In this document: positions 1 to 64,000 of the stretch, piece by piece
Numbering within the stretch: position 1 is the first letter of the stretch
Layout of the letters: every line of letters starts with the position of its first letter
Assembly (NCBI RefSeq): GCF_000264455.2
Contig: NC_017956.1
Location: forward strand, 1,099,501-1,163,500
Origin: Tistrella mobilis KA081020-065
GTDB lineage: Bacteria; Pseudomonadota; Alphaproteobacteria; Tistrellales; Tistrellaceae
Reading direction: 5' to 3'
DNA: 64,000 bases
Notes under the pieces: generated by a model
Told to the model about the DNA's origin: nothing
The model's input: the letters and a program-made list of their open reading frames with translations, nothing else
The model's database searches: none
Translations under genes and position numbers: made by a program

Positions 1-315
1 CCGCCGAACAGCTTCGCCCTGGCCCGGACGGTGGAGTATTTCCGCATCCCCCGCGACGTGATGGTGATCTGCGTCGGCAAGTCGACCTATGCCCGCTGCG
101 GCATCATCGTCAACGTGACGCCGCTGGAGCCGGAATGGGAAGGGCATGTGACGCTGGAGTTCAGCAACACCACGCCGTTGCCGGCCAAGATCTATGCGGG
201 CGAGGGCGCCTGCCAGTTTCTGTTCCTGAAGGGCGATCGCCCCTGCGAGACCTCGTACAAGGACCGGCTGGGCAAGTATATGGGGCAGCGGGGCGTGACC
301 CTGCCGCGCCTCTGA
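1..315 (+). CDS. dcd: dCTP deaminase, C-terminal part (5' end outside window)
   Basis: The frame is open from base 1 and ends at TGA 313-315, leaving about 104 residues. dCTP deaminase converts dCTP to dUTP for thymidylate synthesis in the cytosol. The visible part carries segments typical of the trimeric Dcd fold: NSFALART near the left edge, [10 protein letters not shown], the [19 protein letters not shown] strand pair, and a C-terminal [14 protein letters not shown]. Dcd is usually about 185 residues, so roughly 80 N-terminal residues lie upstream of the window. murA follows closely in the same direction, which fits a shared transcript. Confidence 0.93.
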
Positions 316-403
316 GATCGGGATCCACGTGACCGTACTGAATTCGACTGCACTGCAGCAGGCATCGTTGCTCGATCCCACTCCCAGGCAGAACGGGGCA
401 GGC

Positions 404-1693
404 ATGGACAGCATCCGTATCCGCGGCGGGCGGCCGCTCGAAGGGGCGATCCCGATCGGGGGCGCCAAGAATGCGGCACTGCCGCTGTTGGCCGCGGCCC
501 TGCTCACCGAGGACCGGCTGGTTCTGTCCAACCTGCCGAGCCTGGCCGACATCACCACGATGGTGAAGCTGCTGGCCCAGCACGGTGTGATCTGCGCGAT
601 CGACGAGGCACGCGATGCCGCCAATGGCGGTCGGGTGATCACCCTGGATGCCGGCCGGATCAGCAACACCACCGCACCCTATGATCTGGTGCGCAAGATG
701 CGCGCCTCGATCCTGGTGCTTGGGCCGCTGCTGGCGCGGGTGGGCGAGGCCCAGGTCTCACTGCCCGGCGGCTGCGCCATCGGCACCCGTCCGGTCGACC
801 TGCATCTCAAGGGCCTGGAGGAACTGGGTGCGGTCATCGAGCTTGAGGGCGGTTACATCCATGCGACGGCGCCCAAGGGGCTGAAGGGCGCGCATATCCG
901 CTTTCCCTTCGTCTCGGTGGGGGCGACCGAAAACCTGTTGATGGCGGCGGCCCTGGCCGAGGGCACCACCGTGCTCGACAATGCCGCGCGTGAGCCCGAG
1001 ATCGGCGATCTGGCCCGCTGCCTGACCGCGATGGGTGCGCGCATCGAGGGCATCGACACCGAGACCCTGACCATCCACGGCGTGGCGCGCCTGCACGGCG
1101 CCACCCATGCGGTGCTGCCCGACCGGATCGAGGCCGGCACCTACGCGATCGCCGGCGCGATCACCGGCGGCGATGTGGAGCTGACCGGGCTCGATGCGGA
1201 ACTGATCCGGTCGGTGCTGGACAAGCTGGAAGATGCCGGCGTGCGGGTCACCCCCACGGCGCGGGGCGTGCGCATCGCCCGCACCGACGGTCCGCTGCGC
1301 GGCACCGATGTGATGACCCAGGTCTATCCCGGCTTCCCGACCGACATGCAGGCGCAGTTCATGGCGCTGATGACGGTGGCGGAGGGGGCCGCCATGGTCA
1401 CCGAGACCATTTTCGAGAACCGCTTCATGCATGTGCCGGAGCTGCACCGCATGGGCGCCAACATCGTGCTCCACGGCGCCTCGGCGCTGGTGCGCGGCGT
1501 GCCGCGGCTGAACGGGGCGCCGGTGATGGCGACCGATCTGCGGGCCTCGTCGTCGCTGGTGCTGGCCGGTCTTGCCGCGCGTGGCGAAACCCTGGTCAAC
1601 CGCGTCTATCATCTGGATCGCGGCTACGAGAACATCGAAGCCAAGCTCGCCGCCTGCGGCGCCGATATCGTCCGGGTCGCCGGCGGCGCCTGA
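404..1693 (+). CDS. murA: UDP-N-acetylglucosamine 1-carboxyvinyltransferase MurA
   Basis: MurA transfers enolpyruvate from PEP to UDP-GlcNAc, the first committed step of peptidoglycan synthesis. I chose ATG 404 over the in-frame GTG at 329 because it gives 429 residues, the usual family length, and places the catalytic Lys-Asn of [10 protein letters not shown] at residues 22-23, as in E. coli MurA. The active-site cysteine that binds PEP and fosfomycin lies in the loop [13 protein letters not shown] at about residue 124, so the enzyme has the normal fosfomycin-sensitive form. The gene stands between dcd and hisG on one strand. Confidence 0.96.
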
Positions 1694-1735
1694 TTGTCGC
1701 CGCGGCCGACCCTGCGGACAGCAAAACCCGAGGAC

Positions 1736-2428
1736 ATGTCAGAGATGAGCCCCGCCACCACCGCCCGCCGCGGCCTGACGATCGCCCTGCCCAAGGGGCG
1801 CATCCTGAAGGAAGTGCTGCCGATGATGGCGCGCGTCGGGATCGAGCCGGAGCCCGACTTCTTCGACGACGCCTCGCGCAAGCTGGAATTCGAGACCAGC
1901 GTGCCGGACATCCGGCTTGTGCGCGTGCGCAGCTTCGACGTGGCGACCTTCGTGGCCTTCGGTGCCGCCGAGATCGGCGTCTGCGGCCGCGACGTGATCA
2001 TGGAGTTCGACTATCCGGAGCTCTACGCGCCGCTGGACCTGAATATCGGCCGCTGCCATATCGCCGTCGCGGAACCCGCCGATCTGGCCCATGGCGACGA
2101 TCCCCGCCGCTGGAGCCATGTCCGCGTCGCGACCAAATACCCCCATGTCACCCGCGCCTATTTCGCGGCGCGTGGCGTGCAGGCGGAGTGCATCAAGCTG
2201 AACGGCGCGATCGAGCTTGCGCCCAAGCTCGGCCTCTGCCGGCGCATCGTCGACCTGGTCTCAACCGGATCGACGCTCAAGGCCAACGGTCTGGTCGAGA
2301 TCGAGACCATTGCCGAGGTGACCTCTTACCTGGTGGTCAACCGGGCGGCGCTGAAGACCCGGCCGCAACTGGTCGGCACCTGGATCGACCGTTTCCGCGA
2401 GGTGGTGAACGATGCCGTTCCGGCTTGA
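1736..2428 (+). CDS. hisG: ATP phosphoribosyltransferase, short form
   Basis: HisG catalyses the first step of histidine synthesis, joining ATP and PRPP. The protein opens with [13 protein letters not shown] and contains the phosphate-binding run [14 protein letters not shown], both typical of HisG. At about 230 residues it lacks the C-terminal regulatory ACT-like domain of the long form. Short HisG proteins normally need a HisZ partner; none is visible in this window. ATG 1736 or ATG 1745 could be the start; a TTG at 1694 would be possible but leaves a non-conserved leader. The 3' end overlaps hisD by 17 bases, indicating translational coupling. Confidence 0.94.
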
Positions 2429-3713
2429 CGTCAACGACCCGTCCTTCCCCCAGGACTTCCAGGCCCTGCTGGGCATGAAGCGCGAGACCACGGCCGAAGT
2501 GAACGACGCCGTGCATGCGATCCTGCAGGATGTGCGCCTGCGGGGCGATGCCGCGGTGATCGACTACACCGCCCGCTTCGACCGGATGACCATCGATGCC
2601 GAGCGGCTGGCGATCACCGCCGAAGAAGTCGATGCCGCGCTCGCGGCCTGCCCGCATCACCTGCTCGACAGCCTGGAGACCGCCGCCGAGCGCATCCGCG
2701 CCTATCACGCGAAGCTGGTGCCGGAAGATCTGGACTATGTCGACGAGACCGGCGTGCGGCTGGGGGCGCGCTGGCGGCCGGTGGCGGCGGCCGGCATCTA
2801 TGTGCCGGGCGGTCTTGCCGCCTATCCGTCCTCGGTCCTGATGAACGCGATCCCGGCACGGGTTGCGGGGGTCAAACGCATCGCCATGGTGGTGCCGACG
2901 CCCGGGGGTGAGATCAACCCGCTGGTGCTGGCGGCGGCGCGGATCTGCGGCGTGGACGAGATCTACCGCATCGGCGGCGCCCAGGCCGTGGCGGCGCTGG
3001 CCTATGGCACCGAGACCGTGGCCCCGGTCGACAAGATCGTCGGCCCCGGCAATGCCTATGTCGCGGCGGCCAAACGCCAGGTGTTCGGCACGGTCGGCAT
3101 CGACATGATCGCAGGCCCCTCCGAGATCCTGGTGGTGGCGGATGCGGCCAACGATCCGCGCTGGATCGCCGCCGATCTTCTGTCGCAGGCCGAGCACGAC
3201 ACCGCCGCCCAGTCGATCCTGATCACCGATGATGCGGGCTTTGCCAGCCGGGTGGCGCAGGCGGTGGACGAGCTCCTGGCGAAACTGCCGCGCGGCAATA
3301 TCGCGGCCGAGAGCTGGAACACCAATGGGGCGATCATCGTGACCGGCGATCTGGCCCAGGCTGCCCCGTTGATCGACAGCATCGCGCCTGAACACCTGGA
3401 ACTGGCGGTGGACGACCCCGATGCGCTGGCCGCCCGGGTCAACAATGCCGGCGCGATCTTCCTGGGGCGTTATACACCGGAGGCGATCGGAGACTATGTC
3501 GCCGGGCCGAACCATGTGCTTCCCACCGCACGCAGTGCGCGTTACTCTTCGGGCCTGTCGGTGCTCGACTTCATGAAGCGCAGCTCACTGATCGCCTGCG
3601 ACGAGAATTCGCTGAGGGTGATCGGGGGCCATGCGATCAGCCTGGCCGAGGCGGAAGGGCTTGGCGCCCATGCCCTTTCGGTCGCGATCCGCCTGGATGT
3701 GGCGGACGACTGA
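2412..3713 (+). CDS. hisD: Histidinol dehydrogenase
   Basis: HisD is the zinc-dependent, NAD-linked enzyme that oxidises L-histidinol to histidine in the last two pathway steps. The 433-residue product has the family length and the signature stretches [42 protein letters not shown] and [15 protein letters not shown], which includes the metal and substrate ligands. It overlaps hisG by 17 bases, so the two are probably co-translated. About 110 bases separate it from the next gene. Confidence 0.96.
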
Positions 3714-3826
3714 TCTGCGGTGCGATGGAAGGCGGGCATCCGGTACGATAACGGGGCCCGCCGCCGTTCCGGGGCGGCCCCCGCCGACCCACCGCCGACC
3801 GCCGCCTTCAGGAGTCAGCGCCCCCG

Positions 3827-4348
3827 ATGACCGATAGTCCCGAGCCTGAGCCCACCGATCCGCAACCGCGCCGGCCGTCCGAACCGCGGATCGCCAACCT
3901 CACCCTCGATCAGGGCAGCGTTCTGGCCTGGAGCCCCCAGGTCGAGCATGAGCGCAAGGTGGCGATCTTCGACCTGCTGGAGCAGAACCATTTCGTGCCG
4001 CTGGGCGTCGAATCAGAGGGGCCCTTCGACCTGCTGCTGAGCATCCAGGACAACCGGCTCTATTTCGACATTTCCGAGACCGGCGGCCGTCAGTTGACCC
4101 GGATCACCTTGCCGATCACGCCGTTCCGCGGGATCGTGAAGGACTATTTCATGATCTGCGAGAGCTATTTCTCCGCGATCAAGACCCAGAGCCCGTCGCA
4201 GATCGAGGCGATCGACATGGGCCGTCGCGGCATCCATAACGAGGGCTCGGAACTGCTGCGCGACCGCCTGGAAGGCAAGGTTGAGCTTGACCTCGATACG
4301 GCGCGGCGCCTGTTCACCCTGCTTTGCGTGCTGCATATCCGTCAATGA
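3827..4348 (+). CDS. UPF0262 family protein
   Basis: This 173-residue protein matches the uncharacterised UPF0262 family of alphaproteobacteria: a proline-rich acidic N terminus (about 25 residues), then IANLTLDQGSVLAWSPQVEHE, a central SEGPFDLLLSIQDNRLYFDI strand region, and a helical C terminus with IEAIDMGRRGIHNEGSELL. No catalytic residues are known. Its stop overlaps the ATG of the next gene (ATGA), so it is translationally coupled to a small tyrosine phosphatase. The function is unknown; the conserved linkage to hisD and infA is the main clue. Confidence 0.85.
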   Translation: MTDSPEPEPTDPQPRRPSEPRIANLTLDQGSVLAWSPQVEHERKVAIFDLLEQNHFVPLGVESEGPFDLLLSIQDNRLYFDISETGGRQLTRITLPITPFRGIVKDYFMICESYFSAIKTQSPSQIEAIDMGRRGIHNEGSELLRDRLEGKVELDLDTARRLFTLLCVLHIRQ

Positions 4349-4830
4349 GGGGCGGGGCTGGGCTGCAGGTACCGGCCGGAACGGGAAGGCTGAGGACGCC
4401 GTCCAGCGTGCTGTTCTGTTGCACGTTGAACTCGATCCGCTCGCCGCTCGCCGAAGGCATGCTGAAACTGTTTCACGGCAGGCGGATCTTCGTCGACAGC
4501 GTCGGCGTGCGCACCGCACCGATCGATCCTTTCGCCGTGGCGGTGGCCGAAGAGCTGGGCGTCGACATCTCCCGCCACCGGGCCAAGACCTTCGACGACC
4601 TTGAAGACGGGTCCTATGACCTGATCGTATCGCTGTCGCCCGAGGCCCAGCACAAGGCCGTGGATCTGACCCGCGACATGGCCTGCGAGGTGGAATACTG
4701 GCCGACCTTCGACCCCTCGGTCGCCGAAGGCAGCCGCGAGCAGCGCCTGGATGCCTATCGCGGCGTCCGCGACCAGCTGATGCGCCGCATCCGCGAGCGC
4801 TTTCCGCCGGCGGGGTCGGTGGCGCTTTAG
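4345..4830 (+). CDS. Low-molecular-weight tyrosine phosphatase family protein
   Basis: The product (161 residues from ATG 4345) is a low-molecular-weight protein tyrosine phosphatase/arsenate reductase-fold protein. The P-loop reads CTLNSIRSP, fitting CX5R(S/T), although the usual GN at positions 3-4 of the loop is replaced by LN. A late DPS in FDPSVAEGS may supply the general-acid aspartate (DP motif). The start overlaps the UPF0262 stop (ATGA). Substrate is unknown. An upstream in-frame TTG at 4324 is possible but less likely because it would extend into the preceding gene. Confidence 0.82.
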
Positions 4831-5027
4831 AGATCGTGTGTCCGGATGCCTCTCCGATAAAGGTTGCGTCCCGGACGCCTCCGGTCGATAATTCGCCGCT
4901 CGTTTCCGGCGGGGCGCTTATCCCGTTGCCGGATCCCGCAAAAGTTTCCCGCGCCGCCGCGGCGACCGCCGCGTGCGGTGCGTGCGTTCGGTTTTCCCCC
5001 AGATTACACACGGAAGCAGAAGGTTAC

Positions 5028-5246
5028 ATGGCGAAGGAAGACGTTATCGAATTCCAGGGCACCGTCACGGAGCTGCTGCCCAACGCGATGTTTCGCGTGA
5101 AGCTCGACAACGAGCACGAGATCCTGGCCCATACCTCGGGCAAGATGCGCAAGAACCGCATCCGGGTCCTGGCGGGCGACCGGGTGACGGTCGAGATGAC
5201 CCCCTACGACCTGACCAAGGGACGTATCACCTACCGCTTCAAGTGA
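5028..5246 (+). CDS. infA: Translation initiation factor IF-1
   Basis: A 72-residue S1/OB-fold protein beginning [13 protein letters not shown] and ending [15 protein letters not shown], nearly canonical IF-1. It binds the 30S A site with IF-2 and IF-3 during initiation. ATG 5028 is chosen because it gives exactly the family N terminus and is preceded by an AGAAGG ribosome binding site; the open frame extends upstream but without homology. A 197-base gap separates it from the phosphatase gene and probably carries its own promoter. Confidence 0.97.
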
Positions 5247-5254
5247 GGCGCGGC

Positions 5255-5980
5255 GTGTCCGCGCCCGACGAAGCGGCCGCTGCCGGCGGTTGCACCGGCG
5301 GAGCGGGGGACGGCGGACCGGCGGGCGATCATGGCCCGGGCGGTCGTTTCGCACGTCCACGCCTGGTGCTCGCCTCGGCTTCGCCGCGCCGGCTGGATCT
5401 GCTGAAGCAGATCGGCCTGGTGCCCGATCTGGTCCAGGCCGCCGATATCGACGAAACCCCGCTCAAGGACGAAGCCCCGCGCGCGCTGGCCCTGCGGCTC
5501 GCGATCGCCAAGGCGATGGCCGCGCGTGAGGCCCTGGGGCCTGCGGCCGACGGGGCCGTGGTGCTGGCGGCCGACACGGTGGTGGCGGCGGGGCGCCGGG
5601 CGCTGGGCAAGCCGCAGGATGCGGCTGAAGCACGGCGCTTTCTGGAATTGCTGTCGGGGCGCCGGCACCGGGTGCATGGCGGGCTGTGCGTGATCGATGC
5701 CGACGGCCGCGCGCGGTCGCGGCTGGTGACCACCCAGGTCGGCTTCAAGCGCCTGTCCGAGGCCGAGTTCCGCGCCTATCTCGCCTCGGGCGAATGGGCG
5801 GGCAAGGCCGGCGGCTATGCCATCCAGGGCCGGGCGGCCGCCTTCATTCCGTTCGTGAGCGGGTCGTATCCCAATGTCGTCGGGCTGCCGCTGGTCGAGA
5901 CCGCGGTGCTGCTGGCGGCATCCGGCATCGACATCACCGCTGCCGATGCCAGCCCGATGACCGGAGAGGCCACCCCATGA
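5255..5980 (+). CDS. maf: Maf family nucleotide pyrophosphatase
   Basis: Maf proteins hydrolyse nucleoside triphosphates (canonical or modified) and are linked to septum formation. The core begins at [21 protein letters not shown], the diagnostic SASPRR signature, and includes LAADTVVA and the late segment [16 protein letters not shown] 5255 is preferred because GTGAGG stands seven bases upstream; GTG 5243, overlapping the infA stop, is an alternative. The N terminus has an extra 28-residue Gly/Ala-rich leader before the conserved core. The stop overlaps the start of the RNase gene (ATGA). Confidence 0.92.
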
Positions 5981-7608
5981 CCAACCGGCTGCTGATCGAC
6001 CAGGCGGAACACGAAACCCGCGTCGCGCTCATCGAGGGCGATCGCGTGGTGGATGTCGTGATCGAACGCCAGGCCCATCGCAGCGCGGTCGGCAATATCT
6101 ATCTGGGCAAGGTATCGCGCGTGCTGCCGGGCATGCAGGCGGCCTTCGTCGGCGTGGGGCTGGGGCGCAACGCCTTCCTGCATGCCGATGATGCCCGCGT
6201 GCTGCCGCGGGCCAGGGCGGCAGCCGAACGCCTGTCGCGAGAGGCGGCCGAAGCGGCAGCCGCCTCGGCCGCGGCTGCCGCCGCTGCGGCCGCCGCCGTG
6301 ACCGCGGCGCTGGAGCCCGACGAAGACGCTGAAGAGCCCGAGGCCGTGGTGGCCGCACCGCCGGTGCCCAATGCCCGGGCCCGCCGCCTGACCATCGGCG
6401 ACTGCGTGGCCGATGGCGACCAGATCATGGTCCAGGTCACCAAGGATGCGGTGAAAGGCAAGGGCGCGCGGCTGACCGCCAATATCAGCCTGCCCGGCCG
6501 GCATCTGGTCTTCACCCCCTTTCAGGGTGGGGTGGGGGTGTCGCGCCGGATCGAGAGCGAGGCCGAACGCCAGCGCCTGCACGATATCGTGCAGCCCCTG
6601 GCCGAGGCGGGGGAGGGCGGCTTCATCGTCCGCACCGCCGCCGAAGGGGCGACGCCCGAGGAACTTCAGGCCGATGCCCAGTATCTGCGCACGCTCTGGG
6701 CGGATCTGGAAGCCTCTGCCGCCCGCGGCGGCGCGCCGCGGCCCCTGCATCTGGATCTGGATCCGCTGCTGCGGGCGCTGCGCGATCAGGCGCAGGAAGG
6801 CGTGGCGGAAATCCTAGTCGACGAGCCGGTGGCCTATGAACGTGCGCTGGTCTTCGCCCGTCGCTTCATGCCGCATCTGGAAGATCGCATCCGGCTCTGG
6901 GACCGGCCCGAAGCGCTGTTCGAGGTGTTCGACGTCGAAGAGGTGATCGCGGAAGCCCTGCAGCCGCGGGTGCGGCTGCCGTCGGGCGGTTTCGTCGTCA
7001 TCGACCAGACCGAGGCGCTGACCGCGATCGACGTGAACACCGGGCGGTTCGTCGGCGAGGCCGACCAGGAAGCGACGGTGCTGCACACCAATCTGGAAGC
7101 CGCCGAGGTCATCGCCCATCAGCTGCGCCTGCGCAATCTGGGCGGGCTGATCGTCATCGATTTCATCGACATGGAGCGGGCGGAAAACCGCCAGAAGCTC
7201 TACGACGCCTTCCGCGCCGCAATGGTCGGCGACCGGGCCGCGACCACCGTGCTGCCGATGTCCGAGCTGGGCCTGGTTCAGATGACCCGCAAGCGCGGCC
7301 GCGAGAGTCTGGCCCAGGTGCTGACCGAGGATTGCCAGGCCTGCGGCGGCACCGGCCGGGTGAAATCCGCCGAGACGGTCGCATATGAAGTGATGCGCGC
7401 CGCGCGCCGCCTGCTGCTCCGCCCCCGGCCGGGCAAGGTGGCCGCCCGGGCGCTGACGGTGATGGCGGCGCCTGAAGTGGCGGCGCTGTTGACCGAACCC
7501 CGCCTCGGCATGGTCGAGGCGGTGGCCGAACTGACCGACGCCGTGCTGGAGGTGCGCGCCGATCCGGCGCTTGCCCGCGATGCCTTCGATCTGGTGGAGC
7601 GGGACTGA
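5977..7608 (+). CDS. rng: Ribonuclease E/G family protein (RNase G-like)
   Basis: This 543-residue endoribonuclease matches RNase G in length and order: an N-terminal S1-type domain ([19 protein letters not shown]), a 5' sensor and DNase-I-like catalytic region with [10 protein letters not shown] and IVIDFIDM, which carry the two metal-binding aspartates, then a zinc-link CQACGGTG. RNase G trims 16S rRNA and cleaves mRNAs. The S1 domain is interrupted at about residues 80-130 by an alanine-rich then acidic insertion, absent from the E. coli protein as I recall it. It is coupled to maf by an ATGA overlap. Confidence 0.92.
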
Positions 7609-7641
7609 GCGGCCGGCGTCCCGGAAGAGGGGACCGATCCC

Positions 7642-7881
7642 ATGAGCCATGACGACACCCCGGCCGCGGCCGGCGAGGGCACCGCCGGCCAGGGCAGCTG
7701 CCCTGTCTGCGGGCGTCCGCGCAAACCCGATCCGGAGCTGGCCCGCTATCGGCCGTTCTGCTGCAAGCGCTGCGCCGACATCGATCTGAACCGCTGGCTG
7801 AGCGGCAATTACGTCGTGGCCGGCGCCCAGGCGGAAGAGGCCGACAGCGAGCTGTGGTCGGCCGACAGCCTGAAGCATTGA
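7642..7881 (+). CDS. yacG: DNA gyrase inhibitor / zinc-binding protein YacG
   Basis: A 79-residue zinc-ribbon protein. The four zinc ligands are visible as CPVCGRP near residue 22 and FCCKRCADIDLNRWL near residue 48, followed by GNYVV, all hallmarks of YacG. In E. coli YacG binds GyrB and inhibits gyrase. The protein has a longer N-terminal extension (about 20 residues) than E. coli YacG. It lies 33 bases after the RNase gene on the same strand and probably closes that operon. Confidence 0.93.
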   Translation: MSHDDTPAAAGEGTAGQGSCPVCGRPRKPDPELARYRPFCCKRCADIDLNRWLSGNYVVAGAQAEEADSELWSADSLKH

Positions 7882-7976
7882 GGCGCGGCCACGCCCTGCG
7901 GCGGGAGTGGTTCCGGGCCAAGCCCTTGACGGATCAACCATCGTCATCGGATGTTCATTTTCGCTGAAAACGGCGC

Positions 7977-8005
7977 TTTACAGCCGTCCGGCTTTGCCCT
8001 ATAAC
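7977..8005 (+). promoter_or_regulatory. Sigma-70-type promoter of tRNA-Phe
   Basis: A TTTACA -35 element (7977-7982) and a TATAAC -10 element (8000-8005) stand exactly 17 bases apart, and the expected start near 8012 lies about 30 bases before the tRNA. The match is visible in sequence; activity is inferred. Confidence 0.7.
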
Positions 8006-8041
8006 CCGACCCACGCCGCGGCGGACGCCGCAGCGGGACAC

Positions 8042-8117
8042 GCCCAGGTAGCTCAGTTGGTAGAGCAGCGGATTGAAAATCCGCGTGTCGGTGGTTCAAA
8101 TCCGCCCCTGGGCACCA
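8042..8117 (+). tRNA. tRNA-Phe (GAA)
   Basis: A full cloverleaf: the acceptor stem GCCCAGG (8042-8048) pairs with CCTGGGC (8107-8113), the anticodon stem GCGGA/TCCGC encloses TTGAAAA with anticodon GAA, and the T arm carries GGTGG-TTCAAAT-CCGCC. The discriminator is A and the CCA end is encoded in the genome (8115-8117). Confidence 0.97.
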
Positions 8118-8358
8118 TCTTCTCCGAAGCCGTCGCTGCCGACCCGATCAGGGCCATTCGCAGCGGCGGCTTCGTCGTTTCTCCTCCCCCCCCCTCGATC
8201 TTCGGGTTCCATGTCCATTCGGGGGCAGAGGGGCGCCGCCCGTGACGGCACGGCGCCAAGGCGGTGACAAGACCGTGCAGCGCTTGAGGGCGGGGGCCGG
8301 ATGGCCCAGTTCCGATTCATGAGCCAACTTCATGAGCCAACCGGAATGGAGCCCGATC

Positions 8359-8607
8359 ATGTATCGCGAAGCCGAAACCACCGAGGTCACCGCCGCCGCC
8401 CGCCGCCCCCTGCGCATGCTGGCGGCGGCCGTGGTCGCCATGGGTCTGGCCACCGGGCTTGCCGCCTGCGGTGGGGGCGACGACTCGGTCGCGGTCGACG
8501 GCCGCACCAAGGGCGAGGCGCTGACCGACATGAAGGGCGCCTACGACAAGGGCGCGATCACCCCCGACGAGTACGAGGAACAGCGCGAGGAAATTCTTGA
8601 TGAGTGA
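8359..8607 (+). CDS. Small lipoprotein with SHOCT-like C terminus
   Basis: From ATG 8359, which has GGAG seven bases upstream, the product is 82 residues. A basic N terminus and hydrophobic run end in the lipobox LAAC, predicting export and lipid attachment of the cysteine at about residue 37. After a short polar linker the C-terminal 28 residues (LTDMKGAYDKGAITPDEYEE) resemble the SHOCT short helical domain. An ATG at 8332 is an alternative start; an ATGAGCCAAC decamer repeats at 8320 and 8332. Function unknown; SHOCT domains are thought to assist oligomerisation. Confidence 0.7.
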   Translation: MYREAETTEVTAAARRPLRMLAAAVVAMGLATGLAACGGGDDSVAVDGRTKGEALTDMKGAYDKGAITPDEYEEQREEILDE

Positions 8608-8622
8608 CCACGGGGTCCGTGC

Positions 8623-8961
8623 GTGATCGGGACAAGGTCACGCTTCGGCGGTGATGGCCGGTCCGGCTGCCTGCAGGTGCGACAGGATACGGACGAGATC
8701 CTCGCAGGCGCCGGCCTCCGTCCCATCGTAATAGCGGAACATATCCTGGATCAGTGTCTGTTCACACCCTATCACCACGAGGATGTGGAGGCGATGATCC
8801 GGGCGTCCGACAGCCGGCTTTATGCATTGTCCACCTATTATCCGCATATCGAAGGCGGCCGGGACCCTGTCGCATCCTTCGATGCCACGCTCGGCGGTTG
8901 CATAGAGGCAGAGCGCGCCGCCTTCTATGCCGGAAATTTCCTGCGTGTTTTCGGCGAGTGA
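8623..8961 (+). CDS. Hypothetical protein
   Basis: An open frame of 112 residues from GTG 8623, 15 bases after the lipoprotein gene. I do not recognise a family. The C-terminal half (YHHEDVEAMIRASDSRLYAL to AERAAFYAGNFLRVFGE) reads like a soluble mixed alpha/beta protein without membrane segments. Third-position GC is visibly lower than in neighbouring genes, so it could be a recently acquired or decaying gene. An opposite-strand frame over 8638-8847 also looks protein-like, so the coding strand is not certain. Confidence 0.4.
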   Translation: MIGTRSRFGGDGRSGCLQVRQDTDEILAGAGLRPIVIAEHILDQCLFTPYHHEDVEAMIRASDSRLYALSTYYPHIEGGRDPVASFDATLGGCIEAERAAFYAGNFLRVFGE

Positions 8962-9228
8962 TCAGGCCCGGCGGCCGAACATCACCAGCTGACCCTCGGC
9001 TGCGATATCTGCGTCGTATGCGGAGGCGTTGACGCATTCTTTACCGCCCGTCCTGCATTCTGAGCATCGACGCGGCGCATGTCTCTGCCGCACTGCGAAA
9101 AAGCCGGTCGGGGATGCTTTCCCGCCCGGGGTGAATGCCTTAAACTTTGCCCGCGGGTGCCTGGACGGCGCCTGAGGGAAGTGGTCCGGCCCCGGCCGGA
9201 CGGCGTGACGGCCAGGAGACGGGCACGG

Positions 9229-9780
9229 ATGGCGACGGACGAGACCGAGCCTGCAGACGATGATATCGACTGGGGCGATGTCGGCATGGAAATGCCGCAG
9301 GCCGCGCCCATCGATCGGATCAGGCGCGCGGTGGCGGTGCTGAGGCATCCGGCTGCGAGCGAAGACCCGCTGGCCTCTGCCACCCAGGCGCTGGAGGGCG
9401 TGGTCGAGGGCACCGAGGCCGCGACCGAGGCGATCCTGTCGCAGATCGAGGCGATCGAAACCGCCCTGGATGCGGTGAGCGCCGAGCTGTCGCCCGAAAG
9501 TCAGGCCCGTGCGGCGCTGGACAATGCCGGCATGGCGATCACCGCGCTCTACGAGGCCTGCGGCTTCCAGGACCTGACCGGCCAGCGCATTGCCAAGGTG
9601 CGCAAGGTGCTGCAGCAGGTGGATGCCCATCTGGAAGAGCTGTTGGAGATCGTGGGCCATGATCAGGTGGCGGCCCTGCCGCCGCCGGCGGAGCGCGAGG
9701 GCGATGCCCGGCTGCTCAACGGCCCGGTCGACGACGCCACCCGTGTGTCGCAGAGCGACATCGACAGCCTGTTCGACTGA
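9229..9780 (+). CDS. CheZ-like protein phosphatase
   Basis: A 183-residue helical protein. The long central helices end in ACGFQDLTGQRIAKV, matching the CheZ active-site helix, in which the Asp and Gln of DLTGQ promote dephosphorylation of CheY-P. The extreme C terminus QSDIDSLFD matches the acidic peptide that CheZ uses to dock CheY. The N terminus is acidic and variable. The start ATG 9229 follows AGGAG at 9213-9217. No chemotaxis or flagellar gene adjoins it, so it probably acts on response regulators encoded elsewhere. A bidirectional-looking terminator follows. Confidence 0.82.
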   Translation: MATDETEPADDDIDWGDVGMEMPQAAPIDRIRRAVAVLRHPAASEDPLASATQALEGVVEGTEAATEAILSQIEAIETALDAVSAELSPESQARAALDNAGMAITALYEACGFQDLTGQRIAKVRKVLQQVDAHLEELLEIVGHDQVAALPPPAEREGDARLLNGPVDDATRVSQSDIDSLFD

Positions 9781-9802
9781 CGTACCAATGCTTCGCTATG
9801 CG

Positions 9803-9838
9803 AACGGCGGCGCTGTGAAGCGGCCGCCGTTTTCGTTT
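9803..9838 (+). terminator. Rho-independent terminator after the CheZ-like gene
   Basis: AACGGCGGC (9803-9811) pairs with GCCGCCGTT (9823-9831), an 11-base loop lies between, and TTTTCGTTT follows. It sits between the convergent CheZ-like gene and the minus-strand gene ending at 9860. Confidence 0.75.
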
Positions 9839-9859
9839 GAGGCCGATATGTCCGCCCGG

Positions 9860-10972
9860 TCAGGCGGCGGCCGATCCGCTTTCCAGCGCAACGAGATCCG
9901 CCTCGTCGACCGTGTCGAAACCGGGGGCGGCGCCACGCACGAAGCGGGCGCTGCATGACGGGATCTCGCCGCCGACCCGGGTCCAGGCCTCGCCCCAGCC
10001 GGTACCGAGTCCCAGGAAGCCCGCAACCGCATCGGCGGTGGCCGGCATCACCGGGCGCGCGAACAGCTGGAACAGGCCGGCGAGCCGCGGGATCCGTTCC
10101 GGCGTGCCGTAAAGCCGCGCCTGCTTCATCTGCCCGTTCAGCCCCAGCACCACGCCGGCCAGCGCCGCCAGAGAGAAGCTGCGGCCATCGAGCGCCGCAT
10201 GCAGCCGGGCCCGGAAATCGACGATGAGGTCGTCCTCGGCCCGGTCCTGGGGCAGGGCGGTGCCGGCCACCGGGTCCAGATTGGCGATGGCACCGAGCGA
10301 GGTGCCGAGGTCACGGACCAGGAACAGATTATGGGTGCGGGCCAGATCGGCCAGTGACAGCTCGCGGGCGTCGTGTGGTTCCGACATCAGCGCCAGATAG
10401 AAGCGCAGTGCCTCGGCCGGAACCCGATCGAGCAGGTCGTTCAGGAAGATGGCCCGGCCGGTCGAGGGGTCGAAGCTGCGGCCGGACAGGTCGGTCAGTG
10501 CCGGCGGCGCCACGATCCGGGTGTCGGTGATCGGCCCCAGATCCGGAATTTCTGCCACCGCCTCGATCAGGCTGCGGGCGGTGAGGGCATCGCGGCCGGC
10601 GAAGACCGTCAGGCGCACCGGCATCGGCTTGTCGCCCAGCTGGCGGCCCCGCTGGCGGCGCAGCGGCAGCACGCCCGGGCCTTCGCCCTGGAAGGTGAGC
10701 ACGCCGTCGATGCCGATCCCGGCGCGGCGCAGCGTGGCGGCCGCGCGGCCGCCCTCTTCGACGCCGTCCCGCGGGCTGCCGTCCCGGCTGCTGCGCGGCC
10801 GCGGCGCATCACCCGCCGCCACCAGCACCCGGGCCGACCGGCCCAGCAACCGCTGGCCACGGGCATAGACATCGGCCGCCAGCCAGATGGATGCGAAACC
10901 GGCCGCATCGATATCCCGGTCGCCGGGCGGTGCGGCGCACAGAATCAGTTCATCGGTCAGCACCGTGGTCAT
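9860..10972 (-). CDS. Degenerate class I aminoacyl-tRNA synthetase-like protein (MetRS paralogue)
   Basis: A 370-residue protein resembling methionyl-tRNA synthetase but much shorter. Residues about 25-55 (ASIWLAADVYARGQRLLGRS) align by eye with the MetRS strand-helix after HIGH; AIFLNDLLDRVPAEALRFYL and the following LARTHNLFLVRDLG resemble the region around the stem-contact fold and start of the anticodon domain; the C-terminal helices resemble the anticodon-binding domain. I find neither HIGH nor KMSKS, nor a zinc knuckle, so aminoacylation is unlikely. GGGGAGAG precedes ATG 10972. It may bind tRNA or act as a regulator; the function is open. Confidence 0.62.
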   Translation of the reverse strand: MTTVLTDELILCAAPPGDRDIDAAGFASIWLAADVYARGQRLLGRSARVLVAAGDAPRPRSSRDGSPRDGVEEGGRAAATLRRAGIGIDGVLTFQGEGPGVLPLRRQRGRQLGDKPMPVRLTVFAGRDALTARSLIEAVAEIPDLGPITDTRIVAPPALTDLSGRSFDPSTGRAIFLNDLLDRVPAEALRFYLALMSEPHDARELSLADLARTHNLFLVRDLGTSLGAIANLDPVAGTALPQDRAEDDLIVDFRARLHAALDGRSFSLAALAGVVLGLNGQMKQARLYGTPERIPRLAGLFQLFARPVMPATADAVAGFLGLGTGWGEAWTRVGGEIPSCSARFVRGAAPGFDTVDEADLVALESGSAAA

Positions 10973-11192
10973 TGCCGCGGCTCTCCCCTTGTGCCCTGTC
11001 GCGGTTGATGCCCTCTCGCGGGGGTCGATGCCCGCGATCCGTCAAGGTTAGGAGGGGGGGCGACAGCCGTCAACATCAAGGGTTGTTCAATTGAAAACGA
11101 ATGCGCGCTGTGAGATTCATGCCTCAGACAAACCGGCGCTGGTCGCCAGTCTTCCGCGCGGCCGTGTCGGGCCGATGCAAATACCGCAAAAG

Positions 11193-11232
11193 GAAAACGC
11201 CCGGCTCATCCAGAGATGAACCGGGCGTTTTC
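11193..11232 (-). terminator. Rho-independent terminator of tRNA-Asp
   Basis: GAAAACGCCCGG (11193-11204) pairs perfectly with CCGGGCGTTTTC (11221-11232), with a nested TCATC/GATGA inside the loop. Read on the minus strand the stem ends in GTTTTCC followed by TTTTGC, just beyond the tRNA-Asp 3' end. Confidence 0.85.
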
Positions 11233-11246
11233 AAAACCCGAGCGAG

Positions 11247-11323
<77 letters not shown>

Positions 11324-11365
11324 GTAGCCTCTCGCGTGCCCCACCGTGTCTCAGTGGGTGCGCGG

Positions 11366-11394
11366 TTTATAGCCAGTCGGCGTGCGCTTGAAAA
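11366..11394 (-). promoter_or_regulatory. Promoter of tRNA-Asp
   Basis: On the minus strand TTTTCA (11394-11389) and TATAAA (11371-11366) are 17 bases apart, upstream of the tRNA by about 43 bases. Confidence 0.6.
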
Positions 11395-11498
11395 GCCCTT
11401 TTTTTCGGCCTTGTGACGATTGCGCGTCGCCGCCACATGTTGAAGCAAGAGGGCCGGTATCGGCGCCGGTCCGAGTACCAAAGTCGAGGACATCACCC

Positions 11499-12095
11499 AT
11501 GCCCTTCCAAACCGAGGTCCGCCCGCCGAGTTCGACGATCATGCTCACCGCGCTCCGGATGCTGGTCATGCAGCCGGCCGACAAGCACCGGGTGGGGGAG
11601 CGTCTGCTGCAGGATCTGGCGCGCATCGCGCCCAAGGCGGCAGAGCTGTGCGATCCGGCGGCGCGGGCCGAATTCGACCGCCGCGTGGTCATCGATCTCC
11701 GGCGCCTGCTGGTCGCAGGACTGATCCGGCGGGTTGGCGACGGCCTGCTCGGCATCACCGATCGCGGGCGCGAGGCGCTGAAGGAGAACCCGGAAGGGCT
11801 CGACGACACCGTATTGATGCGCTACCCGGAATTTCGTGCCCATCTGGCCCGGCGCTGCGGCCTGGTGATCGACCCGGCCGCGGGGCTGGACGGCGCGATC
11901 GAGCCGCCGGTCGAGGGCGGCGACGCGCCGATGCGCAAGGCGCCGGTGGTCCGCGAGCTGCAGGAAGGCTTCATCGCCTTCCTGGATGGCCAGACCGCGA
12001 CCGACAACCCCTATGAAACCGACACCCAGGCCTTCATCACCTGGGAAGAGGGCTATTGGGAGGCGGCAGGCATCGCCCGCAACGAGATGGCTTGA
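11499..12095 (+). CDS. Winged-helix protein with C-terminal Rmf/CrpP-like module
   Basis: A 198-residue protein from ATG 11499 (GAGG about nine bases upstream). Residues 15-105 look like a winged-helix domain of the Mrr N-terminal type: helix-rich STIMLTALRML, DLRRLLVAGLIRRVGDGLL and GITDRGREAL. The last 45 residues (GFIAFLDGQ, NPYETD, then ITWEEGYWEAAG) resemble the ribosome modulation factor/CrpP fold, whose family pattern is G-x-x-A-x-x-x-G, N/C-P-Y, W-x-x-G-W-x-x-A. Such modules bind ribosomes or inhibit gyrase in other bacteria; here the target is unknown. The joining of the two parts is an inference from residue patterns. Confidence 0.68.
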   Translation: MPFQTEVRPPSSTIMLTALRMLVMQPADKHRVGERLLQDLARIAPKAAELCDPAARAEFDRRVVIDLRRLLVAGLIRRVGDGLLGITDRGREALKENPEGLDDTVLMRYPEFRAHLARRCGLVIDPAAGLDGAIEPPVEGGDAPMRKAPVVRELQEGFIAFLDGQTATDNPYETDTQAFITWEEGYWEAAGIARNEMA

Positions 12096-12120
12096 GCACG
12101 ACACCATAGCCCTACATGCA

Positions 12121-12156
12121 AACGGGCCGCCCGGGGATGTCCCCGGGCGGCCCGTT
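12121..12156. terminator. Bidirectional terminator between convergent genes
   Basis: A perfect 16-base-pair stem: AACGGGCCGCCCGGGG (12121-12136) and its complement at 12141-12156, with loop ATGT. It separates the convergent winged-helix gene and metQ. T-rich flanks are short on both sides. Confidence 0.85.
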
Positions 12157-12176
12157 CTTCGAGATCTGGGGACGGA

Positions 12177-12965
12177 TCACCAGGCGACGACGAGCGCGCC
12201 CTTGTACTGCTCGTTGATCCAATCCTTGATCTTCTGGTCGTGATAAGCCTCGACCAGGGTCTTGGCCCAGGGGGCGTCGGCATCGACCTTGCGGACCGCG
12301 ATCACGTTGGCATAGGGCGACTCGGCCGCCTCGCGCGCGATCGGATCCTTCACCGGATCGAGCCCCGCCTCGACGGCGTAGTTGGTGTTCACGGCCGAGG
12401 CTGCGGTGTCGTCCAGCGAGCGCGGCAGCTGGGCGGCGTCGAGTTCGATGATCCGCAGGTTCTTCGGGTTCTCTGCGATGTCGAGCGGCGTGGCCTTGAG
12501 ACCCGCCCCCTCGCGCAGCTTCAGCACGCCCTGAGCCTGCAGCAGCAGCAGCGCGCGGCCGCCATTGGTCGGGTCGTTCGGGATGGCGACCGAATCGCCG
12601 TCCTTCAGCTCGGCCAGGCTCTTGATCTTCTTCGAATAGATGCCGAGCGGGAAGACCACGGTCTTGGCGATCGACACCAGACCATAGCCGCGATCGGCAT
12701 TCTGGTTGTCGAGATAGGGCTGGTGCTGGAACGAGTTCGCCTGGATATCGCCCGCGGCGAGCGCCTGGTTCGGCACGACATAGTCGCTGAACTCGATGAT
12801 GTCGATATCGAGGCCCTTCGCGGCGGCGATCGGCTTCACCTGCTCCAGGATCTGGGCATGGGGGCCGGGGGTCACGCCGATCTTGATCTCTTCGGCCTGT
12901 GCCGCACCGGCGGCGATGAGGCCGAGGATGGCGGCCGCGCCGCCCAATGTCTTCAGAATCCGCAT
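12177..12965 (-). CDS. metQ: Methionine ABC transporter substrate-binding protein (MetQ/NlpA family)
   Basis: MetQ captures methionine in the periplasm for the MetNI importer. The 262-residue product has a signal peptide ending AAGAAQA before EEIKIGV; no lipobox cysteine is present, so it should be soluble in the periplasm rather than a lipoprotein. NlpA-family signatures include KIGVTPGPHAQILE, EFSDYVVPNQAL, DIQANSFQHQPYL and the IPNDPTNGGRALLLLQ stretch. No metN or metI gene lies next to it in this window. A SAM-II riboswitch and a terminator lie in its 5' leader, so expression should fall when SAM is plentiful. Confidence 0.93.
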   Translation of the reverse strand: MRILKTLGGAAAILGLIAAGAAQAEEIKIGVTPGPHAQILEQVKPIAAAKGLDIDIIEFSDYVVPNQALAAGDIQANSFQHQPYLDNQNADRGYGLVSIAKTVVFPLGIYSKKIKSLAELKDGDSVAIPNDPTNGGRALLLLQAQGVLKLREGAGLKATPLDIAENPKNLRIIELDAAQLPRSLDDTAASAVNTNYAVEAGLDPVKDPIAREAAESPYANVIAVRKVDADAPWAKTLVEAYHDQKIKDWINEQYKGALVVAW

Positions 12966-13080
12966 CTGGACTGGTGTCCCTGCATCTTGTCCGTCGGATC
13001 GGGGCCACGGGGGCGGCTGCGACCCTGATCCCGTCCGGCCGCCTCACCCTTGCGGGAGACCTGCCGGACCAAACACGAAA

Positions 13081-13109
13081 AAACCCGCGTGACAGCGTCG
13101 CGCGGGTTT
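13081..13109 (-). terminator. Intrinsic terminator in the metQ leader (attenuator)
   Basis: On the minus strand AAACCCGCG-C-GAC (13109-13097) pairs with GTC-A-CGCGGGTTT (13093-13081) around a 3-base loop, followed by six T residues (13083-13078). It starts five bases after the riboswitch core, a position suited to transcriptional attenuation. Confidence 0.85.
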
Positions 13110-13113
13110 CCGA

Positions 13114-13173
13114 CCCCTCCGCTTTAGCTGCATTTGTAACGCGCCCGCAAGCTGTGGCTCAAATCGGCGCGAC
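13114..13173 (-). ncRNA. SAM-II riboswitch upstream of metQ
   Basis: Read on the minus strand, the region shows the compact SAM-II layout: P1 strand CGCGCC, then GATTTGAGCC, a loop ending CTTGC, the returning P1 strand GGCGCG, then TTACAAATGCAGCTAAA and a purine-rich tail GCGGAGGGG. The GATTT and AATGCAGCTAAA blocks are the most conserved parts of the metA-type element of alphaproteobacteria. It should bind S-adenosylmethionine. SAM-II elements often act on translation; the terminator immediately downstream here suggests transcriptional control. Confidence 0.85.
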
Positions 13174-13274
13174 AGGGGCACCCTAAAACACCGCCGCGCT
13201 TACGTCAATTGCCGATCGACAACACGGCAGCCATGTGGAAACCGCAGGCAATCCTGCCCGATTGCGAAACGGCA

Positions 13275-13304
13275 GCGGGCGCATGGCTTTCACCACGCGC
13301 CCGC
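13275..13304 (-). terminator. GC-rich hairpin after metY (possible terminator)
   Basis: GCGGGCGC (13275-13282) pairs with GCGCCCGC (13297-13304) across a 14-base loop, 28 bases beyond the metY stop on the minus strand. There is no clear T-tract, so it may be a weak or factor-dependent terminator. Confidence 0.4.
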
Positions 13305-13331
13305 CGCAGGCATTCCGCAGGGACCGGCCGA

Positions 13332-14630
13332 TCAGGCCGACGTCGCCGCCGCCAGCGCCTGTTCGATGTCGGCGATGATGTCGTCGACATGCTCGATGCC
13401 GATCGAGAGGCGGACATAGCCCGGGGTCACGCCCGAGGCCTTCTGCTCCTCTTCCGACAGCTGGCTGTGGGTGGTGGTGGCCGGGTGGATGGCCAGGCTG
13501 CGCGCATCGCCGATATTGGCGACATGGTAGAGCAGCTTCAGCGCCTCGATGAAGGCGCGGCCGGCCTCGGCGCCGCCCTTGATCTCGAAGCCGATCAGCG
13601 CGCCATAGCCGCCCTTCAGATACTTATCGGCGCGGGCGCGCGCCTCACCCTCGGCCAGACTCGGATGGGTGACGGTCAGCACCGCCGGGTGCTCCGACAG
13701 GAACTTGGCGACCAGGGTCGCGTTCTTGTTGTGCTCGCGCATGCGCAGCGGCAGCGTCTCGAGCCCCTGAATCGTCTGGAAGGCGTTGAAGGGCGAGGCG
13801 GCGCAACCCAGGTCGCGCAGCAGGGTGACGCGGGCCTTGATGATATAGGCAATGGGGCCGAGCGGCTTCACCGCCTGGGTCCAGACCGCGCCGTGATAGC
13901 TGGCATCGGGGGTGTTCAGCAGCGGCTGACGCTCAGGGAAGGCTTCCCAGTCGAAGGTGCCGCCGTCGATGATGATGCCGCCGATCGAGGTGCCGTGGCC
14001 GCCGATATACTTGGTGGTGGAATAGACCACCACGGCCGCGCCATGTTCAAGCGGCCGGGCGATGATCGGGGCGGCGGTGTTGTCGATGATCAGCGGGATG
14101 CCGAAGGACTTGCCGATTTCGGCAACCTCGGCGATCGGGAACACCCGGAGCTTCGGGTTGGGCAGGGTCTCGCCGTAATAGGCACGGGTGCGGTCGTCGG
14201 TGGCGCGGCGGAAATTCTCAGGATCCGACGGGTCGACGAAGCGGACCTCGATGCCCTGCTGGCGCAGCGTGTTGGCAAACAGGTTCCAGGTGCCGCCGTA
14301 AAGATCGGTCGAGGAGACGACATTGTCGCCCGCCTGGGCGAGGTTCTGGATCGCCAGCGCCGAGGCCGCCTGACCCGAAGAGACGGCGAGCGCCGCCACA
14401 CCGCCCTCGAGGGCGGCCAGGCGCTGCTCCAGCACGTCGGTGGTCGGGTTCATGATCCGGGTATAGATGTTGCCCAGCTCCGACAGCGCAAACAGATTGG
14501 CGGCCTTCGCGGTGCTTTCGAACTGATACGACGTCGTCTGATAGATCGGCACCGCCACCGCGCCGGTGGTGGGGTCCGCACGATAGCCCGCATGCAGAAC
14601 GGCCGTCTCGGGGTGACGGTACTGGGTCAT
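13332..14630 (-). CDS. metY: O-acetylhomoserine sulfhydrylase (aminocarboxypropyltransferase)
   Basis: This 432-residue PLP enzyme makes homocysteine from O-acetylhomoserine and sulfide, the direct sulfhydrylation route to methionine. It starts MTQYRHPETAVLHAGYRADP, contains the cofactor-contact run YTRIMNPTTDVLEQRLAALEGG, and the PLP-binding lysine lies in VVVYSTTKYIGGHG. The end HPATTTHSQLSEEEQKASGV is typical of MetY rather than cystathionine gamma-synthase. ATG 14630 has GGGAG nine bases upstream; the open frame extends upstream without homology. Its neighbour metQ shares the methionine theme but has its own riboswitch-controlled leader; I found no SAM-II core upstream of metY. Confidence 0.95.
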   Translation of the reverse strand: MTQYRHPETAVLHAGYRADPTTGAVAVPIYQTTSYQFESTAKAANLFALSELGNIYTRIMNPTTDVLEQRLAALEGGVAALAVSSGQAASALAIQNLAQAGDNVVSSTDLYGGTWNLFANTLRQQGIEVRFVDPSDPENFRRATDDRTRAYYGETLPNPKLRVFPIAEVAEIGKSFGIPLIIDNTAAPIIARPLEHGAAVVVYSTTKYIGGHGTSIGGIIIDGGTFDWEAFPERQPLLNTPDASYHGAVWTQAVKPLGPIAYIIKARVTLLRDLGCAASPFNAFQTIQGLETLPLRMREHNKNATLVAKFLSEHPAVLTVTHPSLAEGEARARADKYLKGGYGALIGFEIKGGAEAGRAFIEALKLLYHVANIGDARSLAIHPATTTHSQLSEEEQKASGVTPGYVRLSIGIEHVDDIIADIEQALAAATSA

Positions 14631-14768
14631 CTTGTCTCGCTCCCTGGATGGTGCCGGGCCCGGATCATGTCTTGAAGGGGGCAGTGCCGGCCCGTTGCGG
14701 CACTGTATATAAACGACACGCATTGTGGAACCGGCTTCAAACACAAAAAATCTTTGTCAATTTGGCAG

Positions 14769-14802
14769 AAAAAAGCTCCCGACGATGATGACCGCCGGGA
14801 GC
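14769..14802 (-). terminator. Terminator of the LeuA-family gene
   Basis: On the minus strand GCTCCCG (14802-14796) pairs with CGGGAGC (14781-14775), partly extended by inner pairs, followed by TTTTTT (14774-14769). It lies about 60 bases beyond the expected LeuA-like stop at 14861. Confidence 0.8.
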
Positions 14803-14860
14803 AGAGGGGCCGGGAGGCCCTGCGGGACAGGAAAGAGGACGCCTTGCGGCCTGCGGCAGC

Positions 14861-16074
14861 TCAGCCGGGCAGGCCGGTGCCGCTGTCGGCCACTTCGCGA
14901 TAGAGGGCGACCAGGGCGCCGTGATCGTTGAAGCGGTCGGGGTCGGATCGGCTGCCAGCCGGTCGCAGACCGCATCGATCTTGTCGATGTCGATCACCAC
15001 CCCGGCCTCGGCCAGGCGGCGGGTGATGGCGTTGCGCGGCGTGCCGCCGACCATGATCGCATTGGGGCGAAGCGCCGCCACCGGCCGCACCGGCCAGGCC
15101 TCGGCCGTGCGCACCCAGCCGAGATGGGTGGGGGCGGTGACGGTGCGGGCCTCGGTGCCGAGCAGCGGCTTGGTCGGCATCAGCGGCAGGCGGATCATCT
15201 CGCGCAGGGCATGGGCGGCCTCGATCACCGGCTCCAGCGCCACATCGGTCGCAAGCCCCATGCGCGGGCCGTTGAGCCGCAGCTGGGCGATCGCCTCTTC
15301 GAGTGCGGTGTTGCCGGCGCGCTCGCCGATGCCGCAGAGCGTCGCCTGGAAGCTGTCGGCGCCGGCTTCCAGCGCCGCCAGGGTGTTGGCGAGCGCCAGC
15401 CCCATATCGTCGTGGCAATGGGCCGAGAGGATCACGTCCGGACCGACCCAGGACCGTATGGCGCGGACCAGGGCGGCGAATTCATGGGGCAGGGCACAGC
15501 CGACCGTATCGGGGATCGCAACCGTGCGCGCGCCTGCTTCGACCGAGGCCTTGAGCAGGCGCTCCAGGAAGGGCAGGGAGCCCCGGGTGGCGTCTTCCGG
15601 GGCGACGGCGATGTCGTCGAACCCCAGAGAGGCCGCGTGGCGCACGCTGCGCACCGCCTCCTCAATCGCCTCTTCGGCGGTGATCCGGCGCTTGTGCTCC
15701 AGATGGATTTCCGAGCCGACCAGCAGGATCTCGATCTGGGCATTGCCGCTGGAGCCCAGCCCCTCGGCGATGATGTCGATGTCGCGTTCGGCGGCCCGGC
15801 AGAAGGCGCAGATCTTGCTTGCCCGCGGGCCCTGGGCCATTTCGCGGAAGGCTTCGAAATCCTCGCCCGACGAGGCCGGAAAACCGCCTTCGACCAGATC
15901 CAGCCCCAGCGCATCCAGCCGGCGGAACATCGCCACCTTCTGCTCGGCCGACATCACATTGCCCGGCGCCTGCTCGCCGTCGCGCAGCGTGGTATCGAAG
16001 ACCATCACCCGTCGCGGCTGAGGTGCGGTGGCGGGCTGGCGGATGTGAACGATGCCGTTCTCGGTGGTGTCCAT
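14861..16074 (-). pseudogene. LeuA-family alpha-acyl synthase with a 3' frameshift
   Basis: The product belongs to the HMGL-like TIM-barrel synthases (isopropylmalate, citramalate, homocitrate). From ATG 16074 it shows FDTTLRDGEQAPGN, which binds the 2-oxoacid and metal, and the metal ligands HCHDDMGLALAN. Near 14940 the frame breaks: the natural C terminus DRFNDHGALVALYREVADSG ending at TGA 14861 is read one frame away, after a GGGG run on the + strand that seems one base short. Unrepaired, translation runs on to 14737, through the terminator hairpin, adding about 65 unrelated residues. It is either a real mutation or a sequence error. The barrel itself is intact, so activity may remain. Exact substrate not determined. 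Confidence 0.72.
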
Positions 16075-16143
16075 GGCTTGCCCCGTCGCTGGCTGCTGCC
16101 GATCGTGCAGAACCCTTTGATCGTGGCGCGGGTCTGCATACAC

Positions 16144-16170
16144 AACCACTGGTACATATACCTGATGGTT
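16144..16170. promoter_or_regulatory. Imperfect dyad between LeuA-like and LysR genes
   Basis: The 210-base divergent region contains AACCA...TGGTT outer arms (16144-16148, 16166-16170) and a GGTA-CATA-TACC core. It looks like an operator for a dimeric regulator, possibly the adjacent LysR protein; this is only a pattern. Confidence 0.3.
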
Positions 16171-16284
16171 TTGTCGATCCAAAACTTACACGCGCCTTGC
16201 GCGATGATGCGGTCCCGGGATTGGCAGTCGGGGATCTGGGCGGTATCACAGCATGTCTGCACCGCCTTCCGAGGAGCTGCCCCC

Positions 16285-17211
16285 TTGATCGACCGGCTGG
16301 AGTTCCTGCTGGCCCTGTCCCGCGAACGTCATTTCGGCCGCGCCGCCCAGGCCTGCGGCGTGTCGCAGCCCACACTCTCGGCTGGGGTGAAGGCGCTGGA
16401 GGACATGCTCGGCACCATGCTGGTCCAGCGCGGCTCACGTTTTCGCGGCTTTACGCCGGAAGGTGAGCGGGTGCTGGACTGGGCGCGGCGCATCGTCGGG
16501 GATGCACGCTCGATGCGGCAGGAGATCGATGCGCTGAAGCGCGGCCTGTCGGGCACGCTCAGGATCGCGGTGATCCCGACCGCGCTGGGGATCACGCCGC
16601 GGCTGACCACCGGCTTCCGGATCCGCAACCCCCAGGTCCGTTTCGCCATACGAACCTGCACCTCCACCGAGGTGCTGCAGCTGGTCGATGATCTGGCGGT
16701 GGAGGCGGGCATCACCTATCTCGACAACGAACCGCTCGGCCGGGTGGGGACGGTGCCGCTGTATCGCGAGCGTTATCACCTGCTGACCGCCGCCGACAGC
16801 CCCGAGGGCGGCCGCGCCTCCATCGCCTGGGCCGAAGCCGCCGGGCTGCCGCTCTGCCTGCTCAGCCGCGACATGCAGAACCGCCGGATCATCGACGGCA
16901 TGCTGGCGGCCGCCGGCGGCGATGCGGCGCCGCTGCTCGAATCCAATTCGGTCTCGGTGCTCTCGGCTCATATCCGCACCACCCGCTGGTCCACGATCAT
17001 GCCGGTGGGGCTGGCCGAGGCGCTGGGTCTGGTGGGCGACGGCCGGATCAATGCCGTGCCGCTGGTCGATCCGGATGTGTCTCACCAGGTCGGACTGGTC
17101 GTACCCCAGCGTGAGCCGATGATGCCGCTGACCGCAGCCCTGGTCGCTGAAGCCCGCCGCCTGGTGGCCGCCGACAGCGTGTCGATGCCCCAATCCCGAT
17201 CGCGACGATAG
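16285..17211 (+). CDS. LysR-family regulator, probable regulator of the formate dehydrogenase operon
   Basis: A 308-residue LysR-type regulator. The winged helix-turn-helix is at residues 1-60 (RHFGRAAQACGVSQPTLSAGVKALEDMLG), and the effector domain starts near residue 90 at LSGTLRIAVIPTALG. TTG 16285 is chosen because GAGGAG lies seven bases upstream and it gives the usual N terminus. It is transcribed towards fdsG, 107 bases away. In Cupriavidus the LysR protein FdsR flanks and controls the fds operon, which suggests the same job here; the inducer would be formate or a related signal. Confidence 0.85.
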   Translation: MIDRLEFLLALSRERHFGRAAQACGVSQPTLSAGVKALEDMLGTMLVQRGSRFRGFTPEGERVLDWARRIVGDARSMRQEIDALKRGLSGTLRIAVIPTALGITPRLTTGFRIRNPQVRFAIRTCTSTEVLQLVDDLAVEAGITYLDNEPLGRVGTVPLYRERYHLLTAADSPEGGRASIAWAEAAGLPLCLLSRDMQNRRIIDGMLAAAGGDAAPLLESNSVSVLSAHIRTTRWSTIMPVGLAEALGLVGDGRINAVPLVDPDVSHQVGLVVPQREPMMPLTAALVAEARRLVAADSVSMPQSRSRR

Positions 17212-17318
17212 GAAAAGCTGATCGTGTAACGGAAACGCGATATTGATACGGCGTCGGCCCGGGGCCATCCTCACCTCAGAGGACTTTCGCCCAGGACAAC
17301 CAGAAAACGGGCCGGGGA

Positions 17319-17816
17319 ATGACGCGATACGACAGCTGGACGCCCGAAAAGGGCGCCCTGATCATCGGTGATATGGCGGCGGAGGGCCGCACGGCCCTGC
17401 TGCCGATCCTGCACGAGATCCAGGCGAGCTTCGGCCATGTGCCGGCCGAGGCGGTGCCGATGATCGCCGAGGCGCTGAACCTGACCCGGGCCGATGTTCA
17501 CGGCGTGGTCAGCTTCTATCATGATTTCCAGGAAACACCGGTGGCACCCCGGGTGCTGAAGCTCTGCCGGGCCGAGGCCTGCCAGGCCGCCGGCGCCGAC
17601 CAGGTGGCCCGCCGGGTGGCGGAGCGGACCGGCCTTGCCTGCGGGGAAACCTCGGCCGACGGGGCGCTGGCGGTGGCGGCGGTCTATTGCCTGGGCCTCT
17701 GCGCCACGGCGCCGTCGGCCATGCTCGAAGGCCCGGGCGTCGAGGGCGGAAGGCGGCTCGGCGCCCGGCTGGGCGGGCCCCGGCTCGAACGCCTGATCGA
17801 CGAGGCCGTGCGATGA
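17319..17816 (+). CDS. fdsG: NAD-dependent formate dehydrogenase gamma subunit
   Basis: A 165-residue thioredoxin-like [2Fe-2S] protein of the NuoE family. Cluster ligands are the cysteines in LKLCRAEACQAAG (C-x4-C) and later VYCLGLCATAPSAML. In the soluble Fds complex it helps carry electrons between the molybdenum subunit and NAD. The helical N terminus GRTALLPILHEIQASFGHVP and HGVVSFYHDF are family features. The stop overlaps the fdsB start (ATGA). Confidence 0.95.
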   Translation: MTRYDSWTPEKGALIIGDMAAEGRTALLPILHEIQASFGHVPAEAVPMIAEALNLTRADVHGVVSFYHDFQETPVAPRVLKLCRAEACQAAGADQVARRVAERTGLACGETSADGALAVAAVYCLGLCATAPSAMLEGPGVEGGRRLGARLGGPRLERLIDEAVR

Positions 17817-19369
17817 GCGTGACGATCTACCTGCCCAAGGATGCCGCCGCGCTGGCGCTTGGCGCCGACGAGGTCGCGGCCGAACTCACCCGTCTCGCCC
17901 GCGCAGCCGGGCGGGATCTCAATCTGGTGCGCACCGGCTCTCGCGGTCTGTTCTGGCTGGAGCCGATGATCGAGGTGGCGACCCCGGCCGGCCGCATCGC
18001 CTATGGCCCGGTCGAGGCATCCGACGTCGAAAGGCTGATCGCAGCCGGTCTCTTCGAGGGTGGGGCTCATCCGCTCCGCCTCGGCACCGCGGCCTCGATC
18101 CCGTTCCTGGCCCGTCAGACCCGGTTGACCTTCGCGCGAACCGGCATTGTCGATCCGGCATCGGTCGAGGATTATCGCGCCCATGGCGGCTGGGCCGGGC
18201 TTGAACGCGCACTGGAGCTGGGCCCTGAGGGCATCGTCGAAGAAGTGGTGCAGTCGGGGCTGCGCGGCCGCGGCGGGGCGGGTTTCCCGACCGGTGTGAA
18301 ATGGCGCACGGTCGCGGCTGCAAAGGCGCCGCAGAAATACATCGTCTGCAATGCGGATGAAGGCGACAGCGGCACCTATGCCGACCGGATGATCATGGAG
18401 GGCGACCCCTTCGTGCTGATCGAGGGCATGGTCATCGCCGGCATCGCGGTGGGTGCCACCCGCGGCTATGTCTATCTGCGCTCGGAATATCCCCATGCCG
18501 CGGCGGCCTTTGCCCTGGCGCTGGACGAGGCCCGCCGCGCCGGGCTTCTGGGCCGCCGCATCGGCGGCTCGGCCCATGATTTCGACATCAAGCTGCGCAT
18601 GGGCGCCGGCGCCTATGTCTGCGGCGAGGAAACCGCGCTGCTCGACAGTATCGAAGGCAAGCGCGGCCAGGTCCGCGCCAAGCCGCCGCTGCCGGCGCAT
18701 CAGGGCCTGTTCGGCCGGCCGACGGTGATCAACAACGTCATCTCTCTCGCCAGCGTGCCCTTCATCCTGGCCGAGGGGGCGGGGGCCTATCGCGATTTCG
18801 GCATGGGCCGGTCGCGCGGCACGATGCCGATCCAGCTGGCCGGCAATGTCCGCTTCGGCGGGCTTTACGAGACCGGCTTCGGCGTCACCCTGGGCGAGCT
18901 GGTCGACGAGATCGGTGGCGGCACCGCCAGCGGCCGGCCGGTGCGGGCGGTGCAGGTGGGCGGGCCGCTGGGGGCCTATTTCCCCCGCGCCCTGTTCGAC
19001 ACCCCCTTCGACTACGAAGCCTTCGCGGCGGCCGGCGGGCTGATCGGCCATGGCGGGGTGGTGGTGTTCGACGACACCGTCGACCTGCGCGCCCAGGCGC
19101 GGTTCGCGATGGAATTCTGCGCGATCGAAAGCTGCGGCAAATGCACGCCCTGCCGGATCGGCTCCACCCGCGGGGTGGAGGTGATCGACCGGATCGGGGC
19201 GGGGGATCCGAAACAGATCACCCTGCTGCGCGACCTCTGCGAAACCATGAAGTTCGGATCGCTTTGCGCGTTGGGCGGTTTCGCCCCCTATCCGGTGCTG
19301 AGCGCGCTCGATCATTTTCCCGAGGATTTCGGTGCGGGCGCGGCCGGGTCCGCCGCCGCGGCCGAATGA
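17813..19369 (+). CDS. fdsB: NAD-dependent formate dehydrogenase beta subunit
   Basis: A 518-residue NuoF-type subunit that reduces NAD with FMN. An N-terminal ferredoxin-like part (residues 1-110) precedes the FMN/NADH domain with LRGRGGAGFPTGVKW and CNADEGDSGTYADRM, and GAGAYVCGEETALLDSIEG. The C-terminal [4Fe-4S] ligands are in ESCGKCTPCR and, about 40 residues later, SLCALGG. ATG 17813 overlaps the fdsG stop; the frame extends upstream without homology. Confidence 0.95.
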   Translation: MSVTIYLPKDAAALALGADEVAAELTRLARAAGRDLNLVRTGSRGLFWLEPMIEVATPAGRIAYGPVEASDVERLIAAGLFEGGAHPLRLGTAASIPFLARQTRLTFARTGIVDPASVEDYRAHGGWAGLERALELGPEGIVEEVVQSGLRGRGGAGFPTGVKWRTVAAAKAPQKYIVCNADEGDSGTYADRMIMEGDPFVLIEGMVIAGIAVGATRGYVYLRSEYPHAAAAFALALDEARRAGLLGRRIGGSAHDFDIKLRMGAGAYVCGEETALLDSIEGKRGQVRAKPPLPAHQGLFGRPTVINNVISLASVPFILAEGAGAYRDFGMGRSRGTMPIQLAGNVRFGGLYETGFGVTLGELVDEIGGGTASGRPVRAVQVGGPLGAYFPRALFDTPFDYEAFAAAGGLIGHGGVVVFDDTVDLRAQARFAMEFCAIESCGKCTPCRIGSTRGVEVIDRIGAGDPKQITLLRDLCETMKFGSLCALGGFAPYPVLSALDHFPEDFGAGAAGSAAAAE

Positions 19370-19380
19370 GGAGACCGGAC

Positions 19381-22221
19381 ATGTCGCTGATCCACGAAAC
19401 CGATTACGGCACCCCGGCCTCGCACGCCACCGCCATGGTGCGGCTGACCATCGACGGCCGCGAGGTGGAGGTGCCCGAGGGCACCTCGATCATGCGGGCG
19501 GCGACCGAGGCGGGGGGCGCCATCCCCAAGCTCTGCGCCACCGACATGCTCGATGCCTTCGGATCGTGCCGGCTGTGCCTGGTGGAGGTGGAAGGCCGCA
19601 ACGGCACGCCCGCCTCGTGCACCACGCCGGTGGCCGACGGCATGGTGGTCCATACCCAGACCCCGCGCCTGCAGAAGCTGCGCCGAGGGGTGATGGAACT
19701 CTATATTTCCGACCACCCGCTCGACTGCCTGACCTGTGCCGCCAATGGCGATTGCGAACTGCAGGACATGGCGGGCGCCGTGGGCCTGCGAGATGTCCGC
19801 TACGGCTATGACGGCGCCAACCATCTGGTGGCGGAAAAGGACGTCTCGACGCCCTATTTCACCTATGACCCGTCGAAATGCATCGTCTGCTCGCGCTGTG
19901 TCAGGGCCTGCGAAGAGGTGCAGGGCACTTTCGCCCTGACCATCGAAGGGCGCGGCTTCGGCTCGCGGGTGGCGGCCGGCCAGGGCGAGGCCTTCTTCGA
20001 CAGCGAATGCGTGTCGTGCGGCGCCTGCGTCCAGGCCTGCCCGACGGCGACGCTGACCGAGACCACGGTGATCGAGATCGGCCAGCCCGAACGCTCGGTC
20101 GTCACCACCTGCGCCTATTGCGGGGTGGGCTGCACCTTCAAGGCCGAGATGCGCGGCGAAGAGCTGGTGCGCATGGTGCCCTACAAGGACGGCAAGGCCA
20201 ATCGCGGCCATTCCTGCGTCAAGGGCCGCTTCGCCTGGGGCTATGCCACCCATCGCGAGCGTATTCTGAAGCCGATGGTGCGCGAGCGGATCACCGACCC
20301 CTGGCGCGAGGTGTCGTGGGACGAGGCGATCGGCCATGTCGCCCGTGAATTCCGCCGCATCCAGGCCAAATACGGCCGCACCGCGATCGGCGGCATCACC
20401 TCGTCGCGCTGCACCAATGAAGAGACCTTCCTGGTTCAGAAGCTGATCCGCGCCGGTTTCGGCAACAACAATGTCGATACCTGCGCCCGGGTCTGTCATT
20501 CGCCGACCGGCTATGGGCTGAAGACCGCCTTCGGCACCTCGGCCGGCACCCAGGATTTCGATTCGGTCGAACAGTCGGATGTGGTGATGGTGATCGGCGC
20601 CAACCCCACCGACGGCCACCCGGTCTTCGGATCCCGGCTGAAGAAGCGGCTGCGTCAGGGGGCGAAGCTGATCGTGGTCGATCCGCGCCGGATCGATCTG
20701 GTGCGCACGCCCCATGTCGCCGCCGCCCATCACCTGCCGTTGCGCCCGGGCACCAATGTCGCGGTGCTGACGGCACTCGCCCATGTCGTCGTCACCGAAG
20801 GCCTGGTCGACGAGGCGTTCGTGCGTGCGCGCTGCGACATGGAAAGCTTCGGCGCCTGGGCGGAGTTCGTCGCCGACCCGGCCAATTCGCCCGAAGCCGT
20901 GGCGCAGTATACCGGCGTCGATCCCGACGAGATCCGCAAGGCCGCCCGGCTCTATGCCACCGGCGGCAATGCCGCGATCTATTACGGGCTGGGCGTCACC
21001 GAGCACAGCCAGGGCTCGACCACGGTGATGGCGATCGCCAACCTCGCCATGGCCACCGGCAATCTCGGCCGGCCGGGCGTGGGCGTGAACCCGCTGCGCG
21101 GCCAGAACAACGTCCAGGGCGCCTGCGACATGGGCTCGTTCCCGCACGAGCTGCCGGGCTATCGCCATGTCGCCGACGATGCCACCCGCCAGATGTTCGA
21201 GGAACTCTGGGGCGTGGAGCTGGATCACGAGCCGGGGCTCAGGATTCCGAACATGCTGGATGCCGCCGTCGGCGGCAGCTTCAAGGGGCTCTATGTCCAG
21301 GGCGAAGACATCCTGCAATCCGACCCCAACACCGCCCATGTCGCGGCCGGGCTGGCGGCGATGGAATGCGTGGTGATCCAGGACCTGTTCCTGAACGAGA
21401 CCGCCAATTACGCCCATGTCTTCCTGCCTGGCTCCACCTTCCTTGAGAAGGACGGCACCTTCACCAATGCCGAGCGCCGCATCCAGCGGGTCCGCAAGGT
21501 GATGTCGTCGCGCTCGGGCAAGGCCGATTGGGAGATCACGCTCGACATCGCCCATGCCATGGGCTTCCGCATGGATTACAGCCATCCGTCCGAGATCATG
21601 GACGAGATCGCGCGGGTGACGCCGACCTTTGCCGGCGTCTCTTACGACCGGCTCGACGCGTTGGGCTCGATCCAGTGGCCGTGCAACGACAAGGCGCCCC
21701 AGGGCACGCCGGTGATGCATGTCGACGGTTTCGTGCGCGGCCAGGGCCGGTTCATGATCACCGAATATGTGCCGACCGACGAGAAGACAGGGCCGCGCTT
21801 CCCGCTGCTGCTGACCACCGGCCGGATCCTCAGCCAGTACAATGTCGGCGCCCAGACCCGGCGGACCGAGAATGTGCGCTGGCATGAAGAGGATCTGCTG
21901 GAGATCCATCCCCATGATGCCGAAGAACGCGGCATCCGCGACGGCGATCTGGTGAAGCTGCAGAGCCGCGCCGGCGCCACCGCGCTCAAGGCGCTGATCA
22001 CCGACCGGGTGGCGCCGGGCGTGGTCTACACCACCTTCCATCACCCGATGACCCAGGCCAATGTGGTGACCACCGACTATTCCGACTGGGCGACCAACTG
22101 CCCGGAATACAAGGTGACCGCGGTCCAGGTCTCGCCCTCCAACGGCCCCACCGACTGGCAGGCACGCTATGACGATTTCGGCCGGCAGAGCCGGCGCATC
22201 GTGGTCGATGCAGCGGAGTGA
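19381..22221 (+). CDS. fdsA: NAD-dependent formate dehydrogenase alpha (catalytic) subunit
   Basis: A 946-residue molybdenum/tungsten bis-MGD enzyme oxidising formate to CO2. The N terminus is a NuoG-like iron-sulfur module: a [2Fe-2S] ferredoxin with GSCRLC, a His-coordinated cluster with DHPLDCLTCAANGDC, and two [4Fe-4S] sites (CIVCSRCVRAC and CVSCGACVQAC). The catalytic domain begins at CAYCGVGC, and the Mo-ligand cysteine is the first one in NVDTCARVCHSPT. The C-terminal MGD domain follows from RFPLLLTTGRILSQYN. AGGAG precedes ATG 19381. All cofactor ligands look intact, so an oxygen-tolerant soluble complex is expected. Confidence 0.97.
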   Translation: MSLIHETDYGTPASHATAMVRLTIDGREVEVPEGTSIMRAATEAGGAIPKLCATDMLDAFGSCRLCLVEVEGRNGTPASCTTPVADGMVVHTQTPRLQKLRRGVMELYISDHPLDCLTCAANGDCELQDMAGAVGLRDVRYGYDGANHLVAEKDVSTPYFTYDPSKCIVCSRCVRACEEVQGTFALTIEGRGFGSRVAAGQGEAFFDSECVSCGACVQACPTATLTETTVIEIGQPERSVVTTCAYCGVGCTFKAEMRGEELVRMVPYKDGKANRGHSCVKGRFAWGYATHRERILKPMVRERITDPWREVSWDEAIGHVAREFRRIQAKYGRTAIGGITSSRCTNEETFLVQKLIRAGFGNNNVDTCARVCHSPTGYGLKTAFGTSAGTQDFDSVEQSDVVMVIGANPTDGHPVFGSRLKKRLRQGAKLIVVDPRRIDLVRTPHVAAAHHLPLRPGTNVAVLTALAHVVVTEGLVDEAFVRARCDMESFGAWAEFVADPANSPEAVAQYTGVDPDEIRKAARLYATGGNAAIYYGLGVTEHSQGSTTVMAIANLAMATGNLGRPGVGVNPLRGQNNVQGACDMGSFPHELPGYRHVADDATRQMFEELWGVELDHEPGLRIPNMLDAAVGGSFKGLYVQGEDILQSDPNTAHVAAGLAAMECVVIQDLFLNETANYAHVFLPGSTFLEKDGTFTNAERRIQRVRKVMSSRSGKADWEITLDIAHAMGFRMDYSHPSEIMDEIARVTPTFAGVSYDRLDALGSIQWPCNDKAPQGTPVMHVDGFVRGQGRFMITEYVPTDEKTGPRFPLLLTTGRILSQYNVGAQTRRTENVRWHEEDLLEIHPHDAEERGIRDGDLVKLQSRAGATALKALITDRVAPGVVYTTFHHPMTQANVVTTDYSDWATNCPEYKVTAVQVSPSNGPTDWQARYDDFGRQSRRIVVDAAE

Positions 22222-23035
22222 CGAGGACCAGCGGCCTTTGGCCCGGGTGATGCCCGCCTTCTGGCACGAGGGCCATGCCGGCAGCCGGGCGCGCATCATC
22301 CCCGACGAGGTCGCGGTCGCCTTCACCTACAACCAGAGCACCCATGCGGTGATGATGGCGAGCCCGGCGGATCTGGAGGATCTGGCCGTGGGCTTCAGCC
22401 TGAACGAGGCGATCGTCGAGCATCCCGGCCAGATCGAGGAGATCCGGGCGGTGGTACTGGAAGACGGCATCGATCTGCGCATCCGCCTGGATGCCGACCG
22501 TGCCGCCGGACTGATCGAACGGCGCCGCCATGTCGCGGGGCCGAGCGGCTGCGGGCTTTGCGGCATCGACAGTCTGGCCGGCGCCATGCGGCCGCCGAAG
22601 ACGGTGGGGGAGGGGCTGCGGCTGACGCCCGATCAGGTGCTGGTGGCGCTGGACGCGCTGGGCCCGCATCAGATCTGGGGGCGGGAAAGCCGGGCGATGC
22701 ATGCCGCCGGCTGGTGGCATCCCGATCGCGGTATGGCGCTGGTGCGCGAGGATGTCGGCCGGCACAATGCGCTCGACAAACTGGCGGGCGCATTGGTGCT
22801 GGGCGGCCTGCCTGCGGCCGAGGGCGTGGCGGTGATCACCAGCCGGGTCTCGATCGAGATGGTGCAGAAGGTGGCCATGGCCGGTATCACGGTGATGATC
22901 GCGGTCTCGGCACCCACGGCACTGGCGATCCGCACGGCCGAGGCGGCCGGCATCACCCTGGTCGCGGTTGCGCGCGCCGATGGCTTCGAAGTCTTCACCG
23001 GGGTACGGCGGATCGCCGGCCTCGACCAATCCTGA
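22208..23035 (+). CDS. fdhD: Formate dehydrogenase sulfurtransferase FdhD (FdsC)
   Basis: FdhD moves sulfur from a cysteine desulfurase to the Mo cofactor before it enters the dehydrogenase. The 275-residue protein starts at ATG 22208, inside the fdsA end (14-base overlap). The CXXC loop is in GPSGCGLCGIDSL, and ALVREDVGRHNALDKLAGA is a family signature; the C terminus ISRVSIEMVQKVAMAGI-type run is also seen. In fds operons this gene is called fdsC. Its position between fdsA and fdsD is the usual one. Confidence 0.94.
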   Translation: MQRSDEDQRPLARVMPAFWHEGHAGSRARIIPDEVAVAFTYNQSTHAVMMASPADLEDLAVGFSLNEAIVEHPGQIEEIRAVVLEDGIDLRIRLDADRAAGLIERRRHVAGPSGCGLCGIDSLAGAMRPPKTVGEGLRLTPDQVLVALDALGPHQIWGRESRAMHAAGWWHPDRGMALVREDVGRHNALDKLAGALVLGGLPAAEGVAVITSRVSIEMVQKVAMAGITVMIAVSAPTALAIRTAEAAGITLVAVARADGFEVFTGVRRIAGLDQS

Positions 23036-23051
23036 GGAAAGCTGACCGCCG

Positions 23052-23264
23052 ATGTCCCCCGACAAGCTGGTGATGATGGCCAATCAGATCGGCCGTTTCT
23101 TCGTGGCCCAGGGCCCCGATCAGGCGGCCCAGGGCACCGCGGAGCATATCCGCCAGTTCTGGGACCCGCGGATGCGCGCGGCGATCCTGGAGCACCTGGC
23201 CGCCGGCGGCGAGGGGCTTGACCCCCATGTCCGCCGCGCGGTGGAGATGCTGCGCGACGGTTAG
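23052..23264 (+). CDS. fdsD: Formate dehydrogenase delta subunit
   Basis: A 70-residue helical protein with the FdsD pattern: KLVMMANQIGRFFVAQ, then AAQGTAEHIRQFWDPRMRAA and HVRRAVEMLR. FdsD is a small accessory or structural subunit needed for a fully active complex. It begins 16 bases after fdhD, GAGGAAAGCTG being the likely ribosome binding site, and closes the fds operon. Confidence 0.92.
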   Translation: MSPDKLVMMANQIGRFFVAQGPDQAAQGTAEHIRQFWDPRMRAAILEHLAAGGEGLDPHVRRAVEMLRDG

Positions 23265-23279
23265 GCCGTTGCGGTCAGG

Positions 23280-24422
23280 TCAACTCAACGCCCGGGCGAT
23301 CGCGGCAAAAAAGGCGTCGTCGTCGATTTCCAGCCGGCGCCTGTAGCCGGGCTTGGCGCGGGCGCTCGCCACCACGACCACCAGGCCATGGGCCGGGTTG
23401 ATGTGGATGTACTGGCCGTAAATGCCTTCGGCCTGGAAGCTGCCGGCCAGGATCGGATCGTCGAGTTCCGGCACCCACCACATATAGCCATAGGGGATGC
23501 GGCGGCCGTCGATCTGATAGGGGCTGCCGGCCTCGTCGCGCCAGCCGGCGGGCAGGATGGAGCGGCCGTCGATCCGGCCGTCGTCCAGTACGAACTGGCC
23601 GAAGCGGGCATAGTCCGAAAGGGCCGCATTCATGCCGCTGCCCGAAATGGTCATGGCGCCGGGCGCCTCGCACCACCAGCGGGCATCATGGGCCATGCCG
23701 ATCCGCGACCAGATCCGGCTTGAAAGATAGTCGGTGAGGCGCATGCCGGTCGCGGCCTCGACCACCGCCGCCACCAGATAGCTTTCGCCGGTGTTGTAAG
23801 CCCAGGCCCCGCCGGGTGGCGTTGCGGCGGGCAGGCCGGTCATGAAGCCGATGATGCCGCCCGGCTGCCAGCGGGCCTGAACCTCCAGCAGCTGCCGGCG
23901 GTCCGAGATTGGATCCACATAGTCTTCATTCCAGCGGATACCCGAGCACATCCGCAGCACCTGGCGGAGCGTGACCGCGCGATAGCCGCCGCCCAGGGGC
24001 ACATATGCCGTCACCGGGTCGTCGATCGAGCCGATCGCACCCTCGGCGATCGCCACGCCCACGAGTGTGGAGGCGATCGATTTGGCGAGTGAACAGGAAT
24101 GCCAGAGCGTATCCGGCGTCACGCCGCGCTGGCAGATCTCGGCCACCCGCCGGCCGTCCTTCAGCACCACCAGCCCGGCGACGGCATTGGTCGTCAGATA
24201 GTCGTAGAGGTCGAAGACGCGGCCCTTGTCGTGGATCGCGAGCGGCGGCAGGCCGCCTGCCGGGTGGTCTTGGAAATCCCGTACCGGACCGGTCCCGCGC
24301 GAGATGGTCCGGGTCGGGAACCAGCCGGTGTCGGTGGTCATGGTCCGGATCATCTCGTCGGGCAGCAGCTGGCCGTCATAGAAGCGGGTGAGATGAGCGC
24401 GGGCCGCGGCGGAGAGGGCCAT
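23280..24422 (-). CDS. Serine hydrolase of the beta-lactamase / penicillin-binding fold
   Basis: A 380-residue protein with the SxxK catalytic motif in WHSCSLAKSIASTL and a YNT motif (AYNTGESYLVAAVVE), placing it with class C beta-lactamase-like esterases and amide hydrolases such as NylB-type oligomer hydrolases. No signal peptide is apparent, so it should be cytosolic. ATG 24422 is preferred (GAGG ten bases upstream) over ATG 24452. It is the last gene of a minus-strand operon with an ABC ATPase, aldehyde dehydrogenase, oxidoreductase and RidA protein, suggesting it hydrolyses an amide or peptide imported by the ABC system. Confidence 0.82.
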   Translation of the reverse strand: MALSAAARAHLTRFYDGQLLPDEMIRTMTTDTGWFPTRTISRGTGPVRDFQDHPAGGLPPLAIHDKGRVFDLYDYLTTNAVAGLVVLKDGRRVAEICQRGVTPDTLWHSCSLAKSIASTLVGVAIAEGAIGSIDDPVTAYVPLGGGYRAVTLRQVLRMCSGIRWNEDYVDPISDRRQLLEVQARWQPGGIIGFMTGLPAATPPGGAWAYNTGESYLVAAVVEAATGMRLTDYLSSRIWSRIGMAHDARWWCEAPGAMTISGSGMNAALSDYARFGQFVLDDGRIDGRSILPAGWRDEAGSPYQIDGRRIPYGYMWWVPELDDPILAGSFQAEGIYGQYIHINPAHGLVVVVASARAKPGYRRRLEIDDDAFFAAIARALS

Positions 24423-24463
24423 GTCCGGTCGTCCTCGTCTGTCGGAAATCATGTAAAGGTATG

Positions 24464-26284
24464 TCAGGCCATCACGAAATGGCCGGGCGCCACTTCGTCA
24501 TACCGGCGGACCGGCGGTTGCCAGCCGGCGGGGCGCAGCGGGCTTGCGATCTCGGCGGGGGCGATGTCGCGGCGGCGGAAGCGTGCGGCCGGATCCGCTA
24601 CCGGCACGGCATCGAGCAGCCGGCGGGTATAGGGGTGGCGGGGATCGTAGAGCACCTGGGCGCGCGGGCCGATCTCGACGATTTCGCCCAGATACATCAC
24701 CGCCACCCGATGGGCGACGCGCTCCACCACGCCCATATCATGGGAGATGAACAGATAGGCGAGGCCGAGACGGGCCTGCAACTCCAGCATCAGATTGACC
24801 ACCTGGGCCTTGATCGACACGTCGAGCGCCGAGACCGCCTCGTCGGCGATCAGCACCGAGGGTTCGAGAGCAAGTGCCCGGGCGATGCACAGCCGCTGAC
24901 GTTGCCCGCCCGAGAATTCCTGCGGCCGCCGCCCGGCCATCTGCGGATCGAGGCCGACCAGGGCCAGCAGCTCCGCAACCCGCGCCCGGGCGGCGGCGCC
25001 CCGGGCGATGCCGTTGATCTCCAGCGGTGCCGCGATCGCGGTGCCCACCGAATGACGCGGGTTGAGGCTGGAGAAGGGGTCCTGGAACACCATCTGCACC
25101 CGGCGCACGGCATCGCGGCGCGCAAGGCCGTCGAGCGGCCGGCCGTCGACCAGCACCTCGCCGGCATGGGGGCGGGTGAGCCCCATGATCGTGCGGCCGA
25201 TGGTGGACTTGCCGCAGCCGCTTTCGCCAACCAGGGCCAGGGTCTCGCCCGGTGCGACCGTGAAGGACACGTTCTCCACCGCATGGACGGCCGGGCGCCG
25301 CCGGGCGAACAGCCCGCCGCCGGTCAGATAACGGGTGGTGAGGCCGCGGATCTCCAGCGCCGGGGTGGCGGCATGGTCGGGGGGGCCTGCGAGCGGCGCC
25401 GCCGGGGTGGCGGCACCGCTCTCGGGATCGATCGCATCGAAGGGGGTCGGGCGATCGATCGACCGCATAGCGCCCAGCCGCGGCACGGCCGCGAGCAGGG
25501 CGCGGGTATAGGGCTGCTGCGGGGCGTCGAAGATCCGGGCGGTCCCGGCGGTTTCGATCAGGGCGCCGCGGCACATCACCACCACCCGGTCGGCGATTTC
25601 GGCCACCACGCCCAGATCATGGGTGATGAACAGCACCGACATGCCGTCTTCCGCCTGCAATTCGCGGATCAGCCCCAGGATCTGGGCCTGAATGGTGACG
25701 TCGAGTGCGGTGGTCGGCTCGTCGGCGATCAGCAGTTTCGGCCGGCAGGCCAGCGCCATGGCGATCATCACCCGCTGGCGCATGCCGCCCGAGAAGTTGT
25801 GCGGATGGTCGCCGAGGCGCGAGGCCGCGGCCGGAATCCGGACCCGGTCGAGCAGGCGCACCACCTCGGCATCGGCGGCGCGGCGGTCCAGGCCGCGATG
25901 CAGCATCAGCGCTTCGGCGATCTGGAAGCCGATGGTCCGGACCGGGTTCAGGCTGGTCATCGGCTCCTGGAAGATCATCGACATCCGGCCACCGCGCACC
26001 CGGCACATATCAGGCTCGGACAGGGTGGTCAGCTCCTGGCCTTCAAGGCGGACGGAGCCGGTGACCCGGCTGGTCGCGGCCGGCAGCAGGCGCATCGCCG
26101 CCATGGCGGTGACGCTCTTGCCCGAGCCGCTTTCGCCGACCACGGCTACGGTCCCGCCCGGACCGACGGCGAGCGAGATGTTGCGGACGACGCTGGTCCA
26201 GCCGGCGGGGCCGCGGAAGGCAACACCCAGCCCTTCGATTTCGAGGACGGGTGCCGGGGCGGGCGGGGAGGCCGTCTCGGTCAT
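24464..26284 (-). CDS. Peptide/opine ABC transporter, fused dual ATP-binding protein (DppD-DppF type)
   Basis: A 606-residue protein with two complete ABC modules. Module one (residues 15-270) has Walker A GESGSGKS, Q-loop FQEPMTSLNP, signature FSGGMRQR and Walker B LLIADEPTTALD. Module two (residues 315-560) has GESGCGKS, FQDPFSSLNP, FSGGQRQR and VLIADEAVSALD. Each ends in an oligopeptide-type YTR-x-L-L motif (PYTRALL, PYTRRLL). It powers import with the two permeases and binding protein encoded on the other strand at 31-34.6 kb. The ATG overlaps the stop of the aldehyde dehydrogenase gene. Confidence 0.93.
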   Translation of the reverse strand: MTETASPPAPAPVLEIEGLGVAFRGPAGWTSVVRNISLAVGPGGTVAVVGESGSGKSVTAMAAMRLLPAATSRVTGSVRLEGQELTTLSEPDMCRVRGGRMSMIFQEPMTSLNPVRTIGFQIAEALMLHRGLDRRAADAEVVRLLDRVRIPAAASRLGDHPHNFSGGMRQRVMIAMALACRPKLLIADEPTTALDVTIQAQILGLIRELQAEDGMSVLFITHDLGVVAEIADRVVVMCRGALIETAGTARIFDAPQQPYTRALLAAVPRLGAMRSIDRPTPFDAIDPESGAATPAAPLAGPPDHAATPALEIRGLTTRYLTGGGLFARRRPAVHAVENVSFTVAPGETLALVGESGCGKSTIGRTIMGLTRPHAGEVLVDGRPLDGLARRDAVRRVQMVFQDPFSSLNPRHSVGTAIAAPLEINGIARGAAARARVAELLALVGLDPQMAGRRPQEFSGGQRQRLCIARALALEPSVLIADEAVSALDVSIKAQVVNLMLELQARLGLAYLFISHDMGVVERVAHRVAVMYLGEIVEIGPRAQVLYDPRHPYTRRLLDAVPVADPAARFRRRDIAPAEIASPLRPAGWQPPVRRYDEVAPGHFVMA

Positions 26285-27813
26285 GCCGCCCCTCCAGCCC
26301 TGCGGTCGACCGGCGTCTTCAGGCCGATCCACACCGTCTTGACCTGCTGATACTGCGCCATCGCTTCCCGGCCCTTGTCGCGGGCGAGGGAGCCCGACTT
26401 GCCCCAGCCGCCGAAGGGCGTCTTGACGTCGCCTTCGGTGAAGCCGTTCACCGCCACCGTGCCACAGCTGAGCCGGCGGGCGAAATGAAGCGCGCGGTCG
26501 ATGTCGCGGGTGAAGACCGTGGCATGCAGCCCGTATTCGGTGCCGTTGGCGACCGCCAGCGCCTCGTCCATGCCGTCGACCGGCAAGGTGCCGAGAACCG
26601 GGCCGAAGATTTCCTCGCGTGCGATCGACATGCCGGCGGTCAGGTCGCCGAAGACCACTGGTGCCAGATAGCTGCCGGCTGCAAGCGCCGGATCGACCCG
26701 GCCGGCATGGACCAGTCTCGCCCCCTCGGCCCGGCCGCGTTCCAGATGGGCCTGCACCCGGCGGCGATGGCCGGCGGAGATCATCGGCCCCATCCCGGTC
26801 GCGGGGTCGAGCGGATCGCCCGGCGCCAGCGACTGCAGCCGGTCGACGATCCGCGCCAGATACTCATCCTGCAGGCGGCGCGGCACGATCTGGCGCATAT
26901 TGGCCGAGCAGTTCTGCCCGGCATTCCAGAAGGCGGCGGTCACCGCATGGTCGATCAGCTCAGGGGTCAGCTCAGCATCGTCGAGCACGATGAACGGGCT
27001 CTTGCCGCCCATCTCCAGCCCTACGGTCTTCAGATTGCTGCTGCCGGCATATTGCAGGAACAGCCGACCGACCTCGGTCGAGCCGGTGAACGAGACCGCG
27101 TCGATATCGCCATGCTGGCCGATCAGCCGGCCGGTGGTCTCCCCCGGGCCGGTGACGACGTTGAGCACGCCTTCGGGCAGCCCGGCCTCGATCGCGAGTT
27201 CGGCCAGCGCCAGGGTCGTCAGCGAGGTCTCTTCGGCCGGTTTCACCACCACCGAACAGCCGGCGGCGAGCGCCGGTGCCAGCTTCCAGGCCGCCATCAG
27301 CAGCGGGAAGTTCCAGGGCAGCACGGCGCCGACCACGCCGATCGGCTCCCGCATGATCAGCGCGCAGGCCGCATCGCCGGTGGGGGCGACGTCGCCATAG
27401 CTCTTGTCGATCGCCTCGCCATACCACTGGAAGAAGTCCGGCACCTCGCCGCCGATCTCTTTCAGGCAGTCGCTGACCGGCTTGCCGCTTTCCAGGCTTT
27501 CCATCACCGCAAGCCGCGGGGCGGCGGCGCGGATCAGCCCGGCCAGGCGCAGCAGCACCTCCTTGCGCCGTTCGGGCGTCGCTCGGGACCAGACACCGTC
27601 GCGAAACGATCGACGGGCTGCGGCAACCGCGCGGTCGACCTCGTCGGCACCGCAGAGCGGCAGGGTGGCGAGCACCGCGCCGGTCGCCGGGTTCAGCGTC
27701 TCGAACAGGGCGCCGCTGCGGGCGGCGGCTGGTGCGCCGTCGATGAAGGCCCGCGAGGGCAGGCGCAGCTCTGCGGCGATCCGCCGGGTGTCTTCGAGGG
27801 TCGACCAGGTCAT
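26281..27813 (-). CDS. Aldehyde dehydrogenase (PuuC-like)
   Basis: A 510-residue NAD(P)-dependent aldehyde dehydrogenase. The catalytic cysteine is in FWNAGQNCSANMR and the glutamate in VGLEMGGKSPF; the coenzyme-binding FTGSTEVGR and LPWNFPLLMAAWKLAPAL runs are intact. Overall it looks most like gamma-glutamyl-aminobutyraldehyde or betaine-type dehydrogenases. ATG 27813 is the family-like start. With an upstream amine/amino-acid oxidase gene it would oxidise the aldehyde released by that enzyme. Confidence 0.92.
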   Translation of the reverse strand: MTWSTLEDTRRIAAELRLPSRAFIDGAPAAARSGALFETLNPATGAVLATLPLCGADEVDRAVAAARRSFRDGVWSRATPERRKEVLLRLAGLIRAAAPRLAVMESLESGKPVSDCLKEIGGEVPDFFQWYGEAIDKSYGDVAPTGDAACALIMREPIGVVGAVLPWNFPLLMAAWKLAPALAAGCSVVVKPAEETSLTTLALAELAIEAGLPEGVLNVVTGPGETTGRLIGQHGDIDAVSFTGSTEVGRLFLQYAGSSNLKTVGLEMGGKSPFIVLDDAELTPELIDHAVTAAFWNAGQNCSANMRQIVPRRLQDEYLARIVDRLQSLAPGDPLDPATGMGPMISAGHRRRVQAHLERGRAEGARLVHAGRVDPALAAGSYLAPVVFGDLTAGMSIAREEIFGPVLGTLPVDGMDEALAVANGTEYGLHATVFTRDIDRALHFARRLSCGTVAVNGFTEGDVKTPFGGWGKSGSLARDKGREAMAQYQQVKTVWIGLKTPVDRRAGGAA

Positions 27814-27864
27814 GGGCGCAGGCTCCGTGGCGAAAGATGGGAAGCAGACCGGGCGCAATAGCTT

Positions 27865-29220
27865 TCAGATGCCGCCATAGGGGCGGCGCCACCTGCCGGT
27901 TGCGAAGCGGTCGGCGGCGAAGGGGGTGATATCGACCGGGGCCGGCCGGCCCAGGGCCAGATCCGCCAGCACCTGGCCGACCGCGGGGCCGAGGCCGAAG
28001 CCGTGGCCCGAAAAGCCGGTGGCGACCAGCAGGCCGGGCGTGGCGGCGGGGGCGTCGATCACCGGCAGGGCGTCGGGCATCACGTCGATGGCGCCGGCCC
28101 AGGATTTGACGATCGGGGGCGTGCCGGCGGCGGGGAACAGCGTCGCGAAGCGCCTGGCCGCATCCGACACCCGTTTCGGATTGGCCGGGATGTCGGGCGC
28201 GCGCGGCCGCAGGGTGCGCGTGGTCGCGGGTTCCGCCAGACGCTCGATCAGGTCATCGGCGAAGGGGCGCCCCAGCTTGAGCGAGAAGGCCCGCCGCCGC
28301 TGGATCAACTCGCGCAGGAAGAAGCCGGCGGCGCGGAAGGAATCGAGGGTGAGGTCGACATCGGTGCCGCCATCGGTGGCGATGATGCACGACCCGTCGG
28401 GCCGCTGGCGCAGGCCCAGCCCCGCGCCCACGAAACAGGGCAGGTCCAGATCGGCCATCGGCGCGGTCAGGGCCACGGTGCTGCGCACGGTTTTCTGCGG
28501 CAGGGCCGGGATCAGCCCGGCCAGCAGGCGATGGCTGCGGGCGCCGGCCGTGCAGATGACAGTGGATGCAGCGATCCGGCCGTGTTCGGTGACGACACCG
28601 CTGATCCGGCCGGCCGCGGTCTCGATCGCCCGGGCGCCGCAATCCTCGATCAACACGGCACCGGCTGCACAGGCGGCGCGGGCGAAGGCGAGGGTTGCGA
28701 GCAGCGGTTCGGCCTGGCCGTCGCTCGCCGCCAGAATGCCGCCGGCCGTGGGGCGGCCGAGGCCGGGGAAGCGCTCTGCCACCTCGGCCGCACTCAACAG
28801 CCGGGTGTCGTGGACCCGGTCGCCGGCATCTTTCAGCCAGCCGGCATGGGCTGCCTGTTCGGCATCATCGGCGGCGACGAACAGGCAGCCGCGCTGCCGC
28901 CAGCCGGTCTCGTGACCCAGATCGGTCCGAAGCCCCGGCCAGAGCGACAAAGCGAGCCCCGCCAGCGGCAGTTCCGCCGGATCGCGGCAGAGGCTGCGCA
29001 CGAAGCCCCAGTTGCGGCCCGATTGCTGCGAGCCGATCCGCGCGACCTCCAGCAGCACCACCTTCAGCCCCGCCCGGGCGAGATACAGGGCTGTCGCACA
29101 GCCCATGATACCGCCGCCCAGGATCACGGCGTCGGCCGTGGCCGGCAGCGGCTCGGCGCCGTCTTGCAACCGGGCGAGGGTGTCGGCAGGGGCGTGGCCC
29201 AGAAGACTAAGCGACGGCAT
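27865..29220 (-). CDS. FAD-dependent amino-acid/amine oxidoreductase (DadA-like)
   Basis: A 451-residue DAO-superfamily flavoprotein. The Rossmann motif AVILGGGIMGCATALYLAR lies at about residues 30-50, followed by QQSGRNWGFVR, and the C terminus carries GFSGHGFGLGPAVGQVLADL, the FAD-contact region. Related proteins include D-amino-acid dehydrogenase, sarcosine oxidase and PuuB. No signal peptide is present. ATG 29220 overlaps the ridA end by 14 bases. Substrate is unknown; a second enzyme of the same superfamily lies on the + strand at 29.9 kb. Confidence 0.88.
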   Translation of the reverse strand: MPSLSLLGHAPADTLARLQDGAEPLPATADAVILGGGIMGCATALYLARAGLKVVLLEVARIGSQQSGRNWGFVRSLCRDPAELPLAGLALSLWPGLRTDLGHETGWRQRGCLFVAADDAEQAAHAGWLKDAGDRVHDTRLLSAAEVAERFPGLGRPTAGGILAASDGQAEPLLATLAFARAACAAGAVLIEDCGARAIETAAGRISGVVTEHGRIAASTVICTAGARSHRLLAGLIPALPQKTVRSTVALTAPMADLDLPCFVGAGLGLRQRPDGSCIIATDGGTDVDLTLDSFRAAGFFLRELIQRRRAFSLKLGRPFADDLIERLAEPATTRTLRPRAPDIPANPKRVSDAARRFATLFPAAGTPPIVKSWAGAIDVMPDALPVIDAPAATPGLLVATGFSGHGFGLGPAVGQVLADLALGRPAPVDITPFAADRFATGRWRRPYGGI

Positions 29221-29635
29221 CGAGCACGGCATCCATGTCCATCTCGACCCGGATGTCGGGGTCGAACAGCCCGGCCTGAACGGTGGTGCAGGCGGGATCG
29301 ATGCCGCGGAAGGCTTCGGCATAGCCGTCCATCACCGCGTCGTAATCCTCGGCCCGGGCGATGTAGATCCGCACCCGCACCACATGGGCGAGCCCGCCGC
29401 CGGCCTTTGCCAGAACCGCGGCGGCATTGCGGAAGATCTGCGCGGTCTGCGCCGCGGCACCCTCGGCCAGGGTGTCGGTCGCGTAGTCGTATCCCGTCGT
29501 GCCGGAAATCCGGACCCGGTTTCCGGTCACCACCGCCCGGGCATAGGCATAGCGGCGTTCCCAGGCACTGCCGGAATAGAGCCGGCGGCCGGTCGAAGGC
29601 GGGGTCGAAGACACGGGATGGGGGAAGTCGGTCAT
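29207..29635 (-). CDS. RidA family protein
   Basis: A 142-residue trimeric RidA/YjgF-type protein. Typical stretches are YARAVVTGNRVRISGTTGYD, AQTAQIFRNAAAVLAKAGG and VVRVRIYIARAEDYDAVMDGY. The arginine that contacts imine substrates in RidA proteins is plausibly the one in HVVRVRIYIA. RidA proteins hydrolyse reactive imines/enamines, which fits an oxidase downstream that makes imines. ATG 29635 gives the family N terminus. It is the first gene of the minus-strand operon. Confidence 0.88.
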   Translation of the reverse strand: MTDFPHPVSSTPPSTGRRLYSGSAWERRYAYARAVVTGNRVRISGTTGYDYATDTLAEGAAAQTAQIFRNAAAVLAKAGGGLAHVVRVRIYIARAEDYDAVMDGYAEAFRGIDPACTTVQAGLFDPDIRVEMDMDAVLDAVA

Positions 29636-29723
29636 CTCTGGCACCGTCGCGGGTTGAACTCCGCCATGAGGATCGGAGACCGGCGCCGCCGACGTCGATG
29701 TCAAAAAATCGCGCCTGGGGTGC

Positions 29724-29837
29724 AATAAATCGAACCGGCATAGGAGCTGGTTCTATGGGGCGAGGATCCCTGCGCGAGACAGGATCCGCTGTCACCCCGC
29801 CACACTTTATTGGGTCGGGCCTGCGATTTATTAGAAT
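29724..29837. promoter_or_regulatory. Divergent promoter region with paired inverted motifs
   Basis: The 282-base gap between ridA and the + strand oxidoreductase contains AATAAATCG (29724-29732) and its exact inverse CGATTTATT (29824-29832), 100 bases apart. A + strand promoter TTGGGT (29810-29815), 16-base spacer, TAGAAT (29832-29837) overlaps the second copy. This suits a regulator acting on both operons, perhaps the LysR protein at 34.7 kb. Confidence 0.4.
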
Positions 29838-29917
29838 CGACACCCGATCCGGCCCTGCGATCCAATTGGCTCAGCCGATCGACGGCGACGAGACAGCCTC
29901 AGGGAGAGCGGACGGAT

Positions 29918-31063
29918 ATGCGTGCGGACTTCGTCATCATCGGTGGTGGCATATCGGGGGCGGCGGCGGCCTTCTTCCTGTCGGAAGCAGGGCAAGTGGT
30001 GCTGATCGAGCAGGAGAGCCATTTCGGCACCCACAGCTCGGGCCGGACCGCGGGCCAGTTCACCGTCGGCATTTCCGCCGACACGATGCGGGTCGCCGCT
30101 GCCGCCAGCCGCAGCTTCTTTCAGACCCCGCCCGAGGGCTTCGCCGAGGGGCCGCTGATCAGCCCGCGCGGCAGCCTGACGGTTGCGCGGCGCGACCGGT
30201 TTGCGGTGCTCGACCGGCTGGAGGCACGGATCGCCGAGGCCGGCGGCCGGGCGGAGCGGCTGGACCGCGCCGGCGCGCTCGCGGCCTTCCCGGCGCTTCG
30301 GCCCGAGACGGTCGATGAGGCGGTGCTGGAGGTGGATGCCGCCGATATCGATGTCGACCGCCTGCTTCAGGGATATCTGCGCGGCGCCCGGCGCAACGGC
30401 GCCCAGACCGAAACCGGTGCTGCGGTAACCGCCATCCATCGCGAGGGCGGGCTCTGGGTGGTCGATACCGCGACCGGTCGCCACGAGGCGCCGGTGCTGG
30501 TCAATGCGGCCGGCGGCTGGGCCGACCGGGTGGCGGGTCTGGCGGGTGTGGCGCCGATCGGCCTGACCCCCTATCGCCGCACCGCTTTCACCTTCCCGCT
30601 GATCCAGGCTCCGGAAGGCGGCAGCATCGGGGGCGACTGGCCGCATGTCACCTCGGCCGAATACGATTGGTACGTCAAGCCCGAGGCCGGCTGTTTCATG
30701 GGCTCGCCCGCCGATGCCCATCGGGTTCAGCCGGGCGAGATGTATCCGGAAGATTTCGACGTCGCCCTCGGCATCCATGCGATCGAGCGCGACACCAGGC
30801 TGACCATCCGCCGGCCGCTGGCCAGCTGGGCCGGCATGCGCAGTTTCGTGGCTGACCGCAACCCCGTCTGCGGCATGTCGGGGGCGGCGCCCGGCTTTGT
30901 CTGGCTGGCGGGGCAGGGCGGCTGCGGCGTGCTGACCTCGCCGGCGCTCGGCCGGGCGGTGGCGGCGATCGCCTGCAACCGGCCCCTGCCGGACGATCTG
31001 GACGACTGGGGCCTCCGCCTTGCGGCGCTGTCGCCCGACCGGCCGGGCCTTGCGGCCGGCTGA
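29918..31063 (+). CDS. FAD-dependent oxidoreductase (DadA / glycine-oxidase type)
   Basis: A 381-residue DAO-superfamily flavoprotein starting MRADFVIIGGGISGAAAAFF, with the dinucleotide-binding glycines at residues 9-14. SSGRTAGQFTVG contacts FAD, and the C-terminal GFVWLAGQGGCGVLTSPALGR is the second FAD motif. AGGGAGAG precedes ATG 29918. It is only distantly similar to the 27.9 kb enzyme, so the two may act on different bonds or stereoisomers of one substrate. It heads the + strand transporter operon. Confidence 0.88.
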   Translation: MRADFVIIGGGISGAAAAFFLSEAGQVVLIEQESHFGTHSSGRTAGQFTVGISADTMRVAAAASRSFFQTPPEGFAEGPLISPRGSLTVARRDRFAVLDRLEARIAEAGGRAERLDRAGALAAFPALRPETVDEAVLEVDAADIDVDRLLQGYLRGARRNGAQTETGAAVTAIHREGGLWVVDTATGRHEAPVLVNAAGGWADRVAGLAGVAPIGLTPYRRTAFTFPLIQAPEGGSIGGDWPHVTSAEYDWYVKPEAGCFMGSPADAHRVQPGEMYPEDFDVALGIHAIERDTRLTIRRPLASWAGMRSFVADRNPVCGMSGAAPGFVWLAGQGGCGVLTSPALGRAVAAIACNRPLPDDLDDWGLRLAALSPDRPGLAAG

Positions 31064-31150
31064 CGCCTTCTCTTCCCCCGCGCTGCCCTATGACCGGCAA
31101 AAAGCCGGCACGATCGACCAAAAAAGAAGATCCATCGGGAGACTTACGTC

Positions 31151-32809
31151 ATGCAGACGCCTTCGCTTTCGAAGCGCAGCTTCCTGAAACTTTCCGCCGC
31201 GGCAGGGGTGGCCGGCGCGGTCGGCGGCATGGCCGCGGGGCCGCTCCGCGCGCTTGCCGCCGGGCCCGAGCCGCGCCCGGGCGGCCAGGTGATCGCCGGC
31301 ATCTCTCAGGAGCCGACGGTGTTCAACCCGCTGATGCCGGGCAGCGAATACGACCAGGGCATCTGGTGGCAGGTGTTCAGCACGCTCTGGTACATCGACG
31401 CCGACGGCACGATCGTGCCGGATCTGGCGGCGGAGCTGCCCACGGTCGCCAATGGCGGGCTGTCGGCCGATGGCCGGATCTGGAAGGTCCGGCTGCGCAA
31501 GGGCATCACCTGGCATGACGGCACGCCGTTCACGGCCCATGACGTGAAGTACACGCTGGATCTGATCAACAATCCGGACTTCAAGGTGCGCAACCGGGTC
31601 GGCCATTCGCTGCTGCGCAATGTGACAGTCACGGCGGACGACGAAATCCAGTGGGTGCTGTCCGAGGCCTTCGCGCCCTATATGTCGGTGCTGTCGCTCA
31701 CCTTCATCGTGCCCCGCCATATTCTGGGCAAGGCGGATGATCCGAACACCGCCCCCTTCAACACGGCCCCGGTCGGCACCGGCCCGTTCCGCTGGGGGGA
31801 GCGCCGGGCTGGCGAGCTGGTGCTGCTGGAAAAGAACCCGGCCTATCATGGCGACGGGCCCTATCTCGACCGGGTGGTGTTCCGCTACATCCCCGATCAG
31901 ACCATGCTCTACACCCAGTTCCGCAGCGGCGAGATCGATTATCTGGGCCTCTCCGGCCTGCAGCCGGCCTTCGATGTCGAGGCCCGCGCCCTGCCGGACC
32001 GACGGATCGTGGCGGCACCGGCGCCTTTCGTCGAGCATATCGCCCTCAACCACGGCTTTGCCCCCTTCGCCGACAAGGCGGTGCGCCAGGCGCTGTATCT
32101 GGCCATGAACCGCAAGGCGCGGCTGGAGGCGATCTATCACGGCCGGCCGATCGAGACCGAGTCCTATGTGCCCCACGGTCATTGGGCCTTCGATGACGGG
32201 CTGCCGAAGCACAGCCACGACCCCGCGGCGGCAAAGGCCCTGCTCGACAAGGCCGGCTGGCTGCCCGGCGCCGACGGCATCCGTCAGAAGGACGGCGTGC
32301 GGCTGGCCTTCACCAATTCGACCAGTGCCGGATCCCAGTCGCGCGAACAGGCCCAGCAGCTGCTGAAACAGGACTGGCGCGAGATCGGCGTCGACATGAC
32401 GATCGAGAACATGCCCGGCGCCGTGATCTGGGGCGAATTCTGGCAGAAGTCGCAGTATCAGTCGGTGATGGTCGCCTCCAACTTCCTGCAGGGCAGCGAC
32501 CCGGACGTCACGCCGCGCTTCTCCAGCAAGGCAATCCCGGCCCAGGGCGGCAGCGGGCTCAACACCTATCAGTACCGCAACCCGGAAGTCGACGGGCTGC
32601 TGGAACGCGGCAGCCGCGAGATGGACCAGGCGGTGCGGCGCAAGATCTATCAGCGTCTGCAGCAGATCATCCGCGAGGATCTGGTCTTCCTGCCGGTGTC
32701 GCAGTCGGTGATCGTCGAAGGCGTGAAGGCGAAGCTCACCGGCTATCGCCCGAACATCAATGCCTCGTCGAACTGCTGGAACATGCGACACTGGTTCTGG
32801 GCGGCGTGA
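31151..32809 (+). CDS. Peptide-type ABC transporter substrate-binding protein
   Basis: A 552-residue family 5 extracellular solute-binding protein (DppA/OppA). The N terminus SKRSFLKLSAAAGVAGAVGG resembles a Tat signal with K-R in place of the twin arginines, and cleavage near LRALAAGPE is likely. RSRPKGITW-type features appear as VRLRKGITWHDGTPFTAHDV, characteristic of the family. GGGAG precedes ATG 31151. A small CCGGC-AAAAA-GCCGG hairpin (31093-31107) lies in the gap upstream and might raise its expression relative to the first gene by transcript processing. Confidence 0.93.
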   Translation: MQTPSLSKRSFLKLSAAAGVAGAVGGMAAGPLRALAAGPEPRPGGQVIAGISQEPTVFNPLMPGSEYDQGIWWQVFSTLWYIDADGTIVPDLAAELPTVANGGLSADGRIWKVRLRKGITWHDGTPFTAHDVKYTLDLINNPDFKVRNRVGHSLLRNVTVTADDEIQWVLSEAFAPYMSVLSLTFIVPRHILGKADDPNTAPFNTAPVGTGPFRWGERRAGELVLLEKNPAYHGDGPYLDRVVFRYIPDQTMLYTQFRSGEIDYLGLSGLQPAFDVEARALPDRRIVAAPAPFVEHIALNHGFAPFADKAVRQALYLAMNRKARLEAIYHGRPIETESYVPHGHWAFDDGLPKHSHDPAAAKALLDKAGWLPGADGIRQKDGVRLAFTNSTSAGSQSREQAQQLLKQDWREIGVDMTIENMPGAVIWGEFWQKSQYQSVMVASNFLQGSDPDVTPRFSSKAIPAQGGSGLNTYQYRNPEVDGLLERGSREMDQAVRRKIYQRLQQIIREDLVFLPVSQSVIVEGVKAKLTGYRPNINASSNCWNMRHWFWAA

Positions 32810-32827
32810 CGGAGGATCTTCCGGACC

Positions 32828-33778
32828 ATGACGATCTATCTGGCGCGACGATGCGGGCAGGCCGTGGTGCTGATGCTGCTGGTCTCGGTCATCGGCTTCG
32901 GCATCCTGCATCTCGCCCCGGGCGGGCCGCTGTCGCAATACGTCCTGTCGTCGAACATGGCGCAGGAAGATATCGACCGGATCACCCGCCAGTTGGGGCT
33001 GGACCGGCCCTTCCTGCTGCAATATGTCGACTGGCTCGCCCGGATGGTGACCGGCGACTGGGGGCAGTCATATCGTGACGGGCTGCCGGTTCTGACCAAG
33101 ATCGCGACCCATATCGGGCCGACGCTCGAAATCATGCTTGCCTCCACCGTGATCGCCGCCCTGCTGGGCGGCGTGATCGGCATGCGGGCGGCGGTGCGCC
33201 GGCATTCGCTGACCGACCTGCTCGCCACCGGCGGGGCGATGATCGCGCTGTCGATCCCGACCTTCTGGTTCGCCCTGATGGCGATCTATCTGTTTTCGAT
33301 CGAACTCGGCTGGCTGCCGTCCGGCAATCGCAGCACCATCGGCGACGGCTCGCTCGGCGATGTGCTCCATCACATGATCGCACCGGTGATGGTGCTGGCG
33401 CTGGTGGAGACCGCGGTCTGGGCGCAGTTCATGCGGGCCTCGATGCTCGACACGCTGGGGCAGGACTATATCCGCACGGCGCGGGCCAAGGGGCTGCGCG
33501 AACGGGTGGTGATCCGCGCCCATGCGCTGCGCAACGCGCTGCTGCCGATGATCACCCTGGTCGGGCTGCAATTCCCCACCCTGCTCGGCGGTGCGCTGGT
33601 CACCGAAACGGTGTTCAGCTGGCCGGGCATGGGACGGCTGTTCCTCGACAGCCTGGAATATCGCGACTACCCGGTGGTGATGGGCATTCTGATGCTCTCG
33701 GCGCTGATGGTGATGGCAGGCTCGCTGTTGGCCGATGTGCTCTATGCCGTGGCCGACCCACGGATCAGGATGGATTGA
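32828..33778 (+). CDS. Peptide-type ABC transporter permease (DppB-like)
   Basis: A 316-residue inner-membrane permease with six predicted hydrophobic segments: residues 10-30, about 100-120, 135-160, 175-200, and two near the C terminus. The coupling-helix motif ARAKGLRERVVIRAHALRNAL (EAA loop) contacts the ATPase. The large first periplasmic segment after helix one is typical of DppB/OppB. GGAGG lies upstream of ATG 32828. It pairs with the next gene, the second permease. Confidence 0.93.
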   Translation: MTIYLARRCGQAVVLMLLVSVIGFGILHLAPGGPLSQYVLSSNMAQEDIDRITRQLGLDRPFLLQYVDWLARMVTGDWGQSYRDGLPVLTKIATHIGPTLEIMLASTVIAALLGGVIGMRAAVRRHSLTDLLATGGAMIALSIPTFWFALMAIYLFSIELGWLPSGNRSTIGDGSLGDVLHHMIAPVMVLALVETAVWAQFMRASMLDTLGQDYIRTARAKGLRERVVIRAHALRNALLPMITLVGLQFPTLLGGALVTETVFSWPGMGRLFLDSLEYRDYPVVMGILMLSALMVMAGSLLADVLYAVADPRIRMD

Positions 33779-33783
33779 CCGCG

Positions 33784-34653
33784 ATGACCGTGCAGACTGC
33801 CTCCGATATCGCAGCCCCTGCCGCGCCGCGCGGTTTCCTGCGGCAGCTGATGGCGCGGCCCGCCACCATGGCCGGCGCCGGATTGATCCTGCTGATGACG
33901 CTTGCGGCCTTTCTCGGCCCCCTGGTTGACCCGACCGATCCGGACCGGATCGACGTGCTGAAGCGTTTCCTGCCGCCGCTGAGCCCCGGTCATCTGCTGG
34001 GCACCGACGAGCTGGGCCGCGACGTGCTCGCCCGCCTGCTCGGCGGCGGGCGGATCTCGCTCGCCATCGGCTTCTCGGCCATGCTGCTCTCGGTGGTGAT
34101 CGGCACCGCCATCGGCATGGTCGCGGGCTGGCGCGGCGGGGTGATCGGTGCCGTGCTGATGCGCTTCGTCGATGCGATGATGGCGTTTCCGACCGTCTTT
34201 CTGGTGCTGGCCCTGGCCCTGCTGATCAGCCCCGGCCTTGCCTCCACCACCATCCTGATCGCCGCCACCTCGTGGATGAGCGTGGCCCGACTGGTGGAGG
34301 GGCAGTACCGGTCGCTGCGCACGGCCGATTATGTCGCGGCCGCCCGCACCGCGGGTGCCTCGGATCTTCGCATCATGGTGGTGGAGCTGTTGCCCAATGC
34401 GGCAGGCGCGATCATCGTGGCGGCCACGCTCAACGTCGCGCGGGCGATCCTGCTCGAATCCTATGTCAGCTATCTGGGCTATGGCATTCAGGCGCCGATG
34501 GCGAGCTGGGGCAACATGCTCAACAATGCCCAGGTCTATCTGACCTCCGCCCCCTGGCTCGCCATCCTGCCGGGCCTCGCCATCACCCTGACGGTCACCA
34601 GTTTCAACTTCATGGGCAACGGGCTCAGGGATACACTCGACCCCCATCGCTGA
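33784..34653 (+). CDS. Peptide-type ABC transporter permease (DppC-like)
   Basis: A 289-residue DppC/OppC-type permease. After an N-terminal cytosolic stretch and first helix (MAGAGLILLMTLAAFLGPLV) come LGTDELGRDVLARLLGGGRIS, a family signature, and the EAA loop AAARTAGASDLRIMVVELLPN. ATG 33784 is preferred over TTG 33775, which overlaps the DppB-like stop. Together with the binding protein and the fused ATPase on the opposite strand it completes one importer. Confidence 0.93.
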   Translation: MTVQTASDIAAPAAPRGFLRQLMARPATMAGAGLILLMTLAAFLGPLVDPTDPDRIDVLKRFLPPLSPGHLLGTDELGRDVLARLLGGGRISLAIGFSAMLLSVVIGTAIGMVAGWRGGVIGAVLMRFVDAMMAFPTVFLVLALALLISPGLASTTILIAATSWMSVARLVEGQYRSLRTADYVAAARTAGASDLRIMVVELLPNAAGAIIVAATLNVARAILLESYVSYLGYGIQAPMASWGNMLNNAQVYLTSAPWLAILPGLAITLTVTSFNFMGNGLRDTLDPHR

Positions 34654-34677
34654 CGACCGGCCATCAGGAGGCGCGCC

Positions 34678-35580
34678 ATGTCCCGACGTCTGCCGTCGCT
34701 CAACGCGCTCAGATGCTTCGAGGTGGTGGCGACCCATATGGGGGTGAAAAAGGCCGCGCAGGTGCTGAATGTCAGCGAAAGCGCGGTCAGCCGTCAGGTG
34801 CGCATCCTGGAGGACCAGCTGGGCGTGTCGCTGTTCCTGCGCACCCATGGCGGCATGGAGATCACCGAAGAGGGCCGCCGTCTGGCGCTGGCGGTGACGG
34901 AAGCCTTCGATCACATCGCCAATGCGATCGATCCGTTCCAGAACGACCAGGATGTGGTCACGCTGAAGGTGATCCCCACTTTCGCCCTGCGCTGGCTGTT
35001 CCCGCGGCTGCACAGATTCCACGAACAGCATCCGATGATCCGGATCGTGGTCCAGACCCGGCTGAACGACATGACGGTGGACGAGACCGGCGCCGATCTG
35101 GGCATCCGCTATGGCCGTGGCGGCTTTCCCAACGAGGATGCGACCGAACTTTACGCCGAATGGATCGTGCCGGTGGCGGCCCCCGGGCATCTGGATCCCG
35201 ACCGGCCGGAGGAAGATCTGCGCAGCGCCATGCTGCTCCACCCGCTGCCCGATCATCAGGACTGGATCACCTGGTCCGAGAAGTCGGGCATGCCGCTGCG
35301 CGTCCATGACGGGCTGGATTTCGACGCGCTCGACATGGCGCTGAGTGCCGCAGAAGCCGGCCTCGGCGTCGCGATCGCCGATGTGGTTCTGGCCGATCAG
35401 GCGATTCGCGACGGCCGGCTGGTGGTGCCGATCGACAAGGCGGTGCCGAGCGGCGTGTCCTATTTCCTGGTCCGCCGCCCCGAACTTCGCCGCCGCCGCC
35501 AGGTCCGCCTGGTGGAAGACTGGCTGCTGGCCGAGATTGCAACCGCACGCGAGACCATTGCCAGCTACGCGCGCGGCTGA
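34678..35580 (+). CDS. LysR-family regulator (GcvA-like)
   Basis: A 300-residue regulator with an N-terminal helix-turn-helix (PSLNALRCFEVVATHMG, VLNVSESAVSRQVRILEDQLG) and an effector domain beginning near residue 95. The overall style, RRLPSLNALR at the start and the GIRYGRGGFP loop, matches the GcvA/TrpI branch, which often controls amino-acid and beta-lactamase genes. AGGAGG stands six bases before the ATG. It ends the + strand transporter operon and probably regulates both divergent units. Confidence 0.87.
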   Translation: MSRRLPSLNALRCFEVVATHMGVKKAAQVLNVSESAVSRQVRILEDQLGVSLFLRTHGGMEITEEGRRLALAVTEAFDHIANAIDPFQNDQDVVTLKVIPTFALRWLFPRLHRFHEQHPMIRIVVQTRLNDMTVDETGADLGIRYGRGGFPNEDATELYAEWIVPVAAPGHLDPDRPEEDLRSAMLLHPLPDHQDWITWSEKSGMPLRVHDGLDFDALDMALSAAEAGLGVAIADVVLADQAIRDGRLVVPIDKAVPSGVSYFLVRRPELRRRRQVRLVEDWLLAEIATARETIASYARG

Positions 35581-35636
35581 GCTGCACGAGCTGAGCTGCA
35601 CGAGCTGAGCTGCACGAGCTGATCTGCAGGAGCTGA
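35581..35636 (+). repeat. 14-bp tandem repeat, four copies
   Basis: Three perfect copies of GCTGCACGAGCTGA (35581-35622) and a fourth with two changes, TCTGCAGGAGCTGA (35623-35636), begin directly after the LysR stop codon. Because 14 is not a multiple of three, each copy puts a TGA into a different frame. AGCT palindromes recur in every unit. Confidence 0.9.
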
Positions 35637-35641
35637 CCCGT

Positions 35642-36880
35642 CTATGCCGCGCGGCGTTCCGTACCGCGGCCCATCAGCTGTTCGCCGGCCAGGGCATAGG
35701 CCAGAACCAGGGCCGCGAACAGCACCGCCACGCCCGACATCAGCGGCACGAAGCCATAGGCCGCCAGGCACCAGCCGCCCACCGCAAGCACGGCGGCGTT
35801 GGTGAGGCCGTACCAGCGTTCCATGCGGCCGATCAGCCGGGCGCGGGTGGGGGCCGCCATCGGCAGGCGGTTGAGATTGGCCATGGTGACCGGCCGTATG
35901 CCGCCGGTGGCGAAACCGAGTGCGGTGATCGCGACCAGCCCGGCGATCAGGTTTTTCGAGGCGGTGGCGAACAGGATCAGCGAGATCAGGCCGATCGCGG
36001 GCATGGCCACGGTGATCGCCCGGGCGCCGATCCGGTCCATCACCGTCGGCGCATAGCGCGCCGACAGGAAGGCCGCCAGGTTGAACAGGCTGAGCACCAG
36101 CCCGAACCAGTAGAGATCGACCTTCAGCGTCAGGAAGAACAGCGCCGGCAGGAAGCCCACGAAGGCGGCAAGCGCGAAGGCGCGCATCAGCACGTAATAG
36201 GCCATCCAGCCCGCCTCGCCCGGCACGCTGGTCGCCGGAGCGAGGGAAGCGGGCGCGCCGGGGCTGGCCGCGGTCTGTGCCGGCGCCGCCGGGGTGCTGA
36301 CCATCAGGATCGCGATCGCCGAGACCAGCGCCGCGGCCAGTGCGGCCAGGAAGGGCAGTTCCGGGGCGAAGCGATAGAGCACGCTGCCCGCCGTACCCGC
36401 CACCAGCACCGCCAGGAAGATCAGAGAGGCGGTACGGCTTTCATGGGTGCGATAGGCGATGACCTCGTCATCGCCGTGCAGGCTGCGGAGCAGGGCCGAA
36501 TCGGTGCCCTGGGCCAGCGCATAGCCGATACCGCCGGCGATCTGGGCCGCCAGCAGCCACCAGAAGCCGCCGGCTGCATCCAGCGGCGCCGGCAATGCCG
36601 GCACCATGGCAAAGGCCACGATCATGCCGAGGCCGGCCGCCTTCAGCACCTCGCCGGTGGCGATCACGCCCTTCTGCGGCAAGACCCGGCCAAGCCGGCC
36701 GGCCGGGCCGACCGCCAGGCAGATGGTCAGGCCATAGGCCGCCAGCAGCAGTTCCAGCCGGAAGATGTCGAGCCCGCGTTCGTAGAAGAACACGAACAGG
36801 ATCGGCAGGTGGAAATAGAGCCGCGACAGGATGCGATAGACATAGATCAGCGGCACGTCGCGTGGGCTGCGGATGCTCAT
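35642..36880 (-). CDS. MFS transporter
   Basis: A 412-residue membrane protein with about twelve hydrophobic segments in two halves, separated by a Pro/Ala-rich cytosolic loop (about residues 200-235). The first half has the LAVGPAGRLGRVLPQKG loop that stands in for the MFS motif A, and the central AQIAGGIGYALAQGTDSALL. The substrate is unknown. GAGGA precedes ATG 36880. It follows a YrdC-like gene by ten bases, so both are probably one transcript. Confidence 0.85.
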   Translation of the reverse strand: MSIRSPRDVPLIYVYRILSRLYFHLPILFVFFYERGLDIFRLELLLAAYGLTICLAVGPAGRLGRVLPQKGVIATGEVLKAAGLGMIVAFAMVPALPAPLDAAGGFWWLLAAQIAGGIGYALAQGTDSALLRSLHGDDEVIAYRTHESRTASLIFLAVLVAGTAGSVLYRFAPELPFLAALAAALVSAIAILMVSTPAAPAQTAASPGAPASLAPATSVPGEAGWMAYYVLMRAFALAAFVGFLPALFFLTLKVDLYWFGLVLSLFNLAAFLSARYAPTVMDRIGARAITVAMPAIGLISLILFATASKNLIAGLVAITALGFATGGIRPVTMANLNRLPMAAPTRARLIGRMERWYGLTNAAVLAVGGWCLAAYGFVPLMSGVAVLFAALVLAYALAGEQLMGRGTERRAA

Positions 36881-36890
36881 GACCGGGTCC

Positions 36891-37613
36891 TCACGCGCTG
36901 GCCGCGCGGCCGCGGACCTCGTTCACCCGCTGCATCAGGCGCTGCTTGTAGGCCTCGGTATCGGTATCCAGGTTGGGGAAGACCTCCTGGATGCGGCTGA
37001 CCGGATAGACCCCGGCGCGGACCAGATACGGCCGCTCGAAGGTGAAGTCGACGATGGTGTTGGCCTTGACCGCACTGTCCGAGGTGGCACCGGGCGTGTC
37101 GCCGCCCAGGTCGATGATCAGGTCGACCCCGTCGCCGATATCGGCGACCGCCTTGTCGAGATCGACGAAGATGTCGCCCTGGCCCGAGATGTTGGCCGAG
37201 GTGGCGCCCACCGGCCGGCCGGCGGCGCGGATGATGTCTTCCAGCGGCGAGGCGCCCTGGCAGGCCACGCCCAGCGTGTCATAGCCCATGGTGAAGGCCG
37301 GCGGCAGGTCGCAGGCCTTGTCGAAGATCAGCGTCAGCTCCCCCGGCCACAGCCGCACGAAGGCATCGGGGGCGACCCAGTCGGGGACCACCACATGGCG
37401 GGCCGCCTCGGCCGGATTGGCGATCGAGAAGGTCAGCGGACCGAATTTGGTGCGCTTCTTCACGTCGAACACCCGCTGGATGGCATCGGCGTTGAAGGCG
37501 TCGCAGATCAGATTGTACTGCGTGCGCGTGGGGGTGATGACCAGCCCGCCCGCGCGGATCACCTCGGCCGCCTCGTCGATCGCGCCGGCGGAAAGTTTCA
37601 CGATATTGACCAT
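36891..37613 (-). CDS. Divergent Sua5/YciO/YrdC-domain protein
   Basis: A 240-residue YrdC-fold protein. Family marks are IRAGGLVITPTRTQYNLICDA near the N terminus and VGATSANISGQGD near residue 155; KKRTKFGPLTFSI corresponds to the KxR(S/T)xxxPL motif that binds ATP and carbonate. The usual TxTVYGL is altered to TRTQYNL, so it is unlikely to be the housekeeping threonylcarbamoyl-AMP synthase. ATG 37613 gives the family start. Its pairing with an MFS transporter suggests a carbamoylated small molecule or a detoxification role, but that is speculation. Confidence 0.75.
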   Translation of the reverse strand: MVNIVKLSAGAIDEAAEVIRAGGLVITPTRTQYNLICDAFNADAIQRVFDVKKRTKFGPLTFSIANPAEAARHVVVPDWVAPDAFVRLWPGELTLIFDKACDLPPAFTMGYDTLGVACQGASPLEDIIRAAGRPVGATSANISGQGDIFVDLDKAVADIGDGVDLIIDLGGDTPGATSDSAVKANTIVDFTFERPYLVRAGVYPVSRIQEVFPNLDTDTEAYKQRLMQRVNEVRGRAASA

Positions 37614-37861
37614 GGTGCCTGCCGTCCCTTGCCCGTGCGGACCATGCCGATCCGGGTTCTGCCCCCGTTGCCCCGGGGACCGGCCGTGTTCCGGCCGAAC
37701 ATAACCCTGGATCGCCTGGTCCATGATCCGATCAATTATGGCGACAGGCTAACATCACCGGCCCCGAATCGGAAGCATGCAGATCAACTTGTACGGGATA
37801 TACGCAACAGGCCGTCTCATCCTGAGGTTCGGCCCTCTGGGGAGAGGCGGGGGAGGGCGGG

Positions 37862-38455
37862 TCAGCTGCCGGTGGGGGTGCCGATGGCGAAGGCGGTGAA
37901 CAGTTCCCGCGCCATCGCGCGATCGACCGGCTGGCCGGCATCGCGGGCCAGCGCCAGATAGGCGCGCAGGATCGGCGCCATCGACGGCCCATAGGTCTCG
38001 CGTTCGGCCAGGAAGAGCGGACGGAGCAGCAGCACCGCGCGCTGGACCTCTTCAAAGGCCACCCGCATCCGCCCGGCGCGGGCATGGGCATCGGCGATGG
38101 CGGTCAGCACACGCGCCATCGACGGCAGAAGCACCCGGTTGTGGCGAGTGGCCTGCTGGGACAGGCGCCGGAAGACATCGCGGGCGGCATCGATATCGCC
38201 GCGACCGGCATCGGCCACCGCCAGCGGCTCCCCCACCTGGGCAGCGGATTGGGAGAGGCGATAGGCCGCCGCCGCCGTATCGGCATTGGAGGCGATGCGG
38301 TCGACCAGCAGGAAGAAGATCTGTCGGGCGAGATTACGGTCACCCTGTTCAAGGGCGGCCTGGCCCAGCTGTTCCGCCCGGGCGGCCGCCTGTTCGGCGT
38401 CGCCGTCGCTGATCAGCATGCGGGCGTCGTGATCGATGGTCATACCGTCGGTCAT
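37862..38455 (-). CDS. Hypothetical helical (TPR-like) protein
   Basis: A 197-residue, almost fully helical soluble protein: repeated helix pairs such as AARAEQLGQAALEQGDRNLAR, AARDVFRRLSQQATRHNR and AFEEVQRAVLLLRPLFL resemble irregular tetratricopeptide units. No catalytic motif or membrane segment is visible. ATG 38455 is the first of two close in-frame starts (the other is 38443); neither has a strong ribosome binding site. It is separated from neighbours by about 170-250 bases on each side. I do not recognise a family. Confidence 0.65.
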   Translation of the reverse strand: MTDGMTIDHDARMLISDGDAEQAAARAEQLGQAALEQGDRNLARQIFFLLVDRIASNADTAAAAYRLSQSAAQVGEPLAVADAGRGDIDAARDVFRRLSQQATRHNRVLLPSMARVLTAIADAHARAGRMRVAFEEVQRAVLLLRPLFLAERETYGPSMAPILRAYLALARDAGQPVDRAMARELFTAFAIGTPTGS

Positions 38456-38621
38456 GTCGGGCAGCCTGGCTGAGGAGGCGGGGCCGTGCGGGGGCGCGGG
38501 GATGAGGCCTTGAGCGTGGCAGCACGCCGCGGCGCCATAGTTATGGTCGCGTGGCGCATGCGAAACAAGGGTTCCCGACCCGTGGTCGCATGGATTGCGG
38601 GATTTCGTCGGCCGGCCCGGT

Positions 38622-38846
38622 TCAGGGGCCGCGGGGCGGCCGGCTGTCGGGGTTGACGGGGGGCCGTTCCTGCCTGCCGCGATTGCGCAGACCGTGGACC
38701 AGTAGGGCCAGGATCCAGGCGGCAAGCGGGACCAGAAAGAAGCCGTCGAACAGGGGATGCGCGGGATCCGCCCCGGTCACCGCGGTGACGAAGGTCATCC
38801 AGACCAGAGTGAAGACGATGAGCGCGCGGCGCCAGCGATCGGGCAT
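38622..38846 (-). CDS. Small membrane protein, function unknown
   Basis: A 74-residue product with two hydrophobic segments, ALIVFTLVWMTFVTAV (residues 8-23) and FFLVPLAAWILALLVHGL (about 37-54), and basic ends, typical of a small inner-membrane protein. ATG 38846 is chosen; ATG 38885 would add 13 basic residues. It is divergent from the cupin gene with a short shared upstream region. Confidence 0.55.
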   Translation of the reverse strand: MPDRWRRALIVFTLVWMTFVTAVTGADPAHPLFDGFFLVPLAAWILALLVHGLRNRGRQERPPVNPDSRPPRGP

Positions 38847-38967
38847 GCCGAAAGAATGCCCTGGTCGTCTCCGCCATGCAATCATGGCGTCTGTTCGATT
38901 GCGGCCATGTCCCTTCCGCCGCTATCCTGAGCGGACGGGACATGAAAGGCGACAGTGGAGACGCCCG

Positions 38968-39471
38968 ATGAGCCATGCCCCCAAAGACGCACGCCTTGCG
39001 GCTCTGCCCCAGGCGGCAGCACGGATCGTGGAGGCCCTGGGGCTTGCCCCCCATCCCGAAGGCGGATGGTTTGCCGAAGTCTGGCGCAGCCCTGCACCCG
39101 ATGGGGGCCGGGGGGCGCTGACCACGATCTATTTCCTGCTGGCCCGCGGAGAGCGGTCGCACTGGCACCGGGTCGATGCCGAAGAGGTCTGGCATCACTA
39201 TGCCGGGGCGCCGCTGGCGCTGGACATGGCACCCGACGATGCTGCGGCCCCGCGGCGCCATCTGCTGGGATTCGATCCAGACCGTCCCGCAAACGCCGAT
39301 GCCGGCCGGCCGGTGCTGGTGGTGCCCGCCGGCTGGTGGCAGGCGGCGGAAACCCTGGGCGAGTACACGCTGGTCGGCTGTTCGGTGGCGCCTGCCTTCA
39401 CCTTCGACGGTTTCGAACTGGCGGCACCGGGCTGGGCGCCGGGGCGTCCGGCCGGCAGGCCGGAATCGTGA
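38968..39471 (+). CDS. Cupin-fold protein (DUF985 / Cupin_5 family)
   Basis: A 167-residue beta-barrel cupin of the DUF985 family: LAPHPEGGWFAEVWRSP, TTIYFLLARGERSHWHRVDA, EEVWHHYAGAPLAL and VPAGWWQAAE are the recurring family segments. The histidines in HWHR and WHHY may form a metal or sugar-binding site. GGAG precedes ATG 38968. Function in bacteria is not established. Its stop overlaps the GTG of the next gene. Confidence 0.87.
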   Translation: MSHAPKDARLAALPQAAARIVEALGLAPHPEGGWFAEVWRSPAPDGGRGALTTIYFLLARGERSHWHRVDAEEVWHHYAGAPLALDMAPDDAAAPRRHLLGFDPDRPANADAGRPVLVVPAGWWQAAETLGEYTLVGCSVAPAFTFDGFELAAPGWAPGRPAGRPES

Positions 39472-39962
39472 GCCCGGCACGGGACGCGCGCTGGCAGGCG
39501 GTCGCCGCCCTGACCGTCACCGAACTGGCCGGCGGCGACTGCCCCGCGGCTGAGCGGCGCGCGCGGCGCATGCTGCGGATCGCACGCGGTGCCGAGGACG
39601 GATCGGGGCCACGCCGGTCTGCGGCGCTGGCCGGGCTCTCGGTGCTGCTGTGGCGGCCGCCCCATCTTGTCCGCCGCGACGCCATGCCCTGGCTGGAGCT
39701 GATCGCACCCTATCGCGCCGAAATTGCCGCCGATCGCCAGCTGGGTGAGGCGATGATGCTGACCGGTCTGGCGCTGAGTTTCGCCATGGGGCCGGGATCG
39801 GCGGAAATCCGCCGCTGGGCGGGCATTGCCGGGCCCGATATGGCCGCGCGGGTGGCAGGTATCACCGCGCCGCCGCTGCCGGATGGCGACATGCCTGCGC
39901 AGGCGCCCTGCACGCGCCCTCAGCGCAGGGCTTGGCGTTCGCGCGCCACTCGGTCAAACTGA
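39468..39962 (+). CDS. Hypothetical protein coupled to the cupin gene
   Basis: From GTG 39468, overlapping the cupin stop (GTGA), the frame encodes 164 residues. The N-terminal two thirds are helical and Ala/Arg-rich (WQAVAALTVTELAGGDCPAA, ALAGLSVLLWRPPHLVRRD, LGEAMMLTGLALSFAM); the C terminus is basic and disordered. I do not recognise a family. Coupling to the cupin gene supports it being real; overlap of its end with the region before the TetR gene is tolerated. Confidence 0.5.
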   Translation: MSPARDARWQAVAALTVTELAGGDCPAAERRARRMLRIARGAEDGSGPRRSAALAGLSVLLWRPPHLVRRDAMPWLELIAPYRAEIAADRQLGEAMMLTGLALSFAMGPGSAEIRRWAGIAGPDMAARVAGITAPPLPDGDMPAQAPCTRPQRRAWRSRATRSN

Positions 39963-40038
39963 GCCTGTCATCCGACTTTTTTATGTGGTTTCCCGCAATG
40001 CAACAGCGGGCCGACCGGCAGTGAAGGAGAAGCACATT

Positions 40039-40665
40039 ATGGGCAGGCCGCGAGGCTTCGACCGCGAACGGGTCCTGGATCACGTGGTGGATCTGTTCTG
40101 GCGTCACGGATATGACGGCACCTCGGTGGAGGCCATCCGTCATGCCACCGGCATCGGGCCCAGCAGCCTGTATGCGGCCTTCGGGGACAAGCGCACGCTG
40201 TTCTTCGAGGCGGTGGACCGCTACCGCGCGCGGGTGGTCGACAAGGCGCTTGATGGTCTGGAGCAGGATCGCGGCGACGGGCTGGGGGCGATCCGCGCCT
40301 TCTTCACCCGGGTGGTCGACGGCATCGTTGCGGGGGAGCGCCGCTGGGGCTGTCTGATGACCAATTGTGCGGTCGAACGTGCGCCCTGGGACGAGGCGGC
40401 GGCCGAGGCGGCGCGCGCGCATCTGCTGCGGGTTCGCGCGGCTTTTGCCGGTGCGCTGGTGCGCGGTGCGACCGGTGCCGACGAGACGCAGGTCACTGCC
40501 GTCGCCTCCATGCTGACCGCGGTGCTGCAGGGGCTGAACGTTATGGCCCGGGCGGGTTTTGGTCGCGCGCCCATTCAGGCCGCCGTCGATGCCGCGATCG
40601 CGAGTGCCGAGGGTGCCGCCATGCTGCCGGTCGCGCGCAGAATGCCGGCCGCCATCGCCTCTTGA
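40039..40665 (+). CDS. TetR-family transcriptional regulator
   Basis: A 208-residue TetR protein. The helix-turn-helix is at residues 10-50 (GFDRERVLDHVVDLFWRHGY, TSVEAIRHATGIGPSSLYAAF, GDKRTLFFEAV). The ligand-binding half includes RRWGCLMTNCAVERAPWD, seen in the AcrR/YcdC-like branch that controls reductases and efflux genes. AAGGAGA precedes ATG 40039. No divergent partner adjoins it. Confidence 0.87.
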   Translation: MGRPRGFDRERVLDHVVDLFWRHGYDGTSVEAIRHATGIGPSSLYAAFGDKRTLFFEAVDRYRARVVDKALDGLEQDRGDGLGAIRAFFTRVVDGIVAGERRWGCLMTNCAVERAPWDEAAAEAARAHLLRVRAAFAGALVRGATGADETQVTAVASMLTAVLQGLNVMARAGFGRAPIQAAVDAAIASAEGAAMLPVARRMPAAIAS

Positions 40666-40958
40666 GCCGGGAGATCCGCGGCGGACGCTGATTTCGCGAT
40701 GCAGAATGATCGTATTTGGCGGAATTATGCGGGACCCACTTGCTTTTTCCGTATCCTGGAGTAAACGTTTCGTAACGCGGCGGCCATGAGCCCCGTGTCG
40801 AGAGCTTGCCGGACTGCCGCCGGGGGGGAGGGCGGTCCGGCCGTACGCCCGGTGTGGGGAAACCTGCGCCGGGCGTCCTCGTTTCAGAGACGGGATCTGC
40901 CCGTCCGATGCGATCCCCTAATTGCAAATAAGTCTCAATCTTGATATTCCGGGAGCTG
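40666..40958 (+). other. Intergenic region before fecI
   Basis: About 290 bases without a gene. It contains a lower-GC stretch (40700-40780, including GAATTATGCGGG and TTTTTCCGTATCC) and at its end a Fur-like sequence directly before the sigma factor gene. No small gene is evident. Confidence 0.5.
40921..40945. promoter_or_regulatory. Fur-box-like sequence before fecI
   Basis: On the minus strand TTGAGACTTATTTGCAAT closely resembles Fur boxes of the ATGAGAATxATTTGCAxT type known from proteobacterial iron genes. It ends 13 bases before ATG 40959, suitable for iron-dependent repression of the fecIR pair. Confidence 0.55.
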
Positions 40959-41528
40959 ATGGAGGCCGGGCGGACCGGCGGGCTCTTCGGGATAGTGCGG
41001 ATCTTGGACCGAACGGCGCTCGACCGGCTCAACCACATCTATTCAGGCCAGCGGCGCATCCTGGTGCGCAGCCTGATGCCGATCGTCGGCAGCCTGGCGG
41101 TGGCCGAGGATCTGGCGCAGGAGACCTATCTGAAGGTCCGCGCCGCTCTGGCACAGACCCAGATCCAGCATCTGGAACCCTTCCTTTTCCGCACCGCCCG
41201 CAATCTGGCGCTGGATCATCTGCGCCGGGAGCGACGCCGGGGCGCCGTGCTGCGCCAGGGCGAGGATCAGGACGATCTTGCCCATGTCGCCGCCGACACG
41301 CCCAGCCCCGAGGCGGAAGTCGGCGACCGTCAGTTGCTCGACCGGCTGGAACAGGTGATGTCGCGGTTGACGCCGCGCCAGCGCCGGGTGATGGTCGCCT
41401 GCCGGCTGGAAGGCCGCAGCTATGCCGAGGTCGCGGCCGATCTCGGTGTGTCGACCAGCACGGTTCAGAAGGATCTGAAGGACGCGATGGCCGCCTGTCT
41501 GGGCAGTTTCACGAGGGACGGTCGGTGA
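40959..41528 (+). CDS. FecI-type ECF sigma factor
   Basis: A 189-residue extracytoplasmic-function sigma factor. Region 2 spans LVRSLMPIVGSLAVAEDLAQETYLKV to LRTARNLALDHLRRERRR-type residues (FRTARNLALDHLRRE), and region 4 is RLTPRQRRVMVACRLEGRSYAEVA with a helix-turn-helix DLGVSTSTVQKDLKDA. This is the FecI branch that responds to TonB-receptor signals. GGGAG is upstream of ATG 40959; TTG 40941 is possible. The stop overlaps fecR (GTGA). Confidence 0.93.
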   Translation: MEAGRTGGLFGIVRILDRTALDRLNHIYSGQRRILVRSLMPIVGSLAVAEDLAQETYLKVRAALAQTQIQHLEPFLFRTARNLALDHLRRERRRGAVLRQGEDQDDLAHVAADTPSPEAEVGDRQLLDRLEQVMSRLTPRQRRVMVACRLEGRSYAEVAADLGVSTSTVQKDLKDAMAACLGSFTRDGR

Positions 41529-42487
41529 GCGGTTCCACGGACACGGTGCCCGTCGATGCCGCTCTGCTCGATGCGGCGCTGGAACGCTTCATCCGCGCCC
41601 GCGATGTCGATGCCGATCCGGCCGACCGCCAGGCGCTGGCCGAGTGGGCGGCCGCCGATCCGGCCCATGAAGCCGCACTCGCCCGGGTGGAGGCGATGTG
41701 GGGGGCCGATGCCTTCGCAGCGGCGCTCGTCAGAACGATGCAGCCGGTGATGTCTGGCGCAGCACGCCGGCCCCGGCGGCGGGCATGGCCGCTGGCCCTG
41801 GCGGCCTCCGTCCTGCTCATGATCGGCATCGGGGCGGCACTCGACCTGCCGCTGCGGCTGCGGGCCGATGCGATCACCGCCACCGGCGAACGCCGGCTCG
41901 TGGTGCTGGCCGACGGTTCCCGCGTGACGCTCGACACCGACAGCGCCATCGCGGTTACGATCGACGAGACCGGACGGCATCTGACCCTGCTGGAGGGCCG
42001 GGCCTTTTTCGAGGTCACGCCCGATGCCGCCCGGCCGTTCGAAGTGGCGGCCGGACCTGCCAAAGTGCGGGTCACCGGCACCGCCTTTGCCGTGGGGTTC
42101 AGTGACGACGACGCGGTCATGGTGCAGGTCCGCAGCGGCCGGGTGGAGGCGGGGGCAGCCGGCAGCAGCCGCGCGCTGGGTGCCGGCGACGCGCTGCGCC
42201 TGGACGGGGCCGGCCCCGGCATCGTCACCCGCCCCGATCCCGCCCAGGGACTGGGCTGGCTGGATGGCCGGCTGGTCTTCGTCGACCGGCCGCTCGGCGA
42301 TGTCCTGGCCGAACTCGACCGCTATCTGCCCGGGCGGATCCTCGTCACCGACCCCGCCATCGCTGCCCGCCGCGTTACCGGCAATTACCGGCTGGACGAT
42401 CCGGCCGGCAGCACGCTCGCCCTTGCCGCCGTGGCCGGCGCCCACGTCACGCAGATCACCGGCAGGCTGTTGATTCTGCATCAGTGA
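41525..42487 (+). CDS. FecR-type anti-sigma factor / signal transducer
   Basis: A 320-residue inner-membrane regulator. The N-terminal cytosolic domain (LERFIRARDVDADPADRQAL, WAAADPAHEAALARVEAMW) binds the sigma factor, a transmembrane helix lies at about residues 89-108 (PLALAASVLLMIGIG), and the periplasmic FecR domain has LADGSRVTLDTDSAI, FEVAAGPAKVRVTGTAFAV and a STN-like end (GRILVTDPAIAARRVTGNY). GTG 41525 overlaps the sigma-factor stop. The receptor it should read is probably the TonB receptor at 44.8 kb, beyond an inserted gene pair. Confidence 0.92.
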   Translation: MSGSTDTVPVDAALLDAALERFIRARDVDADPADRQALAEWAAADPAHEAALARVEAMWGADAFAAALVRTMQPVMSGAARRPRRRAWPLALAASVLLMIGIGAALDLPLRLRADAITATGERRLVVLADGSRVTLDTDSAIAVTIDETGRHLTLLEGRAFFEVTPDAARPFEVAAGPAKVRVTGTAFAVGFSDDDAVMVQVRSGRVEAGAAGSSRALGAGDALRLDGAGPGIVTRPDPAQGLGWLDGRLVFVDRPLGDVLAELDRYLPGRILVTDPAIAARRVTGNYRLDDPAGSTLALAAVAGAHVTQITGRLLILHQ

Positions 42488-42548
42488 CATCTGTCAGGCA
42501 CTGCCGCCGGCCGCCGGTCGGCACTGTCGTGCCGGGCGCGTAGCGTGG

Positions 42549-43655
42549 TCAGACGGCGGGGCGGCGGGTCACCGACTGGCTCCCGAAAATCATCTCCGTC
42601 GGCATTTGAAAGATGAAATAGGGGTTGAGCACCGGCAATGCACTGACGGTGTCCAATCGGTCGAGATCCTCGTCACTGAGCTGGACTGCAAGTGCCGCCA
42701 TATTGTCGATCACCTGCTGCGGCCGGCTCGCGCCGAGGAGGAGCGAGGACATCCCGGGTCGGGACAGCACCCAGGCGAGCGCGAGCTGCGCCATGGTGAT
42801 GTCGAGTTTGCCCGCGATCTCTCGGACGGTATCGACGATGTCGAAATTCCGTGCGCTGAACAGCATGCCCCCGTAAGGATTGTCCCCGCTCAGCCTGTCG
42901 CCGCTTCCGGTGCCTCCGCCCCTGGCGCGATCCGGAAGCGAGACCGCCTGATCTGCCCGGGCAAGCATCTCGCGGCCATATTTCCCGGTCAGCAGACCGC
43001 CCGCAAGAGGGCTCCACGGCATCATGCCAAGGCCAAGCTCGCGGGCCATGGGCAGAAGATCCAGCTCAACGCCACGCTCCACCAGGGACCATGCGTTCTG
43101 CAGACCGATCGGTCCCGGCAGACCATGGGCTGCGGCGAGCGTGGCCACCCGGGCCACATACCATGAAGGCGTATTCGAAAAGCCGTAATAGAGGATGTCG
43201 CCTCGTGTGGCGGCGGCCGCAAGTGTCTGAAGAACCTCTTCGGCTGGTGTCGTCCGATCCCAGACGTGAATCCAATAGAGGTCGATCCGGTCCGTCGCCA
43301 ACCGCCGCAACGATCCCTCGATCCCCAGACGGATGTTGAACGCGCCGTTCCCGCCATGCATCGGATGTCCCTGCGATCGGGGGAAACCTGATTTGGTCGA
43401 GACGACGAGCCGATCCCTCATGCCACTGTCGGCAATGAATTGCCCCAGCATCCGTTCGCTATCGCCGCCACTATAGATGTCGGCCGTATCGACCAGATTG
43501 CCGCCGGCTTCAACATAGGTATCGAAGATCGCGCGGGCGCCGGCTTCGTCGCTGCCCCACCGCCCGGCTCCGAAGGTCATCGTGCCGAGCGCGAGCGGAC
43601 TGACGACCAGACCCGATCGCCCGAAGGTGCGATAGTCTTTCATGTGCATGTCCAT
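42549..43655 (-). CDS. Aldo/keto reductase
   Basis: A 368-residue NADPH-dependent TIM-barrel reductase. The tetrad is visible: Asp and Tyr in LVDTADIYSGGDSERML, Lys in VVSTKSGFP, His in LYWIHVWDR. The C-terminal SSLLLGASRPQQVIDN binds NADPH. The clade resembles YajO/YhdN-type general aldehyde reductases. Third-position GC is lower than in flanking iron genes. It is divergent from a LysR gene and sits between fecR and its likely receptor, so the pair looks inserted. Confidence 0.92.
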   Translation of the reverse strand: MDMHMKDYRTFGRSGLVVSPLALGTMTFGAGRWGSDEAGARAIFDTYVEAGGNLVDTADIYSGGDSERMLGQFIADSGMRDRLVVSTKSGFPRSQGHPMHGGNGAFNIRLGIEGSLRRLATDRIDLYWIHVWDRTTPAEEVLQTLAAAATRGDILYYGFSNTPSWYVARVATLAAAHGLPGPIGLQNAWSLVERGVELDLLPMARELGLGMMPWSPLAGGLLTGKYGREMLARADQAVSLPDRARGGGTGSGDRLSGDNPYGGMLFSARNFDIVDTVREIAGKLDITMAQLALAWVLSRPGMSSLLLGASRPQQVIDNMAALAVQLSDEDLDRLDTVSALPVLNPYFIFQMPTEMIFGSQSVTRRPAV

Positions 43656-43761
43656 CTCCTTGCTGCGAGCCGTCGTTGATGGCGTGCTCCAGAGGATAGA
43701 AGCTTGCGTCTGTCGGCATTACCCTCTCACTTGTGCATGAACCTGTGAGAAGGCTTCAGCA

Positions 43762-44649
43762 ATGCCGCGACACATCCTCAACGATCTTGCAGCCTTCGCG
43801 GCGGTCGCGCGCGCACGAAGCTTTACCGCCGCAGCGGCTGAACTCGGGGTTTCCCCCTCGGCACTCAGCCATACGATGCGCGGGCTGGAAGAGCGGCTCG
43901 GCGTGCGGCTGTTGGCACGGTCCACTCGCTCGGTCGCCCCGACCGAGGCGGGGAACGCATTGCTCGAAAGACTGACCCCTGCGCTCGCGCAGATCGACGA
44001 AGCGGTGACGGCGCTTTCGGACTTCCGCGACACGCCTGCAGGCGTCGTTCGCTTGACCACCTTTCACTGGATGGCCTCGACGCTCCTGGCCGACCGTCTG
44101 CCGGCATTCCTGGCCCGGCATCCGGAAATCATGGTCGAGATAAATGTCGACGATGGTCTGCGAGACATCGTTTCTTCAGGATTCGACGCCGGCATAAGGC
44201 TTGGCGACTCCGTCGAGAAGGACATGATCGCCATCAGGATAGGCCCGCCGATGAGAGCCGTGGTCGTTGCGACGCCGGACTACTGGCGTTCTCATGGCAG
44301 GCCGGAGCACCCGCGGGATCTGCGACGCCATCCCTGCATCGGTTATCGCAACCTGTCGAGCGGAACGCTGATGCCTTGGGACTTCGAGAAGGAGGGCAAG
44401 GAACTCCGCCAGCAGGTTACGGGGCCTCTCGTCTGCAACTCGTCGGATCTTGCGCTGGCTGTGGTCCGTTCGGGGCGGGGCGTCGGATGGCATATGGAGA
44501 CGGATGTGCGGGAGGATCTCGAAGCGGGGCGGCTGGAGCAGGTTCTTGATGATTGGAGCCAGCCTTTCCCTGGCGCGTTTCTCTATCACCCGAGCCGGCG
44601 GCAGGTTCCGGCGCCGCTGCGTGCCCTTATCGATTTCCTGAAGATCTGA
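43762..44649 (+). CDS. LysR-family regulator of the adjacent reductase
   Basis: A 295-residue LysR regulator. The helix-turn-helix runs from NDLAAFAAVARARSFTAAAA to LGVSPSALSHTMRGLEERLG, and the effector domain starts near residue 90 (AGVVRLTTFHWMASTLL), with FDAGIRLGDSVEKDMIAIRIG typical of the branch that controls divergent aldo/keto reductases. The 106-base gap to the reductase gene is the likely operator region. Codon usage is less GC-biased than in its neighbours. Confidence 0.9.
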   Translation: MPRHILNDLAAFAAVARARSFTAAAAELGVSPSALSHTMRGLEERLGVRLLARSTRSVAPTEAGNALLERLTPALAQIDEAVTALSDFRDTPAGVVRLTTFHWMASTLLADRLPAFLARHPEIMVEINVDDGLRDIVSSGFDAGIRLGDSVEKDMIAIRIGPPMRAVVVATPDYWRSHGRPEHPRDLRRHPCIGYRNLSSGTLMPWDFEKEGKELRQQVTGPLVCNSSDLALAVVRSGRGVGWHMETDVREDLEAGRLEQVLDDWSQPFPGAFLYHPSRRQVPAPLRALIDFLKI

Positions 44650-44808
44650 CGGCATGCGACGTTCATAAGGAAAATTTTCTTCAGAAAAATTTACGCGATC
44701 CGCCGCCCGGTGACGTCAGGTCTGCGGGGCGTAACTGCATACGAGACGCAATCGCAAAACATGCAGCACGCCCCGCCCTTTCGGTGACGCACAGGCGGGA
44801 CGATCCAC

Positions 44809-47259
44809 ATGACCAGACGGCATCAGCAGCGGCGCAAGAGTGCAGGCCGCCACACCACCGGGCGCCAGGCCGCCATGGCCCTGGTCGGCGCGGCCATTCT
44901 GGCCGGCGCCGGGATGGGCGCCAGCACGGCGGTGCAGGCGCAGAGCGCGGCTGCCGTTCAGGATCAGCCGCATGATTTCGACATCCCCAGCCAGCCGCTG
45001 GTCGGGGCGATCAACGCCTTCAGCGCCGCCACCGGCTGGAATACGGGTTTCGCGGCCGGGCTCGATGCCGGTGTCGTCTCGCCTGGTGTGCGGGGCCGGC
45101 TGGATAGCGAGCAGGCCCTGCGCCGGCTGCTGGCGGGCACGGGGCTGACCTATCGGCTGACGGGGCCGCGGGCGGTGATGCTGGAGGCCCTGCCGACCAC
45201 GCCCGACGGGGCAACGCAGCTCGATCCGCTGACGGTGGATGCGGGGCGCCAGAGCACGGCGCGCGGCGCCGTTCAGGGCATCGTCGCGACCCATTCGGTG
45301 ACGGCGTCCAAGACCGACACGCCGATCATGCTCACCCCCCAGGCGGTGTCGGTGGTCACCCGGGACCAGATGGACATGCAGGGCTCGACCACCGTGTCGC
45401 AGGCGTTGCGCTACACGCCGGGCGTGATCAGCCAGTATGGCGATGTCGATCTCCGGGTCGACTGGTTCACAGTGCGCGGCTTCACCCCCGGGCGTTATCT
45501 GGACGGGCTGCGTCTGCCCTTCGGTGCGCGCGGCTACAGCCAGCCCCGCATCGAGCCCTATGGGCTGGAACGGATCGAGGCGCTGAAAGGCCCGGCCTCG
45601 GTGCTCTACGGCCAGAACGCCCCGGGCGGCCTGCTGAACATGACCTCCAAGCGCCCGACCGCCGAAAGCCTGAACGAGATCGAACTCGGCACCGGCAGCT
45701 ACGACCGCCGCCAGCTCGCCGGCGATTTCTCGGGCGCGATGGACGACGACAGGCGGCTGCTCTATCGCCTGACCGTGCTCGGGCGCCAGGCCGACACCGA
45801 GTATGACTATGTCGAGGAAGACAAGATCTTCGTCGCTCCGGCCTTCACCTGGGCCGGCGACGACACCACGGTCACCATCCTGTCGCAATATCAGAAAATC
45901 CGCTCGGAAGGCGGCGGCGGTGCGCCGGCCCTGCCGGCGGTGGGCACGCTCTACCCCCATCCCGACGGCTATATCCCGACCAGCCGTTTCGTGGGCGAGC
46001 CCGATTACGACCTGTTCACCAACGAACAATGGATGCTGGGCTACGAGGTCGAGCACCGGCTGGACGATGTCTGGACCTTCAGCCACAGCCTGCGCTATGC
46101 CGATGTCGATACCGACACCCGCCGGGTGCAGGGCTATGCCCTGTCGGATCAGACCCTCTACCGATATGCCTGGGCCTTCCCTGAAACGTCGCGGACGGTG
46201 ACCCTCGACACCCGGACCGAAGCGAAATTCGAGACCGGGCCGGTAGGGCACGACCTGCTGATGGGCGTGGACCTCCAGTATGAGCGCAGCCAGTTCGATG
46301 AGACCCAGCTGACGCTGGCGGCCCCGATCGACATTTTTGATCCGGTGTATGTCGGCGGGATCACTGTGCCTCCGGTCGGCACAGCCATCGACCAGACCCG
46401 CCGCCAGACCGGTGTCTATGCCCAGAACCTGATGAGCTTCGGCGGCTGGCATCTGATGCTCGGCGGGCGTTATGACCATGCGGAGGCCAAGACCGACACC
46501 AATGGTGCCGTCGTCCGTCAGAATGACCATGCTTTCACCGGCCGCGCCGGTGTCGTCTACGCCTTCGACAACGGGCTGGCCCCCTATGTCAGCTACACCA
46601 CCTCGTTCCAGCCGCTCGGGGGATCGAACCTTGAAGGGGAGCCGCTGGAGCCGACCAAGGGCCGTCAGGCCGAGATCGGGCTGCGCTATCAGCCGACCGG
46701 CTATGCCTCAATGATCACGGTGTCGGCCTATCACCTGGTACAGCAGAACGTCGCCACCAGCACCTCGGGTGCCGCCTATATCCAGACGGGTGAGGTCGAG
46801 GTGAAGGGGCTGGAGGTCGAAGCCCATGCGGAGCTGGGGGATGGCTATCGCGCGATCGCGAGCTATGCCTACAGCGACAGCGAGATCACCGAGACCCTGC
46901 GCGATGCGCAGCGCGGCAACCAGTTGGCCTTCGTGCCGCGCAACACCGCGTCGCTCTGGCTGGACAAGAGCTTCGAGGATGGCTTTGCCGAAGGGCTGGG
47001 GCTCGGTGCAGGCGTGCGCTATATCGGCCACCTTTATGGCGACCTGAACAACGACTTCAAATCGCCGGGCGTAACCCTGTTCGATGCGGGTGTGCGCTTC
47101 GATCTGGGTCGGCTCAGCCCCGATGCCGCCGGGGCCAGCCTGGCGGTCAACGCCACCAACCTGCTGGACGAGCGCTATGTCTCCACCTGCCTGTCGGCCA
47201 CCGGCTGCTATTGGGGCCCCGGCCGGGCGGTGACCGCCGCGATCAAGTACCGGTGGTGA
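44809..47259 (+). CDS. TonB-dependent siderophore receptor with signalling domain
   Basis: An 816-residue outer-membrane receptor. After a long signal peptide (cleavage after STAVQAQ) comes an STN/secretin-type signalling domain (about residues 53-127, PHDFDIPSQPLVGAINAFSA), which talks to FecR. The plug includes the TonB-box-like region, MLTPQAVSVVTRDQMDMQGS and RIEALKGPASVLYGQNAPGG; the barrel ends in YRW with the C-terminal aromatic. The style is FhuA/FoxA-like, so a hydroxamate-type ferric siderophore is likely, but the ligand cannot be fixed. Its upstream region (44650-44808) holds AT-rich AAGGAAAATTTTCTT. Confidence 0.92.
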   Translation: MTRRHQQRRKSAGRHTTGRQAAMALVGAAILAGAGMGASTAVQAQSAAAVQDQPHDFDIPSQPLVGAINAFSAATGWNTGFAAGLDAGVVSPGVRGRLDSEQALRRLLAGTGLTYRLTGPRAVMLEALPTTPDGATQLDPLTVDAGRQSTARGAVQGIVATHSVTASKTDTPIMLTPQAVSVVTRDQMDMQGSTTVSQALRYTPGVISQYGDVDLRVDWFTVRGFTPGRYLDGLRLPFGARGYSQPRIEPYGLERIEALKGPASVLYGQNAPGGLLNMTSKRPTAESLNEIELGTGSYDRRQLAGDFSGAMDDDRRLLYRLTVLGRQADTEYDYVEEDKIFVAPAFTWAGDDTTVTILSQYQKIRSEGGGGAPALPAVGTLYPHPDGYIPTSRFVGEPDYDLFTNEQWMLGYEVEHRLDDVWTFSHSLRYADVDTDTRRVQGYALSDQTLYRYAWAFPETSRTVTLDTRTEAKFETGPVGHDLLMGVDLQYERSQFDETQLTLAAPIDIFDPVYVGGITVPPVGTAIDQTRRQTGVYAQNLMSFGGWHLMLGGRYDHAEAKTDTNGAVVRQNDHAFTGRAGVVYAFDNGLAPYVSYTTSFQPLGGSNLEGEPLEPTKGRQAEIGLRYQPTGYASMITVSAYHLVQQNVATSTSGAAYIQTGEVEVKGLEVEAHAELGDGYRAIASYAYSDSEITETLRDAQRGNQLAFVPRNTASLWLDKSFEDGFAEGLGLGAGVRYIGHLYGDLNNDFKSPGVTLFDAGVRFDLGRLSPDAAGASLAVNATNLLDERYVSTCLSATGCYWGPGRAVTAAIKYRW

Positions 47260-47269
47260 CGGGCAGGCG

Positions 47270-48493
47270 ATGCGCAGCTTTCTGGTCAGGCTTCATCGCT
47301 GGGCGGGGCTTTCCACCGCGCTCTTCCTGGTTCTGGCCGGGCTGACCGGCAGTGCCATCGTCTTCCGGCACGAGCTGGACGCCTGGCTGAACCCGGCGCT
47401 GTTCCAGGCGCCGGGGCGGGGGGCGGTGCTTTCGCCCGACCGGATCGCGGCACGGGTGGCGGCGCTCGATCCTGGCATCGCGGTCACCGCGCTGCCGCTG
47501 AAACCGGTGGCGGGCGAGGCGGTGCTGGTGACGGTGCTGCCGCGACCGGGCAGCCCGCCGCCCGGCTATGACCAGGTCTTCGTCGACCCGGTGAGCGGCG
47601 AGATTCTGGGCCGGCGCGACCAGATGACCGCGATCATGCCCTTCCTCTATACCTTCCACTATTCGCTGACCGCAGGTCCGGTCGGCAAATGGCTGCTGGG
47701 GGTGGTGGCGCTGATCTGGGCGCTGGATGCGCTGGTGGCGCTGTGGCTGACCCTGCCGCGGGGGCGGCTGCCCTTTACCCGCGGCTTCGGGGCCGGCTGG
47801 GCGCCGGCCTGGAAGATCAAGCCCGGCCTGTCGCTCGGTGGCGCCGGCAGCCATCGCCGGGTGCTGGATCTGCATCGGGCCCCGGGATTGTGGCTGTGGC
47901 TGGTGTTCCTGGTGCTGGCGATCAGCAGCGTGACGCTGAACCTGGAAACCCAACTGGTGCGGCCGCTGTTGGGCCAGGTGGCGGCGCTGTCGCCGAGTGC
48001 GCGGGAGATCGGCGCGCCGCGCTACCGGCCCGACCCGCCGCCACCCGCGCTCGGCTTCGAGGCGGCGGCCGCCCGGGCCGAAGCCTATGCCGCGGCCCGG
48101 GGCCTGGCGCCGCAGGCGGTCGACGCCTATCACTATGCCGTCTTCGGCGTCTACATCATCAGCCTGGACGAGGCGGCGACGCACAGCGTCTGGGCGATCG
48201 ACACCGGCCACCCGCATCTCTATCTCGACGACCAGACCGGCGAGGTGCTGATGGCGACCATCCCCGGCCAGGGCACCGCCGGCGACGTGTTCCTCCAAGT
48301 GCAGTTCCCGCTGCATTCGGGCCGGATCGGCGGGCTTGCCGGCCGCATCCTGATCGCGGTGGCGGGCGTGGCGCTGGCGGTGGTGTCGGTCACCGGGGTG
48401 GTGATCTGGTGGCGCAAGCGCCGCGCGCGCCGGCAGGTTGCGGCGCGCGAGACCGCGGCCGCCCGAAAGGGGCCGGCATCGGCACGGGTTTGA
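47270..48493 (+). CDS. PepSY-associated TM protein (siderophore/iron reduction type)
   Basis: A 407-residue inner-membrane protein with four hydrophobic segments: FLVRLHRWAGLSTALFLVLAG (residues 2-22), about 128-158, GLWLWLVFLVLAISSV near 205-225 and IAVAGVALAVVSVTGVVIWW near the C terminus. LHRWAGLS and the second His in VLDLHRAPGLWL are the conserved motif positions of the family. Such proteins often follow siderophore receptors and are thought to reduce or release iron. It starts ten bases after the receptor gene. Confidence 0.87.
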   Translation: MRSFLVRLHRWAGLSTALFLVLAGLTGSAIVFRHELDAWLNPALFQAPGRGAVLSPDRIAARVAALDPGIAVTALPLKPVAGEAVLVTVLPRPGSPPPGYDQVFVDPVSGEILGRRDQMTAIMPFLYTFHYSLTAGPVGKWLLGVVALIWALDALVALWLTLPRGRLPFTRGFGAGWAPAWKIKPGLSLGGAGSHRRVLDLHRAPGLWLWLVFLVLAISSVTLNLETQLVRPLLGQVAALSPSAREIGAPRYRPDPPPPALGFEAAAARAEAYAAARGLAPQAVDAYHYAVFGVYIISLDEAATHSVWAIDTGHPHLYLDDQTGEVLMATIPGQGTAGDVFLQVQFPLHSGRIGGLAGRILIAVAGVALAVVSVTGVVIWWRKRRARRQVAARETAAARKGPASARV

Positions 48494-48568
48494 CTCGTCT
48501 CCATCCGATCGCATATCCATGACACTCCAAGGCCGGCCTGGTGCCGGCGGATCGCGCGCGAGGATGGG

Positions 48569-49084
48569 ATGACCGACACCCGGAAATGGGCGCTGCAAGG
48601 CAGCCCGGCCGATGGCGACAGCCGTGCCTATCGTTCCGCCCTCGGGCGTTTCGCGACCGGGGTGACCGTGGTGACCTGCCGCGATGCCGCCGGCCGGCCG
48701 GCGGGGCTGACGGTAAATTCCTTCACCTCGGTCTCGCTGGACCCGGCATTGGTGCTCTGGTGCCTGGAGCGCAGCTCCCCCAGCCTGAACGCCTTCACCA
48801 CCAGCGGCCATTTCGCGATCAACGTGCTGGATGCCGATCAGCGGCCGCTTTCGGACCTGTTCGCCGACCCCGAGGCCGACCGGTTCGCCGGGCTTGCGGT
48901 CGAAGACGGGCTGGGCGGGGTGCCGCTGCTGCCCGGCTGTCTGGCACGGTTCGAATGCGCGCTGCATGCGGTGCATGACGGCGGCGACCATGTCATCCTG
49001 GTCGGCGCCGTCCGGCGCTATGCCGAGCGGCCGGGCAATCCGCTGCTCTATTTTTCAGGAGAGTATCGCCGGGTCGGCGGCTGA
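48569..49084 (+). CDS. Flavin reductase family protein
   Basis: A 171-residue flavin reductase-like (split-barrel) protein: YRSALGRFATGVTVVTCRD, the FMN-contact TVNSFTSVSLDPALVLWCLE, and FAINVLDADQRPLSDLFA. These enzymes reduce flavins with NAD(P)H, often supplying a monooxygenase. Seventy-five bases separate it from the PepSY protein gene, so it may serve ferric reduction or another partner; no monooxygenase adjoins it. Confidence 0.87.
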   Translation: MTDTRKWALQGSPADGDSRAYRSALGRFATGVTVVTCRDAAGRPAGLTVNSFTSVSLDPALVLWCLERSSPSLNAFTTSGHFAINVLDADQRPLSDLFADPEADRFAGLAVEDGLGGVPLLPGCLARFECALHAVHDGGDHVILVGAVRRYAERPGNPLLYFSGEYRRVGG

Positions 49085-49177
49085 TCCCGGTGAGCTTCGG
49101 TCATCGTCAGACTTGTCGAGGTACAGGCGAGCGCCGACATCCTTTCCAGGGGCCACAGCGTCGAGGGGAGGAAGGTC

Positions 49178-49636
49178 ATGCCAGATCGTGACTCGGTCCT
49201 GGCGGCGCTGGTGGCCGATGGCCAGTCGCTGGTTCACGACCAGCTGCCCGATCTGATCGGGCTGGCCGAGACGGTGGCGACCGTTGCGCGCGACGATCCG
49301 CGGCACCCGGTGGGGCTGGTGGCGGCACTGATCCGGGTCAGGACCCTGCTGATCGACCAGCTGCGCACCGAGGCGGGGATCGTGTATCCGCTGATCCGCC
49401 TGGGCGGCAGCCCGATGCTGGCCGACATGATCCGGGCCGTCCAGGCGGGTCAGGCGGATATCGAGCAGGAACTGGACCGGATGCTGTCGATGACCGGCGG
49501 CCTGAAGCCGCCGCCGGACGTGACGCCGTCCTGGGCGGCGCTTTATGTGGCGATCGGCGTCATGGCCGACAGGATCCGCCGTCGCCACGCCCTGGCCCGC
49601 ACCGAGGTGTACGGGCCGCTGGTCGCCCAGCCTTAG
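49178..49636 (+). CDS. Hypothetical helical protein (weakly hemerythrin-like)
   Basis: A 152-residue all-helical protein. The layout of four long helices and short motifs such as QLRTEAGIVYPLIRLGG and RRRHALARTEVYGPL recalls hemerythrin-type four-helix bundles, but most of the His/Glu iron ligands are not in place, so metal binding is doubtful. GGAGG precedes the ATG. A GC-rich hairpin (49644-49652/49662-49670) separates it from the convergent DUF2147 gene. Confidence 0.6.
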   Translation: MPDRDSVLAALVADGQSLVHDQLPDLIGLAETVATVARDDPRHPVGLVAALIRVRTLLIDQLRTEAGIVYPLIRLGGSPMLADMIRAVQAGQADIEQELDRMLSMTGGLKPPPDVTPSWAALYVAIGVMADRIRRRHALARTEVYGPLVAQP

Positions 49637-49643
49637 CCTTTGC

Positions 49644-49670
49644 GGATCCGGGCTTAGCCTTCCCGGATCC
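49644..49670. terminator. Hairpin between convergent genes
   Basis: GGATCCGGG (49644-49652) pairs with CCCGGATCC (49662-49670) around a 9-base loop, overlapping the DUF2147 stop codon. There is no T-tract, so termination is uncertain. Confidence 0.4.
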
Positions 49671-50172
49671 AGGTCTGGCTGCGGCCGAACAGCGACAGGC
49701 CGATAAAGCCGCGGACCTCCAGCGTGTTGCCGTCGGGCGAGAGCGTCATCTTCGCGTCGTAGATCTCGCCGTTCTTGGGGTCGAGGATTTCGCCGCCCTC
49801 GTAGGAGAGGCCGTCGCGAACCAGCCCGGTCAGAATTTCCATGCCGGTGATCTTCTGCCCGGCGCGGGTGTCGGTGCATTCATGGCAGACGGGATCCGGA
49901 TCCTCGCCCGGTTCGCGGAACAGTTTTTCGATCCGGCCGTACCAGCGGCCATCCCGCTCAGAAATCCTGACCAGCGACCGCGGCTTGCCGGTTTCGTCGT
50001 CGATCGTCCGCCACAGCCCGGCGGCATCGGGATTGCCGTGCCCGGCCTGATCGTCGGCAGACTGGGCCAGGGCAGACCGGGTCAGGGCAGGATGGCCGGC
50101 GGCAAGAGCCAGGGGCAGGGCGGCAAGCCCGACCAGCAGCAGACGTCGGTTCAGACGGGGCGAAGAGGGCAT
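49654..50172 (-). CDS. DUF2147 domain protein, exported
   Basis: A 172-residue secreted protein. The N terminus (RLNRRLLLVGLAALPLALAA) is a signal peptide with an RR pair, cleaved near SALAQ. The mature part matches DUF2147: AAGLWRTIDDETGKPRSLVRI, DGRWYGRIEKLF, VCHECTDTRAGQKITGMEIL and the ending EVRGFIGLSLFGRSQTWIR. The Cys pair in CHEC may form a disulfide. Function unknown; family members are periplasmic. Confidence 0.85.
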   Translation of the reverse strand: MPSSPRLNRRLLLVGLAALPLALAAGHPALTRSALAQSADDQAGHGNPDAAGLWRTIDDETGKPRSLVRISERDGRWYGRIEKLFREPGEDPDPVCHECTDTRAGQKITGMEILTGLVRDGLSYEGGEILDPKNGEIYDAKMTLSPDGNTLEVRGFIGLSLFGRSQTWIREG

Positions 50173-50359
50173 GGAACAAGGGCCTCCGATGGGGGGACGG
50201 GCGGTCGGCGAAGATCATCATCCTATGATTGAACGGCGGCGGCAATCCTGACGGATCGGCGGGTTCCGGCCCGCTTGTGCGTCCCCGGGGTTGCAAGCGT
50301 CATCAAAGCGCGGGCAGGCTGGCGCCATAACAGATACGGAAACGCCGGGAGCCCGCCAG

Positions 50360-50932
50360 ATGACCAGCCAGACCACACGCCTGCTTTTCGTTCGCCACGG
50401 CACCGCCACCCGCATGACCGAGGAGCTGCGCGACCCGCCGCTGGCGCCGCGCGGCCGGGACGAGGCGGCGGAGACCGCAGCGCATCTGGCGGCGCTGCTT
50501 GCAGGCCGGCGCCCCCGGCTGCTGGCGAGCCCGCTGGCGCGCACCACCGAGACCGCGTCCATCATCGGCGCGGCGCTGGATCTTGCGCCCGAACCCGCGC
50601 CCGCCTTTGCCGAGATCCCCTGGACCGACGGCCAGCCGGTCGTCTCCCGCGCGGCCGACATCAAGGACTGGCTGGGGCGCGGCTGGGGCGACATGCCGGC
50701 GGCACAGCGCGCCTGGGCGGTCGGGGTGGTAGAGGCCGCCCGGGGCCTGTCGGGGCTGGTGGTCGTGGTGTCGCATTTCGTGCCGATCAACGTGCTGGTC
50801 GGCCATGCCCGCGGCAGTGACCGGGTGCTGGAATTCCGCCCGCGCCCGGCCTCGGTCACCATCTTCACCGCAGGGGCCGACGGCCTGGCGGTCGAATCGC
50901 TGGGGGCCGAAGACGAGAGCCTGTTCGCCTGA
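50360..50932 (+). CDS. Histidine phosphatase family protein
   Basis: A 190-residue phosphoglycerate-mutase-like phosphatase. The catalytic motif is LLFVRHGTA (RHG), a second Arg follows in ASPLARTTETA, Glu is in FAEIPW, and the second His is in VVVVSHFVPINVL. GGGAG lies eight bases before ATG 50360. Substrate unknown; such proteins act on phosphosugars, phosphohistidine or nucleotides. Confidence 0.88.
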   Translation: MTSQTTRLLFVRHGTATRMTEELRDPPLAPRGRDEAAETAAHLAALLAGRRPRLLASPLARTTETASIIGAALDLAPEPAPAFAEIPWTDGQPVVSRAADIKDWLGRGWGDMPAAQRAWAVGVVEAARGLSGLVVVVSHFVPINVLVGHARGSDRVLEFRPRPASVTIFTAGADGLAVESLGAEDESLFA

Positions 50933-51195
50933 TCGGATCCGCTTGCGGAGGCCGGTTGCGCTGCTGCGCGTCGTGCGTGCGTATTTTACAACCACATTCG
51001 ACCGTTGAAGCGCATCCGGCTTCGCGCGATACTGCGCCCCAAGAAGCAATGAGAAACATGGCGCCGGCTCGACAGGGCAGGACCAGAAGACGCCATGCCG
51101 CCTGGAACACCGGAGAGCCAGAGCCCGATCAGCGGACCTGGGCGGCTGGGGCCGGCCGGGCCGGGGATCCGGGCCCGTGTGGAGGAGACGACGCC

Positions 51196-52455
51196 ATGAG
51201 CGTGGCGCGCGGCACCGCAGGCGGTGTGTCCAGAGGCGGCGATGACGGGCGGATGCCCCGGTCGCTTGCCCTGATCGTGATTTCGGCAGGCTGCATCCTG
51301 GCCCTGTCCATGGGGGTCCGGCAGAGCCTGGGCCTTTATCTCACCCCCGTCAGCGAGGCGATCGGTACCGGGCGCGAAGCCTATGCGCTGTCGCTGGGGC
51401 TGATGAATCTGATGTGGGGCCTGTTTGCGCCCCTTGCCGGCGTGCTGGCCGACAAGCGCGGGCCGATGGCGGTGGGTCTCGCCGGCGGCGCGCTTTATGC
51501 CGTGGGCGTGGTCTGGCTCGCCTTTTCGGGCTCGGAACTCGAACTCGCCGGCGCCGGTATCCTGATCGGCATCGGGTTGAGCGGCGCGGGCTTCACCGTC
51601 ATCCTCGGCGCCGTCGGCCGTGCCGCACCGGAACGCTTCCGCGCCTCGGCGCTGGCGCTGGCCAGCCTGGGCTCGTCGCTCGGCCAGTTCGTGGCGTTGC
51701 CCTATGCCCATGGGCTGACCGATGCCGCCGGCTGGTGGTGGAGCCTGGTGATCCTGGGCATCACCTCGGCGCTGATGGTGCCGCTGGCGCTGGGGCTGAT
51801 GGGCGCGGCCAAGTCGGGTGATCCGATCGTGTCGCGCCAGACCCTGGGCGAGGCGGTGCGCGAAGCCTTCAGCACCCCGGGCTTCTGGCTGCTGAATGCC
51901 GGCTTCTTCGTCTGCGGCTTTCACCTCGCCTTCATCAGCGTGCATCTGCCGGCCTATGCCGCGGATCGCGGGCTGGAGCCCTGGGTGGCGACCGCAGCAC
52001 TCACTGCCGTGGGGCTGGGCAATATCTTCGGCACCTATGGCTTCGCCAAGCTGGGCACGGTGATCCAGAAAAAGGACGCGCTGGCGCTGCTTTACACCAT
52101 CCGGGCGTTCATCTTCCTGGGGTTCCTGCTGCTGCCGCTGTCGCCCACCCTGGTCATCACCATGTCCTTCCTGCTGGGCCTTACCTGGCTCGGCACCGTG
52201 CCGCTGACCAGCGGGCTGGTGGCGCATATGTTCGGGCCGGTCTATCTGTCCACCCTGTTCGGCCTGGTGTTCATGGGCCATCAGGTGGGCGGCTTCCTGG
52301 GCTCGTGGCTGGCGGGCCGGATCTTCGACATGGTCGGCTCTTACGATCCGGTCTGGTGGCTGTCGGTCGGGCTGGGCCTGATCTCGGCCCTGCTGCATAT
52401 CCTGATCCGCGAACGGCCGGTCGAACGGCTGCGCGCGGCCACCGCTATCGCCTGA
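51196..52455 (+). CDS. MFS transporter (oxalate/formate-antiporter-like)
   Basis: A 419-residue twelve-helix transporter. Motif A appears as GVLADKRGPMAVGL between helices two and three, and its repeat LAGRIFDMVGSYD in the second half. GGAGGAG precedes ATG 51196; the open frame extends 80 residues upstream but that part is not protein-like. It resembles OFA-type and monocarboxylate MFS proteins; the substrate is unknown. It lies on the + strand facing the minus-strand peptide cluster and is not clearly part of it. Confidence 0.88.
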   Translation: MSVARGTAGGVSRGGDDGRMPRSLALIVISAGCILALSMGVRQSLGLYLTPVSEAIGTGREAYALSLGLMNLMWGLFAPLAGVLADKRGPMAVGLAGGALYAVGVVWLAFSGSELELAGAGILIGIGLSGAGFTVILGAVGRAAPERFRASALALASLGSSLGQFVALPYAHGLTDAAGWWWSLVILGITSALMVPLALGLMGAAKSGDPIVSRQTLGEAVREAFSTPGFWLLNAGFFVCGFHLAFISVHLPAYAADRGLEPWVATAALTAVGLGNIFGTYGFAKLGTVIQKKDALALLYTIRAFIFLGFLLLPLSPTLVITMSFLLGLTWLGTVPLTSGLVAHMFGPVYLSTLFGLVFMGHQVGGFLGSWLAGRIFDMVGSYDPVWWLSVGLGLISALLHILIRERPVERLRAATAIA

Positions 52456-52478
52456 CGCCAACGCCGGAGGGGTTCTGC

Positions 52479-53060
52479 TTGCATCCTGCCGCACCCGTCG
52501 TCCCTGACCTTTCGGTCCTGCAGCCCCTTCCGCCGCAGACGCGGCTGGAGGGGCTGCGCGCCGAGATTGCCGCTGCCCGTATCGTCGATTGCGGGATGGT
52601 CCATGAACGGGTGTTGCGGGCGGCAGACGGGCAGACGCCGCTGCCCTCCGACATGCCGAACGGGGTGGTGCGCGCGGGGCTCTGCCCGATGCCGGTGCGT
52701 CGCCAGCGCCTTGCCTGCAGCCATACTGCGGCCCGGGTGCGGATGATCGAGGCGGTGGGGCTGTTGCAGGATGCCGAAGACCCTGCGGTAGCGGCCCTGC
52801 AGAACCGGATCGGCGAACTCGATGCCCGGATCGGACGCATCGATCATGCCCGCGGCGATGCCGAACTGGCCCATGCGCTCGCCTGCCGCGATGGTGATGC
52901 CGCGGCCCGCGATGATGCCGCAGCGAAGATCGCCGAGACCGGCCGGCAGTTCACCCGGGCGCTGGCGGATCTCGACGCCCTAAGATCCGATCTGCTGGCG
53001 GCGATGGACCGTCAGCTGGCGAAGACGCGTGCGGCTGGGGGCATCAGCCCGGCGGGGTGA
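52479..53060 (+). CDS. Hypothetical protein
   Basis: TTG 52479 has GGAGGGG seven bases upstream, giving 193 residues. The N-terminal half has conserved-looking loops with Cys and Pro (RIVDCGMVHERVLRAADG, VVRAGLCPMPVRRQRLACSH); the C-terminal half is a long amphipathic helix pair (LQNRIGELDARIGRIDHA, KIAETGRQFTRALADLDALRS), probably coiled coil. I do not recognise a family. It is 23 bases after the MFS gene and its end overlaps the convergent methyltransferase gene by 17 bases. Confidence 0.6.
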   Translation: MHPAAPVVPDLSVLQPLPPQTRLEGLRAEIAAARIVDCGMVHERVLRAADGQTPLPSDMPNGVVRAGLCPMPVRRQRLACSHTAARVRMIEAVGLLQDAEDPAVAALQNRIGELDARIGRIDHARGDAELAHALACRDGDAAARDDAAAKIAETGRQFTRALADLDALRSDLLAAMDRQLAKTRAAGGISPAG

Positions 53061-53940
53061 TCCGGTCCTGCACCGTGCGCGGCGCCAGGGTGCAGAGATG
53101 CCAGGCGATCGGCGCCTGCCAGACGGCGGCATCGCCGCCGCGCGGCAGAACCCGGTCCAGCACGCCGGGCAGGGCGGCATCCAGCCTGGCCTGCAGGGCG
53201 GCCGGGGCGCGCAGCCTGGCCGCAGCGGCGGTTTCCGCCAGGGCGTCGAATTCGCGCCAATAGCCGGCGGCGTCGCAGATCCCGGCGGTGGCGGCGCCAT
53301 CTTCGATCGCGACCAACTCCAGCCCGGCTGGGGCGGCGAGCGCCACCAGCCCGTCCGGATCGATGTCGAAAGGGCCGGCCTCACCTGCCGGGCGGGTCAG
53401 ACCGGGCAGCACCTTGCCGAGCAGTGCTGCCCCGGTGCCGATCAGCCGGCAGCGGGCCGGCCGGTCCCAGAGCTGCACCAGAATATGGCCGCCGGGCGCC
53501 AGCAGCCCGGCCATCGCGGTCAGCACCCCTGCCGGATCGGGCAGGGTCCAGAGGCCGCGCAGGCAGGTGATCAGATCAATCACCCCCGGCTTCAGCGCCG
53601 GCCGCGCGGCATCGGCGACGAGCCCGGCGATGCCCGGTACCCGGATGGCCGCCAGGGGGCCGGCCGCGATGTCGCTGGCGATCACCAGGCGGCCCGGCTG
53701 GGCCAGCGCACGGACAAGCGCGCCCTGGCCTGCCCCCAGATCCATCACCACCCCGCCGGCCCCGGCCAGGCGATCGGCCACCGCCGCCATGTGGTCGAGC
53801 AGGGCGCCCGCTGCCTGCGGACGGGCGCCACTGCGATCCTCCAGCAGGGCCCGATCCTCCAGCAGGGCATGGACGCCATCCCAGTGGGTGCGGCTGCCAT
53901 AGGTGGCGGCGGCCCCGTCGGTGGTGGGCGCTGCGGTCAT
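53044..53940 (-). CDS. SAM-dependent class I methyltransferase of the peptide cluster
   Basis: A 298-residue Rossmann-fold methyltransferase. Motif I is VVMDLGAGQGALVRAL, motif II has LVIASDIAAGPLAAI, and the post-I region LKPGVIDLITCLRGLW and LLAPGGHILVQLW follow the usual order. It lies last in the operon, coupled to the M50 gene by ATGA. In comparable scaffold-peptide pathways a methyltransferase (or carboxy-SAM transferase) modifies the added amino acid; here the acceptor is unknown. ATG 53940 is preferred over an upstream ATG at 53973. Confidence 0.85.
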   Translation of the reverse strand: MTAAPTTDGAAATYGSRTHWDGVHALLEDRALLEDRSGARPQAAGALLDHMAAVADRLAGAGGVVMDLGAGQGALVRALAQPGRLVIASDIAAGPLAAIRVPGIAGLVADAARPALKPGVIDLITCLRGLWTLPDPAGVLTAMAGLLAPGGHILVQLWDRPARCRLIGTGAALLGKVLPGLTRPAGEAGPFDIDPDGLVALAAPAGLELVAIEDGAATAGICDAAGYWREFDALAETAAAARLRAPAALQARLDAALPGVLDRVLPRGGDAAVWQAPIAWHLCTLAPRTVQDRITPPG

Positions 53941-55097
53941 CGGATCAACTCCAGCATCATGCCGCCCAGCCACCAGGCCATGCCGACCCAGATCCCCGCC
54001 CAGCCGAGGATGGTGCCGAGGGCGACGGCCAGCAGCAGCGGCCCGCGCCCGGCGGGCAGTGGTCCAGCCAGGGCCGGGGCCGGCAGTCCGACTGCCCGGC
54101 GCAGATGATCGAAGGCCCGGCGGCGCAGATTGGGCAGGCGCAGCACCTCGACCAGCATCAGATAGCCGTCGCCGTTCAGCACCGGCAGCAGGGTGACGGT
54201 GGCCCCGAACAGCCCGGCGGCAGCCAGGATCACGCCGCCCGAATGCAGCGGACTGCCCATGGGGGCGGCCATCATCGCCGCCAGCCCCAGCCCGGCCAGG
54301 GCCTGGCTGGCGAAGGGCCCGGCCAGGATCGCGACCATGCGCGGCCCCATGGCCAGCGCTTCCCAGTCGCGCCGGTCGGGGCGCGTCCAGGCGAAGGGCA
54401 TCAGGAAATAGATCGCAAACCCGGTCTCGCGCACCCTGACGCCAAGCGCCCTGCAGGCAAGCGCATGGCCGCCTTCATGCAGGAAGCCGCTGGCCAGGGT
54501 CACGAGATAGAGCAGCGGCAGCATCCAGCCGGTCAGCGTCGCCGATGCCTCGTCAAGAAAGCGCCCGCCCATCACGATCAGCAGCACCGGGGTTGCCAGG
54601 GCGGCCAGGGTAACCACCCCCAGCAGCCCCATCCGCACCGCGCCTGGCCAGGCCAGCAGCCGGTCGAGCAGCGGTTCGGGATGGACCACACCCAGCCGCT
54701 GGATGACCAGATGATGGAGCAGGGCGAAATCGAAGCCGGTGAAGGGGTCGCGGGCGCGGTTGCCGCGGCCGTCGATTTCCAGCAGGCCCAGGCCCAGAAG
54801 CTTGGTTTCGAACCGCATCAGCTTGGCCGCATCGGCGCGGATACCGCGCGCCGCCAGCCGGGCGGACAGGGTGCCGAAGCTCGACTGCCCGTCGAACACC
54901 CGGGCCACTTCGAACTCGGCCGGGCCCAGCACCCAATGGCCGTCACCCGCGGGATCGGTGATTTCGATCCGCCGGCCGCGGGCCGGATCGGTGATCTCGG
55001 CATGTTCAAACCGGGCGGGAAAGCAGCCGCGGGCGATCGCGGCGCCGGCGCTCTCAGCGGCCGTGGTGTCGATCTCAGGCGCGGTCAGCGTCGTCAT
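53937..55097 (-). CDS. M50 membrane metalloprotease with N-terminal PqqD/RRE-like domain
   Basis: A 386-residue membrane protein. The zinc motif HEGGH is in ASGFLHEGGHALACRALG at about residue 208, and a later LNGDGYLML supplies the third-ligand region, as in M50 (site-2) peptidases. Five or six hydrophobic segments surround them. Residues about 40-115 (HWVLGPAEFEVARVFDGQSS, LMRFETKLLGLGLLEIDG) look like a PqqD-type winged-helix RRE that binds a leader peptide. It probably cuts the modified residue from the scaffold peptide at the membrane. Overlaps both neighbours by ATGA. Confidence 0.85.
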   Translation of the reverse strand: MTTLTAPEIDTTAAESAGAAIARGCFPARFEHAEITDPARGRRIEITDPAGDGHWVLGPAEFEVARVFDGQSSFGTLSARLAARGIRADAAKLMRFETKLLGLGLLEIDGRGNRARDPFTGFDFALLHHLVIQRLGVVHPEPLLDRLLAWPGAVRMGLLGVVTLAALATPVLLIVMGGRFLDEASATLTGWMLPLLYLVTLASGFLHEGGHALACRALGVRVRETGFAIYFLMPFAWTRPDRRDWEALAMGPRMVAILAGPFASQALAGLGLAAMMAAPMGSPLHSGGVILAAAGLFGATVTLLPVLNGDGYLMLVEVLRLPNLRRRAFDHLRRAVGLPAPALAGPLPAGRGPLLLAVALGTILGWAGIWVGMAWWLGGMMLELIR

Positions 55098-57520
55098 GCC
55101 GGGTCTTTCGTGGGGGCTGCCGGGCGAAGCCGGGTGCTGAGGCGGAATTCTGCCGTCACCCGACCTTCCGGACCGGCATCGAGCCAGAGCTCGTCCGGGC
55201 CCGGCGACATTTCAGCCAGATCGATCGGCTCGTCGCGGTCGAACAGCCGGGCGAGCATTTCCGCCCCCTGAGGGGCATCGAGCAGGATGCAGACCGGTTT
55301 GGGCTCCCCCGGCGCTTTGGCGAAGATCGCCGGCGGCAGGCCCAGATCCCGCGCCCAGCGGCGCATGGCCCGGAAGGCCTCGGCATCCTCTGCCGGCTTG
55401 CCGCCGGGGCGAGGGTCGTCGGCTTTGATCTGCCAGCTTCGCCGCTTGACCACCAGCCGGCCCAGCACCAGCCGCGGCGCCAGATGCCGCCCGGTCACCG
55501 CAGAGGCAAGCGTGAACATCGCCCGGTGCAGGGCCGTGCGGGTCAGCGTGCCCAGGTCGTCATCCTGTCCGCAGCGGCTCCGGATGCGCAGCGTGCCGTC
55601 GGCCGCGCGCCGGACCCGGACCTCTGCCGACCGGATGCGCCGGCGCGGGCCGGTCGCGGCATCGCCGGGCAGGGCGATGTCGATGAAGGCCGGATGTTCC
55701 GGCCAGTCGATATGCGAGCGCTGGTAATGGCGCCCATCATCGGCCAGGCCCAGCCGCGCCGGACCTGCGGCGCCGTCAAGCGCCCAGCCGGCCGCCATGT
55801 CGGCCGCCTGGTCCGGATCGGGGCAGAAGGGCATGGCCACCGGCTGCACGGCGGTCGCGACCGCCGGATGCACTTCGCCGATCACCAGCCGCCAGTCGCC
55901 GCGGGCGATCGCCGCGGGGCTTGCGGCCGCGATCATCAGATCGGGCGAGGCGATGTCGAGGCCGAGGGTGACCGGCTGGGGGGCGCGCGGCAGCAGGCGG
56001 CGAACGGCCGTTTCCACCGCATCACCGACATGTGCGATATCGGCCGGGGTGAGGGCGATTTCGTCGACGGAGGCGTCAGTGGCCAACCGGTCCCAGGCCT
56101 GGCGCAGCACCGGCTCGATCACCGCCACCGCAGCGGTCGCGAGATCGGCCGAGGGGGTGGCGGCCAGCAGGCGGACCAGATCGACCGTTCCCCCGGCATC
56201 GGCGGCGCCGTCATGCGCCAGCCGGTCGAAGGCCTGTGCCTGACCATCGGCGATCAGCATGGCCACGGCCGTCGCCACTCGCCGGTACAGGTTCAGCACC
56301 GGGGCCAGATCCGGTTCGGCGGCCTTGAGGAACGGCCCGCCCAGAACGACATTGCCCGCCCGGGCGCAATCTTCGTAGACCGGCTGACGGCCGACATACA
56401 TCCGGCCATGGTCGCGCTCGCGGTCGGCGCCGGCAGCGGCCAGCAGGGTGTGCAACCGGTCCAGGATCGCCAGCCGGTCGCGTGGCCGCCCGGCCGCGGC
56501 GGCGAAATCGCGGGCACCGGCCTCGATCGCGGCGATGCGATCCAGCCAGAGGTCGGCGGCCGGAGTGCCGATCCGCCCCAGAAGTCCTGCCAGATGATCG
56601 AGCGGCCGGCGGCTGCCGGGCGCGGGCGTCAGCGCCGGCAGCAGCACCCGCCGGCCGACCAGCATGTCGATGGCGGCGGCCGCGTCCCCGGTCGCTGCGG
56701 CGGCGGCAAGCCCGGCGGGCCGCGCGGGCCCCAGCCGCATGGCCGCGCGCACCACCGCGGCGACCCGGGCGGGCAGGGGGGTGCTGCGATCGACCGGCAG
56801 GCGCAGCCGGCCGGCATCATCCAGCGTGCAGCCGGGGTTTAGGATCAGCGGCAGCTGCCCGGCCAGCGCCGGATCGGCGGCCACCGCTTCGGCCAGGGCC
56901 TCGGCCACCCAGTGTTCGATCACCGTGATCCGGTCGCCGATCACCCGGTCGCCGATCACCCGGTCGGGCACCCGGTCCGGATCGCCGGTCACCTGCAGCG
57001 CGGTTTCGGATCGGGGATCGATCCGCCCCCAGGCGACGGGGCCGAAAAAGCTCGCGGTATCGTTCTTGGCCGCAAAGCGCTGCAGATAGCTCCAGGCCAG
57101 ACGCAGCTTCTGGCGGGCGCGCTTGCGCGGCTGATCCAGGTTTTCGGCCGCGAGTTCGGCGATGCGCGCCGGCGCGTCGCGGTTGGACAGAAACAGCGCC
57201 TCTTCCGCCATGGCATCGCCGAGCGCCGCAACCAGCCGTCGCCGGGCATCGGCCGCCGCAGGGGCGAAGGCGGCGGCGCGGCTATCGGGCGTGACGGCCG
57301 GATCATCGATCACGGCCAGCATGTCCGCGTCCAGACAGGCGCACCGCAGCCGGGCGAAACCGAAACCGGCGCCACGCATCCAGAACAGCGGAAACCAGTC
57401 GATGGCGGGCAGATCGCCAGCGGATGCCTGGCCTGTGGTGGAGACCTGGTCTGTGGTGGCGGCCTGATCTGCGGTGGCGAGACGGGTGGCGGATGGGGCC
57501 GGGCGGGTCGCGACCGTCAT
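55094..57520 (-). CDS. LanB-like protein with only the N-terminal domain (PEARL candidate)
   Basis: An 808-residue protein of the lantibiotic dehydratase N-terminal (tRNA-dependent) domain family. Typical segments are LQRFAAKNDTASFFGPVAWG near residue 150, GRMYVGRQPVYEDCARAGN near 370, and the closing LGLPPAIFAKAPGEPKPVCI near 745. Full LanB enzymes continue with a SpaB_C elimination domain of about 280 residues; here the frame ends 60 residues after that closing block. Stand-alone N-terminal domains include the peptide aminoacyl-tRNA ligases (PEARLs), which add an amino acid to a scaffold peptide's C terminus using aminoacyl-tRNA. The N terminus (1-40) is low complexity. A split dehydratase lacking a visible partner is the alternative. 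Confidence 0.85.
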   Translation of the reverse strand: MTVATRPAPSATRLATADQAATTDQVSTTGQASAGDLPAIDWFPLFWMRGAGFGFARLRCACLDADMLAVIDDPAVTPDSRAAAFAPAAADARRRLVAALGDAMAEEALFLSNRDAPARIAELAAENLDQPRKRARQKLRLAWSYLQRFAAKNDTASFFGPVAWGRIDPRSETALQVTGDPDRVPDRVIGDRVIGDRITVIEHWVAEALAEAVAADPALAGQLPLILNPGCTLDDAGRLRLPVDRSTPLPARVAAVVRAAMRLGPARPAGLAAAAATGDAAAAIDMLVGRRVLLPALTPAPGSRRPLDHLAGLLGRIGTPAADLWLDRIAAIEAGARDFAAAAGRPRDRLAILDRLHTLLAAAGADRERDHGRMYVGRQPVYEDCARAGNVVLGGPFLKAAEPDLAPVLNLYRRVATAVAMLIADGQAQAFDRLAHDGAADAGGTVDLVRLLAATPSADLATAAVAVIEPVLRQAWDRLATDASVDEIALTPADIAHVGDAVETAVRRLLPRAPQPVTLGLDIASPDLMIAAASPAAIARGDWRLVIGEVHPAVATAVQPVAMPFCPDPDQAADMAAGWALDGAAGPARLGLADDGRHYQRSHIDWPEHPAFIDIALPGDAATGPRRRIRSAEVRVRRAADGTLRIRSRCGQDDDLGTLTRTALHRAMFTLASAVTGRHLAPRLVLGRLVVKRRSWQIKADDPRPGGKPAEDAEAFRAMRRWARDLGLPPAIFAKAPGEPKPVCILLDAPQGAEMLARLFDRDEPIDLAEMSPGPDELWLDAGPEGRVTAEFRLSTRLRPAAPTKDPA

Positions 57521-58371
57521 GCCCCCACCACCGCGCCGCGTTCGGCCAGCTTGCCCAACAGGGCCGCATCCTGCGGGCCGGCACCGCCCAGCCGCCGGGT
57601 GAGTGCCGCGGGGCTGAGCGGTCCTTCTTCCAGGGCCGCCAGCATCAGGGCCCCCCGCGGCGGCAGCGCCGAGAGTTTGGGCGCGGCGGCCAGATCGGGC
57701 ATGGCCACCAGATAGGCGGCCGGCCGCGCCGGCAGATCCTCGCGGCCCAGCGCCGCAGAATTGCGCAGCCAGGGGGCCAGATCATGGGCCGTGGTGACGG
57801 CGACCGCGCGGCCGGTGAGGCCGACATGCCCTGCGGGCACCGCCGGTTGCGGCGGCGCATCGGCAAGCCGCATCAGCAGTCCGGCCGTGGCGCGGTCGAG
57901 CGCGATCAGGTCGCGCAGCCCGGCCGGCGCTTCGGTTGCGGGATCGCCGGCCAGATGGTCCAGGATCCGGGCGCAATAGCCCACGACGAAGGGGCCGTCA
58001 TCCTGCCAGTGATCGGCTTCAAGAAAGCCTTCGGCCAGCTCGCGCAGGTCCAGCCCCTTGGCCTTCAGCGCCCGCATGGTCAGCGGTGCCGCCGTTTCCA
58101 GCGCGTTCTGCACCGATCCGGTCATGCGGAAGCGGTAGTTCAGAATGAACATGCGCGTCGGCTTGGGCGTTGCGGCATAGGCACGTACCGTGGCCACGCC
58201 GTCATCGTCCAGGCCGAAGCGGCGGCCCAGCGTCTGATCGTCGATCGCGGGATCGAACATCGCCTCGGCCAGCGGCGCTTCGCGCAGGATTCGCCGCCAG
58301 GTGGCATAGACCGTGGCGGCGGGCAGCCCGGCACCGGGAATGGGGGCGGCGGGCGGGGTCATGGCGGTCAT
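57517..58371 (-). CDS. Probable partner protein of the DUF692/MNIO enzyme
   Basis: A 284-residue protein coupled by overlapping stop/start codons to the DUF692 gene upstream and the LanB-like gene downstream (ATG 58371, or GTG 58374). I cannot name its family with certainty. The middle (RMFILNYRFRMTGSVQNALE, PFVVGYCARILDHLAG) and the winged-helix-like C terminus (PRGALMLAALEEGPLSPAAL) fit the size and place of MbnC/TglI-type partners that present the peptide to MNIO enzymes. No iron-binding motif is obvious. Function is inferred from position. Confidence 0.6.
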   Translation of the reverse strand: MTAMTPPAAPIPGAGLPAATVYATWRRILREAPLAEAMFDPAIDDQTLGRRFGLDDDGVATVRAYAATPKPTRMFILNYRFRMTGSVQNALETAAPLTMRALKAKGLDLRELAEGFLEADHWQDDGPFVVGYCARILDHLAGDPATEAPAGLRDLIALDRATAGLLMRLADAPPQPAVPAGHVGLTGRAVAVTTAHDLAPWLRNSAALGREDLPARPAAYLVAMPDLAAAPKLSALPPRGALMLAALEEGPLSPAALTRRLGGAGPQDAALLGKLAERGAVVGA

Positions 58372-59288
58372 CACGCGATCTCCCGAACCGGCGGCACCAC
58401 GCCATGGCGGCGCGCGGCCGCATCCCAGGCCGCCTTGGCGCGGGCCAGATCGGCGGCGATCATCGCCTCGTCCTCGGCCCCGCCCAGCTCGCGGGTCTGG
58501 GGGTGATGGGCGCGGCCCTGGAATTCCAGGATCACCGCCGAAGGCAGGGCCCGGGACAGCACCTGGTCGAGCATCGCCCAGACCGGTTCGGGCACCGTGC
58601 TGTCATGCCAGTCGTGATAGAGCCCGTCATACCAGGATCCGCCGGCCAGATGGATGCAGACCACCCGGTCGAGCGGGATGGTCGCCAGATAGTCGGAGGC
58701 GTCGTAACCGGCCAGGTTGACCGAATTGGTGTAGACATTGTGCAGGTCGAGATGCAGCCAGGTGCCGGCGCGATCGACCAGCCGGGCCATGAATTCGGCC
58801 TCGCGCATCGCAGCCCCCGGGGTCGGCATGTAATAGGCCGCGTTCTCATGCGCCAGCGGCATGCCGTAGATGTCCTGAAGCCGCCGTGCCCGGTCGGCGA
58901 CCCGGACGAGTTCAGGCGAGGAGAACTGCACCGGGCTCGACCAGATGTCGAGCCAGGACCCGTCGCCATAGAAGCAGTGATCGCCGACCCAGGGGCTGTT
59001 GATCGCCTTGGCCAGCGCCACATGGCGGCGCACGGCCGGCGTGTCTTCCAGCCGGCCGAAGCCGAATTCGCAACCGTAATTGGAATGGGCGAGCAGCGGC
59101 TTCGCGGCACCCAGCGCCTGCATGCGCCGCTCCTGCCCCGGGCGGAAGATCCAGGGGCTGTCGAGCGGCCCCATGATCGCGTCCAGCAGTATCTCGAACA
59201 GGTCGACCGGCTGGGTTTCGAACGGAAACCAGTCGAGGATTTCGGGATTGTACTGCAGGCCGACGCCGAGCGGTGCGGGCTTGTCCAT
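58371..59288 (-). CDS. DUF692 family multinuclear iron-dependent oxidase (MNIO)
   Basis: A 305-residue TIM-barrel protein of the DUF692 family (MbnB, TglH). Probable iron ligands are visible in order: His in LLAHSNYGCEFGF, Asp-His in WVGDHCFYGD, Glu-Asn in PLAHENAAYYM, Asp and Asn in LHLDLHNVYTN, His in VCIHLAGGSW, and Asp-x-His in the following YHDWHDSTVPEP. MNIOs use mixed-valent iron clusters and oxygen to rearrange cysteine, asparagine or aspartate residues on peptides. AAGGA precedes ATG 59288. In the tgl pathway TglH removes a carbon from the appended cysteine; the substrate here is unknown. Confidence 0.9.
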   Translation of the reverse strand: MDKPAPLGVGLQYNPEILDWFPFETQPVDLFEILLDAIMGPLDSPWIFRPGQERRMQALGAAKPLLAHSNYGCEFGFGRLEDTPAVRRHVALAKAINSPWVGDHCFYGDGSWLDIWSSPVQFSSPELVRVADRARRLQDIYGMPLAHENAAYYMPTPGAAMREAEFMARLVDRAGTWLHLDLHNVYTNSVNLAGYDASDYLATIPLDRVVCIHLAGGSWYDGLYHDWHDSTVPEPVWAMLDQVLSRALPSAVILEFQGRAHHPQTRELGGAEDEAMIAADLARAKAAWDAAARRHGVVPPVREIA

Positions 59289-59305
59289 CGGGGAGTCCTT
59301 AAGGG

Positions 59306-59335
59306 TTGATCCCGGGGAGGTTGATCCTGGGGAGG
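59306..59335. repeat. 15-bp tandem duplication before the DUF692 gene
   Basis: TTGATCCCGGGGAGG (59306-59320) is repeated as TTGATCCTGGGGAGG (59321-59335) with one mismatch, in the 65-base gap between the LysE-family gene and the DUF692 gene. Confidence 0.75.
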
Positions 59336-59353
59336 CCTGGCCGCGTTGCAGCG

Positions 59354-60031
59354 TCAGCCCGCCACGATAGGAATGAGAGAGGCGACCAGCAGGACCGCCA
59401 TGACGGTGTTGAAGATCCTGACCGCCCGCCTGGTGGCGAGCAGCCGGCGGACCGCGACGCCGAAGCCGGTCCAGATCACCGCGGCCGGCACGCAGACCAG
59501 AAAGAAGATCAGCGCGATGATCACGGCCTGAACGGTGGGGTTGTTGGCCGCCGCGCCATAGGCCCCCATGGTCGCGACCGCCATGGTCCAGACCTTGGGA
59601 TTGACCCATTGCAGCAGAGCCGCCTGCAACGCGCCCACCGGCCTGCCCTCGGCCTGTTTCAGGTTCTGATCCAGCCCCTTGGGCTCGGCGCTCGCGATCT
59701 TCCAGGCGAGCCAGAGCATGTAGGCGACGCCGATCACCTCGATCGCGATCCGGGTTGCGGGCACGGTTTCAAGAATGGCGCCCAAGCCCAGCCCCACCGC
59801 CAGGATCAGCAGGGGGGCCCCGAAGCAGATGCCGGCCATCGCCGGCAGGCTGCGCCGGAAGCCGAAGCTGGCGCCCGAGGTGGTGAGCAGCACGGTGTTG
59901 GGGCCGGGTGACAGCAGGGCCACGATCGCGAAGGTCACGACCGGCCAGACGAAGTCGAGCGAGGGTGGTTCGATGGGCGGCACGGGGGCGGCTCCGGCGC
60001 GGGTTGGATGGATAACCGAAGGTTGATCCAT
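59354..60031 (-). CDS. LysE-family amino-acid exporter
   Basis: A 225-residue membrane protein with six hydrophobic segments. The LysE/RhtB signature is the loop after helix one, ALLSPGPNTVLLTTSGASFGFRR, and the re-entrant region LQWVNPKVWTMAV. LysE-family proteins export amino acids and close analogues. It is transcribed between the radical SAM gene (35 bases upstream) and the DUF692 gene (65 bases downstream), so it is probably co-expressed with them. This placement suggests that the pathway's final product is amino-acid-like. Confidence 0.87.
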   Translation of the reverse strand: MDQPSVIHPTRAGAAPVPPIEPPSLDFVWPVVTFAIVALLSPGPNTVLLTTSGASFGFRRSLPAMAGICFGAPLLILAVGLGLGAILETVPATRIAIEVIGVAYMLWLAWKIASAEPKGLDQNLKQAEGRPVGALQAALLQWVNPKVWTMAVATMGAYGAAANNPTVQAVIIALIFFLVCVPAAVIWTGFGVAVRRLLATRRAVRIFNTVMAVLLVASLIPIVAG

Positions 60032-60066
60032 CCGGACCCGGAGTGCAATACGGGCGATGCGATGCC

Positions 60067-62130
60067 TCAGCTGCCGGTCGCTTCGGCGACGATGCCGATC
60101 TTCACCAGCTTGGAGAGCACCGGCGCCAGCCCGGCGCCGGCCGCGGTGTCGCGCCGCGCCGCCTCGATCAGCCCGGCCATGCGGCCGCTGATCCGGTAGG
60201 AGATCGGCACCAGCACCCCCTGATGGCCGGCCTTCTGGGTGAAGGCGACGTAACTGTCCGTTTCGTCCATATCCATGATGTCTATGTCGCCGCGACCATG
60301 GGCTCCCATGATGAAGCCCGGAATGTCGAAGCGGCTGTGCATCAGCTCCACCCGGATGGCGAGTTCACCCGCCCCGCCGCCGGCCGACAGCGCCGGAAGC
60401 GGCGTTTCGGCCAGCCCGCCCACGGCCACGCGGCCCATGGTCACCTCGTAGCGGAACAGGTCGTGCAGCCGGTCGCGGAGCGACGGATCGGTAATGCCGG
60501 CATCGGGCAGAAGCCGGGTCTGGATGAACTGCTCGAAGGGTTTCGACAGGTCGATCGCCCGCCAGCGGCCCTCCGGCCGGTTGCCGGCATAGATGCTGCC
60601 CAGGATCCGGTCGCGGCCCGCCCAGTCGACGAAGCGGCGGATCAGGTCGCTGAAGCCGTCGACACCCAGCTGATCCTTCATGGCCAGCAGGCATTTGATG
60701 GTGGTGCCGTGGAAGTGATAGAGGTCGGCCACCGCAAAGCCGAAGGTCTCCACCCAGGCCATCTGGTCGAGATTGAGCCATTTGGTCTCGTAGACCATGT
60801 GGTTCGGTTCTCGCATATAGCGGATCTCGTGCTCCTGGGCCTGCCGCTCGAATTCCGAGCCGGGCAGGATCGAGAGCCGGAAGGCCTGGATGCGGTGCGG
60901 GCTCAGCGAGTAGCAGAAATCCACCGTCTGCATGAATTGCGGGATGCCGTCGCCCGGCAGGCCGTAGATGCAATCGATGATCGCCGAGGATTTCAGCTTG
61001 TCCGACAGCCGGTTCCAGGCGCGGCGGAAGCGGTCTTCGGTGAAGGGGCGGCGCATCAGCTTCGCCGCTTCCTGGCTGGCGCTCTGCAGGCCGAATTCGA
61101 AGGTGACCAGCGGGTTCAGCCGCACCAGCTCGTCCATCACCCGGGCCAGGTTGTCGTCGATGATCTCGAGCTTCAGCTCCAGCAGCAGGCTGAAGGGCTG
61201 GACCCGGCCGTCGCGCAGATGCTCGACCAGGATTTCCAGGATCCGGGCCGCGCGTTCCTTGCGCATGTTGAAGGTGCCGTCGCAGAACATGATGTGCGAC
61301 GGGTGATGCGAGAGGATGTTGTGAAGCTCTGCCTCCACCCGCTCCATCTCGTATTCGCGCACACCCTTGCTCTCGCCCCAGATGCAGAAGGAGCAGCGAT
61401 AGGGGCAGCCGCGCGAGGCTTCGTAGAGGAAGGCGCCACCATGGGGCAGCTCGATCCCGCCCAGATAGGGCGAGGGGATGTCGTTGATGTCCTCGATCAG
61501 CGCGGCCTCGGCGGTCTCGTGATAGGCCGTGCCTGCGGGCACGCGGCCGCTGCCGTCGAAGATCAGGAAGTCGTCGGTGTTGCCGTCGGGCGCCATATAG
61601 GCGATCCCGCCCACGGTCGAGAGCTTCGGGCTGCCGTCGAGGAAGGAATTCAGCAGGTCGCGGAAGGTGACCTCGGCCTCGTTGCAGACGCAGATATCGG
61701 CGCAGCGCTCGCGGTCGAACACGAAGGGTACATAGGATCCGCGGATCTGCTGGCCGCCGAAGATCACCACCGTCTGCGGCCACAGCTCCTTGATCGCCTT
61801 GGCGGCGCGCAGCACGAATTTGATGTTCCAGATGTAGCAGGAGAAGCCGACCACGTCGAAATTGTGGGTCTCCTGCCATTTCAGCAGGAAGAACAGCTGC
61901 GCCTCCTCATCCATCAGGGATTTGGGCGTGGCGGCACAGTGTTCGATGAAGGTGACACGGTCGGCGATCGCGGGCGTGCGCCGGGCATAGGTCACCAGGT
62001 TCCACAGCGCGAGCGAGGTGTCGGCTTCCCAGTTATAGGCGACGAGACCGACGCGGAGGGTCGGCTTCGCGCCGAAGCCCGCAGAGGCCGCGGTGGCGGT
62101 GCGGGCGATCATGGTATCGGGCATGTCCAT
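60067..62130 (-). CDS. B12-binding radical SAM protein of the peptide cluster
   Basis: From ATG 62130 the product has 687 residues. Residues about 20-150 form a cobalamin-binding Rossmann-like domain (FDVVGFSCYIWNIKFVLR, TVVIFGGQQIRG). The radical SAM cluster motif is RGCPYRCSFCIWG (CxxxCxxC) near residue 240, followed by FCDGTFNM and ELKLEIIDDNLARVMDEL. A C-terminal segment (about residues 610-687) may be a PqqD-like binding domain. AGGGG lies near both ATG 62130 and ATG 62124; ATG 62190 is possible but lacks a ribosome binding site. Class B enzymes often methylate unactivated carbons; the target is unknown. Confidence 0.85.
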   Translation of the reverse strand: MDMPDTMIARTATAASAGFGAKPTLRVGLVAYNWEADTSLALWNLVTYARRTPAIADRVTFIEHCAATPKSLMDEEAQLFFLLKWQETHNFDVVGFSCYIWNIKFVLRAAKAIKELWPQTVVIFGGQQIRGSYVPFVFDRERCADICVCNEAEVTFRDLLNSFLDGSPKLSTVGGIAYMAPDGNTDDFLIFDGSGRVPAGTAYHETAEAALIEDINDIPSPYLGGIELPHGGAFLYEASRGCPYRCSFCIWGESKGVREYEMERVEAELHNILSHHPSHIMFCDGTFNMRKERAARILEILVEHLRDGRVQPFSLLLELKLEIIDDNLARVMDELVRLNPLVTFEFGLQSASQEAAKLMRRPFTEDRFRRAWNRLSDKLKSSAIIDCIYGLPGDGIPQFMQTVDFCYSLSPHRIQAFRLSILPGSEFERQAQEHEIRYMREPNHMVYETKWLNLDQMAWVETFGFAVADLYHFHGTTIKCLLAMKDQLGVDGFSDLIRRFVDWAGRDRILGSIYAGNRPEGRWRAIDLSKPFEQFIQTRLLPDAGITDPSLRDRLHDLFRYEVTMGRVAVGGLAETPLPALSAGGGAGELAIRVELMHSRFDIPGFIMGAHGRGDIDIMDMDETDSYVAFTQKAGHQGVLVPISYRISGRMAGLIEAARRDTAAGAGLAPVLSKLVKIGIVAEATGS

Positions 62131-62400
62131 CCCCTGATGATCCGGAGACAAAAGGTCCGGATCCTGGCTCATTCGGAAATGGCCGGTCATGCGACGGGGC
62201 GGCAGCGACGCGGGAATTTACACCGGGGGTCACGGGGGCGCACCGGCCGGTCGGCGGACATAACGAGAACGCCCCGTGCCTGCGCGATGTGCGCAAAGGC
62301 ACGGCCGGATCCTGTCGTCGTCATGTCGGAGCGGGCCGGTGTCCGGCCGGGACGGATCGCGGAGCAGCGGGGGCGGCGTCGCGCGGGCCGTGTCGGCCGG

Positions 62401-62616
62401 TCAGGCGAAAACCTTGCTTTCGATGATCTCGACGTCTTCGAGATCGAAGTCTTCAAGGCCATCGGCTTCGAGAGCGTCGGCCTCGACGGTCTTGGCACCG
62501 TCGGTGGCCGTGTCCGTTGCCGCGGTATCGGTTGCCGCCGTGCTGTCGGTGGTGCCTTCGGCCTCGGTGGCGACAGGCTCCAACTCGTCGGTGGCGGTGG
62601 CGTCCCTCTCGGTCAT
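62401..62616 (-). CDS. Small acidic precursor / scaffold-like peptide
   Basis: A 71-residue peptide from ATG 62616, preceded by GAGGAGGAGAC eight bases upstream, the strongest ribosome binding site in the cluster. The first two thirds are Glu/Asp/Thr/Ala-rich with TAATDTAATDTATD repeats. The end is LEDFDLEDVEIIESKVFA: FDLE resembles the FNLD leader box read by LanB-type enzymes, and the terminal SKVFA has, as I recall, parallels in scaffold peptides of PEARL systems. There is no cysteine and only one Ser near the end, so it is not a lanthipeptide core. It may be a reusable scaffold. Its stop is 211 bases before the radical SAM gene's first ATG. Confidence 0.72.
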   Translation of the reverse strand: MTERDATATDELEPVATEAEGTTDSTAATDTAATDTATDGAKTVEADALEADGLEDFDLEDVEIIESKVFA

Positions 62617-62924
62617 TTTTGTCTCCTCCTCGTGTTCCGGTGAAACCTGTCGTCGCAGGTGGGCGGCCTCGTCGTCGCGGGCCGCTCTGTTCTGGAGTGC
62701 GTAATCCTTGAATTCTGGCGCCGAAGGCCCCGATACGTCAACCTTTCTAACCATTGAGCATCATGAAACTCCCCGAATGGTGGAGCAATCTGCGCGCCTT
62801 TGGATGGATATCCGATCTCATTTGCTCCACTTGGGATCTGTCATGAAACGGTTACCGGCGGTGGCTAGGGTGCCGGCCGTTCCGGGGGCGCTGCTGCCTC
62901 CGGCCTCGTTTCAGGAGCAGACCG
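62617..62924. promoter_or_regulatory. Divergent control region before the peptide operon
   Basis: This 308-base gap holds a perfect 9-bp inverted pair, GTGGAGCAA (62780-62788) and TTGCTCCAC (62822-62830), 33 bases apart, and a direct TCATGAAAC at 62761 and 62842. For the minus strand TTGACG (62741-62736) with CAGAAT 18 bases downstream could be the precursor-gene promoter. I saw no extra gene; a + strand frame over 62708-62995 is not convincing. Confidence 0.45.
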
Positions 62925-63212
62925 ATGGTCGAGCAGGAGATCTTCATCGACGGTTTCGGCACCATCCGCCTCGCCGGCGGTGTGGTCCGTATTGAACTGG
63001 CCCGTGCGGTGTTCGATGACGCCGACGCCGACGGCCGGCCGAAACTGGCGCCAAAGGGCATGCTGATCATGCCGGTGGAAGCGTTCCTGCGGGCGGAACG
63101 CCAGTTCGCCGGCGTCGCCCAGCGCCTGGTGCAGGCGGGTATCGCCGCCGGTGATCGCAAGCTGGCCGAGACGGCTGCTGCTGCTGCGGCCCCCGGCACC
63201 GCGCAGGGATGA
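62925..63212 (+). CDS. Hypothetical protein
   Basis: A 95-residue protein from ATG 62925 with AGGAG seven bases upstream. The N-terminal half forms probable beta strands (IFIDGFGTIRLAGGVVRIEL) and the centre has LAPKGMLIMPVEAFLRA, a pattern I associate with small conserved alphaproteobacterial proteins of unknown role, without naming a family. The C terminus is Ala-rich. It is divergent from the precursor-peptide gene and could share its control region. Confidence 0.7.
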   Translation: MVEQEIFIDGFGTIRLAGGVVRIELARAVFDDADADGRPKLAPKGMLIMPVEAFLRAERQFAGVAQRLVQAGIAAGDRKLAETAAAAAAPGTAQG

Positions 63213-63421
63213 AACCCGCTGCATGATGTTCGCCGGCGGGCACGGATTTAACGGTCCTGTCCCGAAGCTGCAACTTTCCTTGGGCATCTTCCACACCTGG
63301 GCGTCGCGCAGGGCTTCAGGCGAAGGCATGTGCGACGTCGCACCCGTCCAGAATTTCCCGACAGAAACGGACCCGGTGACGGCGATCCCCCGCACCGGTC
63401 CGCAAGCCGGAGATACGGTTC

Positions 63422-64000
63422 ATGCAGCTCCAGATCCTGCACGCCTCTGACCTTGAGGGTGGCGTCGATGCCATCGGTCGTGCCGCGAATTTTGCGGCGC
63501 TGGTCGATGCCTTCGAAGACGACTACGCCTATTCGATCACCCTGTCCGCCGGCGACAACTATCTGTCGGGCCCGTTCTTCAACGCGGCCGCCGACCCGTC
63601 CTTCGGCGCAAGCGGCGTGCTGGATCAGGTCTATAACGAGCTTTACGACCTGGCGGATGGCGAGGGCTATGCCGGTCTCGGCGCCGGTGCCGGCCGGGTC
63701 GACATCTCGATCATGAACGTGATCGGCTTCGATGCCTCGGCGCTCGGCAACCACGAATTCGACCTCGGCACCAGCACCATCGGCGGCCTGCTGGCTCCGA
63801 ATTTCGGTGCGGCGGACGGCGTCGCCGATGACGGCTGGGTCGGTACCCAGTTCCCCTATCTCTCGGCCAATCTGGACTTCTCGGGAGATTCGAGCCTCCG
63901 CGGTCTCTATACCGACGAGCTGCTGACCTCGGACGCCTTCGCGACCGGGCCGGAGCAGTCGGCGAGCTCGACCACCGCGCCGAAGATCGCGCCTGCGACC
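63422..64000 (+). CDS. Calcineurin-like phosphatase / 5'-nucleotidase, N-terminal part
   Basis: The open frame runs from ATG 63422 (GGAG about ten bases upstream) to the window edge; 193 residues are visible. Metal-site motifs of the UshA/5'-nucleotidase family are present: LHASDLEGG, LSAGDNYLSGP and ALGNHEFDLGT. No signal peptide is visible at the start, unlike UshA; large secreted members with C-terminal repeats exist and would lie mostly beyond the window. Likely substrates are nucleotides or phosphate esters. Confidence 0.85.
   Translation, partial: MQLQILHASDLEGGVDAIGRAANFAALVDAFEDDYAYSITLSAGDNYLSGPFFNAAADPSFGASGVLDQVYNELYDLADGEGYAGLGAGAGRVDISIMNVIGFDASALGNHEFDLGTSTIGGLLAPNFGAADGVADDGWVGTQFPYLSANLDFSGDSSLRGLYTDELLTSDAFATGPEQSASSTTAPKIAPAT

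Follow-up and report, generated by a model that had tools for sequence, protein, structure and literature searches.

The stretch of DNA analysed here, which we call the window, comprises 64,000 nucleotides of the genome of the alphaproteobacterium Tistrella mobilis KA081020-065 and holds, on its reverse strand, a metQ gene with a metY gene upstream of it and an RNA leader between the two (Table 1). The metQ product reaches 260.9 bits with TIGR00363 (MetQ/NlpA family, cut-off 228.85) and 317.4 bits with PF03180, and 279.1 bits, below the cut-off of 374, with the stricter MetQ subfamily model NF008285. The gene can keep the name of methionine-binding protein gene that a sequence-only reading of this DNA had given it. 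Its neighbourhood is unusual. Among the best 80 of 563 candidate MetQ loci, which come mostly from Rhizobium, Agrobacterium and Paracoccus and include flanks of at most 3 kb, 78 have a MetN or MetI homologue next to MetQ; this usual layout is absent at the window metQ. A tblastn search of the window gave no match to MetI and no metN adjoining metQ, the MetN matches being ATPase genes 11-13 kb off with 37-44% identity.

Table 1. Features of the metQ leader and related elements, in window coordinates unless a locus is named
Feature	Position	Strand	Basis
metY, just upstream of the metQ riboswitch	13332-14624	-	TIGR01326
Putative -35 element TTGACG	13203..13208	-	kept in three genomes; not in the consensus scan
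Putative -10 element TAGGGT	13180..13185	-	kept in three genomes; weak TATAAT match
SAM-II (SAM_alpha) aptamer, Rfam model span	13103..13180	-	RF00521 39.8 bits; R1 87.5 bits
Proposed antiterminator 5' side GUCGCGC, overlapping the P1 5' strand	13167..13173	-	folding of growing transcripts
P1 5' strand CGCGCC	13166..13171	-	pairs with 13140-13145; sub-type P1 covaries
Conserved loop GATTTGAGCCACAGCTTGC	13147..13165	-	sequence; loop ends conserved across the sub-type
P1 3' strand GGCGCG	13140..13145	-	pairs with 13166-13171; sub-type P1 covaries
Conserved GCTAAAGC	13121..13128	-	sequence
Intrinsic terminator	13078..13108	-	hairpin 13108-13082 and U tract 13083-13078
Proposed antiterminator 3' side GCGCGAC, overlapping the terminator 5' arm	13097..13103	-	folding
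metQ, methionine ABC transporter substrate-binding lipoprotein	12177..12965	-	TIGR00363, PF03180, open reading frames
metN-metI element, 77.5-kb contig C5	L155 4233-4164		RF00521 22 bits; R1 77.5 bits

The sequence-only reading had recognised a SAM-II riboswitch ahead of metQ, and the covariance search with the Rfam model that it had suggested as a check identifies one: RF00521 (SAM_alpha) matches with 39.8 bits against a gathering threshold of 36 (E 1.7e-5 with cmscan on the whole window; E 4.0e-7 in a whole-genome search). The core motifs it had named are also in place on the reverse strand, with GATTT starting at 13165, the returning strand of P1, and AATGCAGCTAAA ending at 13123. All six pairs of P1 can form, enclosing the GAUUUG...GCUUGC loop, and with GCUAAA lying 3' of P1 (13128-13123) the leader holds the full set of GAUUUG, GCUUGC and GCUAAA. 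The AAGC of GCTAAAGC may pair with the GCUU of the loop as the core of P2; the best match between loop and tail is GCC/GGU. P1 is absent from the minimum-energy fold of the whole leader, whose stability is no better than that of its shuffles (z -0.75). We infer that this aptamer would sense SAM. A model that we call R1, built from seven sequences of the sub-type described below (two being metN copies), gives the window element 87.5 bits, a score that is not independent, the window being one of the seven sources. No second aptamer was detected 3' of the window terminator, either with cmscan (E threshold 5) or in a scan of the window with R1, and SAM-II is likewise absent before metY, the metQ element being the sole SAM_alpha match in 11900-16500. 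The window metY thus has no SAM-II of its own, though elsewhere the sub-type precedes metY more often than any other gene. Low Rfam matches near the locus (SNORA77, ftsZ-DE, Bp2_287 and others) do not reach their own cut-offs and were not considered further. We also gave up a CCCC/GGGG pairing between the 5' end of the window leader and the tail, since it is altered in the sister genomes.

The strong stem and six T residues that had been described after the aptamer are there too. The hairpin 13108-13082, with eight pairs, one mismatch, three pairs and a loop of three, has a predicted energy of -17.1 kcal/mol (z -3.5; none of 200 shuffles equally good) and ends in six T at 13083-13078. Its distance from the core had been misjudged: the gap is 14 bases after GCTAAA, instead of the five or fewer claimed. 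A simple consensus scan of 12100-13340 returned no terminator and no promoter, and so missed this one; its stem rule does not accommodate a mismatched hairpin. The putative promoter elements TTGACG and TAGGGT are separated by a 17-base spacer, with TAGGGT sitting 8 bases 5' of P1. The metQ element is conserved in a second genome of the species and in another member of the genus, and across these three genomes and two species the sequence that starts with the P1 5' strand and runs beyond the terminator is identical, while most of the TTGACG-TAGGGT spacer and the bases between TAGGGT and P1 vary. A fixed block from P1 to the terminator next to a variable spacer would suit a promoter with its start just 5' of P1, and this pattern agrees with the SAM-II layout described by Corbino et al. 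in 2005 (PMC1273637), where a putative promoter lies just before P1.

Since metY, on the same strand, has its end at 13332 and thus 224 bases before the hairpin, the hairpin might also be taken as the 3' terminator of the metY transcript, next to an aptamer that would be a chance or decayed match. The aptamer scores above the Rfam cut-off, however, and a similar element followed by a terminator stands before metN-metI in three genomes, so that we regard this explanation as highly improbable.

The metQ element is one of several in its genome. RF00521 finds three elements above the cut-off and a fourth at 22 bits, their targets being metZ (60.1 bits), metK (TIGR01034), metQ and metN-metI. The metZ and metN-metI leaders carry terminator-like hairpins of -16.6 and -16.7 kcal/mol, respectively, each followed by a U tract, and the test that detects the metZ hairpin finds none in the metK leader. 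The metK element (L143 1879-1955, 39.0 bits) is present in a sister genome as well (L145). A weak short-type element of 27.6 bits on contig C2 (L269, around 1501-1563), in which GAGUUUG replaces GAUUUG, precedes short open frames and may be decayed. Four matches of 13.5-13.8 bits, obtained in the genome search at E up to 10, were set aside; at this threshold all 14 control genomes also match RF00521, none of them above the cut-off.

The sole NIL-domain MetN of the window's genome is encoded on contig C5, with metI next to it, behind the fourth of these elements. The same leader occurs in two further genomes (L153, L154), and both related genomes have one NIL-domain MetN each, behind that leader. 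The window's genome has metQ on one contig and metN-metI on another, both preceded by a riboswitch copy of their own, and in the sister genome G162 metN and metQ share one contig, 2.1 Mb apart. Thus, the genes of the transporter would be split between two sites, with the same kind of riboswitch at both, and the window MetQ would work with the MetNI of C5. Four MetQ-family proteins are encoded in this genome, and no RF00521 or R1 match of the genome lies beside the other three genes. Two of these proteins are encoded in tandem on contig C1 (L156, 3835805-3837581), with no adjoining SAM-II match.

Methionine transporters behind SAM-II are also found elsewhere. Five of the best 80 of 563 MetQ loci have the element, each before metN-metI-metQ; two of these are of the window's long type with a terminator (L134, L135) and three of a shorter type (L078, L129, L140), a sixth R1 match (L114, E 0.23) being left out of this count.

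We consider it likely, from covariance models and folding predictions, that the metQ element is a SAM-II riboswitch turning metQ off by transcription attenuation. The sequence-only reading had also proposed attenuation of metQ transcription; its SAM-II aptamer, terminator and target gene stand, and its dependence on SAM is at the level of predicted folding. When SAM is low, the GCGCGAC of the nascent terminator 5' arm would pair with the GUCGCGC of the P1 5' strand, so that the aptamer would open and the polymerase would continue into metQ. When SAM is high, P1 and the pseudoknot would be held by the ligand, leaving the terminator arm free, and the transcript would end near 13078 with a length of about 100 nt. 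Plentiful SAM would in this way mean less methionine uptake.

Folding of growing transcripts is consistent with such an exchange. In the unconstrained window transcript, the terminator 5' arm is predicted to occupy the P1 5' strand at lengths of 82-92 nt, with P1 lost or reduced meanwhile. The SAM-bound state was imposed as a folding constraint, with P1 held and the core kept unpaired, rather than computed. Forcing P1 raises the window terminator from 1.6 to 3.7 pairs at 94 nt, and at 96 nt it has 6.0 pairs either way; the predicted gap between the two states is narrow. In G162 the antiterminator persists to 98 nt; at that length 0.9 terminator pairs are predicted unconstrained versus 6.0 with P1 held. 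Once the leader is complete, the terminator prevails as the most stable fold whether or not P1 is held, which means that the switch would need to be kinetic. The proposed antiterminator is identical in all three copies and thus gives no material for a covariation test.

The formation of the window terminator at 96 nt whether or not P1 is held is also what one would expect from a real SAM sensor followed by a constitutive terminator, with control exerted through the promoter, RNA stability or translation. The metA leader of S. meliloti offers a precedent, its terminator reportedly not being predicted as SAM-responsive. On the other hand, the metQ start lies 113 nt past the U tract, so that the aptamer cannot directly mask the ribosome-binding site of metQ, and the terminator 5' arm is complementary to the P1 5' strand, all of which makes this arrangement unlikely in our view. 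The short RNA of about 100 nt could also be the main product, acting in trans, with the control of metQ being secondary. Such short RNAs are known for metZ and metA of S. meliloti, where the trans role is presented as speculation; for the metQ leader no target is known, and the sub-type is tied to downstream sulfur genes, which leaves this an improbable account.

Returning to attenuation, the particular exchange predicted for the window would not be shared by most relatives. Among 62 leaders of the sub-type, the spacer 3' of the aptamer is the main partner of the terminator arm in 39, followed by the P1 3' strand (seven), the P1 5' strand (five), the core (three) and the loop (two), with no partner in six; three of the five leaders with the P1 5'-strand exchange are the metQ element in the three genomes. 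A conserved antiterminator hairpin after GCUAAA was considered and rejected as a feature of the window, whose own spacer hairpin is no better than shuffles (fraction 0.17). Over the 62 leaders this hairpin has a mean of -9.2 kcal/mol versus -6.8 for shuffles, and in 17 it falls within the best 5% of the leader's own shuffles, related leaders being counted separately.

The window element belongs to a divergent form of SAM-II that is found in other genomes of the class as well. With R1 and strict filters, 159 of 385 alphaproteobacterial genomes have matches of E 0.01 or lower, a count that takes in canonical elements. Among the matches listed, 86 reach at least 48.6 bits; six of them belong to the window's genus, being its metQ and metN copies, and the other 80 come from 58 genomes under 31 family labels. 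The border of 48.6 bits was chosen by us, and scores continue below it with no gap (47.8, 46.8, 46.2 and lower). Given this continuity, and that the place in G195 at 46.8 bits is a canonical element with 69.2 bits by Rfam, the sub-type has no sharp border.

The first gene downstream of these 80 leaders, labelled by tblastn with window, genus and representative proteins on contigs that are in part short, is metY in 28, an SsuA-family transporter protein in 15, cysG in five, OsmC, metZ and metN-metI-metQ in four each, cysH in three, a sulfite/nitrite reductase and a RimK-like protein in two each, and metH, metF, a YeiH-type protein, a sulfate-binding protein, a methyltransferase and an EamA protein in one each, with seven left unlabelled. 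Some labels are weak, such as the OsmC of L258 (27% identity) and the CysH of L195 (44%, at 497 bases). The SsuA-family ABC transporter proteins (L190, L193, L218 and 12 others) possibly have a sulfur compound as their substrate. The RimK-like proteins, of the ATP-grasp type, are found at L230 and L262.

Terminators are a common property of the sub-type. Of 88 leaders (the 80, the six of the window's genus, and L134 and L135), 62 are followed by a terminator with an energy of -11 kcal/mol or lower, while the same level is reached in 39 of 440 shuffles and in 2 of 87 stretches taken from further downstream; leaving out the window's genus, the count is 56 of 82, and the other long-type leaders of methionine transporters have one in six of six cases (L222, L225, L229, L238, L134, L135). 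P1 is supported by covariation: across 98 distinct rows of an alignment that was fitted to the model and includes second, short elements, 98.1% of the cells are paired and six of six pairs show double changes, a level reached by none of 500 shuffles. P2 is the weakest point of the membership in SAM-II. Permutation tests of loop against tail, on 80 distinct leaders of the 88 after removal of three off-pattern and five duplicate ones, gave values at least as high in 153, 179 and 275 of 300 permutations for three tail lengths, and the longer canonical P2 is accordingly left without support in the sub-type, with no covariation signal in these 80 leaders. The short GCUU/AAGC core can pair and hardly varies across the sub-type.

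The sub-type differs from the Rfam consensus within the loop and 3' of GCUAAA, and Rfam passes just 11 of 20 sampled primary elements (every fourth of the 80), which could mean that it senses another ligand, e.g., SAH or another sulfur metabolite. GAUUUG, GCUUGC and GCUAAA are nevertheless retained in the window and in most members (exceptions include L248, L256 and L262), and we regard a change of ligand as improbable.

At 13 loci (L213, L217, L228, L239, L250, L252, L258, L263 and others) a second, shorter SAM-II-like element lies downstream. In these, GCUAAAGCG is often followed by a hairpin CCACGG..CCGUGG and next by a strand that is the complement of part of the loop (GGGC/GCCC; in G105 and G378, GAGGAUC/GAUCCUC); they may be a form of SAM-II with an inserted hairpin. 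The loop-tail test for them is weak, with 42 of 500 permutations as high in 18 rows, at least two of which are of the long type.

Most parts of this system have counterparts in the literature. The window element shares with the SAM-II/metA motif of Corbino et al. (RF00521, PMC1273637) the P1 stem, the GAUUUG loop, GCUUGC and GCUAAA, as well as the putative promoter just 5' of P1 and the terminator between aptamer and gene described there. It departs from that motif in its target, metQ, in its GCUAAAGCG tail and in the absence of a canonical CCGACC/GGUCGG-like P2, and its 39.8 bits compare with 87.7 for the best element of the class with RF00521. A terminator after SAM-II is ordinary in alphaproteobacteria, a methionine-transporter target less so, and such terminators are in print as predictions, PMC1273637 being among the sources. 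The S. meliloti metZ leader described by Scheuer et al. in 2022 (PMC9373788) combines, as the window does, SAM-II with an intrinsic terminator, is predicted to be an OFF switch, and yields an RNA of the expected size that supports the terminator; its target, in contrast, is biosynthetic. Tandem SAM-II and SAM-II/SAM-V leaders have been described, with 44 tandem SAM-II cases in PMC9481103, and some relatives are similar in having a second short element after the terminator, whereas the window leader has a single aptamer. In Bacillota, SAM-I before metNIQ likewise joins a SAM riboswitch to a methionine transporter, with a different aptamer class and in a different phylum; contiguous arrays are listed in PMC12452182. 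The SAM_alpha targets given in the regulon section of Leyn 2014 are metY, metA, metX, metC, hom and metW, within Rhizobiales and Rhodobacterales only. In searches of one open-access library we found no report of SAM-II before metQ, metNIQ, ssu or cys genes. The type of switch is known, and there seem to be few descriptions of it acting on sulfur-uptake genes.

The element is real, and the attenuation mechanism is probably right; its interest lies in its target, in the split transporter genes, and in a sub-type that Rfam recovers by half. For the broader reading, we see the arguments as evenly balanced: a divergent SAM-II sub-type, in at least 31 alphaproteobacterial family-level groups, would run a SAM-responsive sulfur-supply regulon, comprising methionine and sulfonate-type uptake, sulfate uptake and reduction, siroheme synthesis and metY/Z/H/F, mostly by attenuation, and in this genus the methionine transporter would be split into distant metQ and metN-metI, linked by two copies of the same riboswitch. 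If this is true, the current Rfam cut-off misses roughly every second member of a sub-type (11 of the 20 sampled lie above it, and the metN-metI copy has 22 bits), and the split transporter with its twin riboswitches would offer a clean test of whether two distant transcripts are tuned to one SAM level. SAM-II would then be a broader sensor of sulfur supply in alphaproteobacteria, reaching beyond a few genes of methionine biosynthesis.
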